Assembly (NCBI GenBank): GCA_024642705.1
Contig: JAHEAQ010000001.1
Coordinates: 176,225-240,224 of the forward strand
DNA: 64,000 bases
Source of the DNA: Bacteroidota bacterium
Lineage (GTDB): Bacteria; Bacteroidota; Bacteroidia; Chitinophagales; Saprospiraceae
Direction: 5' to 3'
The notes under the pieces were generated by a model that was given only the letters and a program-made list of their open reading frames with translations, ran no database searches and was not told the DNA's origin. The stretch's first letter is position 1; each line of letters begins with the position of its first letter. Below, piece by piece: positions 1 to 64,000 of the stretch. Both the position numbers and the translations under genes were made by a program.

Positions 1-272
1 CTTAAATGTAAACCAACACCAAAACCAGATGGTAAATCAGAAGGCACATCTCCATTAATCTGGAAATTACCCGCATGAATTCCCAATTCCCACGCATTTT
101 TGGGCTTTGCTGAAAATGAAGATTGACCCATTCTCCACTTCTTGTTCTGATCTGGATTAACAGTCATTTCATCTGTAATTTTTGCAGATGTCCAAGTATC
201 ATCTTGAGCATTCAATCCTACATAAGCAAAAGCCAAAAATAAGACCGTAATTAAATATAACTTCTTTATCAT
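1..272 (-). CDS. Outer-membrane beta-barrel protein, OmpA-like N-terminus (partial)
   Basis: Only the first 90 codons are inside the window; the gene runs off the left edge. The ATG is at 270-272. The product begins with a signal peptide (MIKKLYLITVLFLAFAYVGL, then NAQ), followed by a stretch containing 'NAWELGIHAGNFQINGD' and 'GFGVGLHL'. This resembles the first barrel strands of Bacteroidota OmpA-family proteins, where a glycine-rich barrel precedes a peptidoglycan-binding OmpA domain. The OmpA domain itself is not visible, so the family call is by resemblance; the export to the outer membrane is better supported. A consensus promoter lies 50-80 bases upstream. Confidence 0.55.
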   Translation of the reverse strand, partial: MIKKLYLITVLFLAFAYVGLNAQDDTWTSAKITDEMTVNPDQNKKWRMGQSSFSAKPKNAWELGIHAGNFQINGDVPSDLPSGFGVGLHL

Positions 273-318
273 AATTCAATTTTTTTCTATAAAGTATTTT
301 CGAAGTGCTTCCCTCCTA

Positions 319-349
319 CAAAAATATCCTTTTTTTTAACTGTTACAAA
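319..349 (-). promoter_or_regulatory. Bacteroidota-type promoter of the OmpA-like gene
   Basis: On the minus strand a -33 element TTTG (346-349) is followed after 19 bases by TATTTTTG (319-326), which fits the TAnnTTTG -7 consensus exactly. The start codon is at 272, giving a leader of about 40 bases. Confidence 0.65.
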
Positions 350-554
350 TAAATATAATGTTATTTCATGACATTGTCGGGATTAAAATTTCAAAAATTG
401 GAATTTTATTAATTACAATAATTTTATTTGAAAAATGTGAATTTAATTAACTGCTTTCAATATTTGTTATATTACTAAAGGTCACAGCATTAAATTTACT
501 TTTAAATAGGATTCCTCATTTTAAATATAATATATATAATTAAATAATAATATG

Positions 555-562
555 TAAATTTG
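555..562 (+). promoter_or_regulatory. Possible -7 box before the arginase-family gene
   Basis: TAAATTTG fits TAnnTTTG and lies 16 bases before the ATG at 579. No clear -33 TTG is seen at the usual distance, and the region is very AT-rich, so this is a weak call. Confidence 0.3.
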
Positions 563-578
563 TATTTAAATTTTTCTC

Positions 579-1415
579 ATGATTAAGCATATATACTTAG
601 AAGGACGTGAAAATCTCTTTGTGGATCCAATTATTTCAAGTTTCTATAACTTTTCAAATGTTATTCCTATTAACATTTCCAAAATTGAAAAAAATAATCC
701 AACCAATTTAGCAATTGATGAGATTTTGGTTTTTGTTTCAGAAGATGCCAACTCAATTGACAATTATATAGAAAAAACAGAGCCAAAAAACATTGCCTTT
801 ATTTCTTCAAGTTTTCCAAAACATATGAATAAGAAATTTAAAAGTGCAATCGGATTACAAAGACATTTAATAAGCAACGATTCAGAATTGCCAGGTAGTG
901 CTTTATATTTGGGTGAGTTAAAAGAAAGTGTAGCAATTACAGAACCACTCATAAGAGAATGTGATCTACTAATATTTGATATGAACGTGTTGCGAAAATC
1001 TGAATTAGGAATAAATTCTAAGGCAGGTCCAAGCGGAATTTACTCCGAAGAAGCAACCCAAATGTTTAGGTATGCTGGAATGTCAGAGACCAATAAATTT
1101 ATATTAATTATAAATTATAACAATGACTTCAAAGATCTAGTCAGCCAATTTTTGTGGTATTATAGCGAAGCAGCATCACGGCGTTTTCCAGACCACCCAT
1201 ATTTTAGTTCAAGTGTCAATGAATACGTTGTAAATATGAAATCTCTTGATAAGTCTATTTCTTTCTTCAAGAGCAAAGTTTCTGGTAGATGGTGGGTGAA
1301 AATTCCTGAAATTCAAGAAAACAAATGGAAAGCATGTAACTATGAAGACTATCAACAAGCTTGTGAGGACGATTTAAGCTCAAATTTATTAGAACTTATA
1401 TCATTTCCTGAATAA
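579..1415 (+). CDS. Arginase/formimidoylglutamase-family protein lacking the metal-binding half
   Basis: The C-terminal part matches the Bacteroidota branch of the ureohydrolase family: 'FDMNVLRKSELG', 'GIYSEEATQMFRYAGMS', 'FLWYYSEAA' and 'SGRWWVKIP', followed by a 'YEDYQQACEDDL' tail. Full-length relatives have about 380 residues with GGGHN and DPHAD manganese-binding motifs in the first half; this protein has 278 residues and neither motif. 'IGLQRHLI' is all that remains near that region, and the usual acidic metal ligands after the FD strand are absent. Catalysis as a ureohydrolase is therefore unlikely. The frame is intact, so it is not an obvious pseudogene. Its 3' end overlaps the convergent murF by 20 bases. 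Confidence 0.6.
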   Translation: MIKHIYLEGRENLFVDPIISSFYNFSNVIPINISKIEKNNPTNLAIDEILVFVSEDANSIDNYIEKTEPKNIAFISSSFPKHMNKKFKSAIGLQRHLISNDSELPGSALYLGELKESVAITEPLIRECDLLIFDMNVLRKSELGINSKAGPSGIYSEEATQMFRYAGMSETNKFILIINYNNDFKDLVSQFLWYYSEAASRRFPDHPYFSSSVNEYVVNMKSLDKSISFFKSKVSGRWWVKIPEIQENKWKACNYEDYQQACEDDLSSNLLELISFPE

Positions 1416-2697
1416 ATTTTAGTTTTTCCAATGCCACCCCTCTTGACCCTTTCAATAGAATATTGGTTCCTTGAGAAAAAGTCCAAACAAAATTGAGATC
1501 TGCCTCATCTTTGTTTTTAAAATAGAATGTATTATCGCTTTTGGAAGATTTAACTTTCATAAAATTAGATCCAATAAAAATGACAAAAGTCCAATTATAC
1601 TTGGCTACCAAATTGATAATTTCGCGATGTAAATATTCTGTTTCTTCTCCCAATTCAAGCATATCTCCTAAAATCAAAACTTTTTTACTTTCGCTAAATG
1701 AAGCAAAAGAAATTATGCTAGCCTTCATACTGGTTGGGTTAGCATTATACGCATCTAAGAAAATGTTAAGTCCATTTCGATTTAAAACTTGAGATCTGCT
1801 ATTATCTGGCTTATATTCCTTAATTGCAGATTCGATTTTTTCACATTCAACTCCAAAATACAATCCAATTGCAACGGATACTTTTAAATTTTCATAGTTA
1901 TGATGACCATACAATTGACTATCAGCTACATAATATTTTTTCCCGTGTGTAAATTCAAAAACAATATTTGGGATATATTGAATGGGTGTAAAAATGTTGC
2001 CAGTTGAATCGTCAATCACTATATTTTGTTCATAACCATATGAAATATCAACCACAGCTTTTTCAGAATTATTTACAAAAAAAACACCGTTTTTATCTTT
2101 TATATATCGGAATAATTCTCCTTTCCCAATTTTAATATTTTCTGGTGTTATAAATCCTTCCAAATGCGCAATTCCAATATTGGTAATATATCCGTAGTCT
2201 GGATCAGCAATTTCACACAATTCTTTAATATCACCAATCTTATTTGCGCCCATTTCTATAACTGCAAATTCAAAATCTTTTGTGATTTCAAGAATACTTA
2301 ACGGCACACCAATATGATTATTTAAATTGCCTTTTGTCGCGTATAATTTATATTTTTTTGAAAGTACGCGGCTGATTAATTCTTTATTTGTCGTTTTTCC
2401 ATTAGTTCCAGTAATTCCGAGAATTGGTATTCCCAAATATTTTCTGTGAAAATGAGCTAAATCTTGGAGAGTTTTAAGAACATTTTGAACCAAAATTTGT
2501 CGATTATCATTCTTCTGAGTTTCTTCATCGATAACTGCAAATGCAGCTCCGTTGTCTAACGCAATTTGTGCATATTGATTACCATTAAAATTATCGCCTT
2601 TTAATGCAAAAAATAATTTATCTTTTAGATCTTTTCTTGTATCTGTGCCTACTCCTTTCGAATCAAGAAATAATTTGTGCAGTTGTTCTATATCCAT
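1396..2697 (-). CDS. murF: UDP-N-acetylmuramoyl-tripeptide--D-alanyl-D-alanine ligase
   Basis: Cytoplasmic ATP-dependent ligase that adds D-Ala-D-Ala to the UDP-MurNAc-tripeptide, the last soluble step of peptidoglycan precursor synthesis. The Mur ligase P-loop GITGTNGKTT lies around residues 94-103, followed by 'ATKGNLNNHIGVP' and 'EMGANKIGDI', which are MurF-typical, and the C-terminal domain motif 'FLDAYNANPTSMKASI' and 'ILGDMLELG'. The length of 433 is normal. It lies downstream of gldJ on the same strand but a terminator separates them. A gldJ-murF neighbourhood is familiar from other Bacteroidota. Confidence 0.96.
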   Translation of the reverse strand: MDIEQLHKLFLDSKGVGTDTRKDLKDKLFFALKGDNFNGNQYAQIALDNGAAFAVIDEETQKNDNRQILVQNVLKTLQDLAHFHRKYLGIPILGITGTNGKTTNKELISRVLSKKYKLYATKGNLNNHIGVPLSILEITKDFEFAVIEMGANKIGDIKELCEIADPDYGYITNIGIAHLEGFITPENIKIGKGELFRYIKDKNGVFFVNNSEKAVVDISYGYEQNIVIDDSTGNIFTPIQYIPNIVFEFTHGKKYYVADSQLYGHHNYENLKVSVAIGLYFGVECEKIESAIKEYKPDNSRSQVLNRNGLNIFLDAYNANPTSMKASIISFASFSESKKVLILGDMLELGEETEYLHREIINLVAKYNWTFVIFIGSNFMKVKSSKSDNTFYFKNKDEADLNFVWTFSQGTNILLKGSRGVALEKLKFIQEMI

Positions 2698-2710
2698 AAT
2701 TCATATAAAT

Positions 2711-2744
2711 AAAAAAAGTCCTCGTGAGTTCACAAGGACTTTAA
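2711..2744 (-). terminator. Rho-independent terminator after gldJ
   Basis: On the minus strand AAAGTCCTTGTGA pairs with TCACGAGGACTTT (13 pairs, one wobble) with a very short loop, followed by a run of seven T. It sits between the gldJ stop (2762) and the murF start (2697). Confidence 0.85.
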
Positions 2745-2761
2745 AATAAAACAAATAATTT

Positions 2762-4258
2762 TTATTTATATCTTCTTTTAACTTTGGATTTCTTTTCATT
2801 GAATTTGTTTCCAGCAGTATCTTCATTTCCTTCAGGTCCACCAACTCTAGTCATTGCACATCTGAAACCTATTGTTCTATCTGCTTTATCTTCATCTTTA
2901 AATCTTCTTGCTCCTGGGGACAACCAATACAACCTATCAGCCCATGAACCACCTTTAATAACCCTAGATTTGTCGTTAATTAAAGTATGCATGCCATATT
3001 CGTACTTAACAAATTCATCATCTCCATCCTTATAATTCTTTGCATTGCTTGTTTTAAAATTCTCTCTATCTTTTATTTCTTCTGAATCAATGCTATGATA
3101 TTTCAATCTACCAAGACTATCTTTTTCGGCTGGACTACCATCCTCATCAAGATCCAACTCGAGGTAATTTCCTCCTCTATAAGGATTTAAATCATGATTT
3201 TCTGAGTCTCTAAGTGTTGTACTTGTCATAGGTCTATAAACATCTGCTGTCCATTCGTTTACATTTCCAGCCATATTATAAAGCCCAAAATCATTCGGTA
3301 AAAATGATCGCACATCAGATGGTATATGAGCTTTATCATTCAATTTTCCTGCTACTCCCATGTAATCTCCTCTTCCTCTTTTGAAATTTGCTAACATCTC
3401 CCCTTGGTGCTTATTTCTTTTTTGATATCTGGCAGTACTTCCATTCCAAGGATAAATTCTTCGATCTGTAATTAATTCATCTTTTGTAGAAGCTTGATTC
3501 CCTACTAATGCTAATGCAGCATATTCCCATTCAGCTTCTGTAGGAAGTCTATATTCAGGAAGCACAATTCCATCCTCATATCTAACTGCTCTTTCTCCTC
3601 CTGTTCCTAAATCTTTCAAATTTTTTCTTACATTGCCTTGATATTGACCAGATAAATAAGTGTTTGTGTTAAAATTGTCAGAATCTACTTGATCCGGAGA
3701 TGGGTTTAAAATACCTCTTTCAATCAAAATCATTTCATTTACCCTATCTGTTCTCCACTTGCTATAATTTGTGGCTTGAAGCCAAGAAACACCAACTACA
3801 GGATAATTATCATAGGATGGATGTCTAAAATAAGTTTCGATAAAAGGTTCATTAAATGAAAGTTCTTCTCTCCATACTAAAGTATCCGGAAGAGCTTCTC
3901 TCCAAACTGCTGGATAAGACTTAAACGTTTTCTTAGTCCAAAAAAGATATTCTTTATAATCAATATTCGAAACCTCGGTCTCGTCCATATAAAAAGATGA
4001 AACTGTGACTCTTCTTGGGACATTATCCCAATCAAAAGTAACATCCTCTTCCGTTAAACCCATCATAAATGTGCCTCCTTCTATTGGAACTAGATTAGGA
4101 CCAGTTTGCTGACCTTCATAATTTAATTTCTCAAAACCGCCCCATTCAGAATCATTATATTTCCATCCCGTGGTGCTCGATCTTTCTGATTGCTTACAAG
4201 AACTGACCATTAATACTGGAAGTACTAAAACTAAACTTAGCCTTAATAATTTTTTCAT
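2762..4258 (-). CDS. gldJ: Gliding motility / type IX secretion lipoprotein GldJ
   Basis: A lipoprotein of 498 residues with signal peptide and lipobox VSSC (Cys21), followed by a formylglycine-generating-enzyme (FGE-sulfatase) fold. Motifs include 'VPIEGGTFMMG', 'SFYMDETEVSN', 'YPVVGVSWLQATNYSKWRT', 'YRLPTEAEWEYAA', 'NDFGLYNMAGNVNEWTADVY' and 'RVIKGGSWAD'. The 'ALPDTLVWREEL' block and the long insert before 'GIVLPEYRLPTEAEWE' fit GldJ rather than GldK. GldJ is anchored in the outer membrane and is needed for stable type IX machinery in Flavobacterium johnsoniae; it is a structural homologue of FGE, not expected to be an enzyme. The Lys/Arg-rich C-terminal tail (KKSKVKRRYK) is notable. Neighbours porP-like, porU and porV support the assignment. 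Confidence 0.93.
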   Translation of the reverse strand: MKKLLRLSLVLVLPVLMVSSCKQSERSSTTGWKYNDSEWGGFEKLNYEGQQTGPNLVPIEGGTFMMGLTEEDVTFDWDNVPRRVTVSSFYMDETEVSNIDYKEYLFWTKKTFKSYPAVWREALPDTLVWREELSFNEPFIETYFRHPSYDNYPVVGVSWLQATNYSKWRTDRVNEMILIERGILNPSPDQVDSDNFNTNTYLSGQYQGNVRKNLKDLGTGGERAVRYEDGIVLPEYRLPTEAEWEYAALALVGNQASTKDELITDRRIYPWNGSTARYQKRNKHQGEMLANFKRGRGDYMGVAGKLNDKAHIPSDVRSFLPNDFGLYNMAGNVNEWTADVYRPMTSTTLRDSENHDLNPYRGGNYLELDLDEDGSPAEKDSLGRLKYHSIDSEEIKDRENFKTSNAKNYKDGDDEFVKYEYGMHTLINDKSRVIKGGSWADRLYWLSPGARRFKDEDKADRTIGFRCAMTRVGGPEGNEDTAGNKFNEKKSKVKRRYK

Positions 4259-4334
4259 TGCTAAAAACTTTAATGTTACCTTTTAATTTAAAATATTTTA
4301 TACTCTTTCTTTAAACACATATTGTACCAATTAA

Positions 4335-5348
4335 TCATCTAAACAATTGGAAACAATCATTATAATCAATCTTTTTCTCTTCATTGCCTATGAGAAAACT
4401 TATTCCAATTTCATGAGCTCCACCACTATTGATAGAAAGCTTTGAGATTGTAAGATCAAAACTATAACTAATTTTTAATGACCCTTGCTTTATTCCTGTT
4501 GAAAAAATTAAAGCATCAGGATTGGTATTCGCATGCCGATACCACGTTCCTAAAAAAAAGACACCTAAATTCGCATAAGCCCCTACATTTAGCTGCGAGA
4601 ATTCTCCTTGTCTTACATATAGTATATTCGGAGAAATAAACGACCTAATTCCGGCAATATTGTAATTTCCAACAGAAATTTCTGCTCCAGTTTGAAAAGA
4701 AATACGAATTGGTAGTCCTGAAAACAAATTTTCATTCACCCCGAGGAAATTTTCGCTAGGAGTATTGATATGCTTTATTGAAAGTCCTCCATAATATTTA
4801 GGATTGAATAAAAGAACTCCGATGGAAGCATCTGCATAGTTTCTTGTCAAATTTTCAGGTTGTATTTCCGAAGTTGGATACGGTGACCCTCCTGGACTAA
4901 TAGCTCCAAACTCTTCATTGATCTGATCGGAAAAAATTAATTTTTCCCAATCCAACCTATTTTGCACCAAAGAACCCTCTATTCCCACTTTCAGGAAAGT
5001 TTCTTGACCCAAATTTGCTCTATATGAATAAAATAAGGAAACTTTATTATGAATGTAAATACCATTTCCTGCATTATCTGATAATATATTTATTCCAAAA
5101 CCACTATTAGCATTGTCAAAATATTGATCGTACGATGCTGAATAGGTATTATAGGCATATGAAATCAATGGCCATTGCATTCGATATGAAATCCCAATCT
5201 TTGGATTATAAGTATTTCCCGTAAATCCAGGATTCAATTGTAATGGATCAATATAAAATTGAGAATAAATTGGATCTTGTGCTTTTAGCAAACTAATGCT
5301 GAACACAAAAATCATCATAAATGTTATGTAACAAACCTTTTGATTCAA
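4335..5348 (-). CDS. PorP/SprF-family type IX secretion membrane protein
   Basis: The 337-residue product starts with a signal peptide ending at 'LLKAQ' and then the family hallmark 'DPIYSQFYIDPLQLNPGFTG', which opens an outer-membrane beta-barrel of the PorP/SprF family. Later motifs are 'ISYRMQWP', 'SYDQYF' and 'YGGLSIKHI'. PorP/SprF proteins serve the type IX system; many paralogues pair with specific adhesins. The start is a TTG (5346-5348). An internal ATG ten codons downstream would leave a signal peptide of only about 14 residues, so the TTG is preferred. It is followed 76 bases later by gldJ on the same strand and is divergent from porU. Confidence 0.88.
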   Translation of the reverse strand: MNQKVCYITFMMIFVFSISLLKAQDPIYSQFYIDPLQLNPGFTGNTYNPKIGISYRMQWPLISYAYNTYSASYDQYFDNANSGFGINILSDNAGNGIYIHNKVSLFYSYRANLGQETFLKVGIEGSLVQNRLDWEKLIFSDQINEEFGAISPGGSPYPTSEIQPENLTRNYADASIGVLLFNPKYYGGLSIKHINTPSENFLGVNENLFSGLPIRISFQTGAEISVGNYNIAGIRSFISPNILYVRQGEFSQLNVGAYANLGVFFLGTWYRHANTNPDALIFSTGIKQGSLKISYSFDLTISKLSINSGGAHEIGISFLIGNEEKKIDYNDCFQLFR

Positions 5349-5421
5349 TTTTTCAATTTACTTTTGGCAATAGCTTTTGTTATTAAACGTTTTAATCAAA
5401 CGAATTGCATTAAATTAAAGT

Positions 5422-8400
5422 ATGGCAAGAAATTATTCACTTAAATATTTATTATTTGCGTTTTGGACTTTGTCCAGCTTTTATTCTTATTCGCAAAATC
5501 ATATCCATGCCTCCATTCAATGGTCCAAAAATACAGAAATTCCATTAAGCTCCAACAATTCATCTTATTTACCTGAAAGTTTTAAAGAAGCTCAATTTTC
5601 AGTTGATAATCCTTTACCCTTTTATTCTCAGAGAATATCAATAAATTCGTTTTCAAAAGTCGATTTTCAATTGGTTAATTACAAATCAGAATTAATAGAA
5701 ACCAATGGGACTTTTTTAGATAGCATTGAAATATCACCTACCATTCATATCGCTTCCTCGGTAATTCAAGAGCGAAATAATTTTTTTGCGTTTTATTCTT
5801 TCACTCCGTTTATTAAAAATAGTGAAGGAAAAATTGAAAAAATAATTGAATTTGACTTAAAATTTACTACCAAATCAAAGGAAATCCGTATTTCTCAGCG
5901 TGATCCTGAGTTCAAAGAAAATTCCGTCCTTAAAGATGGAGAAATTTATAAAATTGCAGTTAAGGAAGATGGTCTATATAAAATATCCTATGAAGATTTG
6001 ATTTCATTTGGGATAACACCTTCAGCTATAAATCCAAAAAATCTAAAAATATTTGGTAACCCAGGTGGCCCTAATCCTGAAGCAATAGCTGAAGAAAGAT
6101 TTGATGATCTTTTAGAAAACAGCATTTATGTAAGTGGCGAAAATGATAATATTTTCAATGAATCTGATTTTATTCTATTTTATGCGCATGGTCCTAATAG
6201 TTGGAAATATTCAGAAATCAATGGTATAAAGTATACACACAATATATATGATTTTAATAATTACTATTATCTAACCATAAGTAATAGCGAAGGACGCAGG
6301 ATTGTTGATGCTGAAAATGTGTTGAATAATCAAGTATTTTCGAATTCATTTGATGCTTATAAGAGATACGAAAAAGATGAATACAATCTGCTTTCAGATT
6401 TTGAATCAACTCAAGGATCAGGTCAATTATGGTTTAGTGAAAAATTTGGTACTAACAGGTCTCAAGATTTTAGTGCTTATTTTGCCGATCCTCTTTTAGA
6501 AATTTCGGAAGATGTAAAATTTGAAATTCAATTTGCAAGTAGAAGTAGTTCAAGTTCCAAATTAAACTTCAAAATTGAAGATATAATTCATCCGATTTCA
6601 TTCAATAGTGTGAGCATTTCAAACATAGACAGTAGATATGCAGATTTAGAAAAAATTAATTTTACCCAAAAATTAAAAGCGAATCAACCTACTGTTTTAT
6701 TGGATTTTCTTAACTCGACCGCCCAATCGACAGGATGGTTAGATTATATTCAAATGGAATATACTTCAAAACTCGAGTACAATAATTCGCCTATAAAATT
6801 CAGAAAATATGAATCATTAGAGTTCCCTTATTTTGGATTTAATATTAAAAGTTCGAATGAAAAATTAACAATTTGGAATATTTCTAATGTTCAAAATATT
6901 TCTAACCAAAAATTCAATTTTACAAATAACACTATATCTTTCTCATATCAGGTTAATGAGTTAAATGAATATATAGCATTTGATATCAATCAAGTGGCTG
7001 CAAAGGTTGAGTTTATAAATAAAATAGAAAATCAGAATTTACATAATATTTTCGATTCTGAACTTTTGATTGTTTATCATCCAAATTTCGAACAAGCAGC
7101 AAAAAAAATTGCAAACCACCGTTCAGCCTTCAATGATATAAATACGACTATTGTTCCAGTTGATCAAGTCTACAATGAATTTAGTTCAGGAAAAACAGAC
7201 CCTACAGCAATTAGGAATTTTGCACGAATGATTTATACACGAGATCCCAATTTTAAATATCTTATGCTTGTGGGGGACGGTTCTTTTGATTATAAACACA
7301 TCAGAAAAAACGAGTACAGCAATGAAAATTTCATTCCTGTTTATGAAACAAAAGAATCTTTCTCGCCTATTGAATCTTTTCCTACAGATGATTTTTATGC
7401 TCTTTTAGATTTTCAAGAAGGAGGTAACCTTGTCGGTGGACTTGATATTGCTGTAGGACGTTTGCCCGTCAGAACAGAAATTGAGGCTAATGATTTAATA
7501 GATAAATTAATTAATTATGACCTTAATGATGATTCTTTTAGTGATTGGCGATTAAAAATTGGATTTGCAGGTGATGATGAAGATGGAAATTTGCACATGC
7601 GAGATGCTGACAATATTGCTGAGAATACGAGATTAAAATTCAAACAATTTAATGTCGAAAAAATTTATTTCGATGCTTTTCCGCAAGTATCAACTCCTGG
7701 CGGTGAAAGATACCCTCAGGCGACTGCAGAATTAAACAATAATATTTTCAAAGGGCTTTTGACACTATGTTATTTGGGTCATGGAGGGCCAAAAGGTTGG
7801 GCTCAAGAAAGGGTTTTGAAATTAGATGATATTGAAAATTGGGATAATAAAAATAAATTACCATTACTAATCACGGCAACATGTTCATTTACAGGTTTTG
7901 ATGATCCGAAAATAACTTCAGCTGGGGAATTGGCACTTTTAAAATCTAAAACAGGAGCGATTGGACTTTTTTCAACAGTTCGAGCAGTTTATGCCAATCA
8001 AAATAGACGACTTACTCAGGCGGTTTTTGATACAATATTTTCCAAACCTGAGGGAGATTATATGAGAATTGGAGAAATATTAAGGAGAGCAAAAAATTCC
8101 AATCAGGCAGACACTTTAAAGGTTAATGCAAGAAAATTCTTATTAGTAGGTGATCCGTCACTCAAACTTGCATTACCAGAATATGATATAATCACAAGTT
8201 CTATCAATGGAAACTTAATTGATGAGACTTATATTCCAGATACAGTAAAAGCATTGCAAAAAATTAAATTTGAAGGTTATATTGCAGATGATCAGGGTAA
8301 GCTGAAATCAAATTTTGATGGGATAGTATTTTGTTCTGTCTATGACAAGATAATTCAAGCTAAGACTTTAGGAAATAATACCTCTAGCCCTCCAAAAGCT

Positions 8401-9270
8401 TTTAATCTTCAAAAAACAATTTTATTCAAAGGTCAATCGAATGTGAAAAATGGAAAATTTAGTTTTGAATTTTATTTGCCAGCTGACATTAATTTTGAAT
8501 ATGGAAATGGAAAGATAAGCCTTTATGCAAGAAGCGGAAATATTGATGCTGCGGGAAGTTTTGAAAATTTTATTATAGGTGGAAGCGAAGAATTAAATAA
8601 AGATGATAATCCTCCAATCGTTAAAGTATTTTTGAATACAGAAGATTTTGTTTTTGGTGGACTTAGTACCTCAAATCCCGTACTTCTAGCTAGAATTGAA
8701 GATGATTTTGGTATTAATGTTTCGGGAGTTAGCGTAGGACATGATCTATGGGGTGAGTTAGATGGAGATAACAAAACAAGGTTTATTTTGAATGATTATT
8801 ATGAGTCTGATATAGATAATTTCCGTAAAGGATATGTTAGATACCCTCTATATGGGTTATCAAAAGGAAAACATACCCTAAAAGTAAAAGCTTGGGATCT
8901 TTCAAATAACTCTGGAGAAGGTTTCACGGAGTTTTATGTTTCTGATGATATTGAAGAAAGTTTAAAACAAGTTTTAAATTATCCAAATCCATTTAGCGTC
9001 GGTACAACTTTTCAATTTGAGCACAATATGGCAGAATCAGAATTAGATATTTTAATTCGGATTTATAATATGGTTGGCCAGAATGTAAAAACATTGAAGT
9101 ATACCAAAAATGATGCAGGTTTCAGAGTAGATGATTTATATTGGGATGGAACAAGTGATTATGGAGAAAAAATTCCAAATGGAATATATTTGTACAAAAT
9201 AAATGTACGTTCTAATCAGTTAGGTATTAGTAAAGAAAGCAATTTTGAAAAATTGGTTCTATTAAAATAA
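5422..9270 (+). CDS. porU: Type IX secretion system sortase PorU
   Basis: Cell-surface C25-family (gingipain-like) cysteine protease of 1282 residues that removes C-terminal sorting signals from type IX cargo and attaches many of them to the surface lipopolysaccharide. A signal peptide covers about residues 1-25 (ending SYSQ). The peptidase domain lies at about 540-910 with the catalytic pair His787 in 'YLGHGGPKGW' and Cys821 in 'ITATCSFTGF'; 'LMLVGDGSFDYK' and 'FLLVGDPSLKL' are family landmarks. The C-terminus carries Ig-like material and a sorting-domain-like end ('LNYPNPF', 'IYNMVGQNVKTL', 'WDGTSDYGEKIPNGIYLYKI'), as PorU itself has. porV follows after 38 bases. Confidence 0.95.
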   Translation: MARNYSLKYLLFAFWTLSSFYSYSQNHIHASIQWSKNTEIPLSSNNSSYLPESFKEAQFSVDNPLPFYSQRISINSFSKVDFQLVNYKSELIETNGTFLDSIEISPTIHIASSVIQERNNFFAFYSFTPFIKNSEGKIEKIIEFDLKFTTKSKEIRISQRDPEFKENSVLKDGEIYKIAVKEDGLYKISYEDLISFGITPSAINPKNLKIFGNPGGPNPEAIAEERFDDLLENSIYVSGENDNIFNESDFILFYAHGPNSWKYSEINGIKYTHNIYDFNNYYYLTISNSEGRRIVDAENVLNNQVFSNSFDAYKRYEKDEYNLLSDFESTQGSGQLWFSEKFGTNRSQDFSAYFADPLLEISEDVKFEIQFASRSSSSSKLNFKIEDIIHPISFNSVSISNIDSRYADLEKINFTQKLKANQPTVLLDFLNSTAQSTGWLDYIQMEYTSKLEYNNSPIKFRKYESLEFPYFGFNIKSSNEKLTIWNISNVQNISNQKFNFTNNTISFSYQVNELNEYIAFDINQVAAKVEFINKIENQNLHNIFDSELLIVYHPNFEQAAKKIANHRSAFNDINTTIVPVDQVYNEFSSGKTDPTAIRNFARMIYTRDPNFKYLMLVGDGSFDYKHIRKNEYSNENFIPVYETKESFSPIESFPTDDFYALLDFQEGGNLVGGLDIAVGRLPVRTEIEANDLIDKLINYDLNDDSFSDWRLKIGFAGDDEDGNLHMRDADNIAENTRLKFKQFNVEKIYFDAFPQVSTPGGERYPQATAELNNNIFKGLLTLCYLGHGGPKGWAQERVLKLDDIENWDNKNKLPLLITATCSFTGFDDPKITSAGELALLKSKTGAIGLFSTVRAVYANQNRRLTQAVFDTIFSKPEGDYMRIGEILRRAKNSNQADTLKVNARKFLLVGDPSLKLALPEYDIITSSINGNLIDETYIPDTVKALQKIKFEGYIADDQGKLKSNFDGIVFCSVYDKIIQAKTLGNNTSSPPKAFNLQKTILFKGQSNVKNGKFSFEFYLPADINFEYGNGKISLYARSGNIDAAGSFENFIIGGSEELNKDDNPPIVKVFLNTEDFVFGGLSTSNPVLLARIEDDFGINVSGVSVGHDLWGELDGDNKTRFILNDYYESDIDNFRKGYVRYPLYGLSKGKHTLKVKAWDLSNNSGEGFTEFYVSDDIEESLKQVLNYPNPFSVGTTFQFEHNMAESELDILIRIYNMVGQNVKTLKYTKNDAGFRVDDLYWDGTSDYGEKIPNGIYLYKINVRSNQLGISKESNFEKLVLLK

Positions 9271-9279
9271 TTAAAGTCT

Positions 9280-9287
9280 TATATTTG
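9280..9287 (+). promoter_or_regulatory. Likely -7 box of a porV promoter
   Basis: TATATTTG followed by CGCC fits the TAnnTTTG consensus and sits just after the porU stop and 22 bases before the porV ATG. A TTGG at 9253-9256 is the nearest -33 candidate, with spacing longer than usual. It would let porV be transcribed independently of porU. Confidence 0.5.
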
Positions 9288-9308
9288 CGCCTCTAAATTT
9301 TACAACGA

Positions 9309-10523
9309 ATGACGAAAAATCTATTTTTATTAATCATTGGAGCATTGATTGCAAGTGTCAATATCGTCTCCGCTCAAATATACGATACAGCTCAAGGATG
9401 TTTAGTGGAAGCTCCTGGAGAGCCTTGTTTACCTAATACTTTATTGACTGCAACACCTTTCCTAAGAATAACTCCAGATGCTCGTTCGGGTGGAATGGGA
9501 GATGCTGGAATCGCCATTTCTGCCGATCCAAATGCACTACATTTCAATGCGTCTAAATTAGCTATGGTTAACAACAATTTAAGTTTATCCGCAACTTATA
9601 CGCCATGGTTGCGTCAATTGGGCTTAAATGATGTGTATTTAGCTTATTTGACAGGTTATAAAAAGATTGATGATTTATCAACTCTTGGGTTTGGAATTAG
9701 ATTCTTTTCTTTGGGAGATATTGCATTCACTGATAACGAAGGATTTCCATCTGGGAGCGGCAAGCCAAGAGAATTTGACCTTTCATTAGCTTATGCCAGA
9801 AAATTAGGTGAAAATTTCTCTGCAGCTTTTACTGCTAAATATATTTATTCCAACTTAGCAGCAGGACAGCAAATTGGCAATGACATAGAAATAACTGCAG
9901 GAACGTCATTTGCTGCTGATCTTTCGTTGACTTATATGATGCCTCTGAACGTAGGAAATTATGGTTCTGATTTAACTTTTGGACTTGCTGTAACTAATAT
10001 GGGTGCCAAAGTGACTTATACGAATGATTTAACTAAAGATTATCTTCCTGGAAACTTGGGAATTGGAGCAGCTTGGAAAATTGATTTCGATGAATACAAC
10101 ACTTTTACTATTGCAGCTGATATTAATAAATTATTAGTTCCAACACCAGTGCCTTTTCAAGATACATTAAGATATGATATAGATCCTAAAAATGGAACTC
10201 CAGATTATAAAGAAAAATCATTCTTCGGAGCTGCACTTGGCTCATTTAGTGATGCTTCTGGTGGAGTTTCAGAAGAATTTATGGAATTGTATTATTCCCT
10301 TGGTTTTGAATATTGGTATGATAACCAATTTGCTGTAAGAGCAGGATATTATTACGAAAGTCCATTAAAAGGAGACCGGCAGTTTTTAACAGTTGGTTTG
10401 GGTCTAAAATACAATGTTTTTGGAATGAATTTATCTTATTTAGTTCCAACCAATAATCGAAAAGGACCTTTAGACAATACCCTTAGATTTTCTCTTCTTT
10501 ATGATTTTGGCGATGAGGAATAA
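9309..10523 (+). CDS. porV: Type IX secretion system outer membrane shuttle protein PorV
   Basis: A 404-residue outer-membrane barrel of the FadL-like superfamily. PorV (LptO, PG27) collects cargo from the SprA translocon and delivers it to PorU. The signal peptide ends at 'VNIVSAQ' (residue 23). The family motif around 'ATPFLRITPDARSGGMGDAG' (about residues 48-67) and 'ISADPNALHFNASKLA' are diagnostic; the C-terminal strand 'GMNLSYLVPTNNRKGPLDNTLRFSLLYDF' region matches the usual barrel closure. Pairing with porU is the standard arrangement. Confidence 0.95.
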   Translation: MTKNLFLLIIGALIASVNIVSAQIYDTAQGCLVEAPGEPCLPNTLLTATPFLRITPDARSGGMGDAGIAISADPNALHFNASKLAMVNNNLSLSATYTPWLRQLGLNDVYLAYLTGYKKIDDLSTLGFGIRFFSLGDIAFTDNEGFPSGSGKPREFDLSLAYARKLGENFSAAFTAKYIYSNLAAGQQIGNDIEITAGTSFAADLSLTYMMPLNVGNYGSDLTFGLAVTNMGAKVTYTNDLTKDYLPGNLGIGAAWKIDFDEYNTFTIAADINKLLVPTPVPFQDTLRYDIDPKNGTPDYKEKSFFGAALGSFSDASGGVSEEFMELYYSLGFEYWYDNQFAVRAGYYYESPLKGDRQFLTVGLGLKYNVFGMNLSYLVPTNNRKGPLDNTLRFSLLYDFGDEE

Positions 10524-10573
10524 TAAATTATGGATATAGTTAAAGTAGCATAAAATAACAATTTATCATATAC

Positions 10574-10612
10574 AAGAAAAGCAGTAAGTTTAAATTTACT
10601 GCTTTTCTTTTG
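10574..10612 (+). terminator. Rho-independent terminator after porV
   Basis: A perfect 14-base stem (AAGAAAAGCAGTAA at 10574-10587 with its complement at 10596-10609), an 8-base loop, and TTTT continuing at the 3' side. It lies 50 bases past the porV stop. The AT-rich arms could also act toward the minus strand, downstream of rnpB. Confidence 0.8.
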
Positions 10613-10659
10613 GGGTTAAAAGGTCTACTTAGTTGTAAAAGCTAAATATTGAATATATC

Positions 10660-10692
10660 AAGAAAAAGTGGTAGCCCATAGGCCACCACTTA
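10660..10692 (-). terminator. Terminator of the RNase P RNA gene
   Basis: On the minus strand AAGTGGTGGCC and GGCTACCACTT form an 11-base stem (one G-T wobble) around a short loop, followed by TTTTTC. It follows directly after the conserved 3' end of rnpB. Confidence 0.8.
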
Positions 10693-11063
10693 TCATAATT
10701 GTAAGCCGGATTCTGTTCACATTTCTGTGTTCTATCATTTATCTTGTCTTCAACATCGTTGAAGATCTTAGCTGCCTACCCCTTCTAGTATCTTTCGAAG
10801 TAAAACGAGAAATCTTACTGGCTAAGCCAACTAGAATGTACATGACATTTCAACCTGCGAGGTTTATCTACATTTTTCATTACTGAAAAAGTTGTGCGCT
10901 CTTACCGCACATTTTCACCCTTATCCCACCAAAAGTGAGACGGTATATTTTCTGTGACACTTTCTGTATATCTTTTCAAAGATACCCCATTAATTAGATG
11001 GCGCAGTACTCTACGTTGTCCGGACTTTCCTCCCCATATTACTATGCAGCGATAGAAAATTAT
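10693..11063 (-). ncRNA. rnpB: RNase P RNA, bacterial class A
   Basis: The catalytic RNA that matures tRNA 5' ends. Read on the minus strand it holds the two near-invariant segments: GAGGAAAGTCCGGAC near the 5' end (about 11018-11032) and ACAGAATCCGGCTTAC at the 3' end (about 10701-10716), which together form the P4 core. The CTATCGCTGCATAG hairpin right at the 5' side fits helix P3. The length of about 370 nt is normal for class A. The 5' end is inferred from the -7 box at 11071-11078; the 3' end from the terminator just beyond. Exact ends may be off by several bases. Confidence 0.92.
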
Positions 11064-11070
11064 GACGATA

Positions 11071-11105
11071 CAAATTTAGTCAATGCAAGTTCAGAAAGCT
11101 ACAAA
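11071..11105 (-). promoter_or_regulatory. Promoter of rnpB
   Basis: TAAATTTG (11071-11078, minus strand) fits the -7 box; TTTG (11102-11105) is a -33 candidate with a 23-base spacer. Transcription would begin near 11063. Confidence 0.5.
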
Positions 11106-11328
11106 ATAGACTTTAATTATATTCAATTTTAAAATTTAGAAGAATCATGGTTTAAATTCAAATCGGTTATCTCAATATTTAGCAAGCAATTTCCAACTTC
11201 TATTTTTATATAAATTATTACATAATACAAAAAGAATAAATACATTTTCATATTAAATTTATCTTTAATGTATATTATTCTTATTTTTATCCTATTGAAT
11301 TATAATTATATATTAGGAAGAAAGAAAA

Positions 11329-14115
11329 TTGCAAAATTTAATCAATCAAAAAATCATTAAATCATTATTTGGTTACTTAACCATCTTAATAACCATTTTA
11401 AGCTTTACAGGAATTGCCCAATGGACTATAATTAAGTCTGGTTTTAATTACGATTTTGAGAATCTAATGACACTAGATATAAAGAGTTATTTGAGCTTAG
11501 TAGGACTTGTAAGTCTTCTAATTTTACAGTTTTATTTTACATATATAGTAAACATAAAAATCAAGAACTTAGGTCTTAACAATTGGACAAGATTTTCTTG
11601 TTTAATTTTATCTGTCTTATTAAGCATTCCTTTGTATTATTTTCTAAATTTTGATGTCCCAGCATTTCCTTTTTATCTTTCTATTGCTAGCTTTTTATTT
11701 TTGGCAGATTTATTTATTGACAAACGAGAAACGAGTATTATCTGGATAATTTTTTGGATGATCACGTTATGCAGTTTTTCTGCAATTCTATTGTTCAATA
11801 ACTATCTAAAATTTGATCAAAATAAAAAACTAAAATTCGCCAGAACTTTAATCAATGAAAAAGATCCTTCTTTTGTAGACCAATTAAATGCTTTTGATCA
11901 ATTATTGGATGATAAAAAAGTGATGCAATTTTTGGATTCAATTCCATATCCTTTTAAAATCCACAAAGTTGAGTTTACTCAAGTAATTTCAGAAATATTA
12001 CAGGATTTTGAAAGCCTTGATACCAAAAGCAAACCAATATTTAATGCATATGATAAGTATAATAATTCAATGGTCTATGATCAATTTACGACCAAAGCCT
12101 TCTATGATGAATTCAAAAGAAATAATATCCCAGTAGATCAAAATATTTATTTTGATCCTGTAACAAATATTTACGTTTTAAAAAAGTCTCAAATTGTCAA
12201 AGATCACCCAGATGGGCCATTCTCCATTTATTTTGAATTTTTGCCTAATGATAAATTTGACAATCCAGCCAAATTACTTACCCATACCTATCAAAAATAT
12301 CATGAGGAGCCTGATTATGGAGTGTATGTAAATGGAATTCTGAAAGAAACCAATGGATATCATTTCAACAAGAATAGTGATAAGGATAAAAATCTCAAGC
12401 CTGAAGAATATCTTGTCTATAATGAGAAAGATATTGCAAATCTCATTTATAAGTTCGACAATAGAACTTCAATCCATTTGCAAAGCAAATTTGCTAAAAT
12501 AATAAAGCCTATCTCCCTGTTCTCTTTTCTTTTTATTTTAATGGGATTAATGCTGAGTATTATTGCTTTAATAAATACTAAATGGCAATTTCTACCTGAT
12601 CAATTTCTAATCAAATTAAGTAATATTTCATCATTAAGACGAAGAATTCAGTTGTCTGTTATAGTTCTAAGTATTCTCTCATTTGTCGCGATTGGAATTG
12701 TTACCATATTCTATTTTAGATACCTTTCAGAAGAATATGATAATGATCTCATTAGAGAAAAAAATATTGCTATAACTGCAGATGTCTCAGCTAGGTTGCA
12801 AAATATTGAACAGGAAAGAAATGCACTGAGTAAGTTAGAAACAAGTATACATGATATATCTTCAACGCATCAAATAGATATTCATTTATTCAAAAGCGAT
12901 GGGACTTTAATAAATTCATCTGCCCCGAAATTATTCGAACTAGGATTTGCACCTAGTATATTGAACCAAGGGTTAGTGAATCTTTTGTCAGAAAATAATG
13001 GCGTTTATAGAAATCCAAATCTTGAAAAAATTGGTGATTTATCTATTATCAATGTATTTATACCAATAAAATACAGCGATCATAATGAAAATTTAGCTTA
13101 TATACAACTTTTGCATGCACCTCAGATTAAGACACAAAATAACGTTACTGATTTTGTCGGAACCCTTCTAAATGTCTACGTTTTTCTTTTTTTACTTGCA
13201 GGAGCAATTGCCTTAGCGGTCGCAAATTCAATTACCAGACCAATTGTGGTTTTAGGGGAACAGATAAAGAACTTCAAACTAGGAAGAAAAAATAAAAAAC
13301 TTGAATGGGACTCTGAAGATGAACTTGGGGAATTAATTAGGAATTATAATAACATGGCAGTTCAACTAGATGAATCTGCTCAGTTAATAGCAAAAACTGA
13401 AAGAGACAGTGCGTGGAGGGAAATGGCCAAGCAAGTGGCCCATGAAATAAAAAATCCACTGACTCCAATGAAATTAAGTATTCAATACATGCAACGTGCT
13501 ATTGATTCTAGTCCCAATACAATCGAACTTGTTAATAGAGTTTCAAATACCTTAATTGAACAAATTGACAATTTATCTCAAATTGCTTCAGAATTCTCGA
13601 ACTTTGGTACAATGCCTCAAGGTAATAACCAAAAAATAATTTTGAATGAAATTGTAGAAACCATTCATGATCTTTTTAGAAAAAGAGACGACATGGATAT
13701 TTTTATGACAGAGCCTTTAGATGAGATTTATGTTTTTGCAGATCGCAATCATTTGATTAGAATCCTTAACAATATTGTTAAAAATGCAATTCAATCTATT
13801 CCAACTGAAAGAAAAGGTAGAATAGATTTAAAGCTTTACAAAAAAAATGGTATTGCTGTTATTGAAGTGGAGGACAATGGTGTTGGTATAGCTGAAGAAA
13901 TGAAATCTAAAGTATTTACTCCAAATTTTACAACCAAAAGCAGTGGAACCGGATTGGGGCTTGCTATAGCTGCCAATATGATAGAATCGTTCAATGGAAA
14001 AATAAAGTTTACCACAATACCAGAAAAAGGAACACGGTTTTATATTGAAATTCCGTTAATGCATATTAAAGATAATTTCGAAAATGTAGAAAGAGTCAGT
14101 TTGGAAATAAACTAA
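11329..14115 (+). CDS. Orphan sensor histidine kinase, NtrY-like
   Basis: A 928-residue membrane kinase. The N-terminal 160 residues hold about five membrane segments, two more lie near 398-418 and 443-466, and a last one near 613-633 leads into a HAMP domain (about 634-685, 'ANSITRPIVVLGEQIKNF'). The phosphoacceptor is His705 in 'VAHEIKNPLTPMKLSIQYMQ', with the NP-LTPMKLS pattern typical of NtrY-like kinases. The ATPase domain follows with the N box 'NNIVKNAIQSI', 'VEDNGVGI' and 'FTTKSSGTGLGLAIA'. The long extracytoplasmic regions suggest an envelope or ligand signal, unknown. There is no receiver domain and no adjacent response regulator. The start is TTG, preceded by a purine-rich AGGAAGAAAG. 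Confidence 0.88.
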   Translation: MQNLINQKIIKSLFGYLTILITILSFTGIAQWTIIKSGFNYDFENLMTLDIKSYLSLVGLVSLLILQFYFTYIVNIKIKNLGLNNWTRFSCLILSVLLSIPLYYFLNFDVPAFPFYLSIASFLFLADLFIDKRETSIIWIIFWMITLCSFSAILLFNNYLKFDQNKKLKFARTLINEKDPSFVDQLNAFDQLLDDKKVMQFLDSIPYPFKIHKVEFTQVISEILQDFESLDTKSKPIFNAYDKYNNSMVYDQFTTKAFYDEFKRNNIPVDQNIYFDPVTNIYVLKKSQIVKDHPDGPFSIYFEFLPNDKFDNPAKLLTHTYQKYHEEPDYGVYVNGILKETNGYHFNKNSDKDKNLKPEEYLVYNEKDIANLIYKFDNRTSIHLQSKFAKIIKPISLFSFLFILMGLMLSIIALINTKWQFLPDQFLIKLSNISSLRRRIQLSVIVLSILSFVAIGIVTIFYFRYLSEEYDNDLIREKNIAITADVSARLQNIEQERNALSKLETSIHDISSTHQIDIHLFKSDGTLINSSAPKLFELGFAPSILNQGLVNLLSENNGVYRNPNLEKIGDLSIINVFIPIKYSDHNENLAYIQLLHAPQIKTQNNVTDFVGTLLNVYVFLFLLAGAIALAVANSITRPIVVLGEQIKNFKLGRKNKKLEWDSEDELGELIRNYNNMAVQLDESAQLIAKTERDSAWREMAKQVAHEIKNPLTPMKLSIQYMQRAIDSSPNTIELVNRVSNTLIEQIDNLSQIASEFSNFGTMPQGNNQKIILNEIVETIHDLFRKRDDMDIFMTEPLDEIYVFADRNHLIRILNNIVKNAIQSIPTERKGRIDLKLYKKNGIAVIEVEDNGVGIAEEMKSKVFTPNFTTKSSGTGLGLAIAANMIESFNGKIKFTTIPEKGTRFYIEIPLMHIKDNFENVERVSLEIN

Positions 14116-14251
14116 AATAAATTAGATCACAAAAAAGATAAATTGTTTCCAAATAATTAGTAATCCTTAATTCTTTCCAATTTAAATTATAATCGCCACT
14201 AAAATTTTATGTGTAATTTTCTTATGCATAAATATTTTATATATTTACAAA

Positions 14252-14602
14252 ATGATTTCAAATGAACATTTTAAAGGCAATATAAACTCTATCATCTTGC
14301 ACTTACTAAGCGAGCATCCTGAACTTTATGGATATGAAATATGTCAACTGGTAAAAGTAAAGACATCTGGTGAGATTTATTTTACTGAAGGTGCTATCTA
14401 TCCTTCCTTGCATAAACTCGAAAATAAAAAATTTATTAAATCTCGCAAAGAAATTTTCAATGGTAGAACACGAAAATACTATTCACTAACTGAAAATGGA
14501 TTAGTCGAATCAAACAAACTAATTGGATCTTTAAATAGTTTAATAACGGCAATGTCTGCAATATTTGGAAATAAACTAAACCCCACTTATGAAGCTAAAT
14601 AA
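14252..14602 (+). CDS. PadR-family transcriptional regulator
   Basis: A 116-residue winged-helix protein. The order 'ILHLLSEHPELYGYEI', 'FTEGAIYPSLHKLENKKFI' and 'GRTRKYYSLTENG' is the PadR signature (recognition helix and the beta-wing). PadR proteins are dimeric repressors that usually respond to small molecules and control adjacent membrane or detoxification genes. The last 14 bases overlap the start of the M23 peptidase gene, so both are almost certainly one transcript and translationally coupled. Confidence 0.9.
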   Translation: MISNEHFKGNINSIILHLLSEHPELYGYEICQLVKVKTSGEIYFTEGAIYPSLHKLENKKFIKSRKEIFNGRTRKYYSLTENGLVESNKLIGSLNSLITAMSAIFGNKLNPTYEAK

Positions 14603-15347
14603 TCACCAAGTAGACATTATTTCAAAAATGCTTATAAAAACGTTAAAAGTTTCAAAAAGAAATTTTCAAGAAATCCTCGATCATTATTGCGAAACAATCG
14701 AAAGATCTGTATCCGTTAATAAAAATACATTTGAAAAAGTTATGGAAGAAACTTTTGACAATTTGAACAAATCTGAAATCAAAAAAATAAATAAAAAACT
14801 CAATACTCTATATTTTAGGAATTATGCTTTTAAAAGTCTTCTAATCTTAGGTCTAATATTTTTATTCTTATTTTTCTATATCACAATTTTTAATAAATCG
14901 AATAACCCTGAGCAAAATAATATTAAAGAAATACCAACTTTTGAAATTATGGATACCATAAATATTTGGCCTCTGAAAAACAATCTATATGTAAGTTCAA
15001 AATTTGGAAATAGAATACATCCATTTTATAAAGTTGAAAAATTTCACAACGGTATTGATATTCCTGCAAAGGAATATGAACGAGTTTTTTCAATTGCAAA
15101 TGGGATTGTAATTAATGCAGGATATTCTGACTTAAAAGGAAATTATATTGAAATCCAACACAACGAAATATTTCAATCCATTTATTTTCATTTATCTGAA
15201 ATAGATGTAAAAATTAACGATAAAATTGAAGTTAGACAACAGATTGGCAAAGTAGGATCAGGTAATTTGAACAATCAATCTCACTTGCATTTCGAAATTA
15301 AAAAAAATGGAACAAATGTTGATCCTTTATTATATATTAGAGCATAA
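14589..15347 (+). CDS. Membrane-anchored M23 (LytM-type) peptidase coupled to PadR
   Basis: 252 residues: a cytoplasmic N-terminal helical region (1-80), one membrane segment at about 81-101, and an extracytoplasmic M23 peptidase domain at about 128-250. Metal ligands of the family are present: His153 and Asp157 in 'FHNGIDIP', the catalytic His201 in 'YFHLS', and His234 in 'SHLHFEI'. M23 enzymes with all ligands cut peptidoglycan cross-links. The N-terminal helical segment resembles the short sensor-like regions that accompany PadR genes, which suggests a regulatory tie between wall cleavage and the repressor; that link is inferred from gene overlap only. Confidence 0.85.
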   Translation: MKLNNHQVDIISKMLIKTLKVSKRNFQEILDHYCETIERSVSVNKNTFEKVMEETFDNLNKSEIKKINKKLNTLYFRNYAFKSLLILGLIFLFLFFYITIFNKSNNPEQNNIKEIPTFEIMDTINIWPLKNNLYVSSKFGNRIHPFYKVEKFHNGIDIPAKEYERVFSIANGIVINAGYSDLKGNYIEIQHNEIFQSIYFHLSEIDVKINDKIEVRQQIGKVGSGNLNNQSHLHFEIKKNGTNVDPLLYIRA

Positions 15348-15367
15348 TTAGCCCAAAAAATCAATTA

Positions 15368-16603
15368 ATGAAAATAGTATTAGCCTCATTGTTTTTCCTT
15401 TTATGCTGTGGTTTACCATTTCTATTAAGTTCCAAAAAAACAGAACCTATCCAGCCAAAAGAGGAAACAACCAAAATAGCTAAGGATGAATTTAGTTTCA
15501 AAGATGATTTAAAATACAATATTGACACCTTATTTCAGAATGCATATGACAGGGATAAATTTGCTGGTGCTGCAGTTTCAATTGTTTATAGGGATTCAGT
15601 TATTTATACCAATTATTTTGGGACAAGAAGTTCTGAAAGCAAAAAACTTATCAATAAAGAAACAGTATTTAGAATTGGCTCCTTATCAAAAGGATTTTCT
15701 GGAATTTTAGCCGGTATGCTTGTAAAAGAAGGTTATATAGAATGGGACACTAAATTAACAGAATGCATGCCTAATTTTCAATTGAGTAATGAAAAATATG
15801 CTCAGCAAATTACATTTTCACATTTACTTTCTCATTCTGCAGGATTTCCCTATCATAGTTTCACAAATCTAGTGGAAGATGGTTTAAGTTTGGAATCAAT
15901 AATGGGAGAATTCAAAAAACTTAAAAACATAGATTTACCAGGAACAACATACAGTTATCAAAATGCAGCTTTCTCTATAAATGGCCTAATGGTAGAAAAA
16001 GAAACTGGTGAGTCATACACTGATTTGATGCGAAAAAAAATTTTCGAGCCATTGAATATGAGAAATACTTCATATTCCTATGAAGATTTTATTTCGGGTT
16101 CAAACTATGCCTTTCCCCAGCATCTAAAAACTAGTGGGTGGCAAAATGATCCAATTAATAAAAAATATTATAATGCTGTCCCTGCAGGAGGAATAAATAC
16201 TAGCATTGGAGATATGACAAAATGGATGAAACTTTTACTTGGAAATTATCCTGAACTTATCACTCAAAATACTATTAATGAAGTTTTCACCCCAATAGTA
16301 GATACAAAAGTTAACCACAAGTATTATAAATATTGGTCAAATTTTGATCATTCATATTATGGAAGAGGTTGGAGAATCCTAACATTCAGCTCAAATTCAG
16401 GGACGAATACAGATACTTTAATCCATCATGGAGGCCAAGTAAATGGTTTTAGGAGTGAAATAGCTATTCATCCAAAAGAAAAATTTGGAATTTGTGTTTT
16501 ATTTAATAGCTCTTCTGAACTAACAAAAACTTGCATTCCTTATATACTTGAACAAAGCAGAGCAAATTTAATTATCAAAGACAAAATAAAACTTGACAAT
16601 TAA
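15368..16603 (+). CDS. Serine hydrolase, beta-lactamase class C / penicillin-binding family
   Basis: A 411-residue exported enzyme with an N-terminal hydrophobic segment (about 3-21, containing a Cys-Cys-Gly stretch that might be a lipobox). The active-site set is complete: Ser105-Leu-Ser-Lys108 in 'IGSLSKGF', Tyr197-Gln-Asn199 in 'YSYQNAAF', and the third element 'HHGGQVNGF'. Members hydrolyse D-Ala peptides, esters or beta-lactams, and substrate cannot be read from sequence. The gene starts 20 bases after the M23 peptidase stop, so a three-gene envelope operon with PadR is likely. Confidence 0.87.
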   Translation: MKIVLASLFFLLCCGLPFLLSSKKTEPIQPKEETTKIAKDEFSFKDDLKYNIDTLFQNAYDRDKFAGAAVSIVYRDSVIYTNYFGTRSSESKKLINKETVFRIGSLSKGFSGILAGMLVKEGYIEWDTKLTECMPNFQLSNEKYAQQITFSHLLSHSAGFPYHSFTNLVEDGLSLESIMGEFKKLKNIDLPGTTYSYQNAAFSINGLMVEKETGESYTDLMRKKIFEPLNMRNTSYSYEDFISGSNYAFPQHLKTSGWQNDPINKKYYNAVPAGGINTSIGDMTKWMKLLLGNYPELITQNTINEVFTPIVDTKVNHKYYKYWSNFDHSYYGRGWRILTFSSNSGTNTDTLIHHGGQVNGFRSEIAIHPKEKFGICVLFNSSSELTKTCIPYILEQSRANLIIKDKIKLDN

Positions 16604-16655
16604 ATATTTCCTTGTCTTATTATATCTTTAAAAATTAAGTGACCAATTTATTGAA

Positions 16656-17531
16656 TTAGTTCGAAAGAATTCTTTTCATTGTTATTCCAATATCAGCTGG
16701 AGAATATACAACATGGATTCCACATTCTTCCATAATTTTCATCTTTGCTTCTGCAGTGTCATCTTTGCCACCGACAATAGCTCCAGCATGACCCATAGTT
16801 CTTCCTTTGGGTGCAGTTTGGCCCGCAATAAATCCTACCACTGGTTTTTTATTTCCAGTTTCCTTAATGTATTGAGATGCAAGAGCTTCATAATTTCCGC
16901 CAATTTCACCAATCATTACAATTCCAAGAGTTTCTGGATCGTTCATAAACAATTCGATTGCTTCTTTTGTAGGAGTTCCAACAATTGGGTCCCCACCAAT
17001 TCCTATAGCTGTGGATATACCAAGACCTGCTTTTACGATCTGGTCTGCAGCTTCATAAGTTAGTGTTCCTGATTTAGAAACTACACCAATATTTCCCTTT
17101 TTGAAGACAAAGCCAGGCATAATTCCCACTTTTGCTTCACCAGGAGTGATAACTCCTGGACAGTTCGGACCTACCAATGTACAGTCTTTATCATTCAAAT
17201 AATTTCTAACTTTTATCATATCCTGAACAGGAATGCCTTCAGTAATGCAAATTATTACTTTTATACCAGCCTCGGCAGCTTCCATGATTGCATCACCAGC
17301 AAAAGCAGGTGGTACAAAAATAATAGAGGTATCAGCACCCAAATCTTTTACAGCGTCTGCAACTGTATTTTTTACTGGTTTACCCAAGTGTTCCGTGCCC
17401 CCTTTGCCAGGAGTAACACCGCCAACAATGTTAGTTCCATATTCAATCATCTGTTCTGCATGGAATGTTCCTTCTTTTCCAGTAAAACCTTGGACAATTA
17501 TTTTTGATCCTTTATTAACCAATACACTCAT
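16656..17531 (-). CDS. sucD: Succinate--CoA ligase (ADP-forming) subunit alpha
   Basis: TCA-cycle enzyme subunit that carries the CoA-binding domain and the phosphorylated histidine. Visible landmarks are 'GSKIIVQGFTGKEGTFHAEQM', 'GGVTPGKGG', 'TLVGPNCPGVITPGE', 'VSKSGTLTYEAADQI' and the active-site His248 in 'GRTMGHAGAIVGG'. The length of 291 is standard. The partner sucC is not in the window. It lies 7 bases after ftsB-like and is probably transcribed with it. Confidence 0.97.
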   Translation of the reverse strand: MSVLVNKGSKIIVQGFTGKEGTFHAEQMIEYGTNIVGGVTPGKGGTEHLGKPVKNTVADAVKDLGADTSIIFVPPAFAGDAIMEAAEAGIKVIICITEGIPVQDMIKVRNYLNDKDCTLVGPNCPGVITPGEAKVGIMPGFVFKKGNIGVVSKSGTLTYEAADQIVKAGLGISTAIGIGGDPIVGTPTKEAIELFMNDPETLGIVMIGEIGGNYEALASQYIKETGNKKPVVGFIAGQTAPKGRTMGHAGAIVGGKDDTAEAKMKIMEECGIHVVYSPADIGITMKRILSN

Positions 17532-17538
17532 AATCTTT

Positions 17539-17844
17539 TCAGTTTTTTTCTATGATAAAAACATCTTCATTGTTTTTATGTAAATAGTATTTTTCACGGC
17601 CGTATTTTTCTTGGTTTGATTCAAGATCATACTTTTCTTTTTTTGCATCCTCAATATCAATTTTGAGCTGAGCATATTCTTGCTCCAATTTTGCAGTTGT
17701 TTTATTCAATTTTGCTTGAGCAAAGAAATTATACTTATCAAAAAATAATAACCATCCAACAAATACAATTGTGGTTAATGTATATTTATTGATCCACCTT
17801 AAATTAAAAAAACGGACGCTTGCGAATGTAGTTTTCTTTTTCAT
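17539..17844 (-). CDS. Septum formation initiator, FtsB/DivIC family
   Basis: A 101-residue bitopic protein: a basic N-terminus, one membrane segment (about 22-36, 'LTTIVFVGWLLFF'), then a coiled coil (about 44-80, 'NKTTAKLEQEYAQLKIDIEDAK') and a short C-terminal part 'KYGREKYYLHKNNEDVFII', where 'REKY' and 'EDVF(I/V)IE' are typical of Bacteroidota FtsB-like proteins. FtsB works with FtsL and FtsQ to activate septal wall synthesis. It sits directly downstream of eno, an order common in many bacteria. Confidence 0.85.
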   Translation of the reverse strand: MKKKTTFASVRFFNLRWINKYTLTTIVFVGWLLFFDKYNFFAQAKLNKTTAKLEQEYAQLKIDIEDAKKEKYDLESNQEKYGREKYYLHKNNEDVFIIEKN

Positions 17845-17922
17845 CCTTAATCATTTATGTATAAAGATAATTGATTATCTAAGAATAATACAACCGTTCC
17901 TAAAATAATCTTTTAATATCTA

Positions 17923-19224
<1,302 letters not shown>

Positions 19225-19235
19225 TTAATAACTTT

Positions 19236-20336
19236 CTAATTTAATGATGCAACAAACTCATCAAATAAATATCTTGAATCGTGAGGACCTGGAGATGCTT
19301 CGGGGTGATATTGCACAGAAAAAGCTTTCTTCCCTTTAACTCTAAACCCTTCTATAGTATCGTCATTTAAATTTCTGTGTGTAATCAAAATGCTGTCTTC
19401 TTTTTCTTTTAATTTTTGAGCACTAACACCAAAACCATGATTTTGGCTTGTTATCTCACATTTTGAGGTGACCATATTAATAACAGGATGATTAATTCCT
19501 CTATGTCCATGATGCATTTTATAAGTAGGAATATCTAAGGCTAATGCTAAAATTTGATGCCCCAAACAAATACCAAAAACTGGAAGATTTTCAAGTAAAA
19601 TTTTCTTCACCGTTTCAATTGCATAAGGCATTGCAGCTGGATCGCCTGGTCCATTAGACAAGAAATAACCATCTGGAGCCCATGCTTTAATACTTTCAAA
19701 AGATGATTTAGCATTAAAAACTTTAAGATAACACCCTCTTGAACTAATGCATTCTAAAATATTCTTTTTAGTACCAAAATCTAATACAGCCACTTTCTTT
19801 TTTGAACCTTCCGAACCAAAAAAATAAGATTCTTTGGTGCTAACTTGTGATGCCAACTCCAGGCCTTCCATATTCGGTACTTTTTTCAGTACTTTACTTA
19901 ACTCATTCAAATCTAATATTTCAGAAGAAATTATGGCGTTCATTGCCCCTTTATCTCTTATATGTCTAACAATAGACCTTGTATCAACATCTGAGATTCC
20001 AACTAGATCTTTAGTTTCAAAATAACTTTGAAGATCACTATCTGCTAGATGCCTACTATAATCATTGGTGAAGTTTTTACATACAAGACCAGCAATTTGT
20101 ACTCTACTTGATTCTGAATCATTTATTTTTGTCCCATAATTTCCGATGTGAGCATTAGTTGCGACTAAAATTTGCCCAAAATAGGACGGATCAGTAAATA
20201 TTTCTTGATAACCAGTCATTCCAGTATTAAAACAAATTTCTCCTGTGGATGTACCAATTTTGCCACATGCTTTTCCTTCATAATAGGTGCCATCTTCTAG
20301 AAGTAAAATAGCTTTTTGGTATGTTGGATTCACCAT
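19236..20336 (-). CDS. carA: Carbamoyl-phosphate synthase small subunit
   Basis: Glutamine amidotransferase subunit that supplies ammonia to CarB for arginine and pyrimidine synthesis. The N-terminal domain has 'LLEDGTYYEGKACG' and 'GEICFNTGMTGYQEIFTDPSYFGQI'; the class I amidotransferase domain has 'FLSNGPGDPAA', the nucleophile in 'VFGICLGHQIL' and the His/Glu pair in 'SVQYHPEASPGPHD'. The 366-residue length is normal. carB is not in the window. It is separated from the ribosomal cluster by a strong terminator. Confidence 0.97.
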   Translation of the reverse strand: MVNPTYQKAILLLEDGTYYEGKACGKIGTSTGEICFNTGMTGYQEIFTDPSYFGQILVATNAHIGNYGTKINDSESSRVQIAGLVCKNFTNDYSRHLADSDLQSYFETKDLVGISDVDTRSIVRHIRDKGAMNAIISSEILDLNELSKVLKKVPNMEGLELASQVSTKESYFFGSEGSKKKVAVLDFGTKKNILECISSRGCYLKVFNAKSSFESIKAWAPDGYFLSNGPGDPAAMPYAIETVKKILLENLPVFGICLGHQILALALDIPTYKMHHGHRGINHPVINMVTSKCEITSQNHGFGVSAQKLKEKEDSILITHRNLNDDTIEGFRVKGKKAFSVQYHPEASPGPHDSRYLFDEFVASLN

Positions 20337-20370
20337 AAATAAAACTTTATATTAAGAGATTTACAAATAT

Positions 20371-20407
20371 AAAAAAAGGTGGTAATGAGATTCATTAACC
20401 ACCTTTA
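20371..20407 (-). terminator. Rho-independent terminator of the ribosomal cluster
   Basis: On the minus strand AAAGGTGGTTAATGA pairs with TCATTACCACCTTT around a 3-base loop, followed by more T. It lies between the rplQ stop (20445) and the carA start (20336) and closes the ribosomal protein transcription unit. Confidence 0.88.
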
Positions 20408-20444
20408 TATTTTTAAGAAAATTCACTTTATCAATAAAATATTC

Positions 20445-20921
20445 TTATTCTTCTTCGTTTGAATTTACTACAGGAGGAGCAATTACTGGAGTTTCCTTCT
20501 TAGCACCACCTCTTCTAGATCTTTTCTTACCACCTGATTTTGTAACCGTATTAGAATAAACATCATTAAAATCAACAAATTCAATCATGGCTGTTTCTGC
20601 ACCATCCCCTTTTCTAAACCCAGTTTTAATAATTCTTAAATAACCACCTGGTCTATTTGCAATTTTTTCAGCAATTGGGCCAAATAATTCATCAATAGAT
20701 TCTTTACTTTGCAAAGAACTAAAAATAACTCTTCTAGAGTGTGTAGTGTTAGTTTTAGTTTTTGTCAAAAGTGGTTCAAGATATACTCTTAAAGCTTTAG
20801 CTTTTGCAAGGGTAGTATTGATTCTTTTGTGTTTGACCAAAGCTATAGACATGTTTTTCAACAATGCATCTCTATGCCCTTTTTGTCTTCCTAAATGGTT
20901 AAACTTTTTACCGTGTCTCAT
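20445..20921 (-). CDS. rplQ: 50S ribosomal protein L17
   Basis: Large-subunit protein near the peptide exit tunnel. The L17 core covers residues 1-115 ('[23 protein letters not shown]' region, then '[20 protein letters not shown]'). A 40-residue low-complexity tail follows, basic ([10 protein letters not shown]) then Pro/Val-rich and ending NEEE; such tails are usual in Bacteroidota L17. It is the last gene of the ribosomal cluster and lies 130 bases after rpoA, a gap in which no clear signal is seen. Confidence 0.97.
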
Positions 20922-21051
20922 TTTTAAAAAATTTACTTCACATCACTATTTGAACACCACTATGTCGGCCTGGGTTTAATATCAAATGGTAAATGTATTT
21001 ATTGAATTACGAACAAGTCGTGCCAACAAAAATTATTAAATAAGAATATTA

Positions 21052-22050
21052 TTATTCTTCGTCTAATTTATATTTTGATAAATCCATTCCAAAAGTAAGA
21101 CTCTTATTTTGCAATAATTCTTCAATTTCAACTAGAGATTTTTTTCCGAAATTTCTAAATTTTAACAATTCATGAGTATCATATCTTACTAATTCTCCAA
21201 GTGAATTTATTTTTGCAGCTTTAAGACAATTGTATGCTCTAACAGAAAGATCTAAATCTTCAAGTGAAGTCTTCAGAAGTTTTCTCATGTGCAAGATATG
21301 CTCATCTACTATATCGTCTTCTCTACTTGATGCATCGTCAAAAGTAATATTCTCATCAGTAATCAACATTAAATGCTGAATTAAGATTCTAGATGCTTCT
21401 TTAATTGCTTCTTCTGGATGAATTGTGCCATCCGTTTTCACGTCAATTGTCAATAACTCATAATCAGTTCTTTGACCAACCCTTGTAGAAGATACCTTGT
21501 AAGCTACTTTTTTTATTGGAGTATAAATTGCATCAATTGGAATTACACCAATTGGAGCATCTTTTGGAAGATTTTCTTCAGCTGGAACATAACCTCTACC
21601 TTTAGTAATAGTTAATTCTATTTCCAAATTTACAAAAGGTTCCATATTGCAAATAACTAAACCAGGATTCATAATCCTAAAAACATTAGTCTGTGCTTCT
21701 ATATCTCCGGCTAAAAATTGTTCTTTTCCACCAATTGTTAAATATATTTTTTCCTCTCTCAAGTTCTCATCTTCTACACTTGCTTTTACTCTAACTTGTT
21801 TCAGATTAAGAATAATATTAACTACATCTTCTACGACACCTTTAATAGTTGAAAATTCGTGGTCAACACCTGCAATTCTAATTGCAGAAATTGAATAACC
21901 TTCCAAAGAAGAAAGTAATACTCTCCTCAATGAATTACCAATGGTTTGACCAAAACCTGGTTCTAATGGTCTGAATTCAAATGTGCCTTCAAAATCATCA
22001 GCTTTTTGAAGAATGATTTTGTCCGGTTTTTGAAAGTTCAAGATGCTCAT
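21052..22050 (-). CDS. rpoA: DNA-directed RNA polymerase subunit alpha
   Basis: 332 residues with the dimerising N-terminal domain (about 1-235, 'FRPLEPGFGQTIGNSLRRVLLSSLEGYSI' region and 'DYELLTIDVKTDGTIHPEEAI') and the C-terminal helix-hairpin-helix domain (about 255-320, 'LKAAKINSLGELVRYDTHEL' and 'FGKKSLVEIEELL') that contacts UP elements and activators. It nucleates polymerase assembly. Its place between rpsD and rplQ is the standard alpha-operon position; a hairpin lies in the 75 bases before it. Confidence 0.98.
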   Translation of the reverse strand: MSILNFQKPDKIILQKADDFEGTFEFRPLEPGFGQTIGNSLRRVLLSSLEGYSISAIRIAGVDHEFSTIKGVVEDVVNIILNLKQVRVKASVEDENLREEKIYLTIGGKEQFLAGDIEAQTNVFRIMNPGLVICNMEPFVNLEIELTITKGRGYVPAEENLPKDAPIGVIPIDAIYTPIKKVAYKVSSTRVGQRTDYELLTIDVKTDGTIHPEEAIKEASRILIQHLMLITDENITFDDASSREDDIVDEHILHMRKLLKTSLEDLDLSVRAYNCLKAAKINSLGELVRYDTHELLKFRNFGKKSLVEIEELLQNKSLTFGMDLSKYKLDEE

Positions 22051-22093
22051 GTGACCAAATTATTTTTTAATAAACAAATGATATAACAACAAA

Positions 22094-22115
22094 GCTGGAC
22101 CATAGAAGATCCAGC
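22094..22115 (-). promoter_or_regulatory. Hairpin between rpsD and rpoA
   Basis: On the minus strand GCTGGATC and GGTCCAGC form an 8-pair stem (one T-G wobble) with a 6-base loop, followed by TTTGTTGTTATATC. It begins 11 bases after the rpsD stop. It could be a weak attenuator, a processing site, or a binding site for S4. Confidence 0.5.
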
Positions 22116-22125
22116 ATATATTTTT

Positions 22126-22737
22126 TTATTTAGAATACAATTCAACAATCAATTGTTCATTGATTCTCTCTGGAATTGCTTCTCTTGAAGGAGATTCTAT
22201 GTATTTACCTTCTTGTCTTTCAGGATTCCACTCCAACCAAGGAAAATTCTTAATCTCTGATTTTCTAGCAGTCGCGTCTAAAATGACTTGTAATTTTTTA
22301 GATTTACCTCTAACACTTACAATGTCTCCTGGTCTCAAATGAGCTGAAGGAATATTTGTCAACACACCATTAACAAGAATATGTTTGTGCGAAACCAATT
22401 GCCTTGCACCATTACGAGTTTTTGATAATCCCATTCTGTAGACAACATTATCCAATCTAGCTTCTAATAACTGTAGTAATACTTCACCAGTTACTCCACC
22501 TTTACTTACAGCACTTTCGAAAAGATTTCTAAATTGTCTTTCTAATACTCCGTATGTGTATTTAGCTTTCTGCTTTTCCATTAATTGTAAAGCATAGTCA
22601 GATTTTTGCTTTCTTCTTTTTGAATTACCATGCATTCCTGGAGGATATTTCTTTTTATCAAAAGATCTATCTGCTCCATAAATTGATTCACCAAAAGCTC
22701 TAGCTTTTTTTGTTGTTGGTCCTGTATATCTAGCCAT
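22126..22737 (-). CDS. rpsD: 30S ribosomal protein S4
   Basis: Primary 16S rRNA-binding protein and, in other bacteria, a translational regulator of the alpha operon. The N-terminal domain lacks the zinc cysteines of the C+ form ('[20 protein letters not shown]'). The S4 RNA-binding domain lies at about 94-155 ('[20 protein letters not shown]', '[15 protein letters not shown]', 'RPGDIVSVR'). The 203-residue length is normal. It follows rpsK after 20 bases. Confidence 0.98.
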
Positions 22738-22757
22738 CGATTATTATTATACTAATA

Positions 22758-23144
22758 TTATACTCTTCTTTTCTTAGGAGGCCTACAACCATTATGAGGT
22801 ATAGGTGTAATATCCTTAATACGTGTAACTTTTATTCCTGCTCCATCAATTGCTCTAATTGCAGATTCTCTGCCAGCACCAGGTCCTTTTACATAAACCT
22901 CAGCTGATTTCATTCCTGCATCATTTGCAACTTTTGCTGCATCACTTGCTGCAACTTGAGCTGCATAAGGAGTATTTTTCTTTGAACCTCTAAAACCCGC
23001 CTTTCCAGCTGAAGCCCATGAAATTACATGACCCTGATTATTACATACAGAGATAATAATGTTATTAAAACTTGCTTGGATAAATACCAGACCTGCTGAA
23101 TCTATCCTTACATTTCTTTTTTTAGCTTTTTTAGTCTTTGCCAT
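22758..23144 (-). CDS. rpsK: 30S ribosomal protein S11
   Basis: Platform protein of the small subunit, 128 residues. The signature '[22 protein letters not shown]' region and '[17 protein letters not shown]' C-terminus identify it; the N-terminus is a lysine-rich extension ([13 protein letters not shown]). It is the second gene of the alpha-type set rpsM-rpsK-rpsD-rpoA-rplQ. Confidence 0.98.
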
Positions 23145-23166
23145 AATTTTGCAATAAGAAGATTAA

Positions 23167-23544
23167 TTACTTAGTAGCCTTTTTCTTGTTAGCGACTGTC
23201 TTTCTTTTACCCTTACGAGTACGAGCATTAGTTTGAGTTCTTTGACCTCTCAAAGGGAGTCCTTTTCTATGTCTAAGACCTCTATAACAACCAATATCCA
23301 TTAATCGTTTTATGTTAGTCTGAACTTCTGATCTAAGTTCTCCTTCTACTTTAAAAGAATCTTGAATTAAAGTAGTGATTGCCTTGATGTTGTCATCAGA
23401 CCAATCCTGAACTTTTGTACTGTGATCAACTCCTACAGTTGTAAGGATTTCTGCAGACCTTGATCTACCTATTCCGTAGATGTAAGTCAAACTAATGACA
23501 CCTCTCTTATTTTTTGGAAGGTCGACTCCTGATATTCTTGCCAT
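23167..23544 (-). CDS. rpsM: 30S ribosomal protein S13
   Basis: Head protein contacting the P-site tRNA and making bridges to the large subunit. '[20 protein letters not shown]' and '[13 protein letters not shown]' start the helix-turn regions; the C-terminal '[20 protein letters not shown]' motif is diagnostic. 125 residues. It is 12 bases downstream of rpmJ. Confidence 0.98.
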
Positions 23545-23556
23545 AATACTAGATTA

Positions 23557-23673
23557 TTACCCTTGTTTTTGTTTGAACTTTGGGTTCTTCTTATTAATAA
23601 TGTAAAGTGTACCTTTTCTTCTGACGATTTTGCAATCGGCAGATCTTTTTTTAATTGAAGCTCTTACTTTCAT
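23557..23673 (-). CDS. rpmJ: 50S ribosomal protein L36 (zinc-free form)
   Basis: A 38-codon gene: ATG at 23671-23673, TAA at 23557-23559, product [20 protein letters not shown] followed by a basic 18-residue tail ending KQKQG. The N-terminal MKVRASIKK and the C-terminal KFKQKQG align with L36. Of the four zinc ligands of the classical form (C11, C14, C27, H33) only Cys14 remains; the others are Ser, Asn and Phe, so zinc binding is lost. It lies in its usual place between infA and rpsM. Confidence 0.97.
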
Positions 23674-23697
23674 TTCTAATTAATATTTATTGTTACC

Positions 23698-23916
23698 TTA
23701 TTTATATCTATAAGTAATTCTACCTCTAGACAAATCATAAGGAGACATTTCTACTGCTACTTTATCTCCTGGAAGTATTCTTATATAATGCATTCTCATT
23801 TTGCCACTAATAGTAGCCACAATCAGGTGATCATTTTCAAGACGTACTCTAAACATCGCATTCGAGAGTGCTTCTTCAATAATTCCATCTTGTTTTATGA
23901 GGTCTTGTTTTGCCAT
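23698..23916 (-). CDS. infA: Translation initiation factor IF-1
   Basis: An OB-fold protein of 72 residues that binds the ribosomal A site during initiation. '[20 protein letters not shown]', '[19 protein letters not shown]' (here [12 protein letters not shown]) and '[15 protein letters not shown]' are near-identical to IF-1 in other bacteria. It starts a subcluster infA-rpmJ-rpsM-rpsK-rpsD-rpoA-rplQ, 24 bases after map. Confidence 0.98.
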
Positions 23917-23924
23917 ACTATTTT

Positions 23925-23934
23925 TTCGGAGTGC
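23925..23934 (-). promoter_or_regulatory. Possible -7 box before infA
   Basis: In the 24-base map-infA gap the minus strand reads GATATTTGCACTCC. It matches TAnnTTTG except for the first base, and shares the TTTGCAC run with the rpsJ promoter. No clear -33 element is seen. Confidence 0.3.
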
Positions 23935-23940
23935 AAATAT

Positions 23941-24750
23941 CTACTTTTTTATTGAAATATCCTTAATATTTACGTTATTTTTAATCGCATCGTTAATAAA
24001 ACTATGATCCGACAAAATATCAGCCCCATTTTTTGTAACTGCTACTGTATGCTCATAATGTGCAGAAGGCTTTCCATCTCTTGAAACTATAGTCCATCCA
24101 TCACTTGATTGCATCACTTCTTTTGTACCTAAATTGACCATGGGTTCAATAGCGATCACGAGACCTTCTTTCATAACAATTCCTTTTCCTCTATTTCCGT
24201 AATTAGGCACATCAGGTTTTTCATGCAAATTTCTTCCTATTCCGTGACCTACTAATTCCCTCACAATACCATATCCATGTTCTCCCTCAACGTAAGATTG
24301 GATAGCATACCCTATGTCCCCAATCCTATTTCCTTTTTTGACGTTTTCAATTCCTTTATATAGAGACGTATTAGTCACATGTAATAAATTCATAGAAATT
24401 TCATCAACATCTCCAATTGCAAAAGTAAAAGCAGAATCGCCATAATATTCGTGCAAATATGCCCCACAATCAATTGATACAATATCACCATCCACGAATT
24501 CTCTATTTGTAGGAATCCCATGCACCACTCCTTCATTCAATGAAACACATAAAGTCGAAGGAAAACCACGATATCCTTTGAACCCTGGTAATGCTTTATG
24601 ATCTTTAATAAATTCTTCAGCTGCAAAATCAATTTCAATTCCTGAAACTCCTGGTTTTAAAATTGAAGCAACATGAGCTAAAGTTCTACTTACTAAAATG
24701 CAACTTGTTCTTATTAATTCAATTTCTTCTGCAGACTTATAATATAACAT
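23941..24750 (-). CDS. map: Methionine aminopeptidase, type I
   Basis: Removes the initiator Met from nascent proteins. The five metal ligands of the pita-bread fold are in place: the two Asp in 'VSIDCGAYLHEYYGDSAFTF', His in 'GHGIGRNLHEKPDVPNYG', Glu in 'VIAIEPMVN' and the last Glu in 'HYEHTVAVT'. 269 residues, slightly longer than the minimal enzyme because of a C-terminal extension rich in Asn, Ile and Lys. It follows secY by 14 bases; adk, which often intervenes in other phyla, is absent. Confidence 0.97.
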   Translation of the reverse strand: MLYYKSAEEIELIRTSCILVSRTLAHVASILKPGVSGIEIDFAAEEFIKDHKALPGFKGYRGFPSTLCVSLNEGVVHGIPTNREFVDGDIVSIDCGAYLHEYYGDSAFTFAIGDVDEISMNLLHVTNTSLYKGIENVKKGNRIGDIGYAIQSYVEGEHGYGIVRELVGHGIGRNLHEKPDVPNYGNRGKGIVMKEGLVIAIEPMVNLGTKEVMQSSDGWTIVSRDGKPSAHYEHTVAVTKNGADILSDHSFINDAIKNNVNIKDISIKK

Positions 24751-24764
24751 CTAATTATTTATAA

Positions 24765-26126
24765 TTACATGTTTGTTCCAATCGGTTGCATGCCACTTCT
24801 ACCTTTCAATCTTCCAGATTTTACCAATCCATCATATTTTCTCATTAACAAATGGCTTTCAATTTGTTGAAGAGTATCTAAAACCACACCCACTAAAATC
24901 AAAAGTGAAGTACCTCCAAAAAATATTGCAAAACCATCATTTACTCCAAATCCAGCCACAAATGCAGGAAAAATAGAAATAAATCCTAAAAATATTGATC
25001 CTGGTAATGTAACACGAGTGGTTAAATTGTCGATAAAATCTTGTGTATTTTTTCCTGGTTTAATTCCTGGAATAAATGCATTTTGTCTTTTTAAATATTC
25101 AGCATATTGTTGCGGATTTACGAGCAATGCTGTATAAACATATGTAAAAGCAACAACTAATAAAAAGAATATAATATTATAAGTTGGCGATTTCCAATTT
25201 TGCAATTGCAAAAGTACACCCGAATTAGCCGCTGTTTGAGAGAAAAAACCAGCAATTGAAGCAGGCAAAAACATAATTGCCTGAGCAAAAATTATCGGCA
25301 TTACGCCTGCAGCATTCACTTTTAAAGGAATATAATCTCTTGCACCAGAAACTGGAATATTTCCTGATCCTCTGCCCACCATTCTTTTTGCAAATTGTAT
25401 TGGGATTTTTCTTACCCCTTGAACAATAAGCACAGATGCCATAACTACTAAGAAAAGTATTACTAACTCCAGTACAAAAACAATAATACTTGATTGTAGC
25501 TGAGTTTGCAATTCATTAATAAATGCCCTAGGCAAAGTAGCAATGATACCGGCCATAATCAATAATGAAATACCATTTCCAATTCCTTTATCTGTAATTT
25601 TTTCACCTAGCCACATTGCAAAAATAGTTCCTGTGGACAAAATTATTAAATTACTAAACCAAAAGATAGATGGATTTAACGTAGGATCCACGGCACCTGG
25701 CGTACTTTTTATCATCAAAAGATAGCCTCCACCTTGAACAAGAGTAATTAAAACTGTTAAAAACCTAGTAATTTGATTGATTTTCTTACGACCAGATTCA
25801 CCTTCTTTTTGCTGAAGTCTTTGAAAATAAGGTACGGCAAAGCCCAATAATTGAATTATAATGGAAGCAGTGATGTAGGGCATAATACCCAATGCAAATA
25901 TTGCCGCATTATTAAATGCACCTCCAGTAAATGAATTAATCAACCCCAGAATATCATTAGCACCCCTTTGAGATGCAGCTGAAACTAAAGCTTCTGGATT
26001 AACACCAGGAAGTACAATAAAAGAACCTAATCTAAATACTGCCAAAAAAAGAACAGTTAAAAGAATTCTATTTCTTAATTCTTTAATGCCCCAAATATTT
26101 TTAACGGTTTCAATAAATTTTTTCAT
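24765..26126 (-). CDS. secY: Protein translocase subunit SecY
   Basis: Channel subunit of the Sec translocon, 453 residues with ten predicted membrane helices. 'ELRNRILLTVLFLAVFRLGS', 'GIMPYITASIIIQLLG', 'GIGNGISLLIMAGI', 'PLKVNAAGVMPIIFAQAIM' and 'FIPGIKPGKNTQ' are SecY landmarks, with the plug helix region near residues 60-75 ('DILGLINSFTGGAF'). It lies downstream of rplO as in most spc operons. Confidence 0.97.
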   Translation of the reverse strand: MKKFIETVKNIWGIKELRNRILLTVLFLAVFRLGSFIVLPGVNPEALVSAASQRGANDILGLINSFTGGAFNNAAIFALGIMPYITASIIIQLLGFAVPYFQRLQQKEGESGRKKINQITRFLTVLITLVQGGGYLLMIKSTPGAVDPTLNPSIFWFSNLIILSTGTIFAMWLGEKITDKGIGNGISLLIMAGIIATLPRAFINELQTQLQSSIIVFVLELVILFLVVMASVLIVQGVRKIPIQFAKRMVGRGSGNIPVSGARDYIPLKVNAAGVMPIIFAQAIMFLPASIAGFFSQTAANSGVLLQLQNWKSPTYNIIFFLLVVAFTYVYTALLVNPQQYAEYLKRQNAFIPGIKPGKNTQDFIDNLTTRVTLPGSIFLGFISIFPAFVAGFGVNDGFAIFFGGTSLLILVGVVLDTLQQIESHLLMRKYDGLVKSGRLKGRSGMQPIGTNM

Positions 26127-26181
26127 TTGTTATATTTTGCATTGCAAAGGTTCCAAACGCCTTCTACTATAGTTACAAATA

Positions 26182-26628
26182 TTAAGCAATAGTAATAGAG
26201 CCGCCTTTAGCTTCAACAGCTTTTATAGCCGAAGCCGAGGCTCCATTTGCAGTAATTTTTAAAGCACTGTTCAATTCTCCATTACTTAAAACTTTTACTA
26301 AATCAGTTTTTTTAATGATTCCATTTTCCTTAAGGAATTCAATAGAGATTTCAGTTACTCCATATTTTACAGACAAATCTTGAAGGTAATCGAGATTTAA
26401 AGGAATATATGCTTTTCGATTAGGATTCGTAAAACCTCTTTTTGGAAGTCTCATTTGAAGCGGCATTTGACCACCTTCATGATTTCTTTTACTTTTATAT
26501 CCTGATCTAGATTTAGCTCCTTTATGTCCTCTAGCTGAAGTTCCCCCTTTGCCTGAACCTTGTCCACGACCAATTCTGAAACCTTTTTTTACCGAACCTT
26601 CTGCAGGTTGTAATGTACTTAAATCCAT
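26182..26628 (-). CDS. rplO: 50S ribosomal protein L15
   Basis: 148 residues with the Gly/Lys/Arg-rich N-terminal half that threads into 23S rRNA ('RIGRGQGSGKGGTSARGHKG', 'GGQMPLQMRLPKRGFTN') and a globular C-terminal part ('ANGASASAIKAVEAKGGSI'). The order rpmD-rplO-secY is the canonical spc arrangement. The 55-base gap to secY contains a palindrome TTTGCAATGCAAA and a weak AACCTTTG -7-like sequence on the minus strand. Confidence 0.97.
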   Translation of the reverse strand: MDLSTLQPAEGSVKKGFRIGRGQGSGKGGTSARGHKGAKSRSGYKSKRNHEGGQMPLQMRLPKRGFTNPNRKAYIPLNLDYLQDLSVKYGVTEISIEFLKENGIIKKTDLVKVLSNGELNSALKITANGASASAIKAVEAKGGSITIA

Positions 26629-26654
26629 AATGGATAAATTTTAATTGAATTGAA

Positions 26655-26834
26655 TTAAACTTCTTCCACTCTTACTAAATGATTAACTTTTCTAATCATT
26701 CCAGCAATTTGTGGGTTCAATTCTTTTTCAACAGTTTGATTAATTTTTTTCAATCCTAAAGCTTTGATAGTATCTTTTTGCCTTTTGCTTCTATCAATAA
26801 TGCTTTTAACTTGAGTTATTTTTACACTTGCCAT
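26655..26834 (-). CDS. rpmD: 50S ribosomal protein L30
   Basis: 59 residues starting [13 protein letters not shown] at the ATG 26832-26834. The open frame extends 26 codons further upstream, overlapping rpsE, but those residues do not resemble L30 and the family starts here. '[20 protein letters not shown]' and '[10 protein letters not shown]' are family motifs. The gene lies 25 bases beyond the rpsE stop. Confidence 0.95.
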
Positions 26835-26859
26835 TTGAAATAATTTATTGCAGGTAAAA

Positions 26860-27375
26860 TTACCCGTTATATAATTTTTCCATTGAAATGCCTCTTTCAC
26901 GAGCAATATCATATGGATTTCTAAGTTTGCTTAGCGCATCTATTGTTGCTTTAACAACATTATGAGGATTTGAAGAACCCTGTGATTTAGCCAAAACATT
27001 ATGAATACCTGCGCTTTCTAACACTGCTCTCATGGCTCCACCAGCAATTACTCCTGTTCCTTCTGAAGCTGGTTTAATTAAAACTTTACCAGCACCATAT
27101 TTTCCTTTCTGATCATGAGGAATAGTACCTTTAATAATTGGCACAACCACAAGATTTTTCTTTGCATCATCTACTGCTTTCGCAATTGATTCAGAAACGT
27201 CTCTTGCTTTTCCTAAACCATGACCTACTGTTCCATTTCCATCACCAACTACTACAATAGCTGAAAAACTAAAAGTTCTACCTCCTTTTGTTACTTTTGC
27301 AACACGGTTAAGGGTAACTAACTTCTCTTTTAACTCTGAATCTGCAGGTTTTACCCTACTAGTTTTATTACTCAT
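26860..27375 (-). CDS. rpsE: 30S ribosomal protein S5
   Basis: Small-subunit protein at the mRNA entry site that affects decoding accuracy. '[20 protein letters not shown]' begins the double-stranded-RNA-binding-like domain; '[20 protein letters not shown]' and '[20 protein letters not shown]' are characteristic. 171 residues. It follows rplR by 10 bases. Confidence 0.97.
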
Positions 27376-27385
27376 GAATATTTAT

Positions 27386-27739
27386 TTAGAAATTTAAACC
27401 AGCTTCTCTTGCACCATCAGCTAAAGATTTAACTCTTCCGTGATACAAATATCCTCCTCTATCAAAAACAACATTTTCAATTTGTAGTCCTTTAGCCATG
27501 TTAGCAATTTTTTCACCAACTTTCTTTGCTTGTTCTGTTTTTGTTCCGGCACCTTTAATTGTGCTATCCGTAGAAGACGCTGCTGCAATCGTTTTACCAG
27601 CTTTATCATCAATCAATTGACAATAAATGGCAGCATTACTTCTAAAAACAGAAAGTCTAGGTCTGCTTGGTGTTCCTGCAACTTTCTTTCGAATTCTTTT
27701 ATGAATTCTAGACCTACTTTCTTTTTTACTTAGCTTCAT
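27386..27739 (-). CDS. rplR: 50S ribosomal protein L18
   Basis: 5S rRNA-binding protein of 117 residues. The basic N-terminus '[10 protein letters not shown]'-like (here [20 protein letters not shown]), '[20 protein letters not shown]' and the C-terminus '[20 protein letters not shown]' with 'AREAGLNF' are standard. Lies between rplF and rpsE. Confidence 0.97.
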
Positions 27740-27772
27740 TGCGATAATTTTTATCGATTAAATGCTTATTAA

Positions 27773-28327
27773 TTATTTAGATGCTGTTTTACCAGCTTTT
27801 CTTCTTATTACTTCGCCTACAAAACGAACACCTTTTCCTTTATAAGGCTCAGGTTTTCTGAAAGCACGTATTTTAGCAGCAATCTGCCCAATTAATTGCT
27901 TGTCAATGCTTGACAATTTTACAACTGGATTTTTTCCTTTTTCAGTTAAAGTTTCTATTTGAACTTCGTCCGGCAATACAAAATAAATTGGGTGAGAATA
28001 ACCTAATGTCAACTCAAGCAATTGTCCAGTATTATTAGCTCTGTAACCAACACCTACAAGTTCAAGGTTTTTAGTAAAACCTTCTGATACACCAATTACC
28101 ATGTTGTTAATTAGCGCCCTATATAGGCCGTGTACAGATCTATGTCTTTTCTGATTTGTAGGTCTTGTTACAGTAACGTTTCCGTTTTCAAGTGACAATC
28201 CTAAATCAGGATCCAATTGTTGTTGCAACTCACCTTTAGGCCCTTTTACAGTAACTAGATTCGCTTTGTTCAAATCTATTGAAACTCCTTTAGGCAATTG
28301 TATTAAAGCATTTCCTATACGTGACAT
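27773..28327 (-). CDS. rplF: 50S ribosomal protein L6
   Basis: 184 residues made of two similar alpha/beta domains, near the sarcin-ricin loop and the factor-binding site. 'MSRIGNALIQLPKGV', 'VKGPKGEL', 'LELVGVGYRA' and the C-terminal 'RKPEPYKGKGVRFVGEVIRR' with 'KAGKTASK' identify it. Follows rpsH by 25 bases. Confidence 0.97.
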   Translation of the reverse strand: MSRIGNALIQLPKGVSIDLNKANLVTVKGPKGELQQQLDPDLGLSLENGNVTVTRPTNQKRHRSVHGLYRALINNMVIGVSEGFTKNLELVGVGYRANNTGQLLELTLGYSHPIYFVLPDEVQIETLTEKGKNPVVKLSSIDKQLIGQIAAKIRAFRKPEPYKGKGVRFVGEVIRRKAGKTASK

Positions 28328-28352
28328 TGTAATGGATTTTTATAAAATTCTA

Positions 28353-28757
28353 TTAATATACAAAACAAATTAACTCTCCTCCCACCTTCTCTCTCATAGC
28401 TTGCTTATTGGTCATTAGACCATGAGAAGTTGAAACAATTCCAATTCCATAACCGTTAATAATCCTAGGAAGATCTTGAGAGGAAGAATATTTTCTTAAA
28501 CCAGGTTTAGAAATTCTTCCTAATTTTTTAATAACAGGATCTTTAGTTCCAGGGTTATATTTTAGAGCTATTTTGATAACACCTTGAGGCCCTTCATTAT
28601 CATCAAACATATATTTTAAAATATATCCTTGATCATAAAGAATCTCAGTTATTCCTTTTTTCATTTTAGAAGCAGGAATCTCAACTATTCTATGCCCAGC
28701 TTGCTGAGCGTTTCTAATTCTTGTTAAATAGTCTGCTATTGGATCAGTATTTGCCAT
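28353..28757 (-). CDS. rpsH: 30S ribosomal protein S8
   Basis: Primary 16S rRNA binder and, in E. coli, translational repressor of the spc operon. 'DPIADYLTRIRNAQQAGHRI' and the C-terminal 'GIGIVSTSHGLMTNKQAMRE' plus 'VGGELICFVY' are diagnostic. 134 residues. No S8-type control helix was recognised in the intergenic spaces nearby. Confidence 0.97.
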   Translation of the reverse strand: MANTDPIADYLTRIRNAQQAGHRIVEIPASKMKKGITEILYDQGYILKYMFDDNEGPQGVIKIALKYNPGTKDPVIKKLGRISKPGLRKYSSSQDLPRIINGYGIGIVSTSHGLMTNKQAMREKVGGELICFVY

Positions 28758-28786
28758 TGTCTACAGAGTTAAATTTTTATTTTCAA

Positions 28787-29056
28787 TTACCAGCTAGCTT
28801 TAGTTACACCAGGTATTAAACCTTCGTTAGCCATTTTTCTAAAAGTTACCCTATTGATTTTAAACTTTCTCATATAACCTTTAGGTCTCCCAGTCAATTC
28901 GCACCTATTGTGCAATCTTATAGAAGCAGAATTCTTTGGTAGTTTATCTAATTCCTCCCACTTTCCTTCAGCTTTCAACTGTTTTCTAAGCGTAGCATAT
29001 TTAGCAACTAACTTTTCTCTCTTTTTTTCTCTGGCGATAATCGATTTCTTAGCCAT
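28787..29056 (-). CDS. rpsN: 30S ribosomal protein S14 (long, zinc-independent form)
   Basis: 89 residues, the long form without the CxxC...CxxC zinc site of the short form; only one Cys remains ('[20 protein letters not shown]'). '[20 protein letters not shown]' and the terminal SW are typical. It lies between rplE and rpsH, as in the usual spc operon. Confidence 0.97.
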
Positions 29057-29076
29057 AATAAATTATATAGTGGTAA

Positions 29077-29634
29077 TTAATTTCTTTGATTTTTAAAAGG
29101 TAAACCTAAATGCTTTAATAAAGCTAAAGCTTCTGCATCAGTCTTTGCCGTTGTCACAAATGTGATATCCATACCCGTAATTTTATTGATTTTATCAATA
29201 TTAATTTCAGGAAAAATAATTTGTTCTGTTACACCCATGGTATAATTACCACGGCCGTCAAAACTTTTATCTGAAATACCTCTAAAGTCTCTTACTCGAG
29301 GCAATGCTACTGTAACAAAACGTTCTAGGAATTCATACATTCTATCTTTGCGAAGTGTTACTTTTGCGCCGATAACCATATCTTCTCGTAACTTAAAGTT
29401 AGAAACTGATTTACGTGCTTTAATAGGAACTGCTTTTTGTCCAGTGATTTGTCCTATTTCAACCAATGCATTTTCGGCTAACTTCTTATCTTGAGTAGCT
29501 CCACCAACACCTTGATTGATTGCTATTTTCTCAATTTTTGGAACTTCCATTACGCTTTTATAACTGAATTCTTCCATCATTTTTGGAACTACTTCTTCAG
29601 TATAAAACTTTTTTAATCTAGGTATATAACTCAT
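29077..29634 (-). CDS. rplE: 50S ribosomal protein L5
   Basis: 185 residues; binds 5S rRNA and contacts the P-site tRNA. '[20 protein letters not shown]', '[20 protein letters not shown]' and '[20 protein letters not shown]' are L5 motifs. Its start codon overlaps the rplX stop by one base (TAATG), implying translational coupling. Confidence 0.97.
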
Positions 29635-29975
29635 TACTTAATAATTTCACCTGATTTTTTAGAATATCTTACTAATTTTCCATCCACTTCTTTTCTTCCA
29701 ATTCTTGTTGCTTCACCTGATTTAGGATCGATTAAAGAAAGATTAGAAATATGGAGTGGGGCAGGAATTTCATTAATTCCACCTGGATTATCATTAGAAG
29801 GCTTAGTATGTTTCTTAACAATATTTACACCGTCAACGATAGCTCTGTTTTTGTTAGGAAAAACTTCAAGTACGTTTCCTGTTTTACCTTTTGAAGCACC
29901 AGAAAGAACAATAACTTTATCACCTTTTTTAATGTGTAACTTAGGTGAAAACCTGTCTGAATTTGAATTTGCCAT
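29634..29975 (-). CDS. rplX: 50S ribosomal protein L24
   Basis: 113 residues with the KOW RNA-binding motif near the N-terminus ('[20 protein letters not shown]') and '[14 protein letters not shown]'. L24 initiates large-subunit assembly. It follows rplN by 13 bases and overlaps rplE by one base. Confidence 0.97.
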
Positions 29976-29988
29976 AATATTTGAATAA

Positions 29989-30354
29989 TTATAAAACTTC
30001 AGGAGCTAATGATACAATTCTCATGTAATTTTTATCTCTTAATTCTCTTGCAACAGGGCCGAAAATACGAGTTCCTCGAGGCTCACCGTTAACATTTAAT
30101 AAAACAACTGCATTGTCATCAAATCGGATGTAAGAACCATCTTTTCTTCTTATTTCTTTTTTGGTTCTAACTACAACAGCTTTTGAAACTGTTCCTTTTT
30201 TTACTCCATTTGGAGTAGCTTCTTTAACAGAAACAACGATTTGATCTCCTACAGATGCATATCTTCTTTTAGACCCACCAAGTACTTTTATACAAAGTAC
30301 TTCCTTTGCTCCACTATTGTCTGCGACTTTAAGTCTACTTTCAGTTTGTATCAT
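29989..30354 (-). CDS. rplN: 50S ribosomal protein L14
   Basis: 121 residues, one of the best conserved proteins here: '[20 protein letters not shown]', '[20 protein letters not shown]', '[18 protein letters not shown]' and '[19 protein letters not shown]'. It lies at the subunit interface. Follows rpsQ by 29 bases. Confidence 0.98.
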
Positions 30355-30383
30355 TGCTGATAAATTTAAACGGTCTTAAAAAA

Positions 30384-30644
30384 TTATTTAGCTCTTTCAA
30401 TTATTTCTACTAATCTCCATCTCTTTCTTTTACTTAGAGGACGAGACTCAGTAATCTTAACTAAATCACCAATATTACATTCATTGCTCTCATCGTGAGC
30501 CATGAATTTCTTTGATTTTTTTACAAACTTCCCATAAATTGGATGTTGTAATTTTCTTTCTACAGATACAGTAATGGATTTATCCATTTTATTGCTGGTT
30601 ACTAAACCAATTCTCTGCTTTCTGATTGTTTTTTCTTCAGTCAT
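30384..30644 (-). CDS. rpsQ: 30S ribosomal protein S17
   Basis: OB-fold 16S rRNA-binding protein of 86 residues: '[20 protein letters not shown]', '[19 protein letters not shown]' and '[20 protein letters not shown]'. Lies in the rplP-rpmC-rpsQ-rplN order. Confidence 0.97.
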
Positions 30645-30666
30645 TACTTAACTATTATAACCGCTT

Positions 30667-30927
30667 TTACTTACGTTTTCTTCTAGCAACAATTTTTGAG
30701 CGCATAGCTTTCTGATCATTTGTCATATTGCTTAACTCTCTTTTTCTTGCTTCAGTTTTTAATCTAGAAATATCTCTTCTTACTTCTTTCAGAGACATAG
30801 GATTATCTAATCCTTTTATAGCGTGATCGAATTTTAAACTTTTCAATTGAGCTTCAGTTTGCGAAATTTCGCTAGCTAAATCTGCATCAGAAAAGTCCTG
30901 TAATTCAATATATTTTTTAGTTGCCAT
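30667..30927 (-). CDS. rpmC: 50S ribosomal protein L29
   Basis: 86 residues, about 15-20 longer than the shortest L29 proteins because of a basic C-terminal extension (QKAMRSKIVARRKRK). The two-helix core is clear: 'LQDFSDADLASEISQTEAQL', 'LKFDHAIKGLDNPMSLKEVR' and 'RRDISRLKTEARKRE'-like. L29 sits by the exit tunnel, where signal recognition particle docks. Confidence 0.96.
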   Translation of the reverse strand: MATKKYIELQDFSDADLASEISQTEAQLKSLKFDHAIKGLDNPMSLKEVRRDISRLKTEARKRELSNMTNDQKAMRSKIVARRKRK

Positions 30928-30948
30928 TTTGAAAAATCTATTTAAAAT

Positions 30949-31368
30949 TTACTCTTGATAATCTCTTCTTACAATAGTTTTTGTTTGAACTGGTAATTTT
31001 TGTGCTGCTAATCTCAAAGCTTCTTTTGCAACTTCAAAAGGCACACCATCCATTTCAAATAAAATTCTGCCAGGCTTAATCACTGCAACATAATGATCCA
31101 GAGCACCTTTACCTTTTCCCATCCTAACCTCTGCAGGTTTCGATGTAATTGGTTTATCAGGAAATATTCGGATCCACACTGTACCTTCTCTTTTCATATA
31201 TCTTGTCATTGCAATCCTTGCAGATTCAATCTGTCTATTAGTGATATACCCTGGATCAAGAGATTTTAGCGCGAAACTACCAAAATTGATAGTACTTCCT
31301 TTATGAGCTAATCCATTATTTCGCCCTTTCTGCTGCTTCCTATATTTCGTTCTTTTCGGCTGTAACAT
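30949..31368 (-). CDS. rplP: 50S ribosomal protein L16
   Basis: 139 residues, near the A-site tRNA elbow. '[20 protein letters not shown]', '[20 protein letters not shown]', '[20 protein letters not shown]' and '[20 protein letters not shown]' are standard. A 92-base gap with a promoter-like sequence separates it from rpsC, longer than other gaps in this part of the cluster. Confidence 0.97.
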
Positions 31369-31418
31369 TTTAATTTATGTTTTGAACGTTTTTTTAAACT
31401 ATTAATTAGAAAAATATG

Positions 31419-31446
31419 ACTTTCGTCCAAAAGAGGTGCGAAAGTA
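31419..31446 (-). promoter_or_regulatory. Promoter-like sequence with inverted repeat between rpsC and rplP
   Basis: The minus strand reads TACTTTCGCACC (31439-31446 for the -7-like part), one insertion away from TAnnTTTG and resembling the TTTGCACC of the rpsJ promoter. The same bases form an inverted repeat ACTTTCG (31439-31445) and CGAAAGT (31419-31425) around 13 bases. It may be an internal promoter, a hairpin in the mRNA, or both. Confidence 0.4.
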
Positions 31447-31460
31447 CGATTTTATTTTCA

Positions 31461-32159
31461 CTATCTATTAGATCTTCCTTTTCTTTTTGGAGTCTTTTTC
31501 TTTTCTACCCCAACATTAGGCGAAAGATCTCTTTTACCTAGCACTTCTCCTTTGCAAATCCATACTTTAATACCTATCTTTCCATACACTGTCAAAGCTT
31601 CATTCAATGCATAATCAATATCCGCTCTAAAAGTATGTAATGGAGTCCTTCCTTCTTTGTATTCCTCTGAACGTGCCATCTCAGCACCATTCAATCTACC
31701 TGAAATTCTAACCTTAATTCCTTCAGCACCTGCTCTCATTGTAGATTGAAGAGCCATTTTTATTGCTCTTCTATAATTAATTCTTCCTTGAATTTGCTTA
31801 GCAATAGACTCGCCGACAATATTTGCATCAAGTTCTGGCTTCCGAATTTCAACGATATTAATTTGAACTTCTTGACCAGTTAGATTTTTTAATTCTTCTT
31901 TTACTCTGTCTACTTCTTGTCCGCCTTTTCCAATAATTATACCAGGTCTAGAAGTATGCATAGTCACAGTAACTCTCTTAAGGGTTCTTTCGATAATTAT
32001 TCTTGCTAAACCTCCTTTTAGGATTCTTGCATTAAGATATGTTCTAATTCTCTGATCAGAAATTAGTTTATCACCAAATGTTTTTCCTCCATACCAATTA
32101 GAATCCCACCCTTTGATGATTCCTAATCTATTACCTATTGGATTTGTCTTTTGACCCAT
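31461..32159 (-). CDS. rpsC: 30S ribosomal protein S3
   Basis: 232 residues with the type II KH domain (about 40-110, '[20 protein letters not shown]') and the S3 C-terminal domain ('[20 protein letters not shown]', '[13 protein letters not shown]'). It lines the mRNA entry tunnel with helicase activity. The C-terminus is Lys/Arg-rich. rplV lies 20 bases upstream. Confidence 0.98.
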
Positions 32160-32178
32160 TTATTTGACTAATTTATTT

Positions 32179-32565
32179 TTATTCTTGAATTATTGGTTCA
32201 CCATCAAGTGCTTCTATGGCTTTTCTATTAGCGACAACCAAAGTAACATGATTGGTTCCTTTTCGAATCCTATGAGCTCTACCGTGAGGCGCAGGTCTAA
32301 ATCTTTTCAAAACGGTGCCTTGATCAGAAAAAACTGTTTTCACGTAAAGATTATATTCATCAGCGCTATAAGCCATATCTCCTTTATTCTCCCAATTTGC
32401 TACAGCAGATAGAACCAATTTTTCTAACCATGTCGCTGCTTCCTTTTTAGTGAACTTAAGGATATTAAGCGCATCATCAACAGATTTGCCTCTAATAAGG
32501 TCAACCACAAGTCTCATTTTCCTTGCTGACATCGGACAATTCTTCAATTTTGCAACTGCTTCCAT
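32179..32565 (-). CDS. rplV: 50S ribosomal protein L22
   Basis: 128 residues; its long hairpin lines the exit tunnel at the constriction. 'LKNCPMSARKMRLVVDLIRG', 'LVLSAVANWENKGDMAYSAD' and the hairpin motif 'RFRPAPHGRAHRIRKGTNHV' are visible. Follows rpsS by 31 bases. Confidence 0.97.
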   Translation of the reverse strand: MEAVAKLKNCPMSARKMRLVVDLIRGKSVDDALNILKFTKKEAATWLEKLVLSAVANWENKGDMAYSADEYNLYVKTVFSDQGTVLKRFRPAPHGRAHRIRKGTNHVTLVVANRKAIEALDGEPIIQE

Positions 32566-32596
32566 TTTATCTTAATTTAAGTCTTTATTCAATTAC

Positions 32597-32863
32597 TTAC
32601 TTTCTATTTCCAGCGTGCCCTCTAAAGCTTCTGGTTGGAGAAAATTCTCCTAATTTATGCCCAACCATATTCTCTGTAACGAAAACAGGAATAAAAGTTT
32701 TTCCATTGTGAACTGCAATTGTCTCACCGACCATGTCAGGAATTATCATAGAAGATCTTGACCAAGTTCTAATAACTGATTTCTTATTAGACTCTTTTGA
32801 TTTCACCAACTTATCTAAAAGTTTGTGAAAAACGTATGGACCTTTTTTTAATGAACGAGCCAT
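32597..32863 (-). CDS. rpsS: 30S ribosomal protein S19
   Basis: 88-residue head protein: '[20 protein letters not shown]', '[20 protein letters not shown]' and '[20 protein letters not shown]' are near-invariant. Starts 6 bases after the rplB stop. Confidence 0.98.
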
Positions 32864-32869
32864 GCTATA

Positions 32870-33697
32870 TTATTTTTTCTTTCTTTTTGATATAATAAGC
32901 TTGGAAGAAGCTTTTTTAGTATTCCTAGTTTTTTGACCTTTAGCCATAATTCCAGTTCTTGATCTTGGATGTCCTCCTGAAGATTTTCCTTCACCTCCTC
33001 CCATTGGGTGATCCACTGGGTTCATCGCTACCCCTCTTACTCTTGGCCTTTTACCAACCCATCTTTTTCTTCCAGCTTTACCCAACACTGTTAATCCATG
33101 ATCTGGATTAGAAGTTGAACCAATTGTTGCCTTGCAAGTTAATAATACACGTCTAACCTCACCAGAAGGTAATTTTACGACTGCATATTTCCCCTCTCTA
33201 CCCATCAAAGTCCCAGAAGTTCCAGCTGATCTAGCAAGAGCAGCCCCTTTTCCTGGAGATAATTCAATAGCATGAATAGCAGATCCTAAAGGAATTTCAC
33301 TTAAGTATAAAGCATTTCCTATATCCGGACTTGAACCTTTTCCAGAAAGAACAGTATCTCCCTCTTTTAATTTGTTCGGAGCGATGATGTATCTTTTCTC
33401 ACCATCAGCATAAACTATAAGTGCTATAAATGCAGTTCTATTTGGATCGTATTCAATAGATTTTACTTTTCCAGGAATTCCTTCTTTATCTCTATTGAAA
33501 TCAATTACTCTATATTTTCTTTTATGTCCACCTCCCAATTGTCTCATAGTCATCTTTCCATCATGGTTACGACCACCTGATTTTGATAACTTACGAACAA
33601 GACTTTTTTCTGGACTGTTCTCAATTACACCGCTGTAATCTAGACCAACTCTAAATCTTGTTCCTGGAGTAACTGGACTATACTTTTTAACTGGCAT
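32870..33697 (-). CDS. rplB: 50S ribosomal protein L2
   Basis: 275 residues; needed for subunit association and close to the peptidyl transferase centre. '[20 protein letters not shown]', '[20 protein letters not shown]' and the highly conserved '[20 protein letters not shown]' with the His that is essential in E. coli are present. Confidence 0.98.
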
Positions 33698-33725
33698 TTT
33701 TAAAAATTTACTATTCTTACACTAA

Positions 33726-34022
33726 TTAAATATCACCGAAGAAATCTATTTCCTCGCCTGCGGCAAGTGTAATTATTGCTTTCTTAAAAGAAGCAACTTT
33801 ACCTTTAATTAAGCCACTACGGGTATTTCTACTTTTAGCTTTTGCAGGCATTATTATTGTGTTAACCGAAGTTACATTTACACTATATAAGCCTTCAATA
33901 GCTTTTCTAACTTCTAACTTATTCGCATTTTTATTCACGATGAAGCTATACTGATTTTTAGATTCTGACAACAATTCCGCTTTTTCAGAAATTATTGGCT
34001 TTATTAAAATTTCTTTGGCCAT
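33726..34022 (-). CDS. rplW: 50S ribosomal protein L23
   Basis: 98 residues; tunnel-exit protein that recruits trigger factor and SRP. 'IIKPIISEKAELLSESKNQY'-like start (ILIKPIISEKAE), 'FIVNKNANKLEVRKAIEGLY' and 'VNTIIMPAKAKSRNTRSG' fit L23. It lacks any extension. Follows rplD by 18 bases. Confidence 0.96.
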   Translation of the reverse strand: MAKEILIKPIISEKAELLSESKNQYSFIVNKNANKLEVRKAIEGLYSVNVTSVNTIIMPAKAKSRNTRSGLIKGKVASFKKAIITLAAGEEIDFFGDI

Positions 34023-34040
34023 TTTACTATTAATTTATAC

Positions 34041-34685
34041 TTAAGCGAAAGTTTCTTTAATCTTATTTATACTGCTTTCAGACAAGATGATTGATTGCGC
34101 ATTCAAAATTTGAAAAGTATTAAGATCCTTAGCATTTACCACACCAGATTTTTTTACATTTCTGCTTGATAAATACAAATTTTTATCATAATCATTCAAT
34201 ACCAATAAAGATTTTTTATCAGTTGCATTCAAATTTGAAATCACTTTCAAAAATTCTTGTGTTTTTGGTTTATCAAAAGTAAAATCTTCTATTACAACAA
34301 TTTTACCTTCGTGGGCTTTAGCAGATAATGCAGAAGCTTTTGCTAAACTTTTAACTTTTTTATTAAGTTTGATATCGTAGGTTCTAGGTCTTGGTCCAAA
34401 AACTCTACCACCACCTCTAAAAACTGGACTTTTCAATGAACCTGCTCTCGCTGTACCGGTACCCTTTTGTTTCTTTACTTTCTTTGTAGAAGCAGTAATT
34501 TCACCTTTTTCTTTAGCCTTATGGGTGCCTTGTCGTTGAGCAGCTTGGTATGATTTTACTGCTAAATAAACAGCATGATCATTTGGCTCGATACCAAAAA
34601 TCTCACTTGGAAGCTCAACAGATCTTCCTGTAGACTTACCTTCTATATTTAAAACATCAACTTTCATTGCCGAATTACTTTTCAA
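34041..34685 (-). CDS. rplD: 50S ribosomal protein L4
   Basis: 214 residues; its loop reaches the exit tunnel ('[20 protein letters not shown]', '[20 protein letters not shown]'). In E. coli it also represses the S10 operon. Its start overlaps the rplC end by 11 bases, implying coupled translation. Confidence 0.97.
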
Positions 34686-35295
34686 TTATGAAGTACGATC
34701 CTTTATGACCAGGAACAGCACCTTTAATTACTAATAAATTTTGTTCTGGGAACAATTTTAAAACTTCAAGATTTTTAACCTTTACTCTATTTCCTCCCAT
34801 TCTACCAGCCATTTTCATACCTTTGAAAACTTTAGCAGGATAAGAAGCCGCACCAACAGAACCAGGAGCTCTCAATCTATTATGTTGTCCGTGTGTAGCA
34901 TCACCGACACCCCTAAAATGGTGTCTTTTAACAACGCCTTGAAATCCCTTACCTTTAGTAATACCTACTGCACTAATTTTATCACCAATGGCAAACAATT
35001 CTTCGATAGTTACGGAATCACCAAGAGCTTTTTCTTTAGAAAAGTTTTTGAATTCAGTAGATTTCTTTTTCGGTGTTGTTCCTGCTTTAGAAAAATGACC
35101 AATTAATTGATTGGTGGTATTTTTTTCTTTTGCTTCACCAGTTGATAACTGCACAGCGTAATAACCATCCTTATCATCAGATTTAATCTGAGTTACTACA
35201 TTTGGTTCAACTTCAACGACAGTACAAGCAATATTCTTACCATTATCGTTGAATATGCTAGTCATACCGACTTTTTTACCTATGATACCGTCCAC
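34675..35295 (-). CDS. rplC: 50S ribosomal protein L3
   Basis: 206 residues. '[20 protein letters not shown]', '[20 protein letters not shown]' and the loop near the peptidyl transferase centre '[20 protein letters not shown]', whose Gln is methylated by PrmB in other bacteria, are visible. It follows rpsJ after 76 bases that contain a hairpin and T-run. Confidence 0.97.
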
Positions 35296-35317
35296 GATAT
35301 ACTATTTTATTATGACC

Positions 35318-35346
35318 AAAAAAACCACAATACTAAATTAGTATTG
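35318..35346 (-). terminator. Attenuator-like hairpin between rpsJ and rplC
   Basis: A perfect palindromic stem (9-base arms CAATACTAA / TTAGTATTG, 35328-35346) is followed on the minus strand by TGG and seven T (35324-35318). It has terminator shape but is AT-rich, so it is likely weak or conditional, since the essential downstream genes must still be expressed. Confidence 0.5.
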
Positions 35347-35371
35347 AATATTTTTGAAAATTATTAAAAAA

Positions 35372-35680
35372 TTAAGTCAACTTCACTTGAATATCCACTC
35401 CTGAAGGAAGCTCTAATTTGGATAGAGCGTCTACGGTTTTCTGCGTTGGAGTGTAAATCTCGATCAATCTTTTGTGGGTACGCAATTGGAACTGCTCACG
35501 AGATTTCTTATTGACATGCGGGGAACGCAATACCGTAAATATTTCTTTCTCTGTTGGCAGCGGAATCGGACCCGTAACAACAGCACCACTATTCCGTACT
35601 GTTTTCACGATCTTCTCCGTTGATTTATCCACTAAATTGTGGTCATATGAACGAAGTTTAATCCTGATTTTTTGATTCAT
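35372..35680 (-). CDS. rpsJ: 30S ribosomal protein S10
   Basis: 102 residues; head protein and, as NusE, a transcription antitermination factor. '[20 protein letters not shown]', '[20 protein letters not shown]' and '[20 protein letters not shown]' are near-identical to other S10. It has its own promoter upstream and starts the S10 set. Confidence 0.98.
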
Positions 35681-35718
35681 TACCTATTTGATTAAATGTA
35701 TTTATTTAAAAAGTGGTG

Positions 35719-35749
35719 CAAAGATAGTAAAATATCCCAACAACACAAT
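35719..35749 (-). promoter_or_regulatory. Promoter of the S10 ribosomal operon
   Basis: Minus strand TATCTTTG (35719-35726) followed by CACC is a consensus -7 box; TTG (35746-35748) lies 19 bases upstream as -33. It falls in the fusA-rpsJ gap, 38 bases before the rpsJ start. Confidence 0.65.
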
Positions 35750-35755
35750 ATTTTG

Positions 35756-37891
35756 TTAAACTTTTACTTCTCCTTTTGATTTAGCGATCACATCTTCCGC
35801 TACACTCTTAGGTGCAGCAGCATAATGTGAAAATTCCATAGAACTGCTAGCCCTTCCTGAAGTGATTGTTCTCAATTCTGTAACATATCCGAACATTTCA
35901 GACAAAGGTACCTCAGCAGATATCGAAATTGCACCACCAGTTCTTTGTTCTTGACCTTTAGGCAACCCTCTTCTTCTATTCAAATCACCAATAACTGGCC
36001 CAGTGTATTCTTCTGGAGAAACGATTTCCAATTTCATAATTGGCTCTAATAATACAGGTTTTGTTCTCGGAGCAGCAGCTCTAAAGCCTTCTTTTGCGCA
36101 TAATTCAAAAGCAATTGGTTTCGAATCGACTGCGTGTGTAGCACCGTCATAAACTCTTACTTTCATAGAATCAATACCATATCCAGCTAAAATGCCGCTT
36201 TCCATCATCGCCTTGAACCCTTTAATAATTGAAGGAAAATATTCTTTTGGAATAGAACCTCCAGTTATGCTATTTTGGAATTGTAATTTTTCTTTTCCAG
36301 ATTTAAAATCGTCAGAATCTAAGAACTCTTGATCGGCAGGCCCTAATTCGAACTGCATCTGAGCAAATAAACCAGAACCTCCAGACTGCTTTTTCAATCT
36401 TTCAGTATGATCCACTTGTTCTGTTAAAGCTTCTTTATAATTTACTTGAGGTGCTCCTTGATTGCACTCTACCTTAAATTCTCTTCTTAACCTATCAACA
36501 ATTATTTCTAGGTGTAATTCACCCATTCCACTAATGATAGTTTGGTTTGTATCAGGATCGAATCTTACTTTGAATGTAGGATCTTCTTCAGCCAATTTTG
36601 CTAAAGCCATACCTAATTTATCCATATCTTTTTGAGATTTCGGCTCAACCGCAACCCCTATTACAGGATCTGGGAACTTCATACTCTCAAGAACTATAGG
36701 ATGAGATTCAATACAAAGTGTATCTCCTGTTCTAATATCTTTAAATCCAACACCAGCTGCAATATCTCCAGCTTCTACCCTATCAATAGGATTTTGCTTG
36801 TTTGAATGCATTTGGTATAAACGCGAAATTCTCTCTTTTTTTCCAGTTCTTGAATTATAAATATATGAACCAGCATCTAGTACACCTGCATAAACTCTAA
36901 AGAAAGCTAACCTACCTACAAAAGGGTCAGTTGCAATTTTGAATGCAAGTGCAGTGAAAGGCTCATCATTAGAAGCTTTCCTGATTACTTCTTTCTCTGT
37001 ATCAGGATTTATTCCTTTCACAGAATCTACATCCATTGGGGATGGTAGGAAAGCACAAACTGCATCCAAAACAGCTTGAACACCTTTGTTTTTAAATGCA
37101 GATCCACACATCATTGGAACAAATTTATTGTCCAACACTGCTCCTCTTACTGCATTTATCATTTCTTGCTCCGTTATAGAATCTGGATCATCGAAGAATT
37201 TCTCCATCAAATTTTCATCATATTCTGCAACTGCTTCAAGTAATTTTTCTCTCCACTCTAAAACTGTGTCTACCAAGTCGCTAGGAATAGGGACTTCCTT
37301 GAAAGTCATTCCATTATCTTCATCATTCCACACTTTTGCTTTATTGGTAATCAAATCAACTACACCAATAAATGTTTCTTCTGCACCTATCGGAACTTGT
37401 AATGGAATAGCTTCTGAACCTAATTTTTCCTTAACGTCTTTAACAACAGAAAAGAAATCAGCTCCAGAACGGTCCATTTTATTTACAAAACCAATTCTTG
37501 GCACTTTATAATTATCTGCAAGTCTCCAGTTCGTTTCAGATTGCGGCTCAACACCACTAACTGCACAAAAAAGGAAAACCAATCCATCTAAAACTCTTAA
37601 AGATCTGTTCACTTCAACTGTAAAATCCACGTGACCAGGAGTATCGATTATATTCATCGGGTAATCCTGACCTTTCCAATTCCAATTAGTTTTTGTGGCA
37701 GCAGAAGTAATAGTAATTCCTCTTTCTTGCTCTTGCTCCATCCAGTCCATTGTCGCTGCACCATCGTGAACTTCACCTATTTTGTGACTTAACCCAGTAT
37801 AGTAAAGAACTCGCTCAGTTGTTGTTGTTTTTCCAGCATCAATGTGAGCTGCAATACCAATGTTTCTAGTGAATTTTAGATCTTTTGCCAT
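35756..37891 (-). CDS. fusA: Elongation factor G
   Basis: Ribosomal translocase GTPase of 711 residues. G1 '[19 protein letters not shown]', the switch region '[16 protein letters not shown]', G3 '[12 protein letters not shown]', G4 '[10 protein letters not shown]' and domain IV/V motifs ('[15 protein letters not shown]', '[14 protein letters not shown]', '[20 protein letters not shown]') are complete. It is encoded in the str order rpsL-rpsG-fusA; tuf does not follow, as usual in this phylum. Confidence 0.98.
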
Positions 37892-37929
37892 GATATGATT
37901 GTACTAATAATATAATTTTCAATTAATAA

Positions 37930-38397
37930 TTATGTTCTGAAGTGAGCAAATGCTCTATTTGCTTCAGCCATCCTGTGCGTATCTTCTTTTCTTTTAACTG
38001 ATGCACCTTCTCCTTTGCTTGCTGAAATTAGTTCATTAGCTAATTTGTCAGCAATTCCTTTTCCATTTCTTTCTCGAGAGAACCTTATCAACCATTTCAT
38101 ACCAATGGAAGTTTTCCTTTTTCCAGGAATTTCAGTTGGAATTTGAAATGTCGCTCCTCCAATCCTTCTGCTTCTAACCTCAACTTGAGGAGTAGCATTT
38201 GAAAGTGCTTTTTGCCAAACTTCGTGAGGATTCTCCCCAGTTTTATCGGCAATAATATCCATAGCTGAGTAGAATACGTTCATAGAAACATTCTTTTTGC
38301 CAGCCAACATTAAATTATTGATAAACTTTGTTACCAATTGGTCTCCAAATCTAGGATCTGGAGCAATAACACGAACTTTTGGTCTTCTTTTTCTCAT
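37930..38397 (-). CDS. rpsG: 30S ribosomal protein S7
   Basis: 155 residues; nucleates the 30S head and touches the E-site tRNA. '[20 protein letters not shown]', '[20 protein letters not shown]' and '[13 protein letters not shown]' are diagnostic. Six bases after rpsL. Confidence 0.98.
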
Positions 38398-38403
38398 GAA
38401 CGA

Positions 38404-38778
38404 TTATTTTTTAGGTCTTTTTGTTCCGTATTTTGATCTACTTTGAAGTCTATTATTTACACCAGCTGTATCTAAAGCTCCCCTTACAATTGTATATCTT
38501 ACACCTGGAAGATCTTTAACCCTTCCACCTCTTATTAAAACAATACTGTGCTCTTGTAAATTATGCCCTTCTCCTGGAATATATGCAATAACTTCGATTC
38601 CGTTAGTCAATCTAACTTTAGCAACTTTTCTTAAAGCTGAATTTGGTTTCTTAGGAGTAGTTGTGTAAACTCTTGTACAAACGCCTCTTTTTTGAGGGCA
38701 TCTATCAAGTGCTCTACTTTTACTTTTTGTAACTACTTTGGTTCTTCCCTTTCTTACCAGTTGATTAATTGTAGGCAT
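38404..38778 (-). CDS. rpsL: 30S ribosomal protein S12
   Basis: 124 residues; decoding-centre protein. '[20 protein letters not shown]', '[20 protein letters not shown]' and '[20 protein letters not shown]' are conserved. The lysines and the [10 protein letters not shown] loop at the usual streptomycin positions are wild type. First gene of the whole ribosomal run, about 100 bases downstream of a consensus promoter. Confidence 0.98.
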
Positions 38779-38884
38779 ATTCTTAAAAAATTTTTATTAT
38801 GCTTAATCTTTATTATTTGTTCTAAACCCTTTGAAAATAAGGTCTTATGACCCAACAGGAGACACCTATCCTCGAAAGCGAATG

Positions 38885-38916
38885 CAAATGTACGACTATT
38901 TTTCTGTTTTCCAAAC
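38885..38916 (-). promoter_or_regulatory. Promoter of the str operon (rpsL-rpsG-fusA)
   Basis: Minus strand TACATTTG (38885-38892) is a perfect TAnnTTTG -7 box; GTTTGG (38911-38916) is the -33 element, 18 bases upstream. The leader of about 100 bases to the rpsL ATG contains GGGTCATAAGACC (about 38841-38853), which can form a small hairpin, and is otherwise unremarkable. Confidence 0.75.
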
Positions 38917-39129
38917 TGTAAATACATTATTTTACATGTAAGTTCAATCCCATTTTAAATTGAGCAAATGCAATTATTCTAAATAAGGTTAAAATCACCT
39001 TGCATTTTGATTAAAAAGCAAATCAAATTTTGAAATATGCAACTTAAGGCTTATAAAATACTATAATCGTGCAAGAAAAAATTTAAGAATGATTATAATT
39101 GATAAAATTTTAGTAAAAAATAAACATGT
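38917..39129. other. Intergenic remainder between the str promoter and the GNAT gene
   Basis: The gap between rpsL and the acetyltransferase is 351 bases. Apart from the str promoter and leader it holds AT-rich sequence in which I see no gene, RNA or convincing promoter for the plus-strand gene. Confidence 0.5.
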
Positions 39130-39567
39130 ATGATTATTAGAAAAGCAATAAACAAAGACATTGAATCTATTCATTCCTTAGTCCAAGAACTTGCAGATTT
39201 TGAAAAAGAACCGAATGCTGTTAAGGTAACTCCTAGTTATTACAGAAAATGCTTTGAAGAAGGAATATTTCAGGCCATCGTTGCGGAAGATCAAAACGAA
39301 ATTGTAGGCATGGCATTATTCTATATGTGCTTTTCAACTTGGAAAGGTAAAATGATGTATCTTGAAGATTTTGTCGTTAGAAATCAATACAGAAATTCTG
39401 GTGTTGGTCAAAAAATATGGGATGAATTAATCATTGAATCAAAAAAGCAAGGATCTAAATTGCTTAAATGGCAAGTATTAGATTGGAATATTAATGCTAC
39501 TAGATTTTACGAGAAAAATGGTGCAATTATTGAAAAAGATTGGTGGAATGGTAAAATTATATTTTGA
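39130..39567 (+). CDS. GNAT-family N-acetyltransferase, diamine/spermidine acetyltransferase-like
   Basis: 145 residues with the acetyl-CoA binding motif A 'VVRNQYRNSGVGQKIWDELI' and the SSAT-like string 'CFSTWKGKMMYLEDFVV', 'WQVLDWNINATRFYEKNGA'. The whole pattern is that of eukaryotic and bacterial thialysine/diamine acetyltransferases, so a small amine such as a polyamine or thialysine is the likely acceptor. Substrate is inferred from family only. It is convergent with the next gene, 14 bases apart. Confidence 0.85.
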   Translation: MIIRKAINKDIESIHSLVQELADFEKEPNAVKVTPSYYRKCFEEGIFQAIVAEDQNEIVGMALFYMCFSTWKGKMMYLEDFVVRNQYRNSGVGQKIWDELIIESKKQGSKLLKWQVLDWNINATRFYEKNGAIIEKDWWNGKIIF

Positions 39568-39581
39568 AAAAATGCCTTTAT

Positions 39582-40559
39582 TTAATAATTATACAATGTA
39601 TGATAAAGGTGATATATTTTGTTTTCTTGAACCGCAGTGCACCATAAAGCATTGCAATCGTGGATAAGTTTAAAAGGCTTTTCAATATCAAAATCTTCAT
39701 TATCAGAATAAAATTCTTCTTCAAAAATCACTCTTCCGTCTGGGAATCTACGCTCAAAAATATAAACTCCATTGGGCTTTGAAAGTCGGAACCAACCGCT
39801 AGCACCCACTCCATCTAACCACTGATGACTATGAGCAAGGTCAATCTTATTTTTGATATTTTTACTTTCTTTATCGGGTTTTAAGAAAAGATGTCTCAAA
39901 ACAGTAGAAAACTTCTTTCCATTAAATATTTCAAACTCCCCTTTATAAACACTAAAAACTTCACCTTGGTCTGTGCTGTTAAATACTATAGACAAGGGTG
40001 AAGGTGTAATTTGGTTCCAAAGTTTGAGTTTAGTTCTTAGACTTCTTGAAATAATTCCTTCGCTGAAAGTATCATACACAAATCTTGCACAATTAGATGC
40101 ATCTTTTTTAAAAGGGTCATATTCTACAGATCCTTTCAGGTTAATTTTTTCAATAAATTTTTTAACTTTAAAATAATTAACGCCATAACAAAACGAGGCA
40201 TACATAGTTCCAGCACCATGCGTTTTTTCTGGATGGGATTCGATATGAATTAGAATTTCTTTTTCATTTATTATTTTTCCTTTCTCATCAAATTCTGCTG
40301 TTATCTCAAATTTACATTCTGGATCCGTTAGTTCTGTTCTTGTTCTACCTTTACCAAAAGGTGTAATATACCTGCCAAAATCAGCATAATCTATCTTACC
40401 TGTGCTTGGATCAATCAAAGCTAGTGCTGAATGTCCTGCACATATCATATCATCGTTTATCATCCCAATCCATTCCATTGGTTTTCTATACCACGCGGGA
40501 ATCATAGAAACAAATTCTTCAGGATATGCTAAAGCAATAAGAACTCCAGTTTTAACCAT
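39582..40559 (-). CDS. Uncharacterised protein with permuted papain-like (NlpC/P60-type) motifs
   Basis: 325 residues, no signal peptide. I recognise it as a type of uncharacterised Bacteroidota protein (possibly DUF6695) rather than by known function. It carries 'AGHSALALIDPSTGKIDYAD' with His43 and, about 110 residues later, 'DASNCARFVYDTF' with Cys157. A histidine before an Asn-Cys pair is the order found in permuted NlpC/P60 (LRAT-like) cysteine hydrolases. The C-terminal half is rich in aromatic residues and beta-strand-like. It lies 2 bases after the polyprenyl synthase gene and is surely co-transcribed with it. Confidence 0.6.
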   Translation of the reverse strand: MVKTGVLIALAYPEEFVSMIPAWYRKPMEWIGMINDDMICAGHSALALIDPSTGKIDYADFGRYITPFGKGRTRTELTDPECKFEITAEFDEKGKIINEKEILIHIESHPEKTHGAGTMYASFCYGVNYFKVKKFIEKINLKGSVEYDPFKKDASNCARFVYDTFSEGIISRSLRTKLKLWNQITPSPLSIVFNSTDQGEVFSVYKGEFEIFNGKKFSTVLRHLFLKPDKESKNIKNKIDLAHSHQWLDGVGASGWFRLSKPNGVYIFERRFPDGRVIFEEEFYSDNEDFDIEKPFKLIHDCNALWCTAVQENKIYHLYHTLYNY

Positions 40560-40561
40560 TT

Positions 40562-41542
40562 TTAATTTTCTCTATTTAATAGCTCAGCTGCAAGATGCTT
40601 TAAAGGAGTTTTTTTATCGTCTGGTACAGAAATTGCAGCCAAATGAGCATATGCGAGGTCTAAATATGCATCGCGTACCTGATGGGCATACTCTTTAACC
40701 ACTACATCATTAAATATCTCAGTCACAGTTTTAACTTTATCAATTTCAGATAATATTACTTTATTACTGTAGATTTCTAGCAACTTTTGACGTTGAGTTG
40801 TATCAGAAAGTTCAAGAGCTTTTAGGTACAAATATGTTTTTTTATTTTGTATAATATCGCCTCCAATTTTTTTACCCACCTTTTCCATGTTTCCAAAAGT
40901 ATCCAACAAATCGTCTTGCAATTGAAAAGCAATTCCAAGATTTAACCCAAATTTATAAAGATGGGAAGCATTTCCAACACTTGCACCTCCTATAACAGCA
41001 CCCATTTGTAAAGCTCCTGCAATTAAAACACCTGTTTTCAGTGTAATCATTTCAATATATTCATCTACAGAAACATCTGCGGTTACCTCAAATTCCATAT
41101 CCATTTGTTGGCCTTCGCATAATTCAGTCGCAAATTTATTAAAAATGTTAAGAATTATTCTTCTTGTTTCACTATTTTCATAGTTACATAGCAAGGTGTA
41201 TGCCTTAATCAGCATAAGATCTCCTGAGAGAATTGCAATATTATTACTAAATTTTTTGTGAACGGTTAATTTTCCTCTTCTTAGATCTGCTTCGTCCATA
41301 ATATCATCATGAACCAATGTGAAATTATGGAAAATTTCCAATGCCAAAGATGCATCCAAAGCGAGAGCAGGATCAGCACCGAATAAATCACACCCCATGG
41401 ATACTAAAACTGGCCTTATTCGCTTTCCGCCAATATGCATAATATACTCGATCGGATCATATAAACTTTTCGGCTTGCCATGAAATTTATAGTTGTCCAA
41501 AAAAGAATCAAACATTTTTCTTAATTCACTGCTAGAATGCAT
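40562..41542 (-). CDS. Polyprenyl (isoprenyl diphosphate) synthase
   Basis: 326 residues of the trans-prenyltransferase fold. The two aspartate-rich motifs are complete: 'LVHDDIMDEADLRRG' (Asp79, Asp80, Asp83) and 'FQLQDDLLDTFG'; 'GGKRIRPVL' binds IPP and 'LKTGVLIAGALQMGAVIGG' follows. It condenses IPP with an allylic diphosphate in the cytosol; chain length (farnesyl, geranylgeranyl or longer) cannot be told safely. A 130-base leader carries a 10-base hairpin. Confidence 0.92.
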   Translation of the reverse strand: MHSSSELRKMFDSFLDNYKFHGKPKSLYDPIEYIMHIGGKRIRPVLVSMGCDLFGADPALALDASLALEIFHNFTLVHDDIMDEADLRRGKLTVHKKFSNNIAILSGDLMLIKAYTLLCNYENSETRRIILNIFNKFATELCEGQQMDMEFEVTADVSVDEYIEMITLKTGVLIAGALQMGAVIGGASVGNASHLYKFGLNLGIAFQLQDDLLDTFGNMEKVGKKIGGDIIQNKKTYLYLKALELSDTTQRQKLLEIYSNKVILSEIDKVKTVTEIFNDVVVKEYAHQVRDAYLDLAYAHLAAISVPDDKKTPLKHLAAELLNREN

Positions 41543-41624
41543 ACTTATATATAAAGATTTCTAAAGAATTGGTTATCTTTTATTTTGAAACAATAAAGCT
41601 ATTTAAAAACAAATTAAGCATGAA

Positions 41625-41649
41625 ATTAAAATCTCATTTAGATTTTAAT
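41625..41649. repeat. Perfect 10-base inverted repeat in the leader of the polyprenyl synthase gene
   Basis: ATTAAAATCT (41625-41634), loop CATTT, AGATTTTAAT (41640-41649). No T-run follows on either strand, so it is not a standard terminator; it could be an operator or an mRNA hairpin. Confidence 0.5.
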
Positions 41650-41673
41650 AAAATGCAGCCTATCTTGGCCCCT

Positions 41674-41681
41674 CAAATATA
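41674..41681 (-). promoter_or_regulatory. Likely -7 box for the polyprenyl synthase operon
   Basis: Minus strand TATATTTG fits TAnnTTTG. A matching -33 TTG at the usual distance is not evident. It would give a leader of about 130 bases. Confidence 0.4.
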
Positions 41682-41742
41682 GTAATTCAATATTGCTGTT
41701 TTTGTTTATAAATGTTTATATAATTTTATTAAAAAAAATTAA

Positions 41743-43461
41743 ATGCGAAGGAATATTAGTTTTTCAATTCTATTCATTTTTGTTCTATTATTTATTTCAT
41801 GTAAATCAGAAAACCAATTTGCGGACACTATTATTGTAAATGCTGACATCTGGAGTGTCGATCAAAATAATCCTAAGGCAGAAGCCCTTGCAATAAAGGA
41901 TGGAATCATTATAAATATTGGAAAAAACTCAGACATTGATAAGTACAAAGGTGAGGAAACAGAAATTATAGACGCAAAAAACCAATTTCTTATGCCTGGA
42001 TTTATTGAAGGTCATGGCCATTTTTCTGGATTAGGATCGAGTCTTCAAAATTTAAATTTTCTTAAGACAAAATCTTGGGCTGAAATTGTAAAAATGGTTG
42101 AAGAAAAAGCTAAGACTTCAAATAAAGATGAATGGATTATAGGCAGGGGTTGGCATCAAGAAAAATGGTCTGATCCAGATGAACAATTATTCGAAGGTTA
42201 CCCTGGCCATCAAAAATTAAGTGATGTTTCAACTGAAAATCCAGTTGTTTTATTTCATGCAAGTGGTCATGGTTTATTTGCAAATAAAAAAGCAATGGAT
42301 ATTGCTGGAATTTCTAAAGAAACACCAAATCCTTTTGGAGGAAGAATTGTAAGAAATAAGGATGGGGAAGCTATTGGGATGTTCGAAGAAAGAGCAATGG
42401 GCCCAATTAGAAGTGCATATAATGAATATTTGTCCACATTGAATGAGGCAGAATTACATGATATATGGTTGGAAGGAATAACTTTAGCAGAAAATGAATG
42501 TCTTCGAAAAGGAATCACCTCTTTTCAAGATGCAGGTTCAAGCTTCAAACAAATTGAGGACTACAAAAAGATGGCTGAAAATGGCGATTTAGATCTCAGA
42601 TTATGGGCCATGCTACGTCACTCTTCCACGCAAATGAAGGGCAAAGCGTCAAAATCTAGAGTTGTAGGTGCGGGTGACAATTTTTTTACTTGCAGAGCAA
42701 TTAAAACAGAAGTTGATGGAGCTTTAGGTTCCTATGGTGCATGGTTGTTAGAACCATATGCTGATAAAGCTGGTTTTGTTGGTCAGAATACAACCGAAAT
42801 TAGCGAGGTGGATAAAATAGCAGATATTGCTTTTGAAAGCGATATGCAATTGTGTGTGCATGCAATCGGTGACAGAGCAAATAAGGAAGTACTTGATATC
42901 ATTGAGAAGAAGTTCTCAAGAGAACAAAAAGGAAAGGATTTAAGATGGAGAATTGAACATGCCCAACATGTTGACCCAATTGATATACCAAGATTTAAAG
43001 AATTGGGAGTCATTGCAGCGATGCAAGGAATTCATTGTACGTCAGATGCTTTGTTTGCTGAGAACAGACTAGGAAATCAACGGGCGAAAGAAGGAGCTTA
43101 TGCATGGCGTTCTTTTTTGGACGCTGGAGTTGTGATTGCAAATGGGACAGACGCACCAGTTGAAGATGTAGATCCTATTGAATCATTTTATGCATCAGTT
43201 ACAAGAAAAAGGGTTGATAATGGCTTTGAGTTTTTTAAAGAACAAAGTATGACAAGAGAAGAAGCACTTTATTCTTATACTTTAGGGAATGCATTCGCAG
43301 CTTTTGAAGAAAATGAAAAAGGATCTTTAGAAGTAGGCAAATTTGCTGATATTGTAATTTTATCAAAAGATCTAATTAATTGTCCTGATGATGAAATTAT
43401 GCAGACGAAAGTTCTCTATACTATAGTAAATGGGAAAATAAAATTTCAATCTTCTATATAA
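41743..43461 (+). CDS. Amidohydrolase lipoprotein, YtcJ-like
   Basis: 572 residues; the N-terminus is a lipoprotein signal (lipobox FISC, Cys20), so it is anchored in the envelope. The metal-dependent hydrolase fold shows 'FLMPGFIEGHGHFSGLG' (first His pair), 'HAIGDRANKEVLD', 'WRIEHAQHVDP' and 'NGTDAPVEDVDPIESFYASV' (Asp ligand). YtcJ/AepA-type enzymes hydrolyse amide bonds of unknown natural substrates. It ends in an 8-base overlap with the convergent haloperoxidase gene. Confidence 0.88.
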   Translation: MRRNISFSILFIFVLLFISCKSENQFADTIIVNADIWSVDQNNPKAEALAIKDGIIINIGKNSDIDKYKGEETEIIDAKNQFLMPGFIEGHGHFSGLGSSLQNLNFLKTKSWAEIVKMVEEKAKTSNKDEWIIGRGWHQEKWSDPDEQLFEGYPGHQKLSDVSTENPVVLFHASGHGLFANKKAMDIAGISKETPNPFGGRIVRNKDGEAIGMFEERAMGPIRSAYNEYLSTLNEAELHDIWLEGITLAENECLRKGITSFQDAGSSFKQIEDYKKMAENGDLDLRLWAMLRHSSTQMKGKASKSRVVGAGDNFFTCRAIKTEVDGALGSYGAWLLEPYADKAGFVGQNTTEISEVDKIADIAFESDMQLCVHAIGDRANKEVLDIIEKKFSREQKGKDLRWRIEHAQHVDPIDIPRFKELGVIAAMQGIHCTSDALFAENRLGNQRAKEGAYAWRSFLDAGVVIANGTDAPVEDVDPIESFYASVTRKRVDNGFEFFKEQSMTREEALYSYTLGNAFAAFEENEKGSLEVGKFADIVILSKDLINCPDDEIMQTKVLYTIVNGKIKFQSSI

Positions 43462-45943
43462 TATTTACAAAAACTTTCTTTTTGAAAAGTATTAAATTTT
43501 CTTTATCTCTTAGAACCAATATATACATTCCAGGAGCTAGATCATTCATTGTTAATTCAATATAATTATTGCTAAAATCTAAAGATTTTGATTTAATTAA
43601 TCTACCACTTAAATCATAAATATCCATTTTTGCACTAATTTTTTCTGGATAATGAATTACAAATTCATTACTCCCTAATTGATTAAGTACGAATTTTAAT
43701 GCCGAAGCGTCCCTTCCTGAACAATCCTCATCAATTCCATTATCATTTATATCTAATGCATTAGGAAATATATTTGCTGCATTATCATTACAATCTGTGT
43801 TATCTAAAACCCATCCAAATGGAGGTGGAAAAATACATGTGTCTAAAGTAATCAATTCGTTTCCATAACCATCACCATCTGAATCTTGGAAATACGTTAA
43901 CACATCTATCTGCTCATCAATTAAACCGTTGCAATTGTTGTCAATTCCGTCACACAATTCTGGAGCATTAGGATAAACATGTGAATTGTTATCATCGCAA
44001 TCCTCATAACTATAAAAACCATCTTCATCACTATCGTTATAAAAATATTTTTTGGCAAGGTCAAACGATTCTTTACCAATTTTAATTCCTATTTTTCTTC
44101 CAGGGATATCATCAATAGGTGGATGAATTCCTCCCCAAATTCTAGACAAGCTTGTTTGATCAGAAGCATCCCTATATGTTGCCCATTGTAATTTAATATC
44201 TTCAGAAGGTCCTTCTTCGAATACTAAAAATTCATTTTTAGGAGCATAAAACTCACCGATACCACCAGGAAAAAAAGGATCCCCTGTTATAAATGTTAAA
44301 ACTTCAGCTGCAGCTCTTGAAAAAGTTGAATGCCCAGAAATGTATCCTGCAAAAGGAGGTGTTACAAAAGATGGTCTTTGATAAGGCCACCATTCTTTAG
44401 CTCTTATCCAACCTACACCAGCGTCATCAATTTTTGGATCTTGAATATAATTTGGTCCTCTCCATGCATACAATTTTATATCATTCAGAAATTCCATATT
44501 TGTGCCTACTAGAGGATCTTCTGGACCAATCAATTCTATATAATTTTCAATTAATGGAAATCCATGAGGATGATAATTAGGAAGTTCTGGATCTGTCGAT
44601 TGGCCTTTTTCTGCCATATATCTTATTGCAGAAACTGGTCTAATGTAATCATAATATCCTTTAATACCCCATGCACTCACAGCACAGTCGTGAACTGCGC
44701 CCCCTAGTGTCAAATAACATTTTACATCCCATTCCAAATCATCCAAGATTTCACCTTTTCCTTCGAATTTCTTAATAATTTTTGGATGTGTATTCACATA
44801 ATTTAATATAGTGAACCAATGCCCTGGGGGTGTTTCGGAACTTGGACCATCCGCCCAAAATTCTGCAAGAACTCTGGCATAATCTGATAACAGCACTTCA
44901 TTTTTCTCATAAGGTAAGCCTGTCGCTGGATTTAATAAATGCCCTTGACTATGGTCTCCCCCATCAATAAGTTTGTAGAAAGATTTATAATCTTCAAAAG
45001 TAGAAGGAAGAGATCCATTATTCCCTTGATTTCCAGGGGAAATATCAATGACTTTATCATTTTCCAGACCTAATTGTGCAGACCATATTGCAACCATAGA
45101 AAAGCCCCATTTATAAGGATCATCGATACCCTTGCCTTCTTGTATTAGTGAAGGTGGACCAGGGTCATTGTAAACTTTATACATATTTCCATCCTTTTCA
45201 TGAATTGTCAAATCATTTTCTGACAAAGCAAAAGGAACAACGTTTCCCCATTCTGGACCTAAAAAATCTGGAGTATTCAAAGGGATCACATTTCCACTTT
45301 GGTCAATAAATACATCTAAAGTTATCTGCTGCCATCTATTAGGATCCAATATATCAGGATTGCCTATTTGTTTTATTACTAAAGGATTATTAAATGGTAA
45401 ATAATATGCATTTTCATATCCAAATTGCTCATTAGAACCATCTTGAAGTCCAAATGATATAATTCTATTAGCAATAAAATTGCCTAAAGCTGCAGGATCT
45501 CCACTTTGATAAGCAATAGAAGTGAAATTTGGATCGTATCCAAGTGCATTCATCAAAGAATCACTTTCAAGATATATTTTAAATGCCCCTGGAGACGTTA
45601 AAAACCGATGTCTAAGCAATCTAAACATGGCATAACTTATTGCTTTTTCTTGAGCTGATTTTACATCATCAGGAATAGGTATTCCTTCAAAATCAAATAC
45701 AAAACCTGAAATATTATTGCCAAGGAAAAAGGGCTTTGCTTCAGAATCAAAAGCAGCCCATGCGTCATATATTGCGACTGAACTGTGAAACAAATTTCTA
45801 GCATGAACAGTAGGCCTAGCAAAGTCTGTTCGAATGCCATCTAGTAGAACTTCATTCCATTTCATAGCCACGGAATGTTGCGAATAACTACAATTAATAG
45901 TAAATATAATGAATAGAAAAATAAATTGATATCTGTACCTCAT
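43454..45943 (-). CDS. Secreted vanadium-dependent haloperoxidase-like protein with MopE repeats and a type IX sorting domain
   Basis: 829 residues. A signal peptide (about 1-22) leads to a PAP2/vanadium haloperoxidase domain. All vanadate-binding residues align with fungal chloroperoxidase: Lys428 and Arg435 in 'KGYYDYIRP', Ser536-Gly537-His538 in 'YISGHSTFS', Arg601 and axial His607 in 'SRIWGGIHPP'. Then come MopE-type metal-binding repeats ('DSDEDGFYSYEDCDDNNS', 'LCDGIDNNCNGLIDE', 'DSDGDGYGNE', 'DCNDNAANIFPNALD') at about 635-740, and a C-terminal sorting domain ('MDIYDLSGRLIKSKSLDF', 'LAPGMYILVL'). It should be exported by type IX secretion; oxidised substrate (halide or other) is unknown. 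Confidence 0.88.
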   Translation of the reverse strand: MRYRYQFIFLFIIFTINCSYSQHSVAMKWNEVLLDGIRTDFARPTVHARNLFHSSVAIYDAWAAFDSEAKPFFLGNNISGFVFDFEGIPIPDDVKSAQEKAISYAMFRLLRHRFLTSPGAFKIYLESDSLMNALGYDPNFTSIAYQSGDPAALGNFIANRIISFGLQDGSNEQFGYENAYYLPFNNPLVIKQIGNPDILDPNRWQQITLDVFIDQSGNVIPLNTPDFLGPEWGNVVPFALSENDLTIHEKDGNMYKVYNDPGPPSLIQEGKGIDDPYKWGFSMVAIWSAQLGLENDKVIDISPGNQGNNGSLPSTFEDYKSFYKLIDGGDHSQGHLLNPATGLPYEKNEVLLSDYARVLAEFWADGPSSETPPGHWFTILNYVNTHPKIIKKFEGKGEILDDLEWDVKCYLTLGGAVHDCAVSAWGIKGYYDYIRPVSAIRYMAEKGQSTDPELPNYHPHGFPLIENYIELIGPEDPLVGTNMEFLNDIKLYAWRGPNYIQDPKIDDAGVGWIRAKEWWPYQRPSFVTPPFAGYISGHSTFSRAAAEVLTFITGDPFFPGGIGEFYAPKNEFLVFEEGPSEDIKLQWATYRDASDQTSLSRIWGGIHPPIDDIPGRKIGIKIGKESFDLAKKYFYNDSDEDGFYSYEDCDDNNSHVYPNAPELCDGIDNNCNGLIDEQIDVLTYFQDSDGDGYGNELITLDTCIFPPPFGWVLDNTDCNDNAANIFPNALDINDNGIDEDCSGRDASALKFVLNQLGSNEFVIHYPEKISAKMDIYDLSGRLIKSKSLDFSNNYIELTMNDLAPGMYILVLRDKENLILFKKKVFVNII

Positions 45944-45961
45944 TAATTATAATTACATCAA

Positions 45962-45969
45962 CAAATATA
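45962..45969 (-). promoter_or_regulatory. Likely -7 box of the haloperoxidase gene
   Basis: Minus strand TATATTTG, 18 bases before the ATG at 45943. The region upstream is T-rich but has no TTTG at the best spacing. The rest of the 259-base gap to the FecR gene holds nothing I can identify. Confidence 0.4.
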
Positions 45970-46202
45970 GTGAACAAAATCAAAAATTGAATTTACAAAA
46001 GTATTATTTATCTGAATTCAATCTAATTAAAACTTACAATGGTTTTTTTAAATTATAGAAACAAGTGGATTAATTAGAAATTTGAGTATTATCAAAATCC
46101 AAAATATCTATAAAATTGTGTAGTTTAGGTTCGAGAATACTAACAATATACTATGTAAGTTTGAGTTTAAAAATTACTAAAAAGGTAATTATAATAATAG
46201 AA

Positions 46203-47012
46203 TTAATGGCTCAAAATTGAATCTGGTATAGAAATGCTCGATTTAAGATTAATAAAATCTAAGCCATCATAATTATACTTATCTCCAGTTGAGAGTTCAA
46301 TGTAATCATTATGATCTGAATTTGGATAAAACCTTATTTCACCCTCTTTTATTTCTGCAATTGACTGCTTACCTTTAGTATTTAATTTAAAAATTGCACC
46401 GACACCAGTCAAACTAGTATTTTTTGTTTCTACTGTAAAAGGTTTATCCAAATTTTGAATTATTTCAAAATTCGCTTCTCCATTAAATTCAATAGCTCTT
46501 ATTTTTGAATATTTATAGGATTGAAGTGTTTTAAAAAATGCACCTTTTTTAATTTCCACACTTGAACCATCATCAAGAATTAAATTCATGTCTTTTTCAG
46601 CATAGCTTATTTCTAGGTGTTTTAAAGGTGGCCAAAAGAAAAAATTTGACCCAATAATTATTAAAAGAGCAATTACTACTGAAGAAATATTTTTCCAATT
46701 TGTAATTTCATGAGCTGCAGATTGGTCCAAATTATTTTTTGACAACTTACCCTTTTTCGAACTATTTTTTTCTTGCTGAATTATTTTTTTCTTACGTTCA
46801 GCAAGGAAATCTTTAAATACGTCCCATTCCAAGCTAGTATCAAATTCGACATAACCTTCATTTCTTTTGGACTCTTCCCAAATCGTCTTAATGAAATTGA
46901 ATTTGCTTTTATTAAACTCATTTAAGTTAATCCATTCTTCAATTTGAAAATGTAATGTGGTAGAATCTTTTTGTTCTAAATAGCTTATTATGTCTTTTAA
47001 ATCCAACATCAA
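46203..47012 (-). CDS. FecR-like anti-sigma factor
   Basis: 269 residues: a cytoplasmic sigma-binding N-terminal part (1-105, 'QIEEWINLNEFNKSKFNFIK'), one membrane segment at about 111-129 ('SVVIALLIIIGSNFFFW'), and a periplasmic FecR domain ('MNLILDDGSSVEIKKGAFFK', 'IRAIEFNGEANFEI', 'KPFTVETKNTSLTGVGAIFK'). It would hold the adjacent ECF sigma factor until signalled. No SusC/TonB receptor gene follows, unlike the usual layout, so its signal source is elsewhere. It is 24 bases after the sigma gene. Confidence 0.88.
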   Translation of the reverse strand: MMLDLKDIISYLEQKDSTTLHFQIEEWINLNEFNKSKFNFIKTIWEESKRNEGYVEFDTSLEWDVFKDFLAERKKKIIQQEKNSSKKGKLSKNNLDQSAAHEITNWKNISSVVIALLIIIGSNFFFWPPLKHLEISYAEKDMNLILDDGSSVEIKKGAFFKTLQSYKYSKIRAIEFNGEANFEIIQNLDKPFTVETKNTSLTGVGAIFKLNTKGKQSIAEIKEGEIRFYPNSDHNDYIELSTGDKYNYDGLDFINLKSSISIPDSILSH

Positions 47013-47036
47013 AAAAATTTCTTTAGAAACATTAGG

Positions 47037-47585
47037 TTAATCAGCATTTGAATGGGTGAAAAAAGAAGATTCTTTTAATTTGTCGCCTATTATTCCAAAG
47101 GCTCTTGCCATATTGTTTTCTACCTTTCGTATAGACAATTTTAATTCCGAAGCAATTTTTTCATAAGGATAGCCTTTTAACTGATGCAATTCAAAAATTA
47201 GTTTCATTTGAGGATTCAGCATTTTTATGCCTTTAACTATTTCTGATCTAATTATAATTGCATTTGCTTCTTCTTCGATACTTTTATATTCCGAAACTTC
47301 TAATCCTTTTTCCATTGACACAATGGAATCCAATTCAGGATGTATTGATATATATTCCATGGCGGAATTTTTCACATTTTGAAAGAGGTGACTTTTAATA
47401 TCCGTAGTTATTTCATCCTTTTTTTCAAAAGTTTCTGCAAATGTTTGATATACAATTTCCTTAGCCACCTCATAGTCATGTATATGATAAAGGTATACTA
47501 AGTTTACAAGAGGATTAAAATATTCTCTGAATATATCCCGAAATTCCACCATATTTTTAAATGGAGCCTTCAATAGAAATTGCAT
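47037..47585 (-). CDS. ECF-type RNA polymerase sigma factor
   Basis: 182 residues with sigma region 2 (about 15-85, 'FREYFNPLVNLVYLYHIHDY', 'AKEIVYQTFAETFEKKDEI', 'IKSHLFQNVKNSAMEYI') and region 4 (about 118-170, 'LNPQMKLIFELHQLKGYPYE', 'IASELKLSIRKVENNMARAF'). The pattern fits the FecI-like ECF group of Bacteroidota. Its partner FecR-like anti-sigma gene follows directly. Targets are not evident in the window. Confidence 0.87.
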   Translation of the reverse strand: MQFLLKAPFKNMVEFRDIFREYFNPLVNLVYLYHIHDYEVAKEIVYQTFAETFEKKDEITTDIKSHLFQNVKNSAMEYISIHPELDSIVSMEKGLEVSEYKSIEEEANAIIIRSEIVKGIKMLNPQMKLIFELHQLKGYPYEKIASELKLSIRKVENNMARAFGIIGDKLKESSFFTHSNAD

Positions 47586-47596
47586 TTATAGAAAAT

Positions 47597-47604
47597 CAAA
47601 TTTA
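47597..47604 (-). promoter_or_regulatory. Likely -7 box of the ECF sigma operon
   Basis: Minus strand TAAATTTG, 11 bases before the start codon at 47585. The preceding bases GCATTGAC are identical to those before the rnpB -7 box. Confidence 0.4.
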
Positions 47605-47762
47605 GTCAATGCTATTATAATAAAAAATATTAGTTTAGAATATAAAAGAGTAATTTTCATAAAACACTATAATTTATCTGAACTTAATTATTTTGACAAC
47701 AATGTGCTTATCAATAGATAAACCAAGATAATAAGTAAAAGAATGGCAAAAAATAAAGCAAT

Positions 47763-48119
47763 ATGAAAAAATGTTTGGAATGCGGAGAAACAGTAAAAGG
47801 TCGATCTGATAAAAGATTTTGTGGCGACTATTGTAGAAATTCATACAACAATCAACTGAACAGAGATCCTAACAATTATGCAAGAAGGATAAACCATATT
47901 CTTAGAAAAAATAGACGAATTCTTGCTGCATTGAATCCACATGGAAAGGCAAAAGTCCACCGAGATCAAATGTTCGAAATGGGTTTTAATTTTAATTATT
48001 TTACCAATAGATATGTTACCAAATCAGGAAATGATTATCATTTTGTATATGACTATGGATTTCTTGAGCTAGAAAATGACATGTTTGCCTTAGTATTCAA
48101 GCAGGAATATGTCAAATAA
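47763..48119 (+). CDS. Small protein with N-terminal four-cysteine zinc finger
   Basis: 118 residues. Cys4, Cys7, Cys20 and Cys24 ('KKCLECGETVKG', 'DKRFCGDYCRNSYNN') form a treble-clef-like zinc site close to DUF2116-type fingers. The rest is basic ('RRINHILRKNRRILAAL') and then aromatic ('GFNFNYFTNRYVTKSGNDYH'). Homologues occur widely in Bacteroidota without assigned function; nucleic acid binding is a reasonable inference. It is a single-gene unit with its own terminator. Confidence 0.75.
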   Translation: MKKCLECGETVKGRSDKRFCGDYCRNSYNNQLNRDPNNYARRINHILRKNRRILAALNPHGKAKVHRDQMFEMGFNFNYFTNRYVTKSGNDYHFVYDYGFLELENDMFALVFKQEYVK

Positions 48120-48120
48120 A

Positions 48121-48160
48121 AAAGACTTTTCGATATTGTCAAATACCAAAAAGTCTTCAT
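48121..48160 (+). terminator. Terminator after the zinc-finger gene
   Basis: AAGACTTTT (48122-48130) pairs with AAAAGTCTT (48149-48157) around an 18-base partly structured loop, one base past the stop codon. The T-run after it is poor, so termination may be bidirectional or weak. Confidence 0.5.
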
Positions 48161-48330
48161 CCCGTTCTCATTATTTCTTAAAATAAATATTTTATAAAAG
48201 TACTACTTACTTAAACTCTAATAACTATAAATAAGACAATTATATATAACCAAAAATAAATATAATAAATTAATTTAATATGTTATAGCATATTTTTTAC
48301 TTTTTTTTCTTCATAATTTGAAAAACCATA

Positions 48331-48338
48331 TATATTTG
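48331..48338 (+). promoter_or_regulatory. -7 box of the trp operon promoter
   Basis: TATATTTG fits TAnnTTTG exactly and is followed by CAACATA. The leader peptide ATG at 48346 begins only 7 bases after the box, so transcription would start at or just before that codon. The best TTTG upstream (48317-48320) is too near; a proper -33 element is not clear. Confidence 0.55.
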
Positions 48339-48345
48339 CAACATA

Positions 48346-48411
48346 ATGAAGAGAAATAATTTAAATAACACAAATTGGTGGTGGCATTTTAAGGAATTTA
48401 GAATGTGCTGA
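48346..48411 (+). CDS. trpL: trp operon leader peptide with three tandem Trp codons
   Basis: A 21-codon reading frame, ATG 48346-48348 to TGA 48409-48411, encoding MKRNNLNNTNWWWHFKEFRM then Cys. Three consecutive Trp codons (48376-48384) are followed by His and Phe. It sits between the -7 box and a strong terminator upstream of trpE, the position of a classical attenuation leader. Ribosome stalling at the Trp codons under tryptophan shortage would free the downstream strand (48402-48415) to act as antiterminator. There is almost no room for a 5' leader before the ATG, so translation initiation may be leaderless or nearly so. Confidence 0.85.
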   Translation: MKRNNLNNTNWWWHFKEFRMC

Positions 48412-48456
48412 GACTAATTTATTATTTATAAAAATATTAAAGTGACTTGCCACATT
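48402..48456 (+). promoter_or_regulatory. Antiterminator of the trp attenuator (strand pairing 2:3)
   Basis: AATGTG (48402-48407) can pair with CACATT (48451-48456), GAG (48410-48412) with CTT (48446-48448), and ACT (48413-48415) with AGT (48441-48443). This uses up the left arm of the terminator. The 5' strand overlaps the leader stop codon, so a ribosome finishing the leader covers it and lets the terminator form. Confidence 0.6.
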
Positions 48457-48480
48457 AGACGGCAAGTCACTTTTTTTTTA
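48440..48480 (+). terminator. Attenuator terminator of the trp operon
   Basis: A perfect 12-base stem AAGTGACTTGCC (48440-48451) / GGCAAGTCACTT (48461-48472) with a 9-base loop and a following run of T to 48479. It lies 12 bases before trpE, so transcription stops before the structural genes unless the antiterminator forms. Confidence 0.92.
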
Positions 48481-48491
48481 ACCAAAAATTA

Positions 48492-49892
48492 ATGGAAAAA
48501 ATCAAGATAAAAGCTATCACGAAGACAATTTTTGCAGATTTAACAACTCCAGTTCAAGTTTTCATGAACTTAAGAAATAAATATGCAAAAGTTTTTCTTC
48601 TCGAAAGTTCAGAATATAATAAAAAGGAGAACAGTAGGTCATTTATCTGTTTCGAAAGCTTGCTTTCATTTTCAGCTGAAGGGTCAACCGTCAAACTAAA
48701 AGATTACAAAGGCAATACAAAACGGGAACAACTATCCAATGATAAAGTCCTCAAAGAATTAAAGACATGCTTTAATTTAATAGATTTTGAAGGTGACGAG
48801 GCATCAAGCCAGTATAATGGATTTTTTGGTTATTCAAGTTTTGATGCAGTGCAATATTTTGAGCAAATTGAATTCGATTCAACAAAAGATGAAAATTTAA
48901 TTCCTGCATTAGCTTATGAATATTTCAGATTTATTATAGTCATTAATCATTTCAGCGATAAAATGACATTAATTGAAAATGTGCCCGATGGGGAGAAATC
49001 AAAAATGGATGCCATCCAATCCCTTATAATGAATAGGCAAGCGGGGCTTGGCAAATTCAGAGCAGTAGGAAATGAATATTGCCCCATTGCACCTGAAGAA
49101 TTTAAAAAGATGGTTGCTACAGGTAAAAATCATTGTCAGAGAGGGGATGTCTTCCAAGTTGTGTTTTCAAGAAGGTATTATCAAAAATTTACTGGTGATG
49201 AATTAAATGTATATCGGGCACTAAGAACTATTAATCCATCCCCATATTTATTCTTTTTCGATTTTGGAAACTATAGAATATTTGGCTCTTCGCCAGAAAC
49301 CCATATAACTATAAATAAAGGAATTGCAGAAATCCATCCTATTGCGGGAACATTTAGAAGAACAGGCGATGATGCAAAAGATGCGCTGCTTGCAGAAAAA
49401 TTATTAAAAGATGAAAAAGAAAATGCAGAGCATGTTATGCTAGTAGATCTTGCCAGAAATGATTTGAATAGAAAAGCCTTAGATGTTAAAGTAGAAAGTT
49501 ATAAAATGGCTCAATTTTTCAGCCACGTTATCCATCTTACATCTATTGTAAAAGGGAAAGTACCTCCGAATTCAGATGCTTTAAATATTTATGCCGATAG
49601 TTTTCCTGCAGGAACTCTCAGCGGAGCTCCAAAATTTAGAGCAATGCAATTGATCAATGAAAATGAGCCACATTCAAGAAGTTTTTATGGAGGAGCGATA
49701 GGGTTTTTAGGTTTAAATGGTGATATAAATACTGCAATTATGATTAGAACCTTTCTTAGTAAAAATAATGAATTAATTTTTCAAGCTGGTTGCGGAATAG
49801 TTATTGATTCAAATGAAGAAAGCGAGCTTCAAGAAGTAGAAAACAAATTAGCAGCATTAAAAAGAGCACTTGTAATTGCCGAAAATATATAG
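48492..49892 (+). CDS. trpE: Anthranilate synthase component I
   Basis: Chorismate-utilising subunit, 466 residues, first committed step of tryptophan synthesis. The N-terminal feedback site shows 'KVFLLESSEYNKKENSRSFI' with the LLES motif that binds tryptophan; the catalytic domain shows 'GDVFQVVFSRRYYQKFTGDE', 'NPSPYLFFFDFG', 'GSSPETHITI', 'HPIAGTFRRTGDD', 'EKENAEHVMLVDLARNDLNR' and 'PAGTLSGAPKFRAMQLI'. The gene follows the attenuator by 12 bases. Confidence 0.97.
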   Translation: MEKIKIKAITKTIFADLTTPVQVFMNLRNKYAKVFLLESSEYNKKENSRSFICFESLLSFSAEGSTVKLKDYKGNTKREQLSNDKVLKELKTCFNLIDFEGDEASSQYNGFFGYSSFDAVQYFEQIEFDSTKDENLIPALAYEYFRFIIVINHFSDKMTLIENVPDGEKSKMDAIQSLIMNRQAGLGKFRAVGNEYCPIAPEEFKKMVATGKNHCQRGDVFQVVFSRRYYQKFTGDELNVYRALRTINPSPYLFFFDFGNYRIFGSSPETHITINKGIAEIHPIAGTFRRTGDDAKDALLAEKLLKDEKENAEHVMLVDLARNDLNRKALDVKVESYKMAQFFSHVIHLTSIVKGKVPPNSDALNIYADSFPAGTLSGAPKFRAMQLINENEPHSRSFYGGAIGFLGLNGDINTAIMIRTFLSKNNELIFQAGCGIVIDSNEESELQEVENKLAALKRALVIAENI

Positions 49893-49895
49893 CAA

Positions 49896-50468
49896 ATGGG
49901 AAAAATTTTAATTTTAGATAATTATGATTCTTTCACTTATAATCTTTATCAATTAGTAAAAATGGTATCAAATGATGAAGTCGAAGTGCATAGAAATGAC
50001 AAAATAAGTGTTGAAGATTGCGATAGATTTGACAAAATCATTCTATCGCCCGGACCAGGACTTCCTGAAGAGGCTGGTAATTTGAAAGAAATCATCAGAA
50101 CTTACAGTGGTAAAAAACCAATATTTGGTGTTTGCTTAGGGCAGCAGGCAATTGGAGAAGTTTTTGGTGCAAGCTTAAAAAATCTTTCGAGAGTATACCA
50201 CGGAATACGAACAGAATTCCATACTGTAGAACCTAAAGATGAAATTTTCAATCAAATTCCTGAAAGATTTTTTGCCGGTCGCTATCATTCTTGGGTAATA
50301 GATCGCGAGACATTACCTAGTTGTCTCAATGTCACATGCACAGATGAACATGGAGAAATTATGGCCATTGCACACAAGGAACATAAAACTCGAGCTGTAC
50401 AGTTTCATCCAGAATCAGTAATGACTGATTTTGGAAAAGAAATGATGACTAATTTTTTAGCTTTATAA
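49896..50468 (+). CDS. trpG: Anthranilate synthase component II, glutamine amidotransferase
   Basis: 190 residues of the class I amidotransferase fold that feeds ammonia to TrpE. 'ILILDNYDSFTYNLYQLV', 'ILSPGPGLPEEAGNL', nucleophile Cys in 'IFGVCLGQQAIGE', 'YHGIRTEFH' and the His/Glu of 'RAVQFHPESVMT' are complete. It begins 3 bases after trpE and may be coupled. Confidence 0.97.
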   Translation: MGKILILDNYDSFTYNLYQLVKMVSNDEVEVHRNDKISVEDCDRFDKIILSPGPGLPEEAGNLKEIIRTYSGKKPIFGVCLGQQAIGEVFGASLKNLSRVYHGIRTEFHTVEPKDEIFNQIPERFFAGRYHSWVIDRETLPSCLNVTCTDEHGEIMAIAHKEHKTRAVQFHPESVMTDFGKEMMTNFLAL

Positions 50469-50478
50469 GTAAGATCAA

Positions 50479-51477
50479 ATGAAATATACATTAGAAAAAT
50501 TATATACTCACGAAGAATTAACGCGTAAAGAAGCCTATAATCTGATGATTGAAATTGCAGCTGAAAAATTCAATGAAGTGCAATTGGCTTCGCTCCTCAC
50601 AGTATTTCGAATGAGGCCGATAAGCATGGAAGAATTTGCGGGTTTTAGATCAGCTTTGTTGTTTTTGATGATACAAATTGAATATGATAGAAATGAGATT
50701 ATTGATATGTGTGGTACAGGAGGAGATGGGAAAAATACATTTAACATTTCGACTTTGGCCTCAATTATTGTTGCTGGAGCAGGATACAAAGTAGCGAAAC
50801 ACGGAAATGCAGCTATTTCTTCGGTTTGTGGCTCTTCAAATGTAATTGAAAGCTTGGGGTACAAATTCACTAATAATCCAGGAATCATTCAAAGTCAATT
50901 GGATAATTATAATTTAACATTCATGCATGCCCCGATGTTTCATTCTGCTTTAAAGCCATTGGGACCAGTAAGAAGAGGTCTTGGCGTTAAAACGTTTTTC
51001 AATATGATGGGCCCTTTGGTCAATCCAGCAAGGCCAAAAAACCAAATTGCAGGTGTCTATTCATTAGAACTCATGCCATTTTACAAGTTTATTATGGAAG
51101 AGGAAGAAATGAATTTCGGAATTATTCATGCCTTGGATGGTTATGATGAAATTTCACTTACAGGCACTACTAAAATGGTTACTGAAAATGGTGAGCAGAT
51201 GCTTGATCCTGAAGATTTGGGGCAAAAAAGATTAGATGCTTCTGAAATTATTGGAGCAGATAATATAAAAGATTCGTCAGCCACTTTCTTAAAGATTCTT
51301 TCAGGTGATGGAACGGATGCTCAGAATAGTGTAGTCTTAATTAATGCAGCCATTGGGATTCAATGTTTTGATAGAAAAAAATCAATTTCTGATTGTTATG
51401 CAGAAGCTGAAGAATCCTTAAAAAGTAAAAAAGCAAAGCAAAATTTAGATAAATTATTGACATCAATTAATTATTGA
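50479..51477 (+). CDS. trpD: Anthranilate phosphoribosyltransferase
   Basis: 332 residues, second step of the pathway. The PRPP-binding loop 'MCGTGGDGKNTFNIST', the 'KHGNAAISSVCGSSNVIESL' substrate region and 'FMHAPMFHSALKPLGPVRRG' with 'FFNMMGPLVNPARP' are as expected. Eleven bases downstream of trpG. Confidence 0.97.
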   Translation: MKYTLEKLYTHEELTRKEAYNLMIEIAAEKFNEVQLASLLTVFRMRPISMEEFAGFRSALLFLMIQIEYDRNEIIDMCGTGGDGKNTFNISTLASIIVAGAGYKVAKHGNAAISSVCGSSNVIESLGYKFTNNPGIIQSQLDNYNLTFMHAPMFHSALKPLGPVRRGLGVKTFFNMMGPLVNPARPKNQIAGVYSLELMPFYKFIMEEEEMNFGIIHALDGYDEISLTGTTKMVTENGEQMLDPEDLGQKRLDASEIIGADNIKDSSATFLKILSGDGTDAQNSVVLINAAIGIQCFDRKKSISDCYAEAEESLKSKKAKQNLDKLLTSINY

Positions 51478-51480
51478 AAA

Positions 51481-52275
51481 ATGAATATACTAGACGAAAT
51501 AGTAGCTCAAAAGAAGCAAGAGGTCCAACTAGACAAATCATTATATCCAATAAAATTATTGGAACAAAGTATTCATTTTTCAGCACCTTGCCTTTCCTTA
51601 AAAGATTACATTAAACGAAAAGACAAGTCAGGAATTATTGCTGAATTCAAAAGAAAGTCTCCTTCCAAAGGGGCAATAAATTTATATGCATCTCCTGAGC
51701 AAGTAAGTATTGGGTATATGCAAGCTGGAGCTTCGGCAATCTCAGTATTGACTGATTCTAAATTTTTTGGCGGCTCTAAAGAGGATTTAAAGATTGTACG
51801 AAAATACAATTATTGCCCGATACTTAGGAAAGAATTTATTGTTGATGAATACCAGATAATTGAAGCAAAATCTATTGGAGCAGATGCCATTCTCTTAATT
51901 GCAAGCATATTAAATGATGAAGAAATAAAAAGTTTTTCGACCCTTGCAAAATCATTAGGAATGCAGATTCTATTTGAAGTGCATGATAAAGAAGAACTTG
52001 AAAAATATATACCTGAGATGGATTTGATCGGAGTTAACAATAGAAATTTAAAAACTTTCAAAACTGATTATCGATATTCTTTAGATTTGTTGCCTTATTT
52101 ACCAAAGGATTCAATTAAAATAAGTGAAAGTGGCATTAATGACCCACTTATTGTGAATGAATTGATTGATGCCGGATATGACGGATTCCTAATAGGTGAA
52201 TATTTTATGGCGCATGGAAATCCAGGAGAAAACATTTTAAAATTTATCAAAAAAATTAATGAGATACGATCCTAA
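51481..52275 (+). CDS. trpC: Indole-3-glycerol phosphate synthase
   Basis: 264-residue TIM barrel that closes the indole ring. Catalytic motifs 'IIAEFKRKSPSKGAIN', 'AISVLTDSKFFGGSKEDL', 'ILRKEFIVDEYQIIEAKSIG', 'GVNNRNLKTFKTD' and 'ISESGI' are present. The start lies 3 bases after the trpD stop. Confidence 0.97.
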   Translation: MNILDEIVAQKKQEVQLDKSLYPIKLLEQSIHFSAPCLSLKDYIKRKDKSGIIAEFKRKSPSKGAINLYASPEQVSIGYMQAGASAISVLTDSKFFGGSKEDLKIVRKYNYCPILRKEFIVDEYQIIEAKSIGADAILLIASILNDEEIKSFSTLAKSLGMQILFEVHDKEELEKYIPEMDLIGVNNRNLKTFKTDYRYSLDLLPYLPKDSIKISESGINDPLIVNELIDAGYDGFLIGEYFMAHGNPGENILKFIKKINEIRS

Positions 52276-52276
52276 A

Positions 52277-52891
52277 ATGATTTTAAAAGTTTGTGGAATG
52301 CGCGATATGGACAATATTTCACATTTAAGTGGTATTGGCGTTCGAATGATGGGTTTTATCTTTTATGATAAGTCAAAGCGTTTTATTGGTTTAGAAAATC
52401 GAAATGCGCTTTTTAATAATGTACCAAAAAATGTTAAAAAAGTTGGTGTTTTTGTAAACGAACCAATAGAGGCTCTGATCGAAAATGCTTCTCATTACCA
52501 TCTCGATTACGTGCAATTACATGGAAACGAAAGTCCAGATTATTGTAAAGAAGTTCAAACCAAAATCAAAGTAATTAAAGCATTTAGAATAGATGAAAAT
52601 TTTGATTTTAATCTACTTGAAGAATTTCAAAATTGCGAATATTTGTTGTTCGACGCAAAGGGGAAAGAATACGGAGGAAATGGTATAAAATTCGATTGGA
52701 GTGTACTAGAAAAATATAAAATGGAAACACCATTTATATTAAGTGGTGGAATAAAGTTGGAAGATGCTGACGATATATTATCAATTCAACATCCAAAAAT
52801 GGCTGGAATAGATATAAATAGTGGTTTCGAAATCGAGCCAGGGCTTAAAAATATTGAAAAGATTAAATCATTTATAAGTTTATTAAGATGA
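52277..52891 (+). CDS. trpF: Phosphoribosylanthranilate isomerase
   Basis: A 204-residue TIM-barrel enzyme between TrpD and TrpC steps. '[14 protein letters not shown]' holds the catalytic Cys, 'VGVFVNE', '[13 protein letters not shown]' and '[18 protein letters not shown]' (catalytic Asp) follow. Two starts are possible: an ATG at 52259 inside trpC, adding MRYDPK, and the ATG at 52277 right after the trpC stop. The second is preferred because the family starts at MxxKxCG. Confidence 0.95.
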
Positions 52892-54072
52892 GTTACGCAG
52901 TAGATGAAAAAGGATTTTATGGCGAATTCGGAGGAGCATTCATACCTGAAATGCTTTATCCCAATGTCGAAGAATTAAGAACAAAATATCTGGAGATTTC
53001 TTCACAACCAGAATTCATAAAAGAGTTTAACGATCTTTTAAGGTATTACGTAGGTCGTCCGACACCTTTGTATTTTGCAAAAAATCTTTCGTTAAAATAT
53101 AACACCAAAATTTATTTGAAAAGAGAAGATCTGAATCATACTGGTGCTCATAAAGTTAACAATACAATTGGTCAAATTCTTCTTGCTGAGAGAATGGGCA
53201 AGAAAAGAATTATAGCCGAAACAGGAGCTGGACAACATGGGGTTGCAACTGCAACGGTTTGTGCTTTAAAGGGATTGCAATGCATTGTTTATATGGGTGA
53301 AGTAGATATTGCTAGACAAGCTCCCAATGTAGCAAGGATGAAGATGCTCGGTGCAGAAGTAAGGCCTGCAAAAAGTGGCAGCAAAACATTGAAAGATGCG
53401 ACAAATGAAGCAATCAGAGATTGGATTGGCAATCCCGAGGATACATTTTATATTATCGGTTCAGTAGTTGGACCACATCCCTACCCAGATATGGTTGCTA
53501 GATTTCAATCAGTTATTTCAGAAGAAATCAAAAAACAACTCCAAGATCAAATTGGTAGAGAATACCCAGAATATTTGTTAGCCTGCGTGGGCGGAGGCTC
53601 TAATGCTGCAGGCACTTTCTATCATTATTTAGATGATTTGAGGGTGCAATTGTTCATGGCAGAAGCTGCAGGTCATGGAGTCGATACGGACAAATCAGCA
53701 GCGACAAGTATATTAGGCACTTCAGGCATTATTCATGGAAGTAGAACTTTATTAATGCAAACTGAAGATGGTCAAATTATTGAGCCCCATTCTATTTCTG
53801 CAGGTTTAGATTATCCTGGAATAGGGCCTTTGCACGCCCATTTATTAAAAATGGGAAGAGCAAAATCATTTCCTATTACAGATAAGGAAGCTGTAGATGC
53901 TTCTTTTATGTTATCAAGAATCGAAGGCATTATTCCAGCTTTGGAATCCGCACATGCACTTTCTATTTTAGAAAAATACACTTTTTCAAAAGACGAAGTG
54001 GTTGTTATTAATCTATCGGGCAGAGGAGATAAAGACCTGGATACTTACATGCAATATTTAGATAAATATTAA
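52888..54072 (+). CDS. trpB: Tryptophan synthase beta chain
   Basis: PLP enzyme of 394 residues that joins indole and serine. The PLP lysine lies in '[20 protein letters not shown]', the phosphate cup in '[18 protein letters not shown]', and the indole-site Glu in '[20 protein letters not shown]'. The ATG overlaps the trpF stop by 4 bases (ATGA), so they are translationally coupled. Confidence 0.98.
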
Positions 54073-54080
54073 TATAAAAA

Positions 54081-54860
54081 ATGGAATTAAAATCAGAAAA
54101 ATTCGAAAATATTTTCAGTGGCAAGAATCATTTATTGAGCATCTATATAACAGCTGGTTACCCAAAGTTAAATGATACTGTACCTACTTTAATTGCTTTG
54201 GAAAAATGTGGAATTGATTTTGTTGAAATAGGAATGCCTTATTCAGACCCTATGGCGGATGGAACAACCATACAGCAAAGCAGCGAAAAGGCAATTAAAA
54301 ATGGAATGACTTTGAAAATTTTGTTTGCTCAGTTAACTGAAGCAAGAAAGCATGTTTCGATACCATTTGTATATATGGGATATCTGAATCAACTTATGCA
54401 ATTTGGTCTCGAAAAATTCTGCATTGAATGTAATAAAGCAGAAATTGATGCCTTGATTATCCCAGATTTACCAATGGATGTGTATGAAAAAGAATATAAA
54501 GAACTATTTGATCGATATAAATTGGGTTTGAGTTTCCTAATAAGTCCTCAAAGTGGCGAAAAAAGAATAAAGCAGGCTGACAGGCTAAGTTTTCCATTTA
54601 TTTACCAAGTTTCAAGCAATAGTATAACTGGTGCTAAATCTGAAATTAAAGATTCTCAAAAAGATTATTTCAAAAGAATTGATAAAATGAACTTAGACAA
54701 GCCAAAAATGATTGGTTTCGGAATATCTAATCGTGAAACTTACAATCAAGCAATTGAAAGAGCACAAGGAGCTATTATTGGGAGTGCATTTATCAAAGCA
54801 GTTACTGAACCTGGAATATTGGAAGAAAACATTGAGCGTTTTGTTAAAACCATAAGATAA
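54081..54860 (+). CDS. trpA: Tryptophan synthase alpha chain
   Basis: 259 residues; cleaves indole-glycerol phosphate and channels indole to TrpB. Catalytic Glu in 'FVEIGMPYSDPMADGTTIQQ' and Asp in 'EIDALIIPDLPMD' are clear, plus 'GFGISNRETYNQA'. Its stop codon overlaps the aroF start (TAATG). Confidence 0.97.
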   Translation: MELKSEKFENIFSGKNHLLSIYITAGYPKLNDTVPTLIALEKCGIDFVEIGMPYSDPMADGTTIQQSSEKAIKNGMTLKILFAQLTEARKHVSIPFVYMGYLNQLMQFGLEKFCIECNKAEIDALIIPDLPMDVYEKEYKELFDRYKLGLSFLISPQSGEKRIKQADRLSFPFIYQVSSNSITGAKSEIKDSQKDYFKRIDKMNLDKPKMIGFGISNRETYNQAIERAQGAIIGSAFIKAVTEPGILEENIERFVKTIR

Positions 54861-55873
54861 TGATTATTCAAATAGATAAAAATTGCACTGTTAATCAATT
54901 GGTAGACATCAATGCTGCCCTTGAAAATATTGGCTTTAAAGGAACGAAAATTAATACTCAGTTTGGCCAATATATTATTGCGATTGGAAAGAGAGAATTT
55001 GACATAAGGAAAATTGGGCGAATGCAGGGCATCGTTGATATTCATCGAGTTTCTGACGATTTCAAATTGGTTTCTTCAAAATGGAAAGTTGGCAAGACCA
55101 AAATAAAAATAGGAACAGACAATTGGGTTGGTGATGGACATTTTCAAATTATGGCGGGACCTTGTTCTATTGAATCTGAAGCACAAATCGATTCCACAAT
55201 TGCACATTTATTAGCAAATAATGTGACTATTATGAGAGGCGGTGTTTACAAACCGAGAAGTTCACCTTATAGCTTTAGGGGACTTGGGCAAGAAGGGCTC
55301 AAAATATTTTATAAAAAATGCAAAGAACATAACATAAAAATAATTACTGAAGTCATGCAAGTTTCACAAATAGAACCCATGCATGATTATGTGGATATTT
55401 TTCAAGTAGGAGCAAGAAACTCTCAAAATTTCAATTTGCTTGATGAGTTAGGTAAAGTAGATAAACCCGTTTTATTAAAAAGAGGGATAAGCGGCACTAT
55501 TGAAGAATTATTACAAGCTGCAGAATATATTTTTTCAAATGGTAATGAAAAAATAATGCTTTGTGAAAGAGGGATAAGAACTTTTGAAGGCGCTTATAGA
55601 AACACTATGGATCTAAATGCAATTAGTATATTAAAAGAAAAAACACATTTGCCAGTAATTGCTGATCCCTCTCACGGTATTGGAATCAGAAGATTTGTTC
55701 CTCAAATTGCATTAGCTTCAATTTTGGCAGGTGCTGATGGGTTGATTGTTGAAGTTCATGAAAATCCAGAAAAAGCATTTTCAGATGGACAACAGACATT
55801 AAGCTATAAAGAAGCGGAAGCATTATATAAAAATATTAATGCAACTTTAGAATTAAGAAAAAATCTATTGTAG
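54860..55873 (+). CDS. aroF: 3-deoxy-7-phosphoheptulonate (DAHP) synthase
   Basis: 337 residues, first step of the shikimate pathway. The N-terminal 90 residues ('QLVDINAALENIGFKGTKIN', 'RMQGIVDIHRVSDDFKLVS') form the ferredoxin-like regulatory domain known from the Thermotoga-type enzyme; the barrel follows with 'MAGPCSIESEAQI', 'MRGGVYKPRSSPYSFRGLGQ', 'LCERGIRTFEGAYRNTMDLN' and 'IADPSHGIG'. No chorismate mutase domain is fused. Its presence in the trp operon puts the entry of aromatic synthesis under tryptophan attenuation. Confidence 0.93.
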   Translation: MIIQIDKNCTVNQLVDINAALENIGFKGTKINTQFGQYIIAIGKREFDIRKIGRMQGIVDIHRVSDDFKLVSSKWKVGKTKIKIGTDNWVGDGHFQIMAGPCSIESEAQIDSTIAHLLANNVTIMRGGVYKPRSSPYSFRGLGQEGLKIFYKKCKEHNIKIITEVMQVSQIEPMHDYVDIFQVGARNSQNFNLLDELGKVDKPVLLKRGISGTIEELLQAAEYIFSNGNEKIMLCERGIRTFEGAYRNTMDLNAISILKEKTHLPVIADPSHGIGIRRFVPQIALASILAGADGLIVEVHENPEKAFSDGQQTLSYKEAEALYKNINATLELRKNLL

Positions 55874-55908
55874 TAATATTGCATGGATCAATAAACAAAA
55901 AAAGAGAT

Positions 55909-56892
55909 ATGAATAGTTTTGGCAAAATATTTAGATTAGAAATTTTTGGAGAATCTCATGGAGATGGCTGTGGAGTTCTTTTGGATGGAGTCCCTCCAGG
56001 AATTCCTTTGGTTGAATCAGATTTTTTACCAGATTTGAAAAGAAGACAAGCGGGAGCTAAAGGAACTACACCAAGGGTTGAATCTGACCTCCCTTATCTT
56101 AAAAGTGGGGTATTCAATGGCTTCACAACAGGTGCACCATTGTTGATTTTCTTTGAGAACAACAATACCAAATCAAAGGATTATTCTAATCTTGTGAGAC
56201 AACCAAGGCCAGGACATTCAGATTTTGTTGCTTACAAAAAATACAAGGGTTACAATGACTATAGAGGTGGTGGTCATTTTTCAGGACGGTTAACATTAGC
56301 ATTGGTTGCTGCGGGAGTAATTGCTAAAAAAATTGCTTCTCCTATTTCTTTTTCTGCAGCGTTAATAGAAGCTGGAGGAAATTCTAATATTGAGGAAGCT
56401 ATAGATTGGGCTATTGAAAGTAAAAATTCAATTGGTGGAATAATTGAAAGTACAACAACAAATATTCCTATTGGATTGGGTGAACCATTTTTTGATTCTG
56501 TAGAATCTATTATTGCGCATTTGGTTTTTGCAATACCTGCAACCAAAGGAGTTGAATTTGGTTCTGGTTTTGCATCTGCAAAAATGACAGGTCTTGAACA
56601 TAATGACAATATCCTTGACTCATCAGGAAAAACAGAAACAAATCATGCTGCTGGGATTAATGGAGGCATAACCAATGGAAATGATTTTTATTTTAGAGTT
56701 GCAATAAAACCAACTTCTAGCATTCACCAAGTTCAAAATACCGTAAATTTAGAAACAGGCAAAGTTGAAGAATTAATGATTGTTGGAAGGCATGATGTCT
56801 GTATAGCATTGCGAGCGCCCGTTGTTGTCGAAGCAATTACTGCCATAGCATTTGCGGATCTTTTTTTACAAAGTGAATCTGTCAGCTCATAA
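55909..56892 (+). CDS. aroC: Chorismate synthase
   Basis: 327 residues from the ATG at 55909; makes chorismate, the substrate of TrpE. The reading frame is open ten codons further up, but the family starts 'MNSFGKIFRLEIFGESHGDG', so the inner ATG is chosen. Motifs 'RPGHSDFVAYKKYKGYNDYR', 'GGGHFSGRLTLALVAAGVIA' and 'VGRHDVCIALRAPVVVEAI' are present and bind FMN and substrate. It is the last gene of the operon; the end is convergent with the exosortase set, with no clear terminator. Confidence 0.96.
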   Translation: MNSFGKIFRLEIFGESHGDGCGVLLDGVPPGIPLVESDFLPDLKRRQAGAKGTTPRVESDLPYLKSGVFNGFTTGAPLLIFFENNNTKSKDYSNLVRQPRPGHSDFVAYKKYKGYNDYRGGGHFSGRLTLALVAAGVIAKKIASPISFSAALIEAGGNSNIEEAIDWAIESKNSIGGIIESTTTNIPIGLGEPFFDSVESIIAHLVFAIPATKGVEFGSGFASAKMTGLEHNDNILDSSGKTETNHAAGINGGITNGNDFYFRVAIKPTSSIHQVQNTVNLETGKVEELMIVGRHDVCIALRAPVVVEAITAIAFADLFLQSESVSS

Positions 56893-56916
56893 AACTAAAT
56901 GAAAATTATTCCTATT

Positions 56917-57561
56917 CTATTTGTTCGCATGAGTTTTCAATAACTTATTAATTACTGGTAATTTTATGAGTTCTGGTATTGTCAGAAGCAGCCAAATAAA
57001 AAATACGACTATATAAATAGGGTCTGTATTTCCGCCAAGTCCAAAAAACCATATGATTACATGCCATATAGAATCCAATGAGAGCGAATCTTTATTGATC
57101 GTATATTCGAACCTATAACTTAGGTAAAGTGCCATGAATATGTAGAAAAGTAATAATCCTAATAAAATTTTAAAAAGCTTTCTTCGCCATGGAATCGGTG
57201 ATGCAAAAAATAATGAAATTAGAAATATCGTAGGCACTAAAACTATCTCATGAGCATTTTGAAACAAAATAGCTTTAGGTTGGGTATTTTCTCTAAATTT
57301 CTTGTTCCACAGACTTTGTTCATACTTTCTTTCATCCCAAACTTTAAAAGTAATGCTCCAATGGTTTTTATTCTCTGGGGCCTCAGGAAGAAAATCTGCG
57401 AAAACATGAAAATTTATGATGTTATGAATTGGAAATTCTATAGTACAAAAATATATATTATGAAGCTGCCTTAGCTTTGTGCTACTAAAAATAATTATAA
57501 GCAGAGTAAAGATTACAAAGAACAGAACAAAAAAGCGTGTAACCATTTTACCCAAGCTCAT
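56917..57561 (-). CDS. Exosortase-associated membrane protein
   Basis: 214 residues with four likely membrane segments: about 8-26 ('FFVLFFVIFTLLIIIFSS'), 106-121 ('IVLVPTIFLISLFFAS'), 129-148 ('FKILLGLLLFYIFMALYLSY') and 183-199 ('YIVVFFIWLLLTIPELI'). No enzyme motif seen. It overlaps the exosortase gene by 14 bases, so the two work together; I recall such partners as XrtX-associated membrane proteins in this phylum, but that name is unverified here. The 56893-56916 gap is too short for a terminator. Confidence 0.6.
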   Translation of the reverse strand: MSLGKMVTRFFVLFFVIFTLLIIIFSSTKLRQLHNIYFCTIEFPIHNIINFHVFADFLPEAPENKNHWSITFKVWDERKYEQSLWNKKFRENTQPKAILFQNAHEIVLVPTIFLISLFFASPIPWRRKLFKILLGLLLFYIFMALYLSYRFEYTINKDSLSLDSIWHVIIWFFGLGGNTDPIYIVVFFIWLLLTIPELIKLPVINKLLKTHANK

Positions 57562-58120
57562 CTGTCTTTGTTTTATCTAAATATGAAATTTTAAGCCAGT
57601 AAATCCATGCAAAAAGAGTAAGTACAATAAAAAATATCTGCCAAATATCCACATGAACTATTTCAAAAATAATTTCATTAGTGTATGCCCCAACAAAATA
57701 TAAGCTTACTATTCGTATTATGTTCAGAACTGCCAAAAATGCAATCCCCAGAATGATACCCAGGATTTTCTTTTTATGTTGAGTTGGAAAAAATGCAATG
57801 GAAATGATAAATAAAATCATAGGTGCAATAGCATCGCATCCTTTTTTTACTTGCATTGAAAATTTATTCGATTGGATCAATTCGCCATTGCTTGTCGTAT
57901 TCTGGCCAAATAAATTTAAAATTGAACTTGAAATGGATGAATACCCAGATAGAATTTTATTTGAAATTTGCTCAAACCATGATTGATTCGTCAAGATTAT
58001 AAATAAAATTGAAAATGTGACTACCAATAAAACATAGATTATCATTGGTCGATTTCCCTTTCTTAGTTTTTCAATAAAAGTACTTTTGTTCTTTTTTTTA
58101 TTTTTCTTCACCTTCTTCAT
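57548..58120 (-). CDS. Exosortase/archaeosortase-family transpeptidase
   Basis: 190 residues with a Lys-rich N-terminus and about five membrane helices. The proposed catalytic triad of the family is present: Cys95 in 'VKKGCDAIAPMILF', Arg136 in 'AVLNIIRIVSLYFVGA' and His156 in 'EIVHVDIWQIFF'. Exosortases cut C-terminal sorting signals of exported proteins and pass them on, often in strains with exopolysaccharide. No PEP-CTERM-like target is in the window. The gene overlaps both neighbours, 23 bases with the upstream small gene and 14 with the downstream one. Confidence 0.85.
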   Translation of the reverse strand: MKKVKKNKKKNKSTFIEKLRKGNRPMIIYVLLVVTFSILFIILTNQSWFEQISNKILSGYSSISSSILNLFGQNTTSNGELIQSNKFSMQVKKGCDAIAPMILFIISIAFFPTQHKKKILGIILGIAFLAVLNIIRIVSLYFVGAYTNEIIFEIVHVDIWQIFFIVLTLFAWIYWLKISYLDKTKTDELG

Positions 58121-58337
58121 TTTGAAGTATATGAATAAGATAAGCCAATAAAAGACCTGACAAAAGACCCCCAGGAATATCAGAATTTGTCATTTTATAA
58201 TCAAAGAAATACATTGAAATTCCTAATGCCACTACTAATGCAAGCCATACTTTGAGCACAAGCGCAACGTATTTTTGCCTATGAAGACTGAACTCCATTC
58301 CAAATATCTGAAAATGATATACTTCTTTTTTTTTCAA
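58098..58337 (-). CDS. Small membrane protein of the exosortase operon
   Basis: 79 residues: a cytoplasmic start 'MKKKEVYHFQIFGMEFSLHR', two membrane segments (about 24-44, 'VALVLKVWLALVVALGISMY', and 54-71, 'IPGGLLSGLLLAYLIHIL'), and an acidic end (NEEGEEK). I do not recognise a family. Its last 23 bases overlap the exosortase gene, so it is part of that unit. Confidence 0.65.
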   Translation of the reverse strand: MKKKEVYHFQIFGMEFSLHRQKYVALVLKVWLALVVALGISMYFFDYKMTNSDIPGGLLSGLLLAYLIHILQNEEGEEK

Positions 58338-58656
58338 GTTTGATATTTATTACTTAGTTAAAAGGTGCCAAATGCAAAACTAAAAAAAGAAATACTCTAA
58401 TCCAATTTTATAGGAAAAACTCAAAAAAGTATAGTACTATTAATTAGTTAATTGAATTGTGAGATTTTAAGTTCACAATCAAAGTATTCCAATCTGAATA
58501 TTCTGATAAATTAAATTATAAGCAAATTTGAACTTTGCCTAATCAAAAGGTTGAATTATACCTTTATTTCTTAAAAAATAATATCTCGATAAAGATGTAC
58601 GATCTAAAAAGGCATTAAAAAAATTTGGCCCTAAAACTTTTACTTTAGCTAAAAGA
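58338..58656. other. 319-base gene-free region with one inverted repeat
   Basis: Between the exosortase operon and the inositol oxygenase gene. It holds ATTGTGA (58456-58462) and TCACAAT (58473-58479) around 10 bases, and GCAAATTTGAACTTTGC-like symmetry near 58520-58540. No reading frame or strong promoter was seen; AT content is high throughout. Confidence 0.5.
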
Positions 58657-59523
58657 TTAAAATCTTAAAACATCAGGCAGAAATTTAGATGCTAAATCCT
58701 CATAATATGGTCTTAGTTCTTTCACATTGGGAGGAGTTGGAGATTTAGAATACAAATCATATTTATTAAATGTATCCACCCATTTAAACATTTCATGGTC
58801 GTGTTTTACCATCAAATGATCGTAAGCATTTTCTCTATGTTGCGAATAAAAACTGTGATATCTCAACATATATAATCCTTCTTCTGGTAGATAATCTTTC
58901 ATGATATGATAGATATACTCATCATGCCCCCAAGACATTTCTACATTGTCTAAACCACAATTTTGAGTATAAATTCCCAACTTGCTATTATAAATCTCGT
59001 GCTTACTATCTGGATTCGCACTGAAATATTCTGGATAAACAATTTTATCTGAAAACTTACATCCAACTGGAAATGTATCTCCTACAACAGCCCATTGAGG
59101 CTCACCAAACAAACATAAAACTTTACCTAAATCGTGCAAAAATCCTGTAAGCACAAACCAATCAGGATGCCCATCAGCTCTTATAGCTTCTGAAGTTTGA
59201 AGCAAATGCTGAGTTTGATCTAAATCTGTATCAGGGTCGGAATCATCAACAAGTGTATTTAAAAATTCCACTGCATCCCAAAGTGTCATCTCCTTTTTCG
59301 TCAACGATAAGTATTGTTGTTTTTTTGCTTTTACGAAATCTAAAGTTTGAAATTCATGATTGATTTTATAAAATTCCCTCACAGTATCGCGCGCAGGAGC
59401 ATCATAATTTCTAAATTCTTCTTTCGCTTTTTCTGTTTTTTCAGGATACCTTTTCAACACATCATCTTCCCACATTTCCATTACATCATGAGCAAGTTTT
59501 TTTTCATTTTTCGACAATTCCAT
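58657..59523 (-). CDS. myo-Inositol oxygenase
   Basis: 288 residues of the MIOX family, a mixed-valence di-iron enzyme that opens myo-inositol with O2 to D-glucuronate. All six iron ligands known from mouse MIOX align: His106 ('[13 protein letters not shown]'), His130 and Asp131 ('FLHDLGKVL'), His200 ('[10 protein letters not shown]'), His223 ('LRYHSFY') and Asp250 ('[14 protein letters not shown]'). It is best known from eukaryotes but occurs in some Bacteroidota. It has no inositol-uptake or glucuronate gene beside it, and probably forms a single-gene unit. Confidence 0.92.
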
Positions 59524-59598
59524 TTGTTAATTTTTTCTGAGATGGATTAAATTTCAGTGCAATCTAGATTTAAAATTTAATTTAAATTTTTGATGATG

Positions 59599-59606
59599 CA
59601 AAATTA
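59599..59606 (-). promoter_or_regulatory. Possible -7 box of the inositol oxygenase gene
   Basis: Minus strand TAATTTTG matches TAnnTTTG and is followed by CATC, about 75 bases before the start codon. A -33 element is not evident. Confidence 0.35.
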
Positions 59607-59674
59607 ATCAAGAAAACTAAACTATAATAAAAAAAGAAATTTAAATTCTGCTGAAATCTATAAAAATAGAAATA

Positions 59675-61963
59675 CTAATTGTTCGTTTCGGCTTTCATTT
59701 TAAAAACCAATTCTCCTCCTTTCATTAATTCATCATGTCTTATTTCCAAATTTGTCAAATTTGTATTGTTGAATTTGACCTCATCAATATATCTTCCGCT
59801 TCCTTGTTTGATAAATTTTAATTTTTTTCCATTGTTCAACTTGATATTTACCTCATCAAATAATGCATATCCTAATTCATAATTTGGATTTTGGTCTGTT
59901 CCTCCATTTAACTGAAAAATCCCTAATTTTAAAAGCACAGCCAATGAACCCATGAGGCCTTGATCTTCGTCCCCATTGTAGCCTGTATCTGGCGACAATC
60001 CACTGAATGCTTTTTCGATTATTTCTTTGGCCCAATATTGAGTCAAATCAGGTCTACCAAGTTTGTTGAAAATATATGCCGTTTGCATGGATGGTTGATT
60101 GCCATAATTAATTGGAATCCTTGCACGTTCAGGGTCTTCCCCTCGCTCGTGTGAATTTCCAGAAGTAAAACCCCTTTTTGCAGCAACTTCAAACTGTCCA
60201 TTTAATTTTTCAGTTGCTTTAGCCTCTCCACCCATTAATTCTGCTAATCCTTTGATATCATGACCAACAAACCAAGTGGATTGAGCACCATTCGATTCAT
60301 TAAAACCATTTTCATATTCATAAGGGTCAAATGGCTCTTTCCATTTTCCATCAATATCTTTAGGTCTTATCCATCCAGATTCATCGTCATAAACATTTTT
60401 ATAATTCAAAGAACGTTGCATGAAATAATTGTAGTCCTCAACTTTGCCTAGAGCCTTTGCCATTTGTGCCAAGGTGAAATCTTGGTATGCATATTCTAAA
60501 GTTAAACTTGCACCGTCTTGGTGAAATCCAAATTTTCCTTCAGGTATTGGGTAAGGAACAAAACCAAGTTTCAAATAGTGTTCAAGTCCACCTCCAAGAC
60601 TAGTGTTATGTTCATAACCTGCTTTTGCCATGATACCTAGTGACATATGATTTTTTTTCAATGCCTCGTACACTTCTTCTGGATCGCCAATTTCTATACC
60701 TTTTTGAAAAGCACTCACAATAAATGGTGTTGACGAAGCTCCTGTCATAACGTATGTATAATTCCCGCCAGATGGACCTCTTGGAACAAGACCACCATCT
60801 TTATAATAAAGCATCATGGATTGAACAAATTCTGAATAAATTTCAGGATAAACTAATCCCCAAAGTGTATTTATTGTCCATTGAGCACCCCAAAATGAAT
60901 CCGAATTGTAATGATTGAACTTAGGTTTTCCTTCCTTATTTAATGGAATTTGGCCAATTCTAAATTCACTTTTTGTGTTATCCGGGTACGCGCCATTAAA
61001 ATCGCTTATCGTTCTTCTTCCTTGCAATGCATGCCACAAATCAGTATAAAATCTTCTGGTCTGAATACTGTCATTAGTTTTTAATTCAATTCTCCCCAAC
61101 CACTCATTCCATTCATTTCTAGATTCATTAACAATCTGCTGAAAATCCCATTCAGGCAATTCTTCAGAGATATTCAAACTCGCATTTTCGATCGAAGTAT
61201 ATGAAATTCCAACTTTCATTTTTGAAACTTCCTGACTTTTTTTAAATAATGCTAAAGCACTTTTAGGTGAAACAATTATACTGTCAATTTCTGAGTCAAA
61301 TTTTATTACGAAAAAAACTTTAAAATCTTTCGGTCTCCGAATGGTTGGTCCATTAGTAATTTCTCCATGCAATGTATAATTGTCAACTTTAATTATCTTT
61401 CCATCTTTCATTTCTGAAGGTCCAAGGTTTCCAGATAATTGAAAAATTACCCCAGATTTTTGACCGGAAGGAAAATGATATTGATGAAAACCAACACGCT
61501 TGGTGCTTGTTAATTCAGCTTTAATGTTGAAGCGCTTTAATTCTACTTTGTGATATCCCACCTTTGCGATTTCTTCAGCATGATCAAATGGGGAATAATA
61601 ATCATTTAATAAGGAGACGGCATCATTTTCAAAACTTACTGGCATCACTGAAACACCTCCTATCTGCCAACCGTGGATATGGCTAAAACCTTTAATAGTA
61701 TCTGTATCATATATATATCCGCTTCCCCAATCTCCTTCTAATTGTGTATCCGGACTTAAATTAACCATTCCAAAAGGTCTGCTAGCAGAAGCGAAATAAA
61801 TCCAGCGTGAATTTGCAGCATCAAGGAGTGGGTAAACTTGATCTACTAATGATAATTCGTCACTTTTATTAAAAGTAAATTCAGAAATACAATTTGACAA
61901 AATGAATATTGATAACAATACATAGGCTGTAAATACTATAGTTGAAATTTTTTCTGGCTTCAT
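59675..61963 (-). CDS. GH92-family glycosidase lipoprotein with an altered general-acid position
   Basis: 762 residues; lipoprotein signal with lipobox LSNC (Cys25). GH92 enzymes are calcium-dependent exo-alpha-mannosidases. The family is shown by 'VYPLLDAANSRWIYFASASR', 'FGMVNLSPDTQ', 'GFSHIHGWQIGGVSVMP', 'GYEHNTSLGGGLEHYLKLG' and 'LTLEYAYQDFTLAQMAKALG'. Where typical members read GNEPS, with Glu as general acid, this one reads GNQPS, with Gln623; the following NDDxGQMS motif is also altered to 'GDEDQGLMGSL'. It may act on a substrate that needs no acid, or on an unusual linkage, or be inactive. Confidence 0.85.
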   Translation of the reverse strand: MKPEKISTIVFTAYVLLSIFILSNCISEFTFNKSDELSLVDQVYPLLDAANSRWIYFASASRPFGMVNLSPDTQLEGDWGSGYIYDTDTIKGFSHIHGWQIGGVSVMPVSFENDAVSLLNDYYSPFDHAEEIAKVGYHKVELKRFNIKAELTSTKRVGFHQYHFPSGQKSGVIFQLSGNLGPSEMKDGKIIKVDNYTLHGEITNGPTIRRPKDFKVFFVIKFDSEIDSIIVSPKSALALFKKSQEVSKMKVGISYTSIENASLNISEELPEWDFQQIVNESRNEWNEWLGRIELKTNDSIQTRRFYTDLWHALQGRRTISDFNGAYPDNTKSEFRIGQIPLNKEGKPKFNHYNSDSFWGAQWTINTLWGLVYPEIYSEFVQSMMLYYKDGGLVPRGPSGGNYTYVMTGASSTPFIVSAFQKGIEIGDPEEVYEALKKNHMSLGIMAKAGYEHNTSLGGGLEHYLKLGFVPYPIPEGKFGFHQDGASLTLEYAYQDFTLAQMAKALGKVEDYNYFMQRSLNYKNVYDDESGWIRPKDIDGKWKEPFDPYEYENGFNESNGAQSTWFVGHDIKGLAELMGGEAKATEKLNGQFEVAAKRGFTSGNSHERGEDPERARIPINYGNQPSMQTAYIFNKLGRPDLTQYWAKEIIEKAFSGLSPDTGYNGDEDQGLMGSLAVLLKLGIFQLNGGTDQNPNYELGYALFDEVNIKLNNGKKLKFIKQGSGRYIDEVKFNNTNLTNLEIRHDELMKGGELVFKMKAETNN

Positions 61964-61974
61964 ATTGCTATATA

Positions 61975-62637
61975 TTATATTTTCGTAAAAATACTAGAAG
62001 ATTTAATCTTTCCTAACAATCCAGCTTCTTTTGGGTGAGCACTGCTTAGAAACAACTCGAAAAAATCGAATTCTCCTCCATAAACTGGAATTTTTGCTTT
62101 TAGATTTGCTCCACAACTAACCAGAAGCTCAATAATTTCTATCAAGTTATATGGAACGACCTGCCTGTACAATTCCACAGCATTAGAAGCACAATAATGA
62201 ATAAGTTGAGCTTGATGTCCAAATTGTGACGATTGATGAATAATATTTGGGTTATTTTTCAATATATATTTTAATTTGCTCATATCACCTAACAATAAAA
62301 TATCAACTGCATTTTCAAATTCTTGATTTAAAATTCTATTCTTTGCTCTTGCTTCCTCAAAAGAATGAAATCCATGAACATTAGCTGCAATATTAAGAAA
62401 ATCTTTTTCTGAATAACTTGCTGAAAAAATTACTTCAACTTTAGCACCTAAATAAGGTGGAAAATAATTACTAACTTCGATAGCCATTGCAGGATTTCTA
62501 TTATTGAAACCAATTTCTATTTCTTTTGCATAAATCTTTAGTAAAGAATTTATTGATTTAAATTTATGTTTAACTGCAAGAAATTCTTTGTGCAAATCAG
62601 CAACCATTTTAATATCAGAATGATAATAAATTTTCAT
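61975..62637 (-). CDS. Ankyrin-repeat-like protein of unknown function
   Basis: 220 residues from the ATG at 62635-62637; an upstream TTG at 62662-62664 would add nine residues but is less likely. The second half looks like degenerate ankyrin helices ('ENAVDILLLGDMSKLKYILK', 'NPNIIHQSSQFGHQAQLIHY', 'YNLIEIIELLVSCGANLKAK'). The N-terminal half ('EKDFLNIAANVHGFHSFEEA', 'RAKN') matches a repeated module I have seen in ankyrin proteins of this phylum. No signal peptide. Lies 11 bases upstream of the GH92 gene on the same strand, so it may be co-transcribed. Confidence 0.55.
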   Translation of the reverse strand: MKIYYHSDIKMVADLHKEFLAVKHKFKSINSLLKIYAKEIEIGFNNRNPAMAIEVSNYFPPYLGAKVEVIFSASYSEKDFLNIAANVHGFHSFEEARAKNRILNQEFENAVDILLLGDMSKLKYILKNNPNIIHQSSQFGHQAQLIHYCASNAVELYRQVVPYNLIEIIELLVSCGANLKAKIPVYGGEFDFFELFLSSAHPKEAGLLGKIKSSSIFTKI

Positions 62638-62746
62638 AAATTCATATTTAATAATAATTGACAAGAAAGTAAAAAAAATGTCTGACTTTCACTAAAAATG
62701 TTAAAACAGTTAAATTACTAATTAAAAAATCAGCCAAAAATCTGAA

Positions 62747-63199
62747 TTGGGAATCTTTGATAAAATAAAACAAGTTGCATACTATTTCTCTGGTGGGGGC
62801 GCAAATTTACAGTTAATTGTTGACGATAGTTTTGTCCAAAAAGATGGGAAAGTTAAAGTAAACATTTTATGTCATGTAAATGAGCAGGATATATTAATTG
62901 ACAAACTATATGTAGAAATTAAAGCTGCTGAGACCGTAAAATTTAGACAAAAGCATCCAAAACATGGTTCGATTAACGGCAATTCAACTTCCATAACATA
63001 TGTTAACGAGATAATAGTCGATGAAAATTTTCGATTAGAAGCAAAAGGCGAGTATGAATGGAATGTAGAAATATTTATTCCCACAGGAATTGCTGGCACA
63101 TACCGTGGAATTAATGCAAACCATGATTGGCAATTAAGGACCTGTATGTCAAAAAAAGGAAAAAATCCTGAAAGTGAATGGGTAATGTTTATAGTATAA
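62747..63199 (+). CDS. Arrestin-like (Spo0M-type) beta-sandwich protein
   Basis: 150 residues, start TTG at 62747 giving MGIFDKIKQVAYYFSGGGAN. The pattern of paired strands 'NLQLIVDDSFVQKDGKVKVN', 'DILIDKLYVEIKAAE' and the C-terminal 'GEYEWNVEIFIPTGIAG', 'TYRGINANHDWQLRTCM' resembles bacterial arrestin-domain proteins such as Spo0M, where a proline-bound 'P..YRG....W.L' segment is typical. Function of these proteins is unclear; resemblance is by motif only. Confidence 0.45.
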   Translation: MGIFDKIKQVAYYFSGGGANLQLIVDDSFVQKDGKVKVNILCHVNEQDILIDKLYVEIKAAETVKFRQKHPKHGSINGNSTSITYVNEIIVDENFRLEAKGEYEWNVEIFIPTGIAGTYRGINANHDWQLRTCMSKKGKNPESEWVMFIV

Positions 63200-63224
63200 A
63201 AAACGTAACCAAGTTCAAATTATA

Positions 63225-64000
63225 CTAACTCAACCATTTTTCTGTTAACTTAACCAACCAAGTTTTTGTCTTGTCATATGGAGGCAGTAACAAATCAGAA
63301 GCGCTTAAGGATATAAATTGCTTTAATACCCCTCTTTGATTCACAAATTCTAGATATCCATAATAACCCATACTTTTACCAATTCCACTATTGTTAATTC
63401 CGCCAAAAGGAAGGTTAGAGTTAAACAAATGAATAATTGAATGATTAATTGCAGTTCCACCAGCTCTTGTATTACTCATTAAATAATTGATATTCTTCTT
63501 ACTCTTACTATAAATATAGAGCGCCAAAGGTTTCTCAGCTTTTTCAATGATGCCTGGAACTTTTTGAATATCAGAAAACTCAATAATAGGTAATATTGGA
63601 CCAAAGATTTCTTCTTTTAACAATAAAGCCTTTGAATCCAAATTAGAAACTATAGAAGGTTCTATGAAATTAGTGTTGGCATCCACTTTTCCTCCAAGTT
63701 CAAATTTTCCTCCATTTTCAATCGCATCTTTCAAATAATTATTCAATCTATCAAAGTGTCTGCGATTTACTATTCTTGTATAAGAATCAGATTCTGAAGG
63801 ATTTTCAGTGAAAAATTGCTTTATATTCTCTTTGATTAATGTCAAAAGTTGGTTTTTTACACTTTCATGAACTATCAAATAATCTGGCGCTACGCAAATC
63901 TGACCTGAATTCATAAATTTTGACCAAACAATTCTTTTTGCAGCTATTTTTAAATTGGCAGTTTCATCGACTATGACTGGGGACTTTCCTCCTAATTCTA
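63225..64000 (-). CDS. Aldehyde dehydrogenase, C-terminal part (gene continues beyond the window)
   Basis: The last 258 codons are inside the window; the N-terminal NAD-binding part lies to the right. The visible end starts with 'LELGGKSPVIVDETANLKIA', then the nucleophile Cys in 'FMNSGQICVAPDYL', 'LLKEEIFGPILPIIEF' and 'FNSNLPFGGINNSGIGKSMG'. The 'GQICVAPDY' form and the short C-terminus with a hydrophobic-basic end recall the ALDH3-like group that oxidises fatty or aromatic aldehydes. Substrate is not predictable. Confidence 0.92.
   Translation of the reverse strand, partial: ELGGKSPVIVDETANLKIAAKRIVWSKFMNSGQICVAPDYLIVHESVKNQLLTLIKENIKQFFTENPSESDSYTRIVNRRHFDRLNNYLKDAIENGGKFELGGKVDANTNFIEPSIVSNLDSKALLLKEEIFGPILPIIEFSDIQKVPGIIEKAEKPLALYIYSKSKKNINYLMSNTRAGGTAINHSIIHLFNSNLPFGGINNSGIGKSMGYYGYLEFVNQRGVLKQFISLSASDLLLPPYDKTKTWLVKLTEKWLS

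Follow-up and report, generated by a model that had tools for sequence, protein, structure and literature searches.

The tryptophan operon of this Bacteroidota genome raises the question of whether its transcription is governed by translation of a short leader peptide and, if so, how ribosomes come to be loaded onto that leader. The locus lies in a window of 64,000 nucleotides, the whole stretch of DNA that was analysed, and all of its elements are on the plus strand. A candidate -7 promoter box of the TAnnTTTG type, TATATTTG (48331-48338), recognised by its sequence, its distance to the start codon and the published position of such boxes, is followed by an open reading frame of 21 codons, MKRNNLNNTNWWWHFKEFRMC (48346-48411, stop codon TGA at 48409-48411), which was defined from the sequence and by comparison with sister species. 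A sequence-only reading of this DNA had noted such a leader with three Trp codons in a row, and direct inspection bears this out: TGG occurs three times at 48376-48384, a putative stall site that is kept in relatives. Beyond an intrinsic terminator comes trpE, encoding anthranilate synthase component I (48492-49892; both Pfam domains are present and the NCBIfam trpE_most match is under its cut-off), and the order after the terminator is trpE-G-D-C-F-B-A plus a DAHP synthase gene. The genes downstream of trpE occupy 49896-55873, with starts at 49896 (trpG), 50479 (trpD), 51481 (trpC), 52259 (trpF), 52888 (trpB), 54081 (trpA) and 54860 (DAHP synthase); they were assigned with Pfam and NCBIfam, save trpF, for which the NCBIfam matches are under cut-off and Pfam alone gives the assignment. 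The next frame (55879-56892), whose motif suggests a putative chorismate synthase, may also belong to the operon. At the other end, a terminator-like hairpin is found on the minus strand at 48121-48158, directly after the preceding plus-strand frame, and if bidirectional it may insulate that gene from the trp leader. Elsewhere in the window, bacterial class A RNase P RNA is encoded on the minus strand at 10686-11068 (Rfam, 204.5 bits).

Comparison with other trpE loci shows that the leader is the rule rather than an accident of this genome. The sample drew 54 loci and 60 regions from relatives and added 80 named loci, 194 trpE upstream stretches in all, of which 192 were kept, L067 being too short and L184 identical to L078; it is a non-random sample, in that a trpE match at E<=1e-80 was found in 189 of 248 family genomes and mostly those nearest to the query were taken. 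A short ATG-started frame carrying a run of two or more Trp codons is found before trpE at 168 of the 192 Bacteroidota loci (168/191 on a strict count, since L020 and L082 are one stretch, both without a leader; three more pairs have one exact 60-mer in common, yet differ as loci), and at 138 the run is at least three codons long. The corresponding figures are 9/960 and 0/960 for shuffled sequences, and 2/192 and 0/192 for the reverse strand. The family is taken to be Saprospiraceae, as the records of that name L078 and L082 match the family genomes L184 and L020 in their upstream DNA. The run is present at 103 of 110 Saprospiraceae loci (at least three Trp codons in 83), at 3/3 other loci of the order (two with at least three) and at 62 of 79 named loci (53 with at least three); all three genus genomes searched retain WWW, so that homologous leaders do have the Trp codons that the earlier reading expected of them. 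Among the seven family misses, inspected by eye, two have a Trp run after TTG (L024, L162), one has spaced Trp codons (L187), L020 is ended by a contig edge and three are without any sign of a leader. Fourteen of the 17 named misses were followed further upstream: in seven no Trp-run leader was seen there, and in the other seven (L074, L075, L079, L084, L097, L110 and L120, several of them Bacteroidales and Bacteroides fragilis included) one stands 1.4-2.4 kb upstream of trpE, seemingly preceding trpB.

The leader also bears the marks of a coding sequence. Against the sister genome G002, codons 1-16 differ at four sites, all synonymous, whereas codons 17-21, which overlap segment 2 of the RNA, all change the amino acid. 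Spacing is confined as well: the last Trp is 7-10 codons from the stop in 133/168 leaders, the first Trp comes after 7-9 codons in 114 of the 134 leaders with one possible start, and segment 2 begins a median of 19 nt after the Trp run. A ribosome protects some 12-15 nt beyond its A site; with the spacing found, this footprint would put segment 1 under a ribosome halted at the Trp codons while segment 2 stays exposed.

Variants of the arrangement were encountered along the way. Two serial Trp-rich leader frames, each with a terminator-like hairpin, occur about 100-390 nt upstream of trpE in L059, L068, L070 and L092, and probably in L063, the first reading ...INTIWLPWWGLL... and the second ...WWW...; the hosts are two Draconibacterium metagenome-assembled genomes (MAGs), a Prolixibacteraceae MAG, Mariniphaga and a Bacteroidia MAG, and in L059 the second frame follows the first T-run directly, with no space for a promoter. 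Both leaders of such a pair would answer to the same signal. His-rich leader frames precede hisG at L245 and L246 in the window's own genome, which carries two hisG genes, and at L247 and L248 in sister species (His runs were listed for three of these four stretches and one more was spotted by eye), and in three of the four an exact -7 box stands 10-16 nt before the ATG. A crude filter found no convincing leader in the ilv and thr stretches of the genus.

The terminator lies at 48439-48479, where a stem of 13 bp (48439-48451 with 48461-48473) closes a 9-nt loop (48452-48460) and runs into nine T residues (48471-48479); its predicted energy is -19.7 kcal/mol, where shuffled sequences average -4.08 (z -8.0), and none of 200 shuffles equals it. 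The hairpin and T-run had been recognised from the letters alone, at coordinates right within a base or two, though with a stem of 12 bp. A hairpin scan with a loop limit of 8 missed it on the plus strand and listed the same hairpin on the minus strand. Among relatives, 10 of 11 stem pairs have changed on both sides (91 aligned sequences), and a strong terminator follows 154 of the 168 Trp leaders compared with 6/168 after shuffling (155 compared with 62 under a looser criterion). The 14 leaders lacking a strong terminator by the criterion used count against reading the element as an attenuator.

On the alternative pairings, the window and its relatives give different answers. The pairing originally drawn, 48402-48415 with 48441-48456, contains a core of six pairs, AATGTG of segment 2 (48402-48407, just 5' of the leader stop) with CACATT of segment 3 (48451-48456), while the outer part, from 48415 and 48441 inwards, is irregular and gives segment 2 only a weaker extension to 48415. 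The core takes up the loop and one base, the last, of the left terminator arm, and the earlier statement that this pairing removes the arm thus depends on the weaker outer pairs. Two sister species (L002, L003) have a core of 7 bp. A competing 1:2 hairpin, with segment 1 at its 5' side, is present in the window fold (48385-48392 with 48398-48405) and would act as a protector across 48385-48405. In the window sequence taken by itself, the antiterminator does no better than chance: the fold of 48385-48456 has a z of -0.63 and is equalled by 47/200 shuffles, 10/100 shuffles do as well or better in a duplex test, and the cross-locus rank of its segment 2 against foreign partners is 0.58. That it is short and no better than chance is a point against the attenuator reading.

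Across the relatives the picture is firmer. When the stretch around the stop codon, segment 2, was matched to its own terminator (left arm plus loop) and the duplex compared with shuffles, p<=0.05 was reached in 46/154 loci (7.7 expected), p<=0.2 in 97 and p<0.5 in 136, and the centre of the duplex falls 1 base past the first base of the stop codon (interquartile range -3 to +5; -7.5 to +14.5 in shuffles). Overlap of segment 2 with the leader stop, noted earlier for the window, is the rule across the loci examined and not peculiar to this one. Against whole left arms and loops from foreign loci the result is weak (rank <=0.05 in 15%, <0.5 in 67.5%, mean z -0.61), a weakness that may stem from the retention of similar letters in segments 2 and 3 at many loci. 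With the loop alone as partner, own pairings score above foreign ones in 81 distinct sequences (80 from the family, one from the order; 7.9 and 5.66, own above the foreign median in 72) and in 49 named loci (6.64 and 5.33; 35 above), with 0/2000 permutations reaching the observed mean in either set; this test was devised after the alignment had been seen, and the second set lies outside that alignment. The 1:2 pairing behaves likewise, at 5.41 and 4.69 (n=81; 52 above the median) and 5.35 and 4.53 in the second set (n=39; 25 above), again with 0/2000 permutations in both. Control segments give no such signal: upstream of the AUG there is no excess (the observed mean is equalled or exceeded in 1384 and 782 of 2000 permutations), and from stop +10 to +28 own pairings are if anything below foreign ones (1999 and 1995 of 2000). 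A clear example of covariation is L007, with segments TCATTCGG, CCGGGTGA and TCACTCGG. Loss of pairing in relatives, named beforehand as a sign against the model, was looked for and both the 1:2 and the 2:3 pairings were found to covary. An antiterminator predicted to exclude the terminator is supported by covariation across relatives.

Taken together, the element is very probably a ribosome-mediated transcription attenuator of the trp operon. Comparative sequence analysis supports the Trp run, the terminator, the covarying 1:2 and 2:3 pairs and the spacing, and with them the classical attenuation model first proposed for this DNA; from these we infer the response to tryptophan, the stalling and the start site. 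In the mechanism envisaged, translation would begin on an mRNA with only 2-3 nt predicted ahead of its AUG. An ample supply of charged tRNA-Trp would let the ribosome reach the leader stop and cover segment 2, so that the terminator forms and transcription stops before trpE. When tRNA-Trp is scarce, the ribosome would stall at WWW and cover segment 1, and the freed segment 2 could bind the terminator loop together with some of the left arm, allowing RNA polymerase to enter trpE. With the ribosome absent, 1:2 would pair and the terminator would form.

Other accounts of the same features have to be weighed. That the locus is a terminator beside a chance small frame, with translation playing no regulatory part, draws on the weakness of the window's own antiterminator and is very unlikely in the face of the Trp run, the coding constraint and the covariation among relatives. 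T-boxes, riboswitches and RNA-binding proteins such as TRAP control trp genes in other phyla, and one of them could in principle replace leader translation here. The chance of this seems next to nil: the sole Rfam match over cut-off in the window is RNase P, on which ground a T-box or riboswitch was rejected, and the highest bit score among the 19 sub-threshold matches belongs to a Trp peptide leader (two microRNA families having lower E-values). A different proposal would leave attenuation in place and add to it a function in trans for the terminated leader RNA, as a small RNA or small mRNA, for which the Sinorhizobium meliloti rnTrpL described in PMC7298713 offers a precedent. It would account for the conservation of the letters of the terminator, across classes, as well as of its shape, GGCTTG being found in 84/154 trp terminators compared with 19/1129 other terminator-like hairpins, a background that includes intragenic hairpins. 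The same conservation could also come from common descent and from segment 3 having to pair in two ways, and this additional role is considered quite unlikely.

A further alternative keeps the attenuator and differs only in where its RNA begins, and the evidence bearing on it concerns the promoter-to-AUG distance, which is the unusual and less expected point of this locus. The exact TAnnTTTG box ends 7 nt before the leader AUG in the window, and 6 and 7 nt before it in two sister species. In Flavobacterium psychrophilum this box is placed at -12 to -5 (PMC9723704), and for F. johnsoniae a box-to-start spacing of 4 or 5 nt is considered probable (PMC6847099); by these positions a gap of 4 corresponds to no 5' UTR at all and a gap of 7 to one of 2-3 nt, which predicts transcription from about 48343-48344. 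If transcription started further upstream instead, the same attenuator would have an ordinary leader 5' UTR. This is possible, if somewhat doubtful. Leaderless mRNAs are uncommon in Bacteroidota, at 5.5% in F. psychrophilum (PMC9723704), in B. thetaiotaomicron about 3.7% have a 5' UTR shorter than 10 nt, and in F. johnsoniae 87% have a leader over 10 nt (PMC6847099); moreover, no -33 TTTG was spotted at the usual spacing and the start sites are predictions. A sigma-70-like match at 48318-48347 might also be cited, but such matches are at chance level (4 sites compared with 3.6 expected in shuffles) and its start would fall inside the leader frame, so it was rejected as a promoter.

The distribution of gaps among relatives favours the near-leaderless start. 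After 34 leaders with several possible ATGs and two with too little upstream DNA had been set aside from the 168, 66 of the remaining 132 have an exact box within 45 nt. Gaps of 4-8 nt occur in 23 of these 66, exactly 4 nt being the commonest single value (11 leaders), and gaps of 0-3 nt are absent; the others lie mostly at 14-27 nt, with a few at 10-11 and 31-45, over a background of 0.08 per position. The 23 short-gap leaders are spread over eight genera within the family, a further family in the same order, and eight named loci (among them Flavobacterium, Tenacibaculum, Winogradskyella, Roseivirga, Mucilaginibacter and two Flavobacteriales MAGs). Ordinary frames have gaps of 4-8 nt in 3/319 (genus) and 0/520 (flanks) and of 14-30 nt in 20 and 15, though these controls, which take the first ATG as the start and include genes within operons, are biased against short gaps. 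The ratio of short to long gaps is 23:36 in leaders and 3:35 in ordinary frames (Fisher p 0.0008, uncorrected for kinship), and with one mismatch allowed the excess at 4-8 nt persists in less clean form (39/132 compared with 36/319 and 27/520). We give roughly even weight to the wider proposition that leaderless or near-leaderless mRNAs have on repeated occasions come to carry the Bacteroidota trp attenuator, the gap shrinking to, and never below, the distance at which the AUG is still transcribed, and that some genera have this layout where their relatives have an ordinary short 5' UTR, such that ribosome loading has been reset repeatedly. If true, the route of ribosome entry would have been changed time and again in a switch that needs quick loading. 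A literature search covering titles, the openings of abstracts and some passages found no description of leaderless trp leaders in Bacteroidota.

The switch itself is textbook; the contribution here lies in its scope and in a test case. Comparison, including covariation evidence for the antiterminator, supports a genuine Trp attenuator of a kind already known, and the element precedes most of the trpE genes examined in a family in which few genomes pass the cut-off of its Rfam model. Its two promoter layouts suit direct study of ribosome loading on a leader frame almost without a 5' UTR, where the ribosome must load in time for attenuation in a phylum not using Shine-Dalgarno sequences.

The known kind is Rfam RF01692 'Bacteroid-trp', published in 2010, of which the window holds a divergent copy; the element's existence in the phylum, which the earlier reading thought worth documenting, was already on record. 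The window scores 34.7 bits, below the gathering cut-off of 49, with model positions 1-131 aligned end to end at 48326-48451, upstream of trp genes. Six of 16 loci scanned pass the cut-off; in a faster search, whose stricter filters lose weak matches, 5/248 family genomes pass, 14 reach E<=0.001 and the window's own genome (G000) gives no match. In Weinberg et al. 2010 (PMC2864571) the family appears as one line of a table, and the words 'tryptophan' and 'attenuation' are absent from the main text. Like the window, RF01692 is a Trp peptide leader before trp genes in Bacteroidota, and its consensus ends with the same terminator start, AAGGCUUGUC; the model spans the 1:2 region, breaks off within the left arm of the terminator and leaves out the antiterminator.

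The E. coli trp attenuator (RF00513, Trp_leader) combines Trp codons with 1:2, 2:3 and 3:4 pairing, the logic also seen here. The sister locus L002 matches RF00513 at 29.2 bits (cut-off 41) and the window has no match to it up to E 10. Unlike in E. coli, segment 2 of the window starts before the leader stop and pairs mainly with the terminator loop, and Shine-Dalgarno use is not expected in Bacteroidota (PMC6847099). Within the same phylum, leader-peptide attenuation has been suggested before amino-acid biosynthesis operons of F. psychrophilum (PMC9723704), in a paper whose main text does not contain the word tryptophan, in contrast to the Trp leader described here. A parallel to the predicted near-leaderless start is the S. 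meliloti trpL (PMC7298713), a leaderless leader mRNA of a trp attenuator, which belongs to another phylum, encodes a peptide of 14 amino acids and has an experimentally mapped 5' end, whereas that of the window is predicted 2-3 nt upstream of the AUG.
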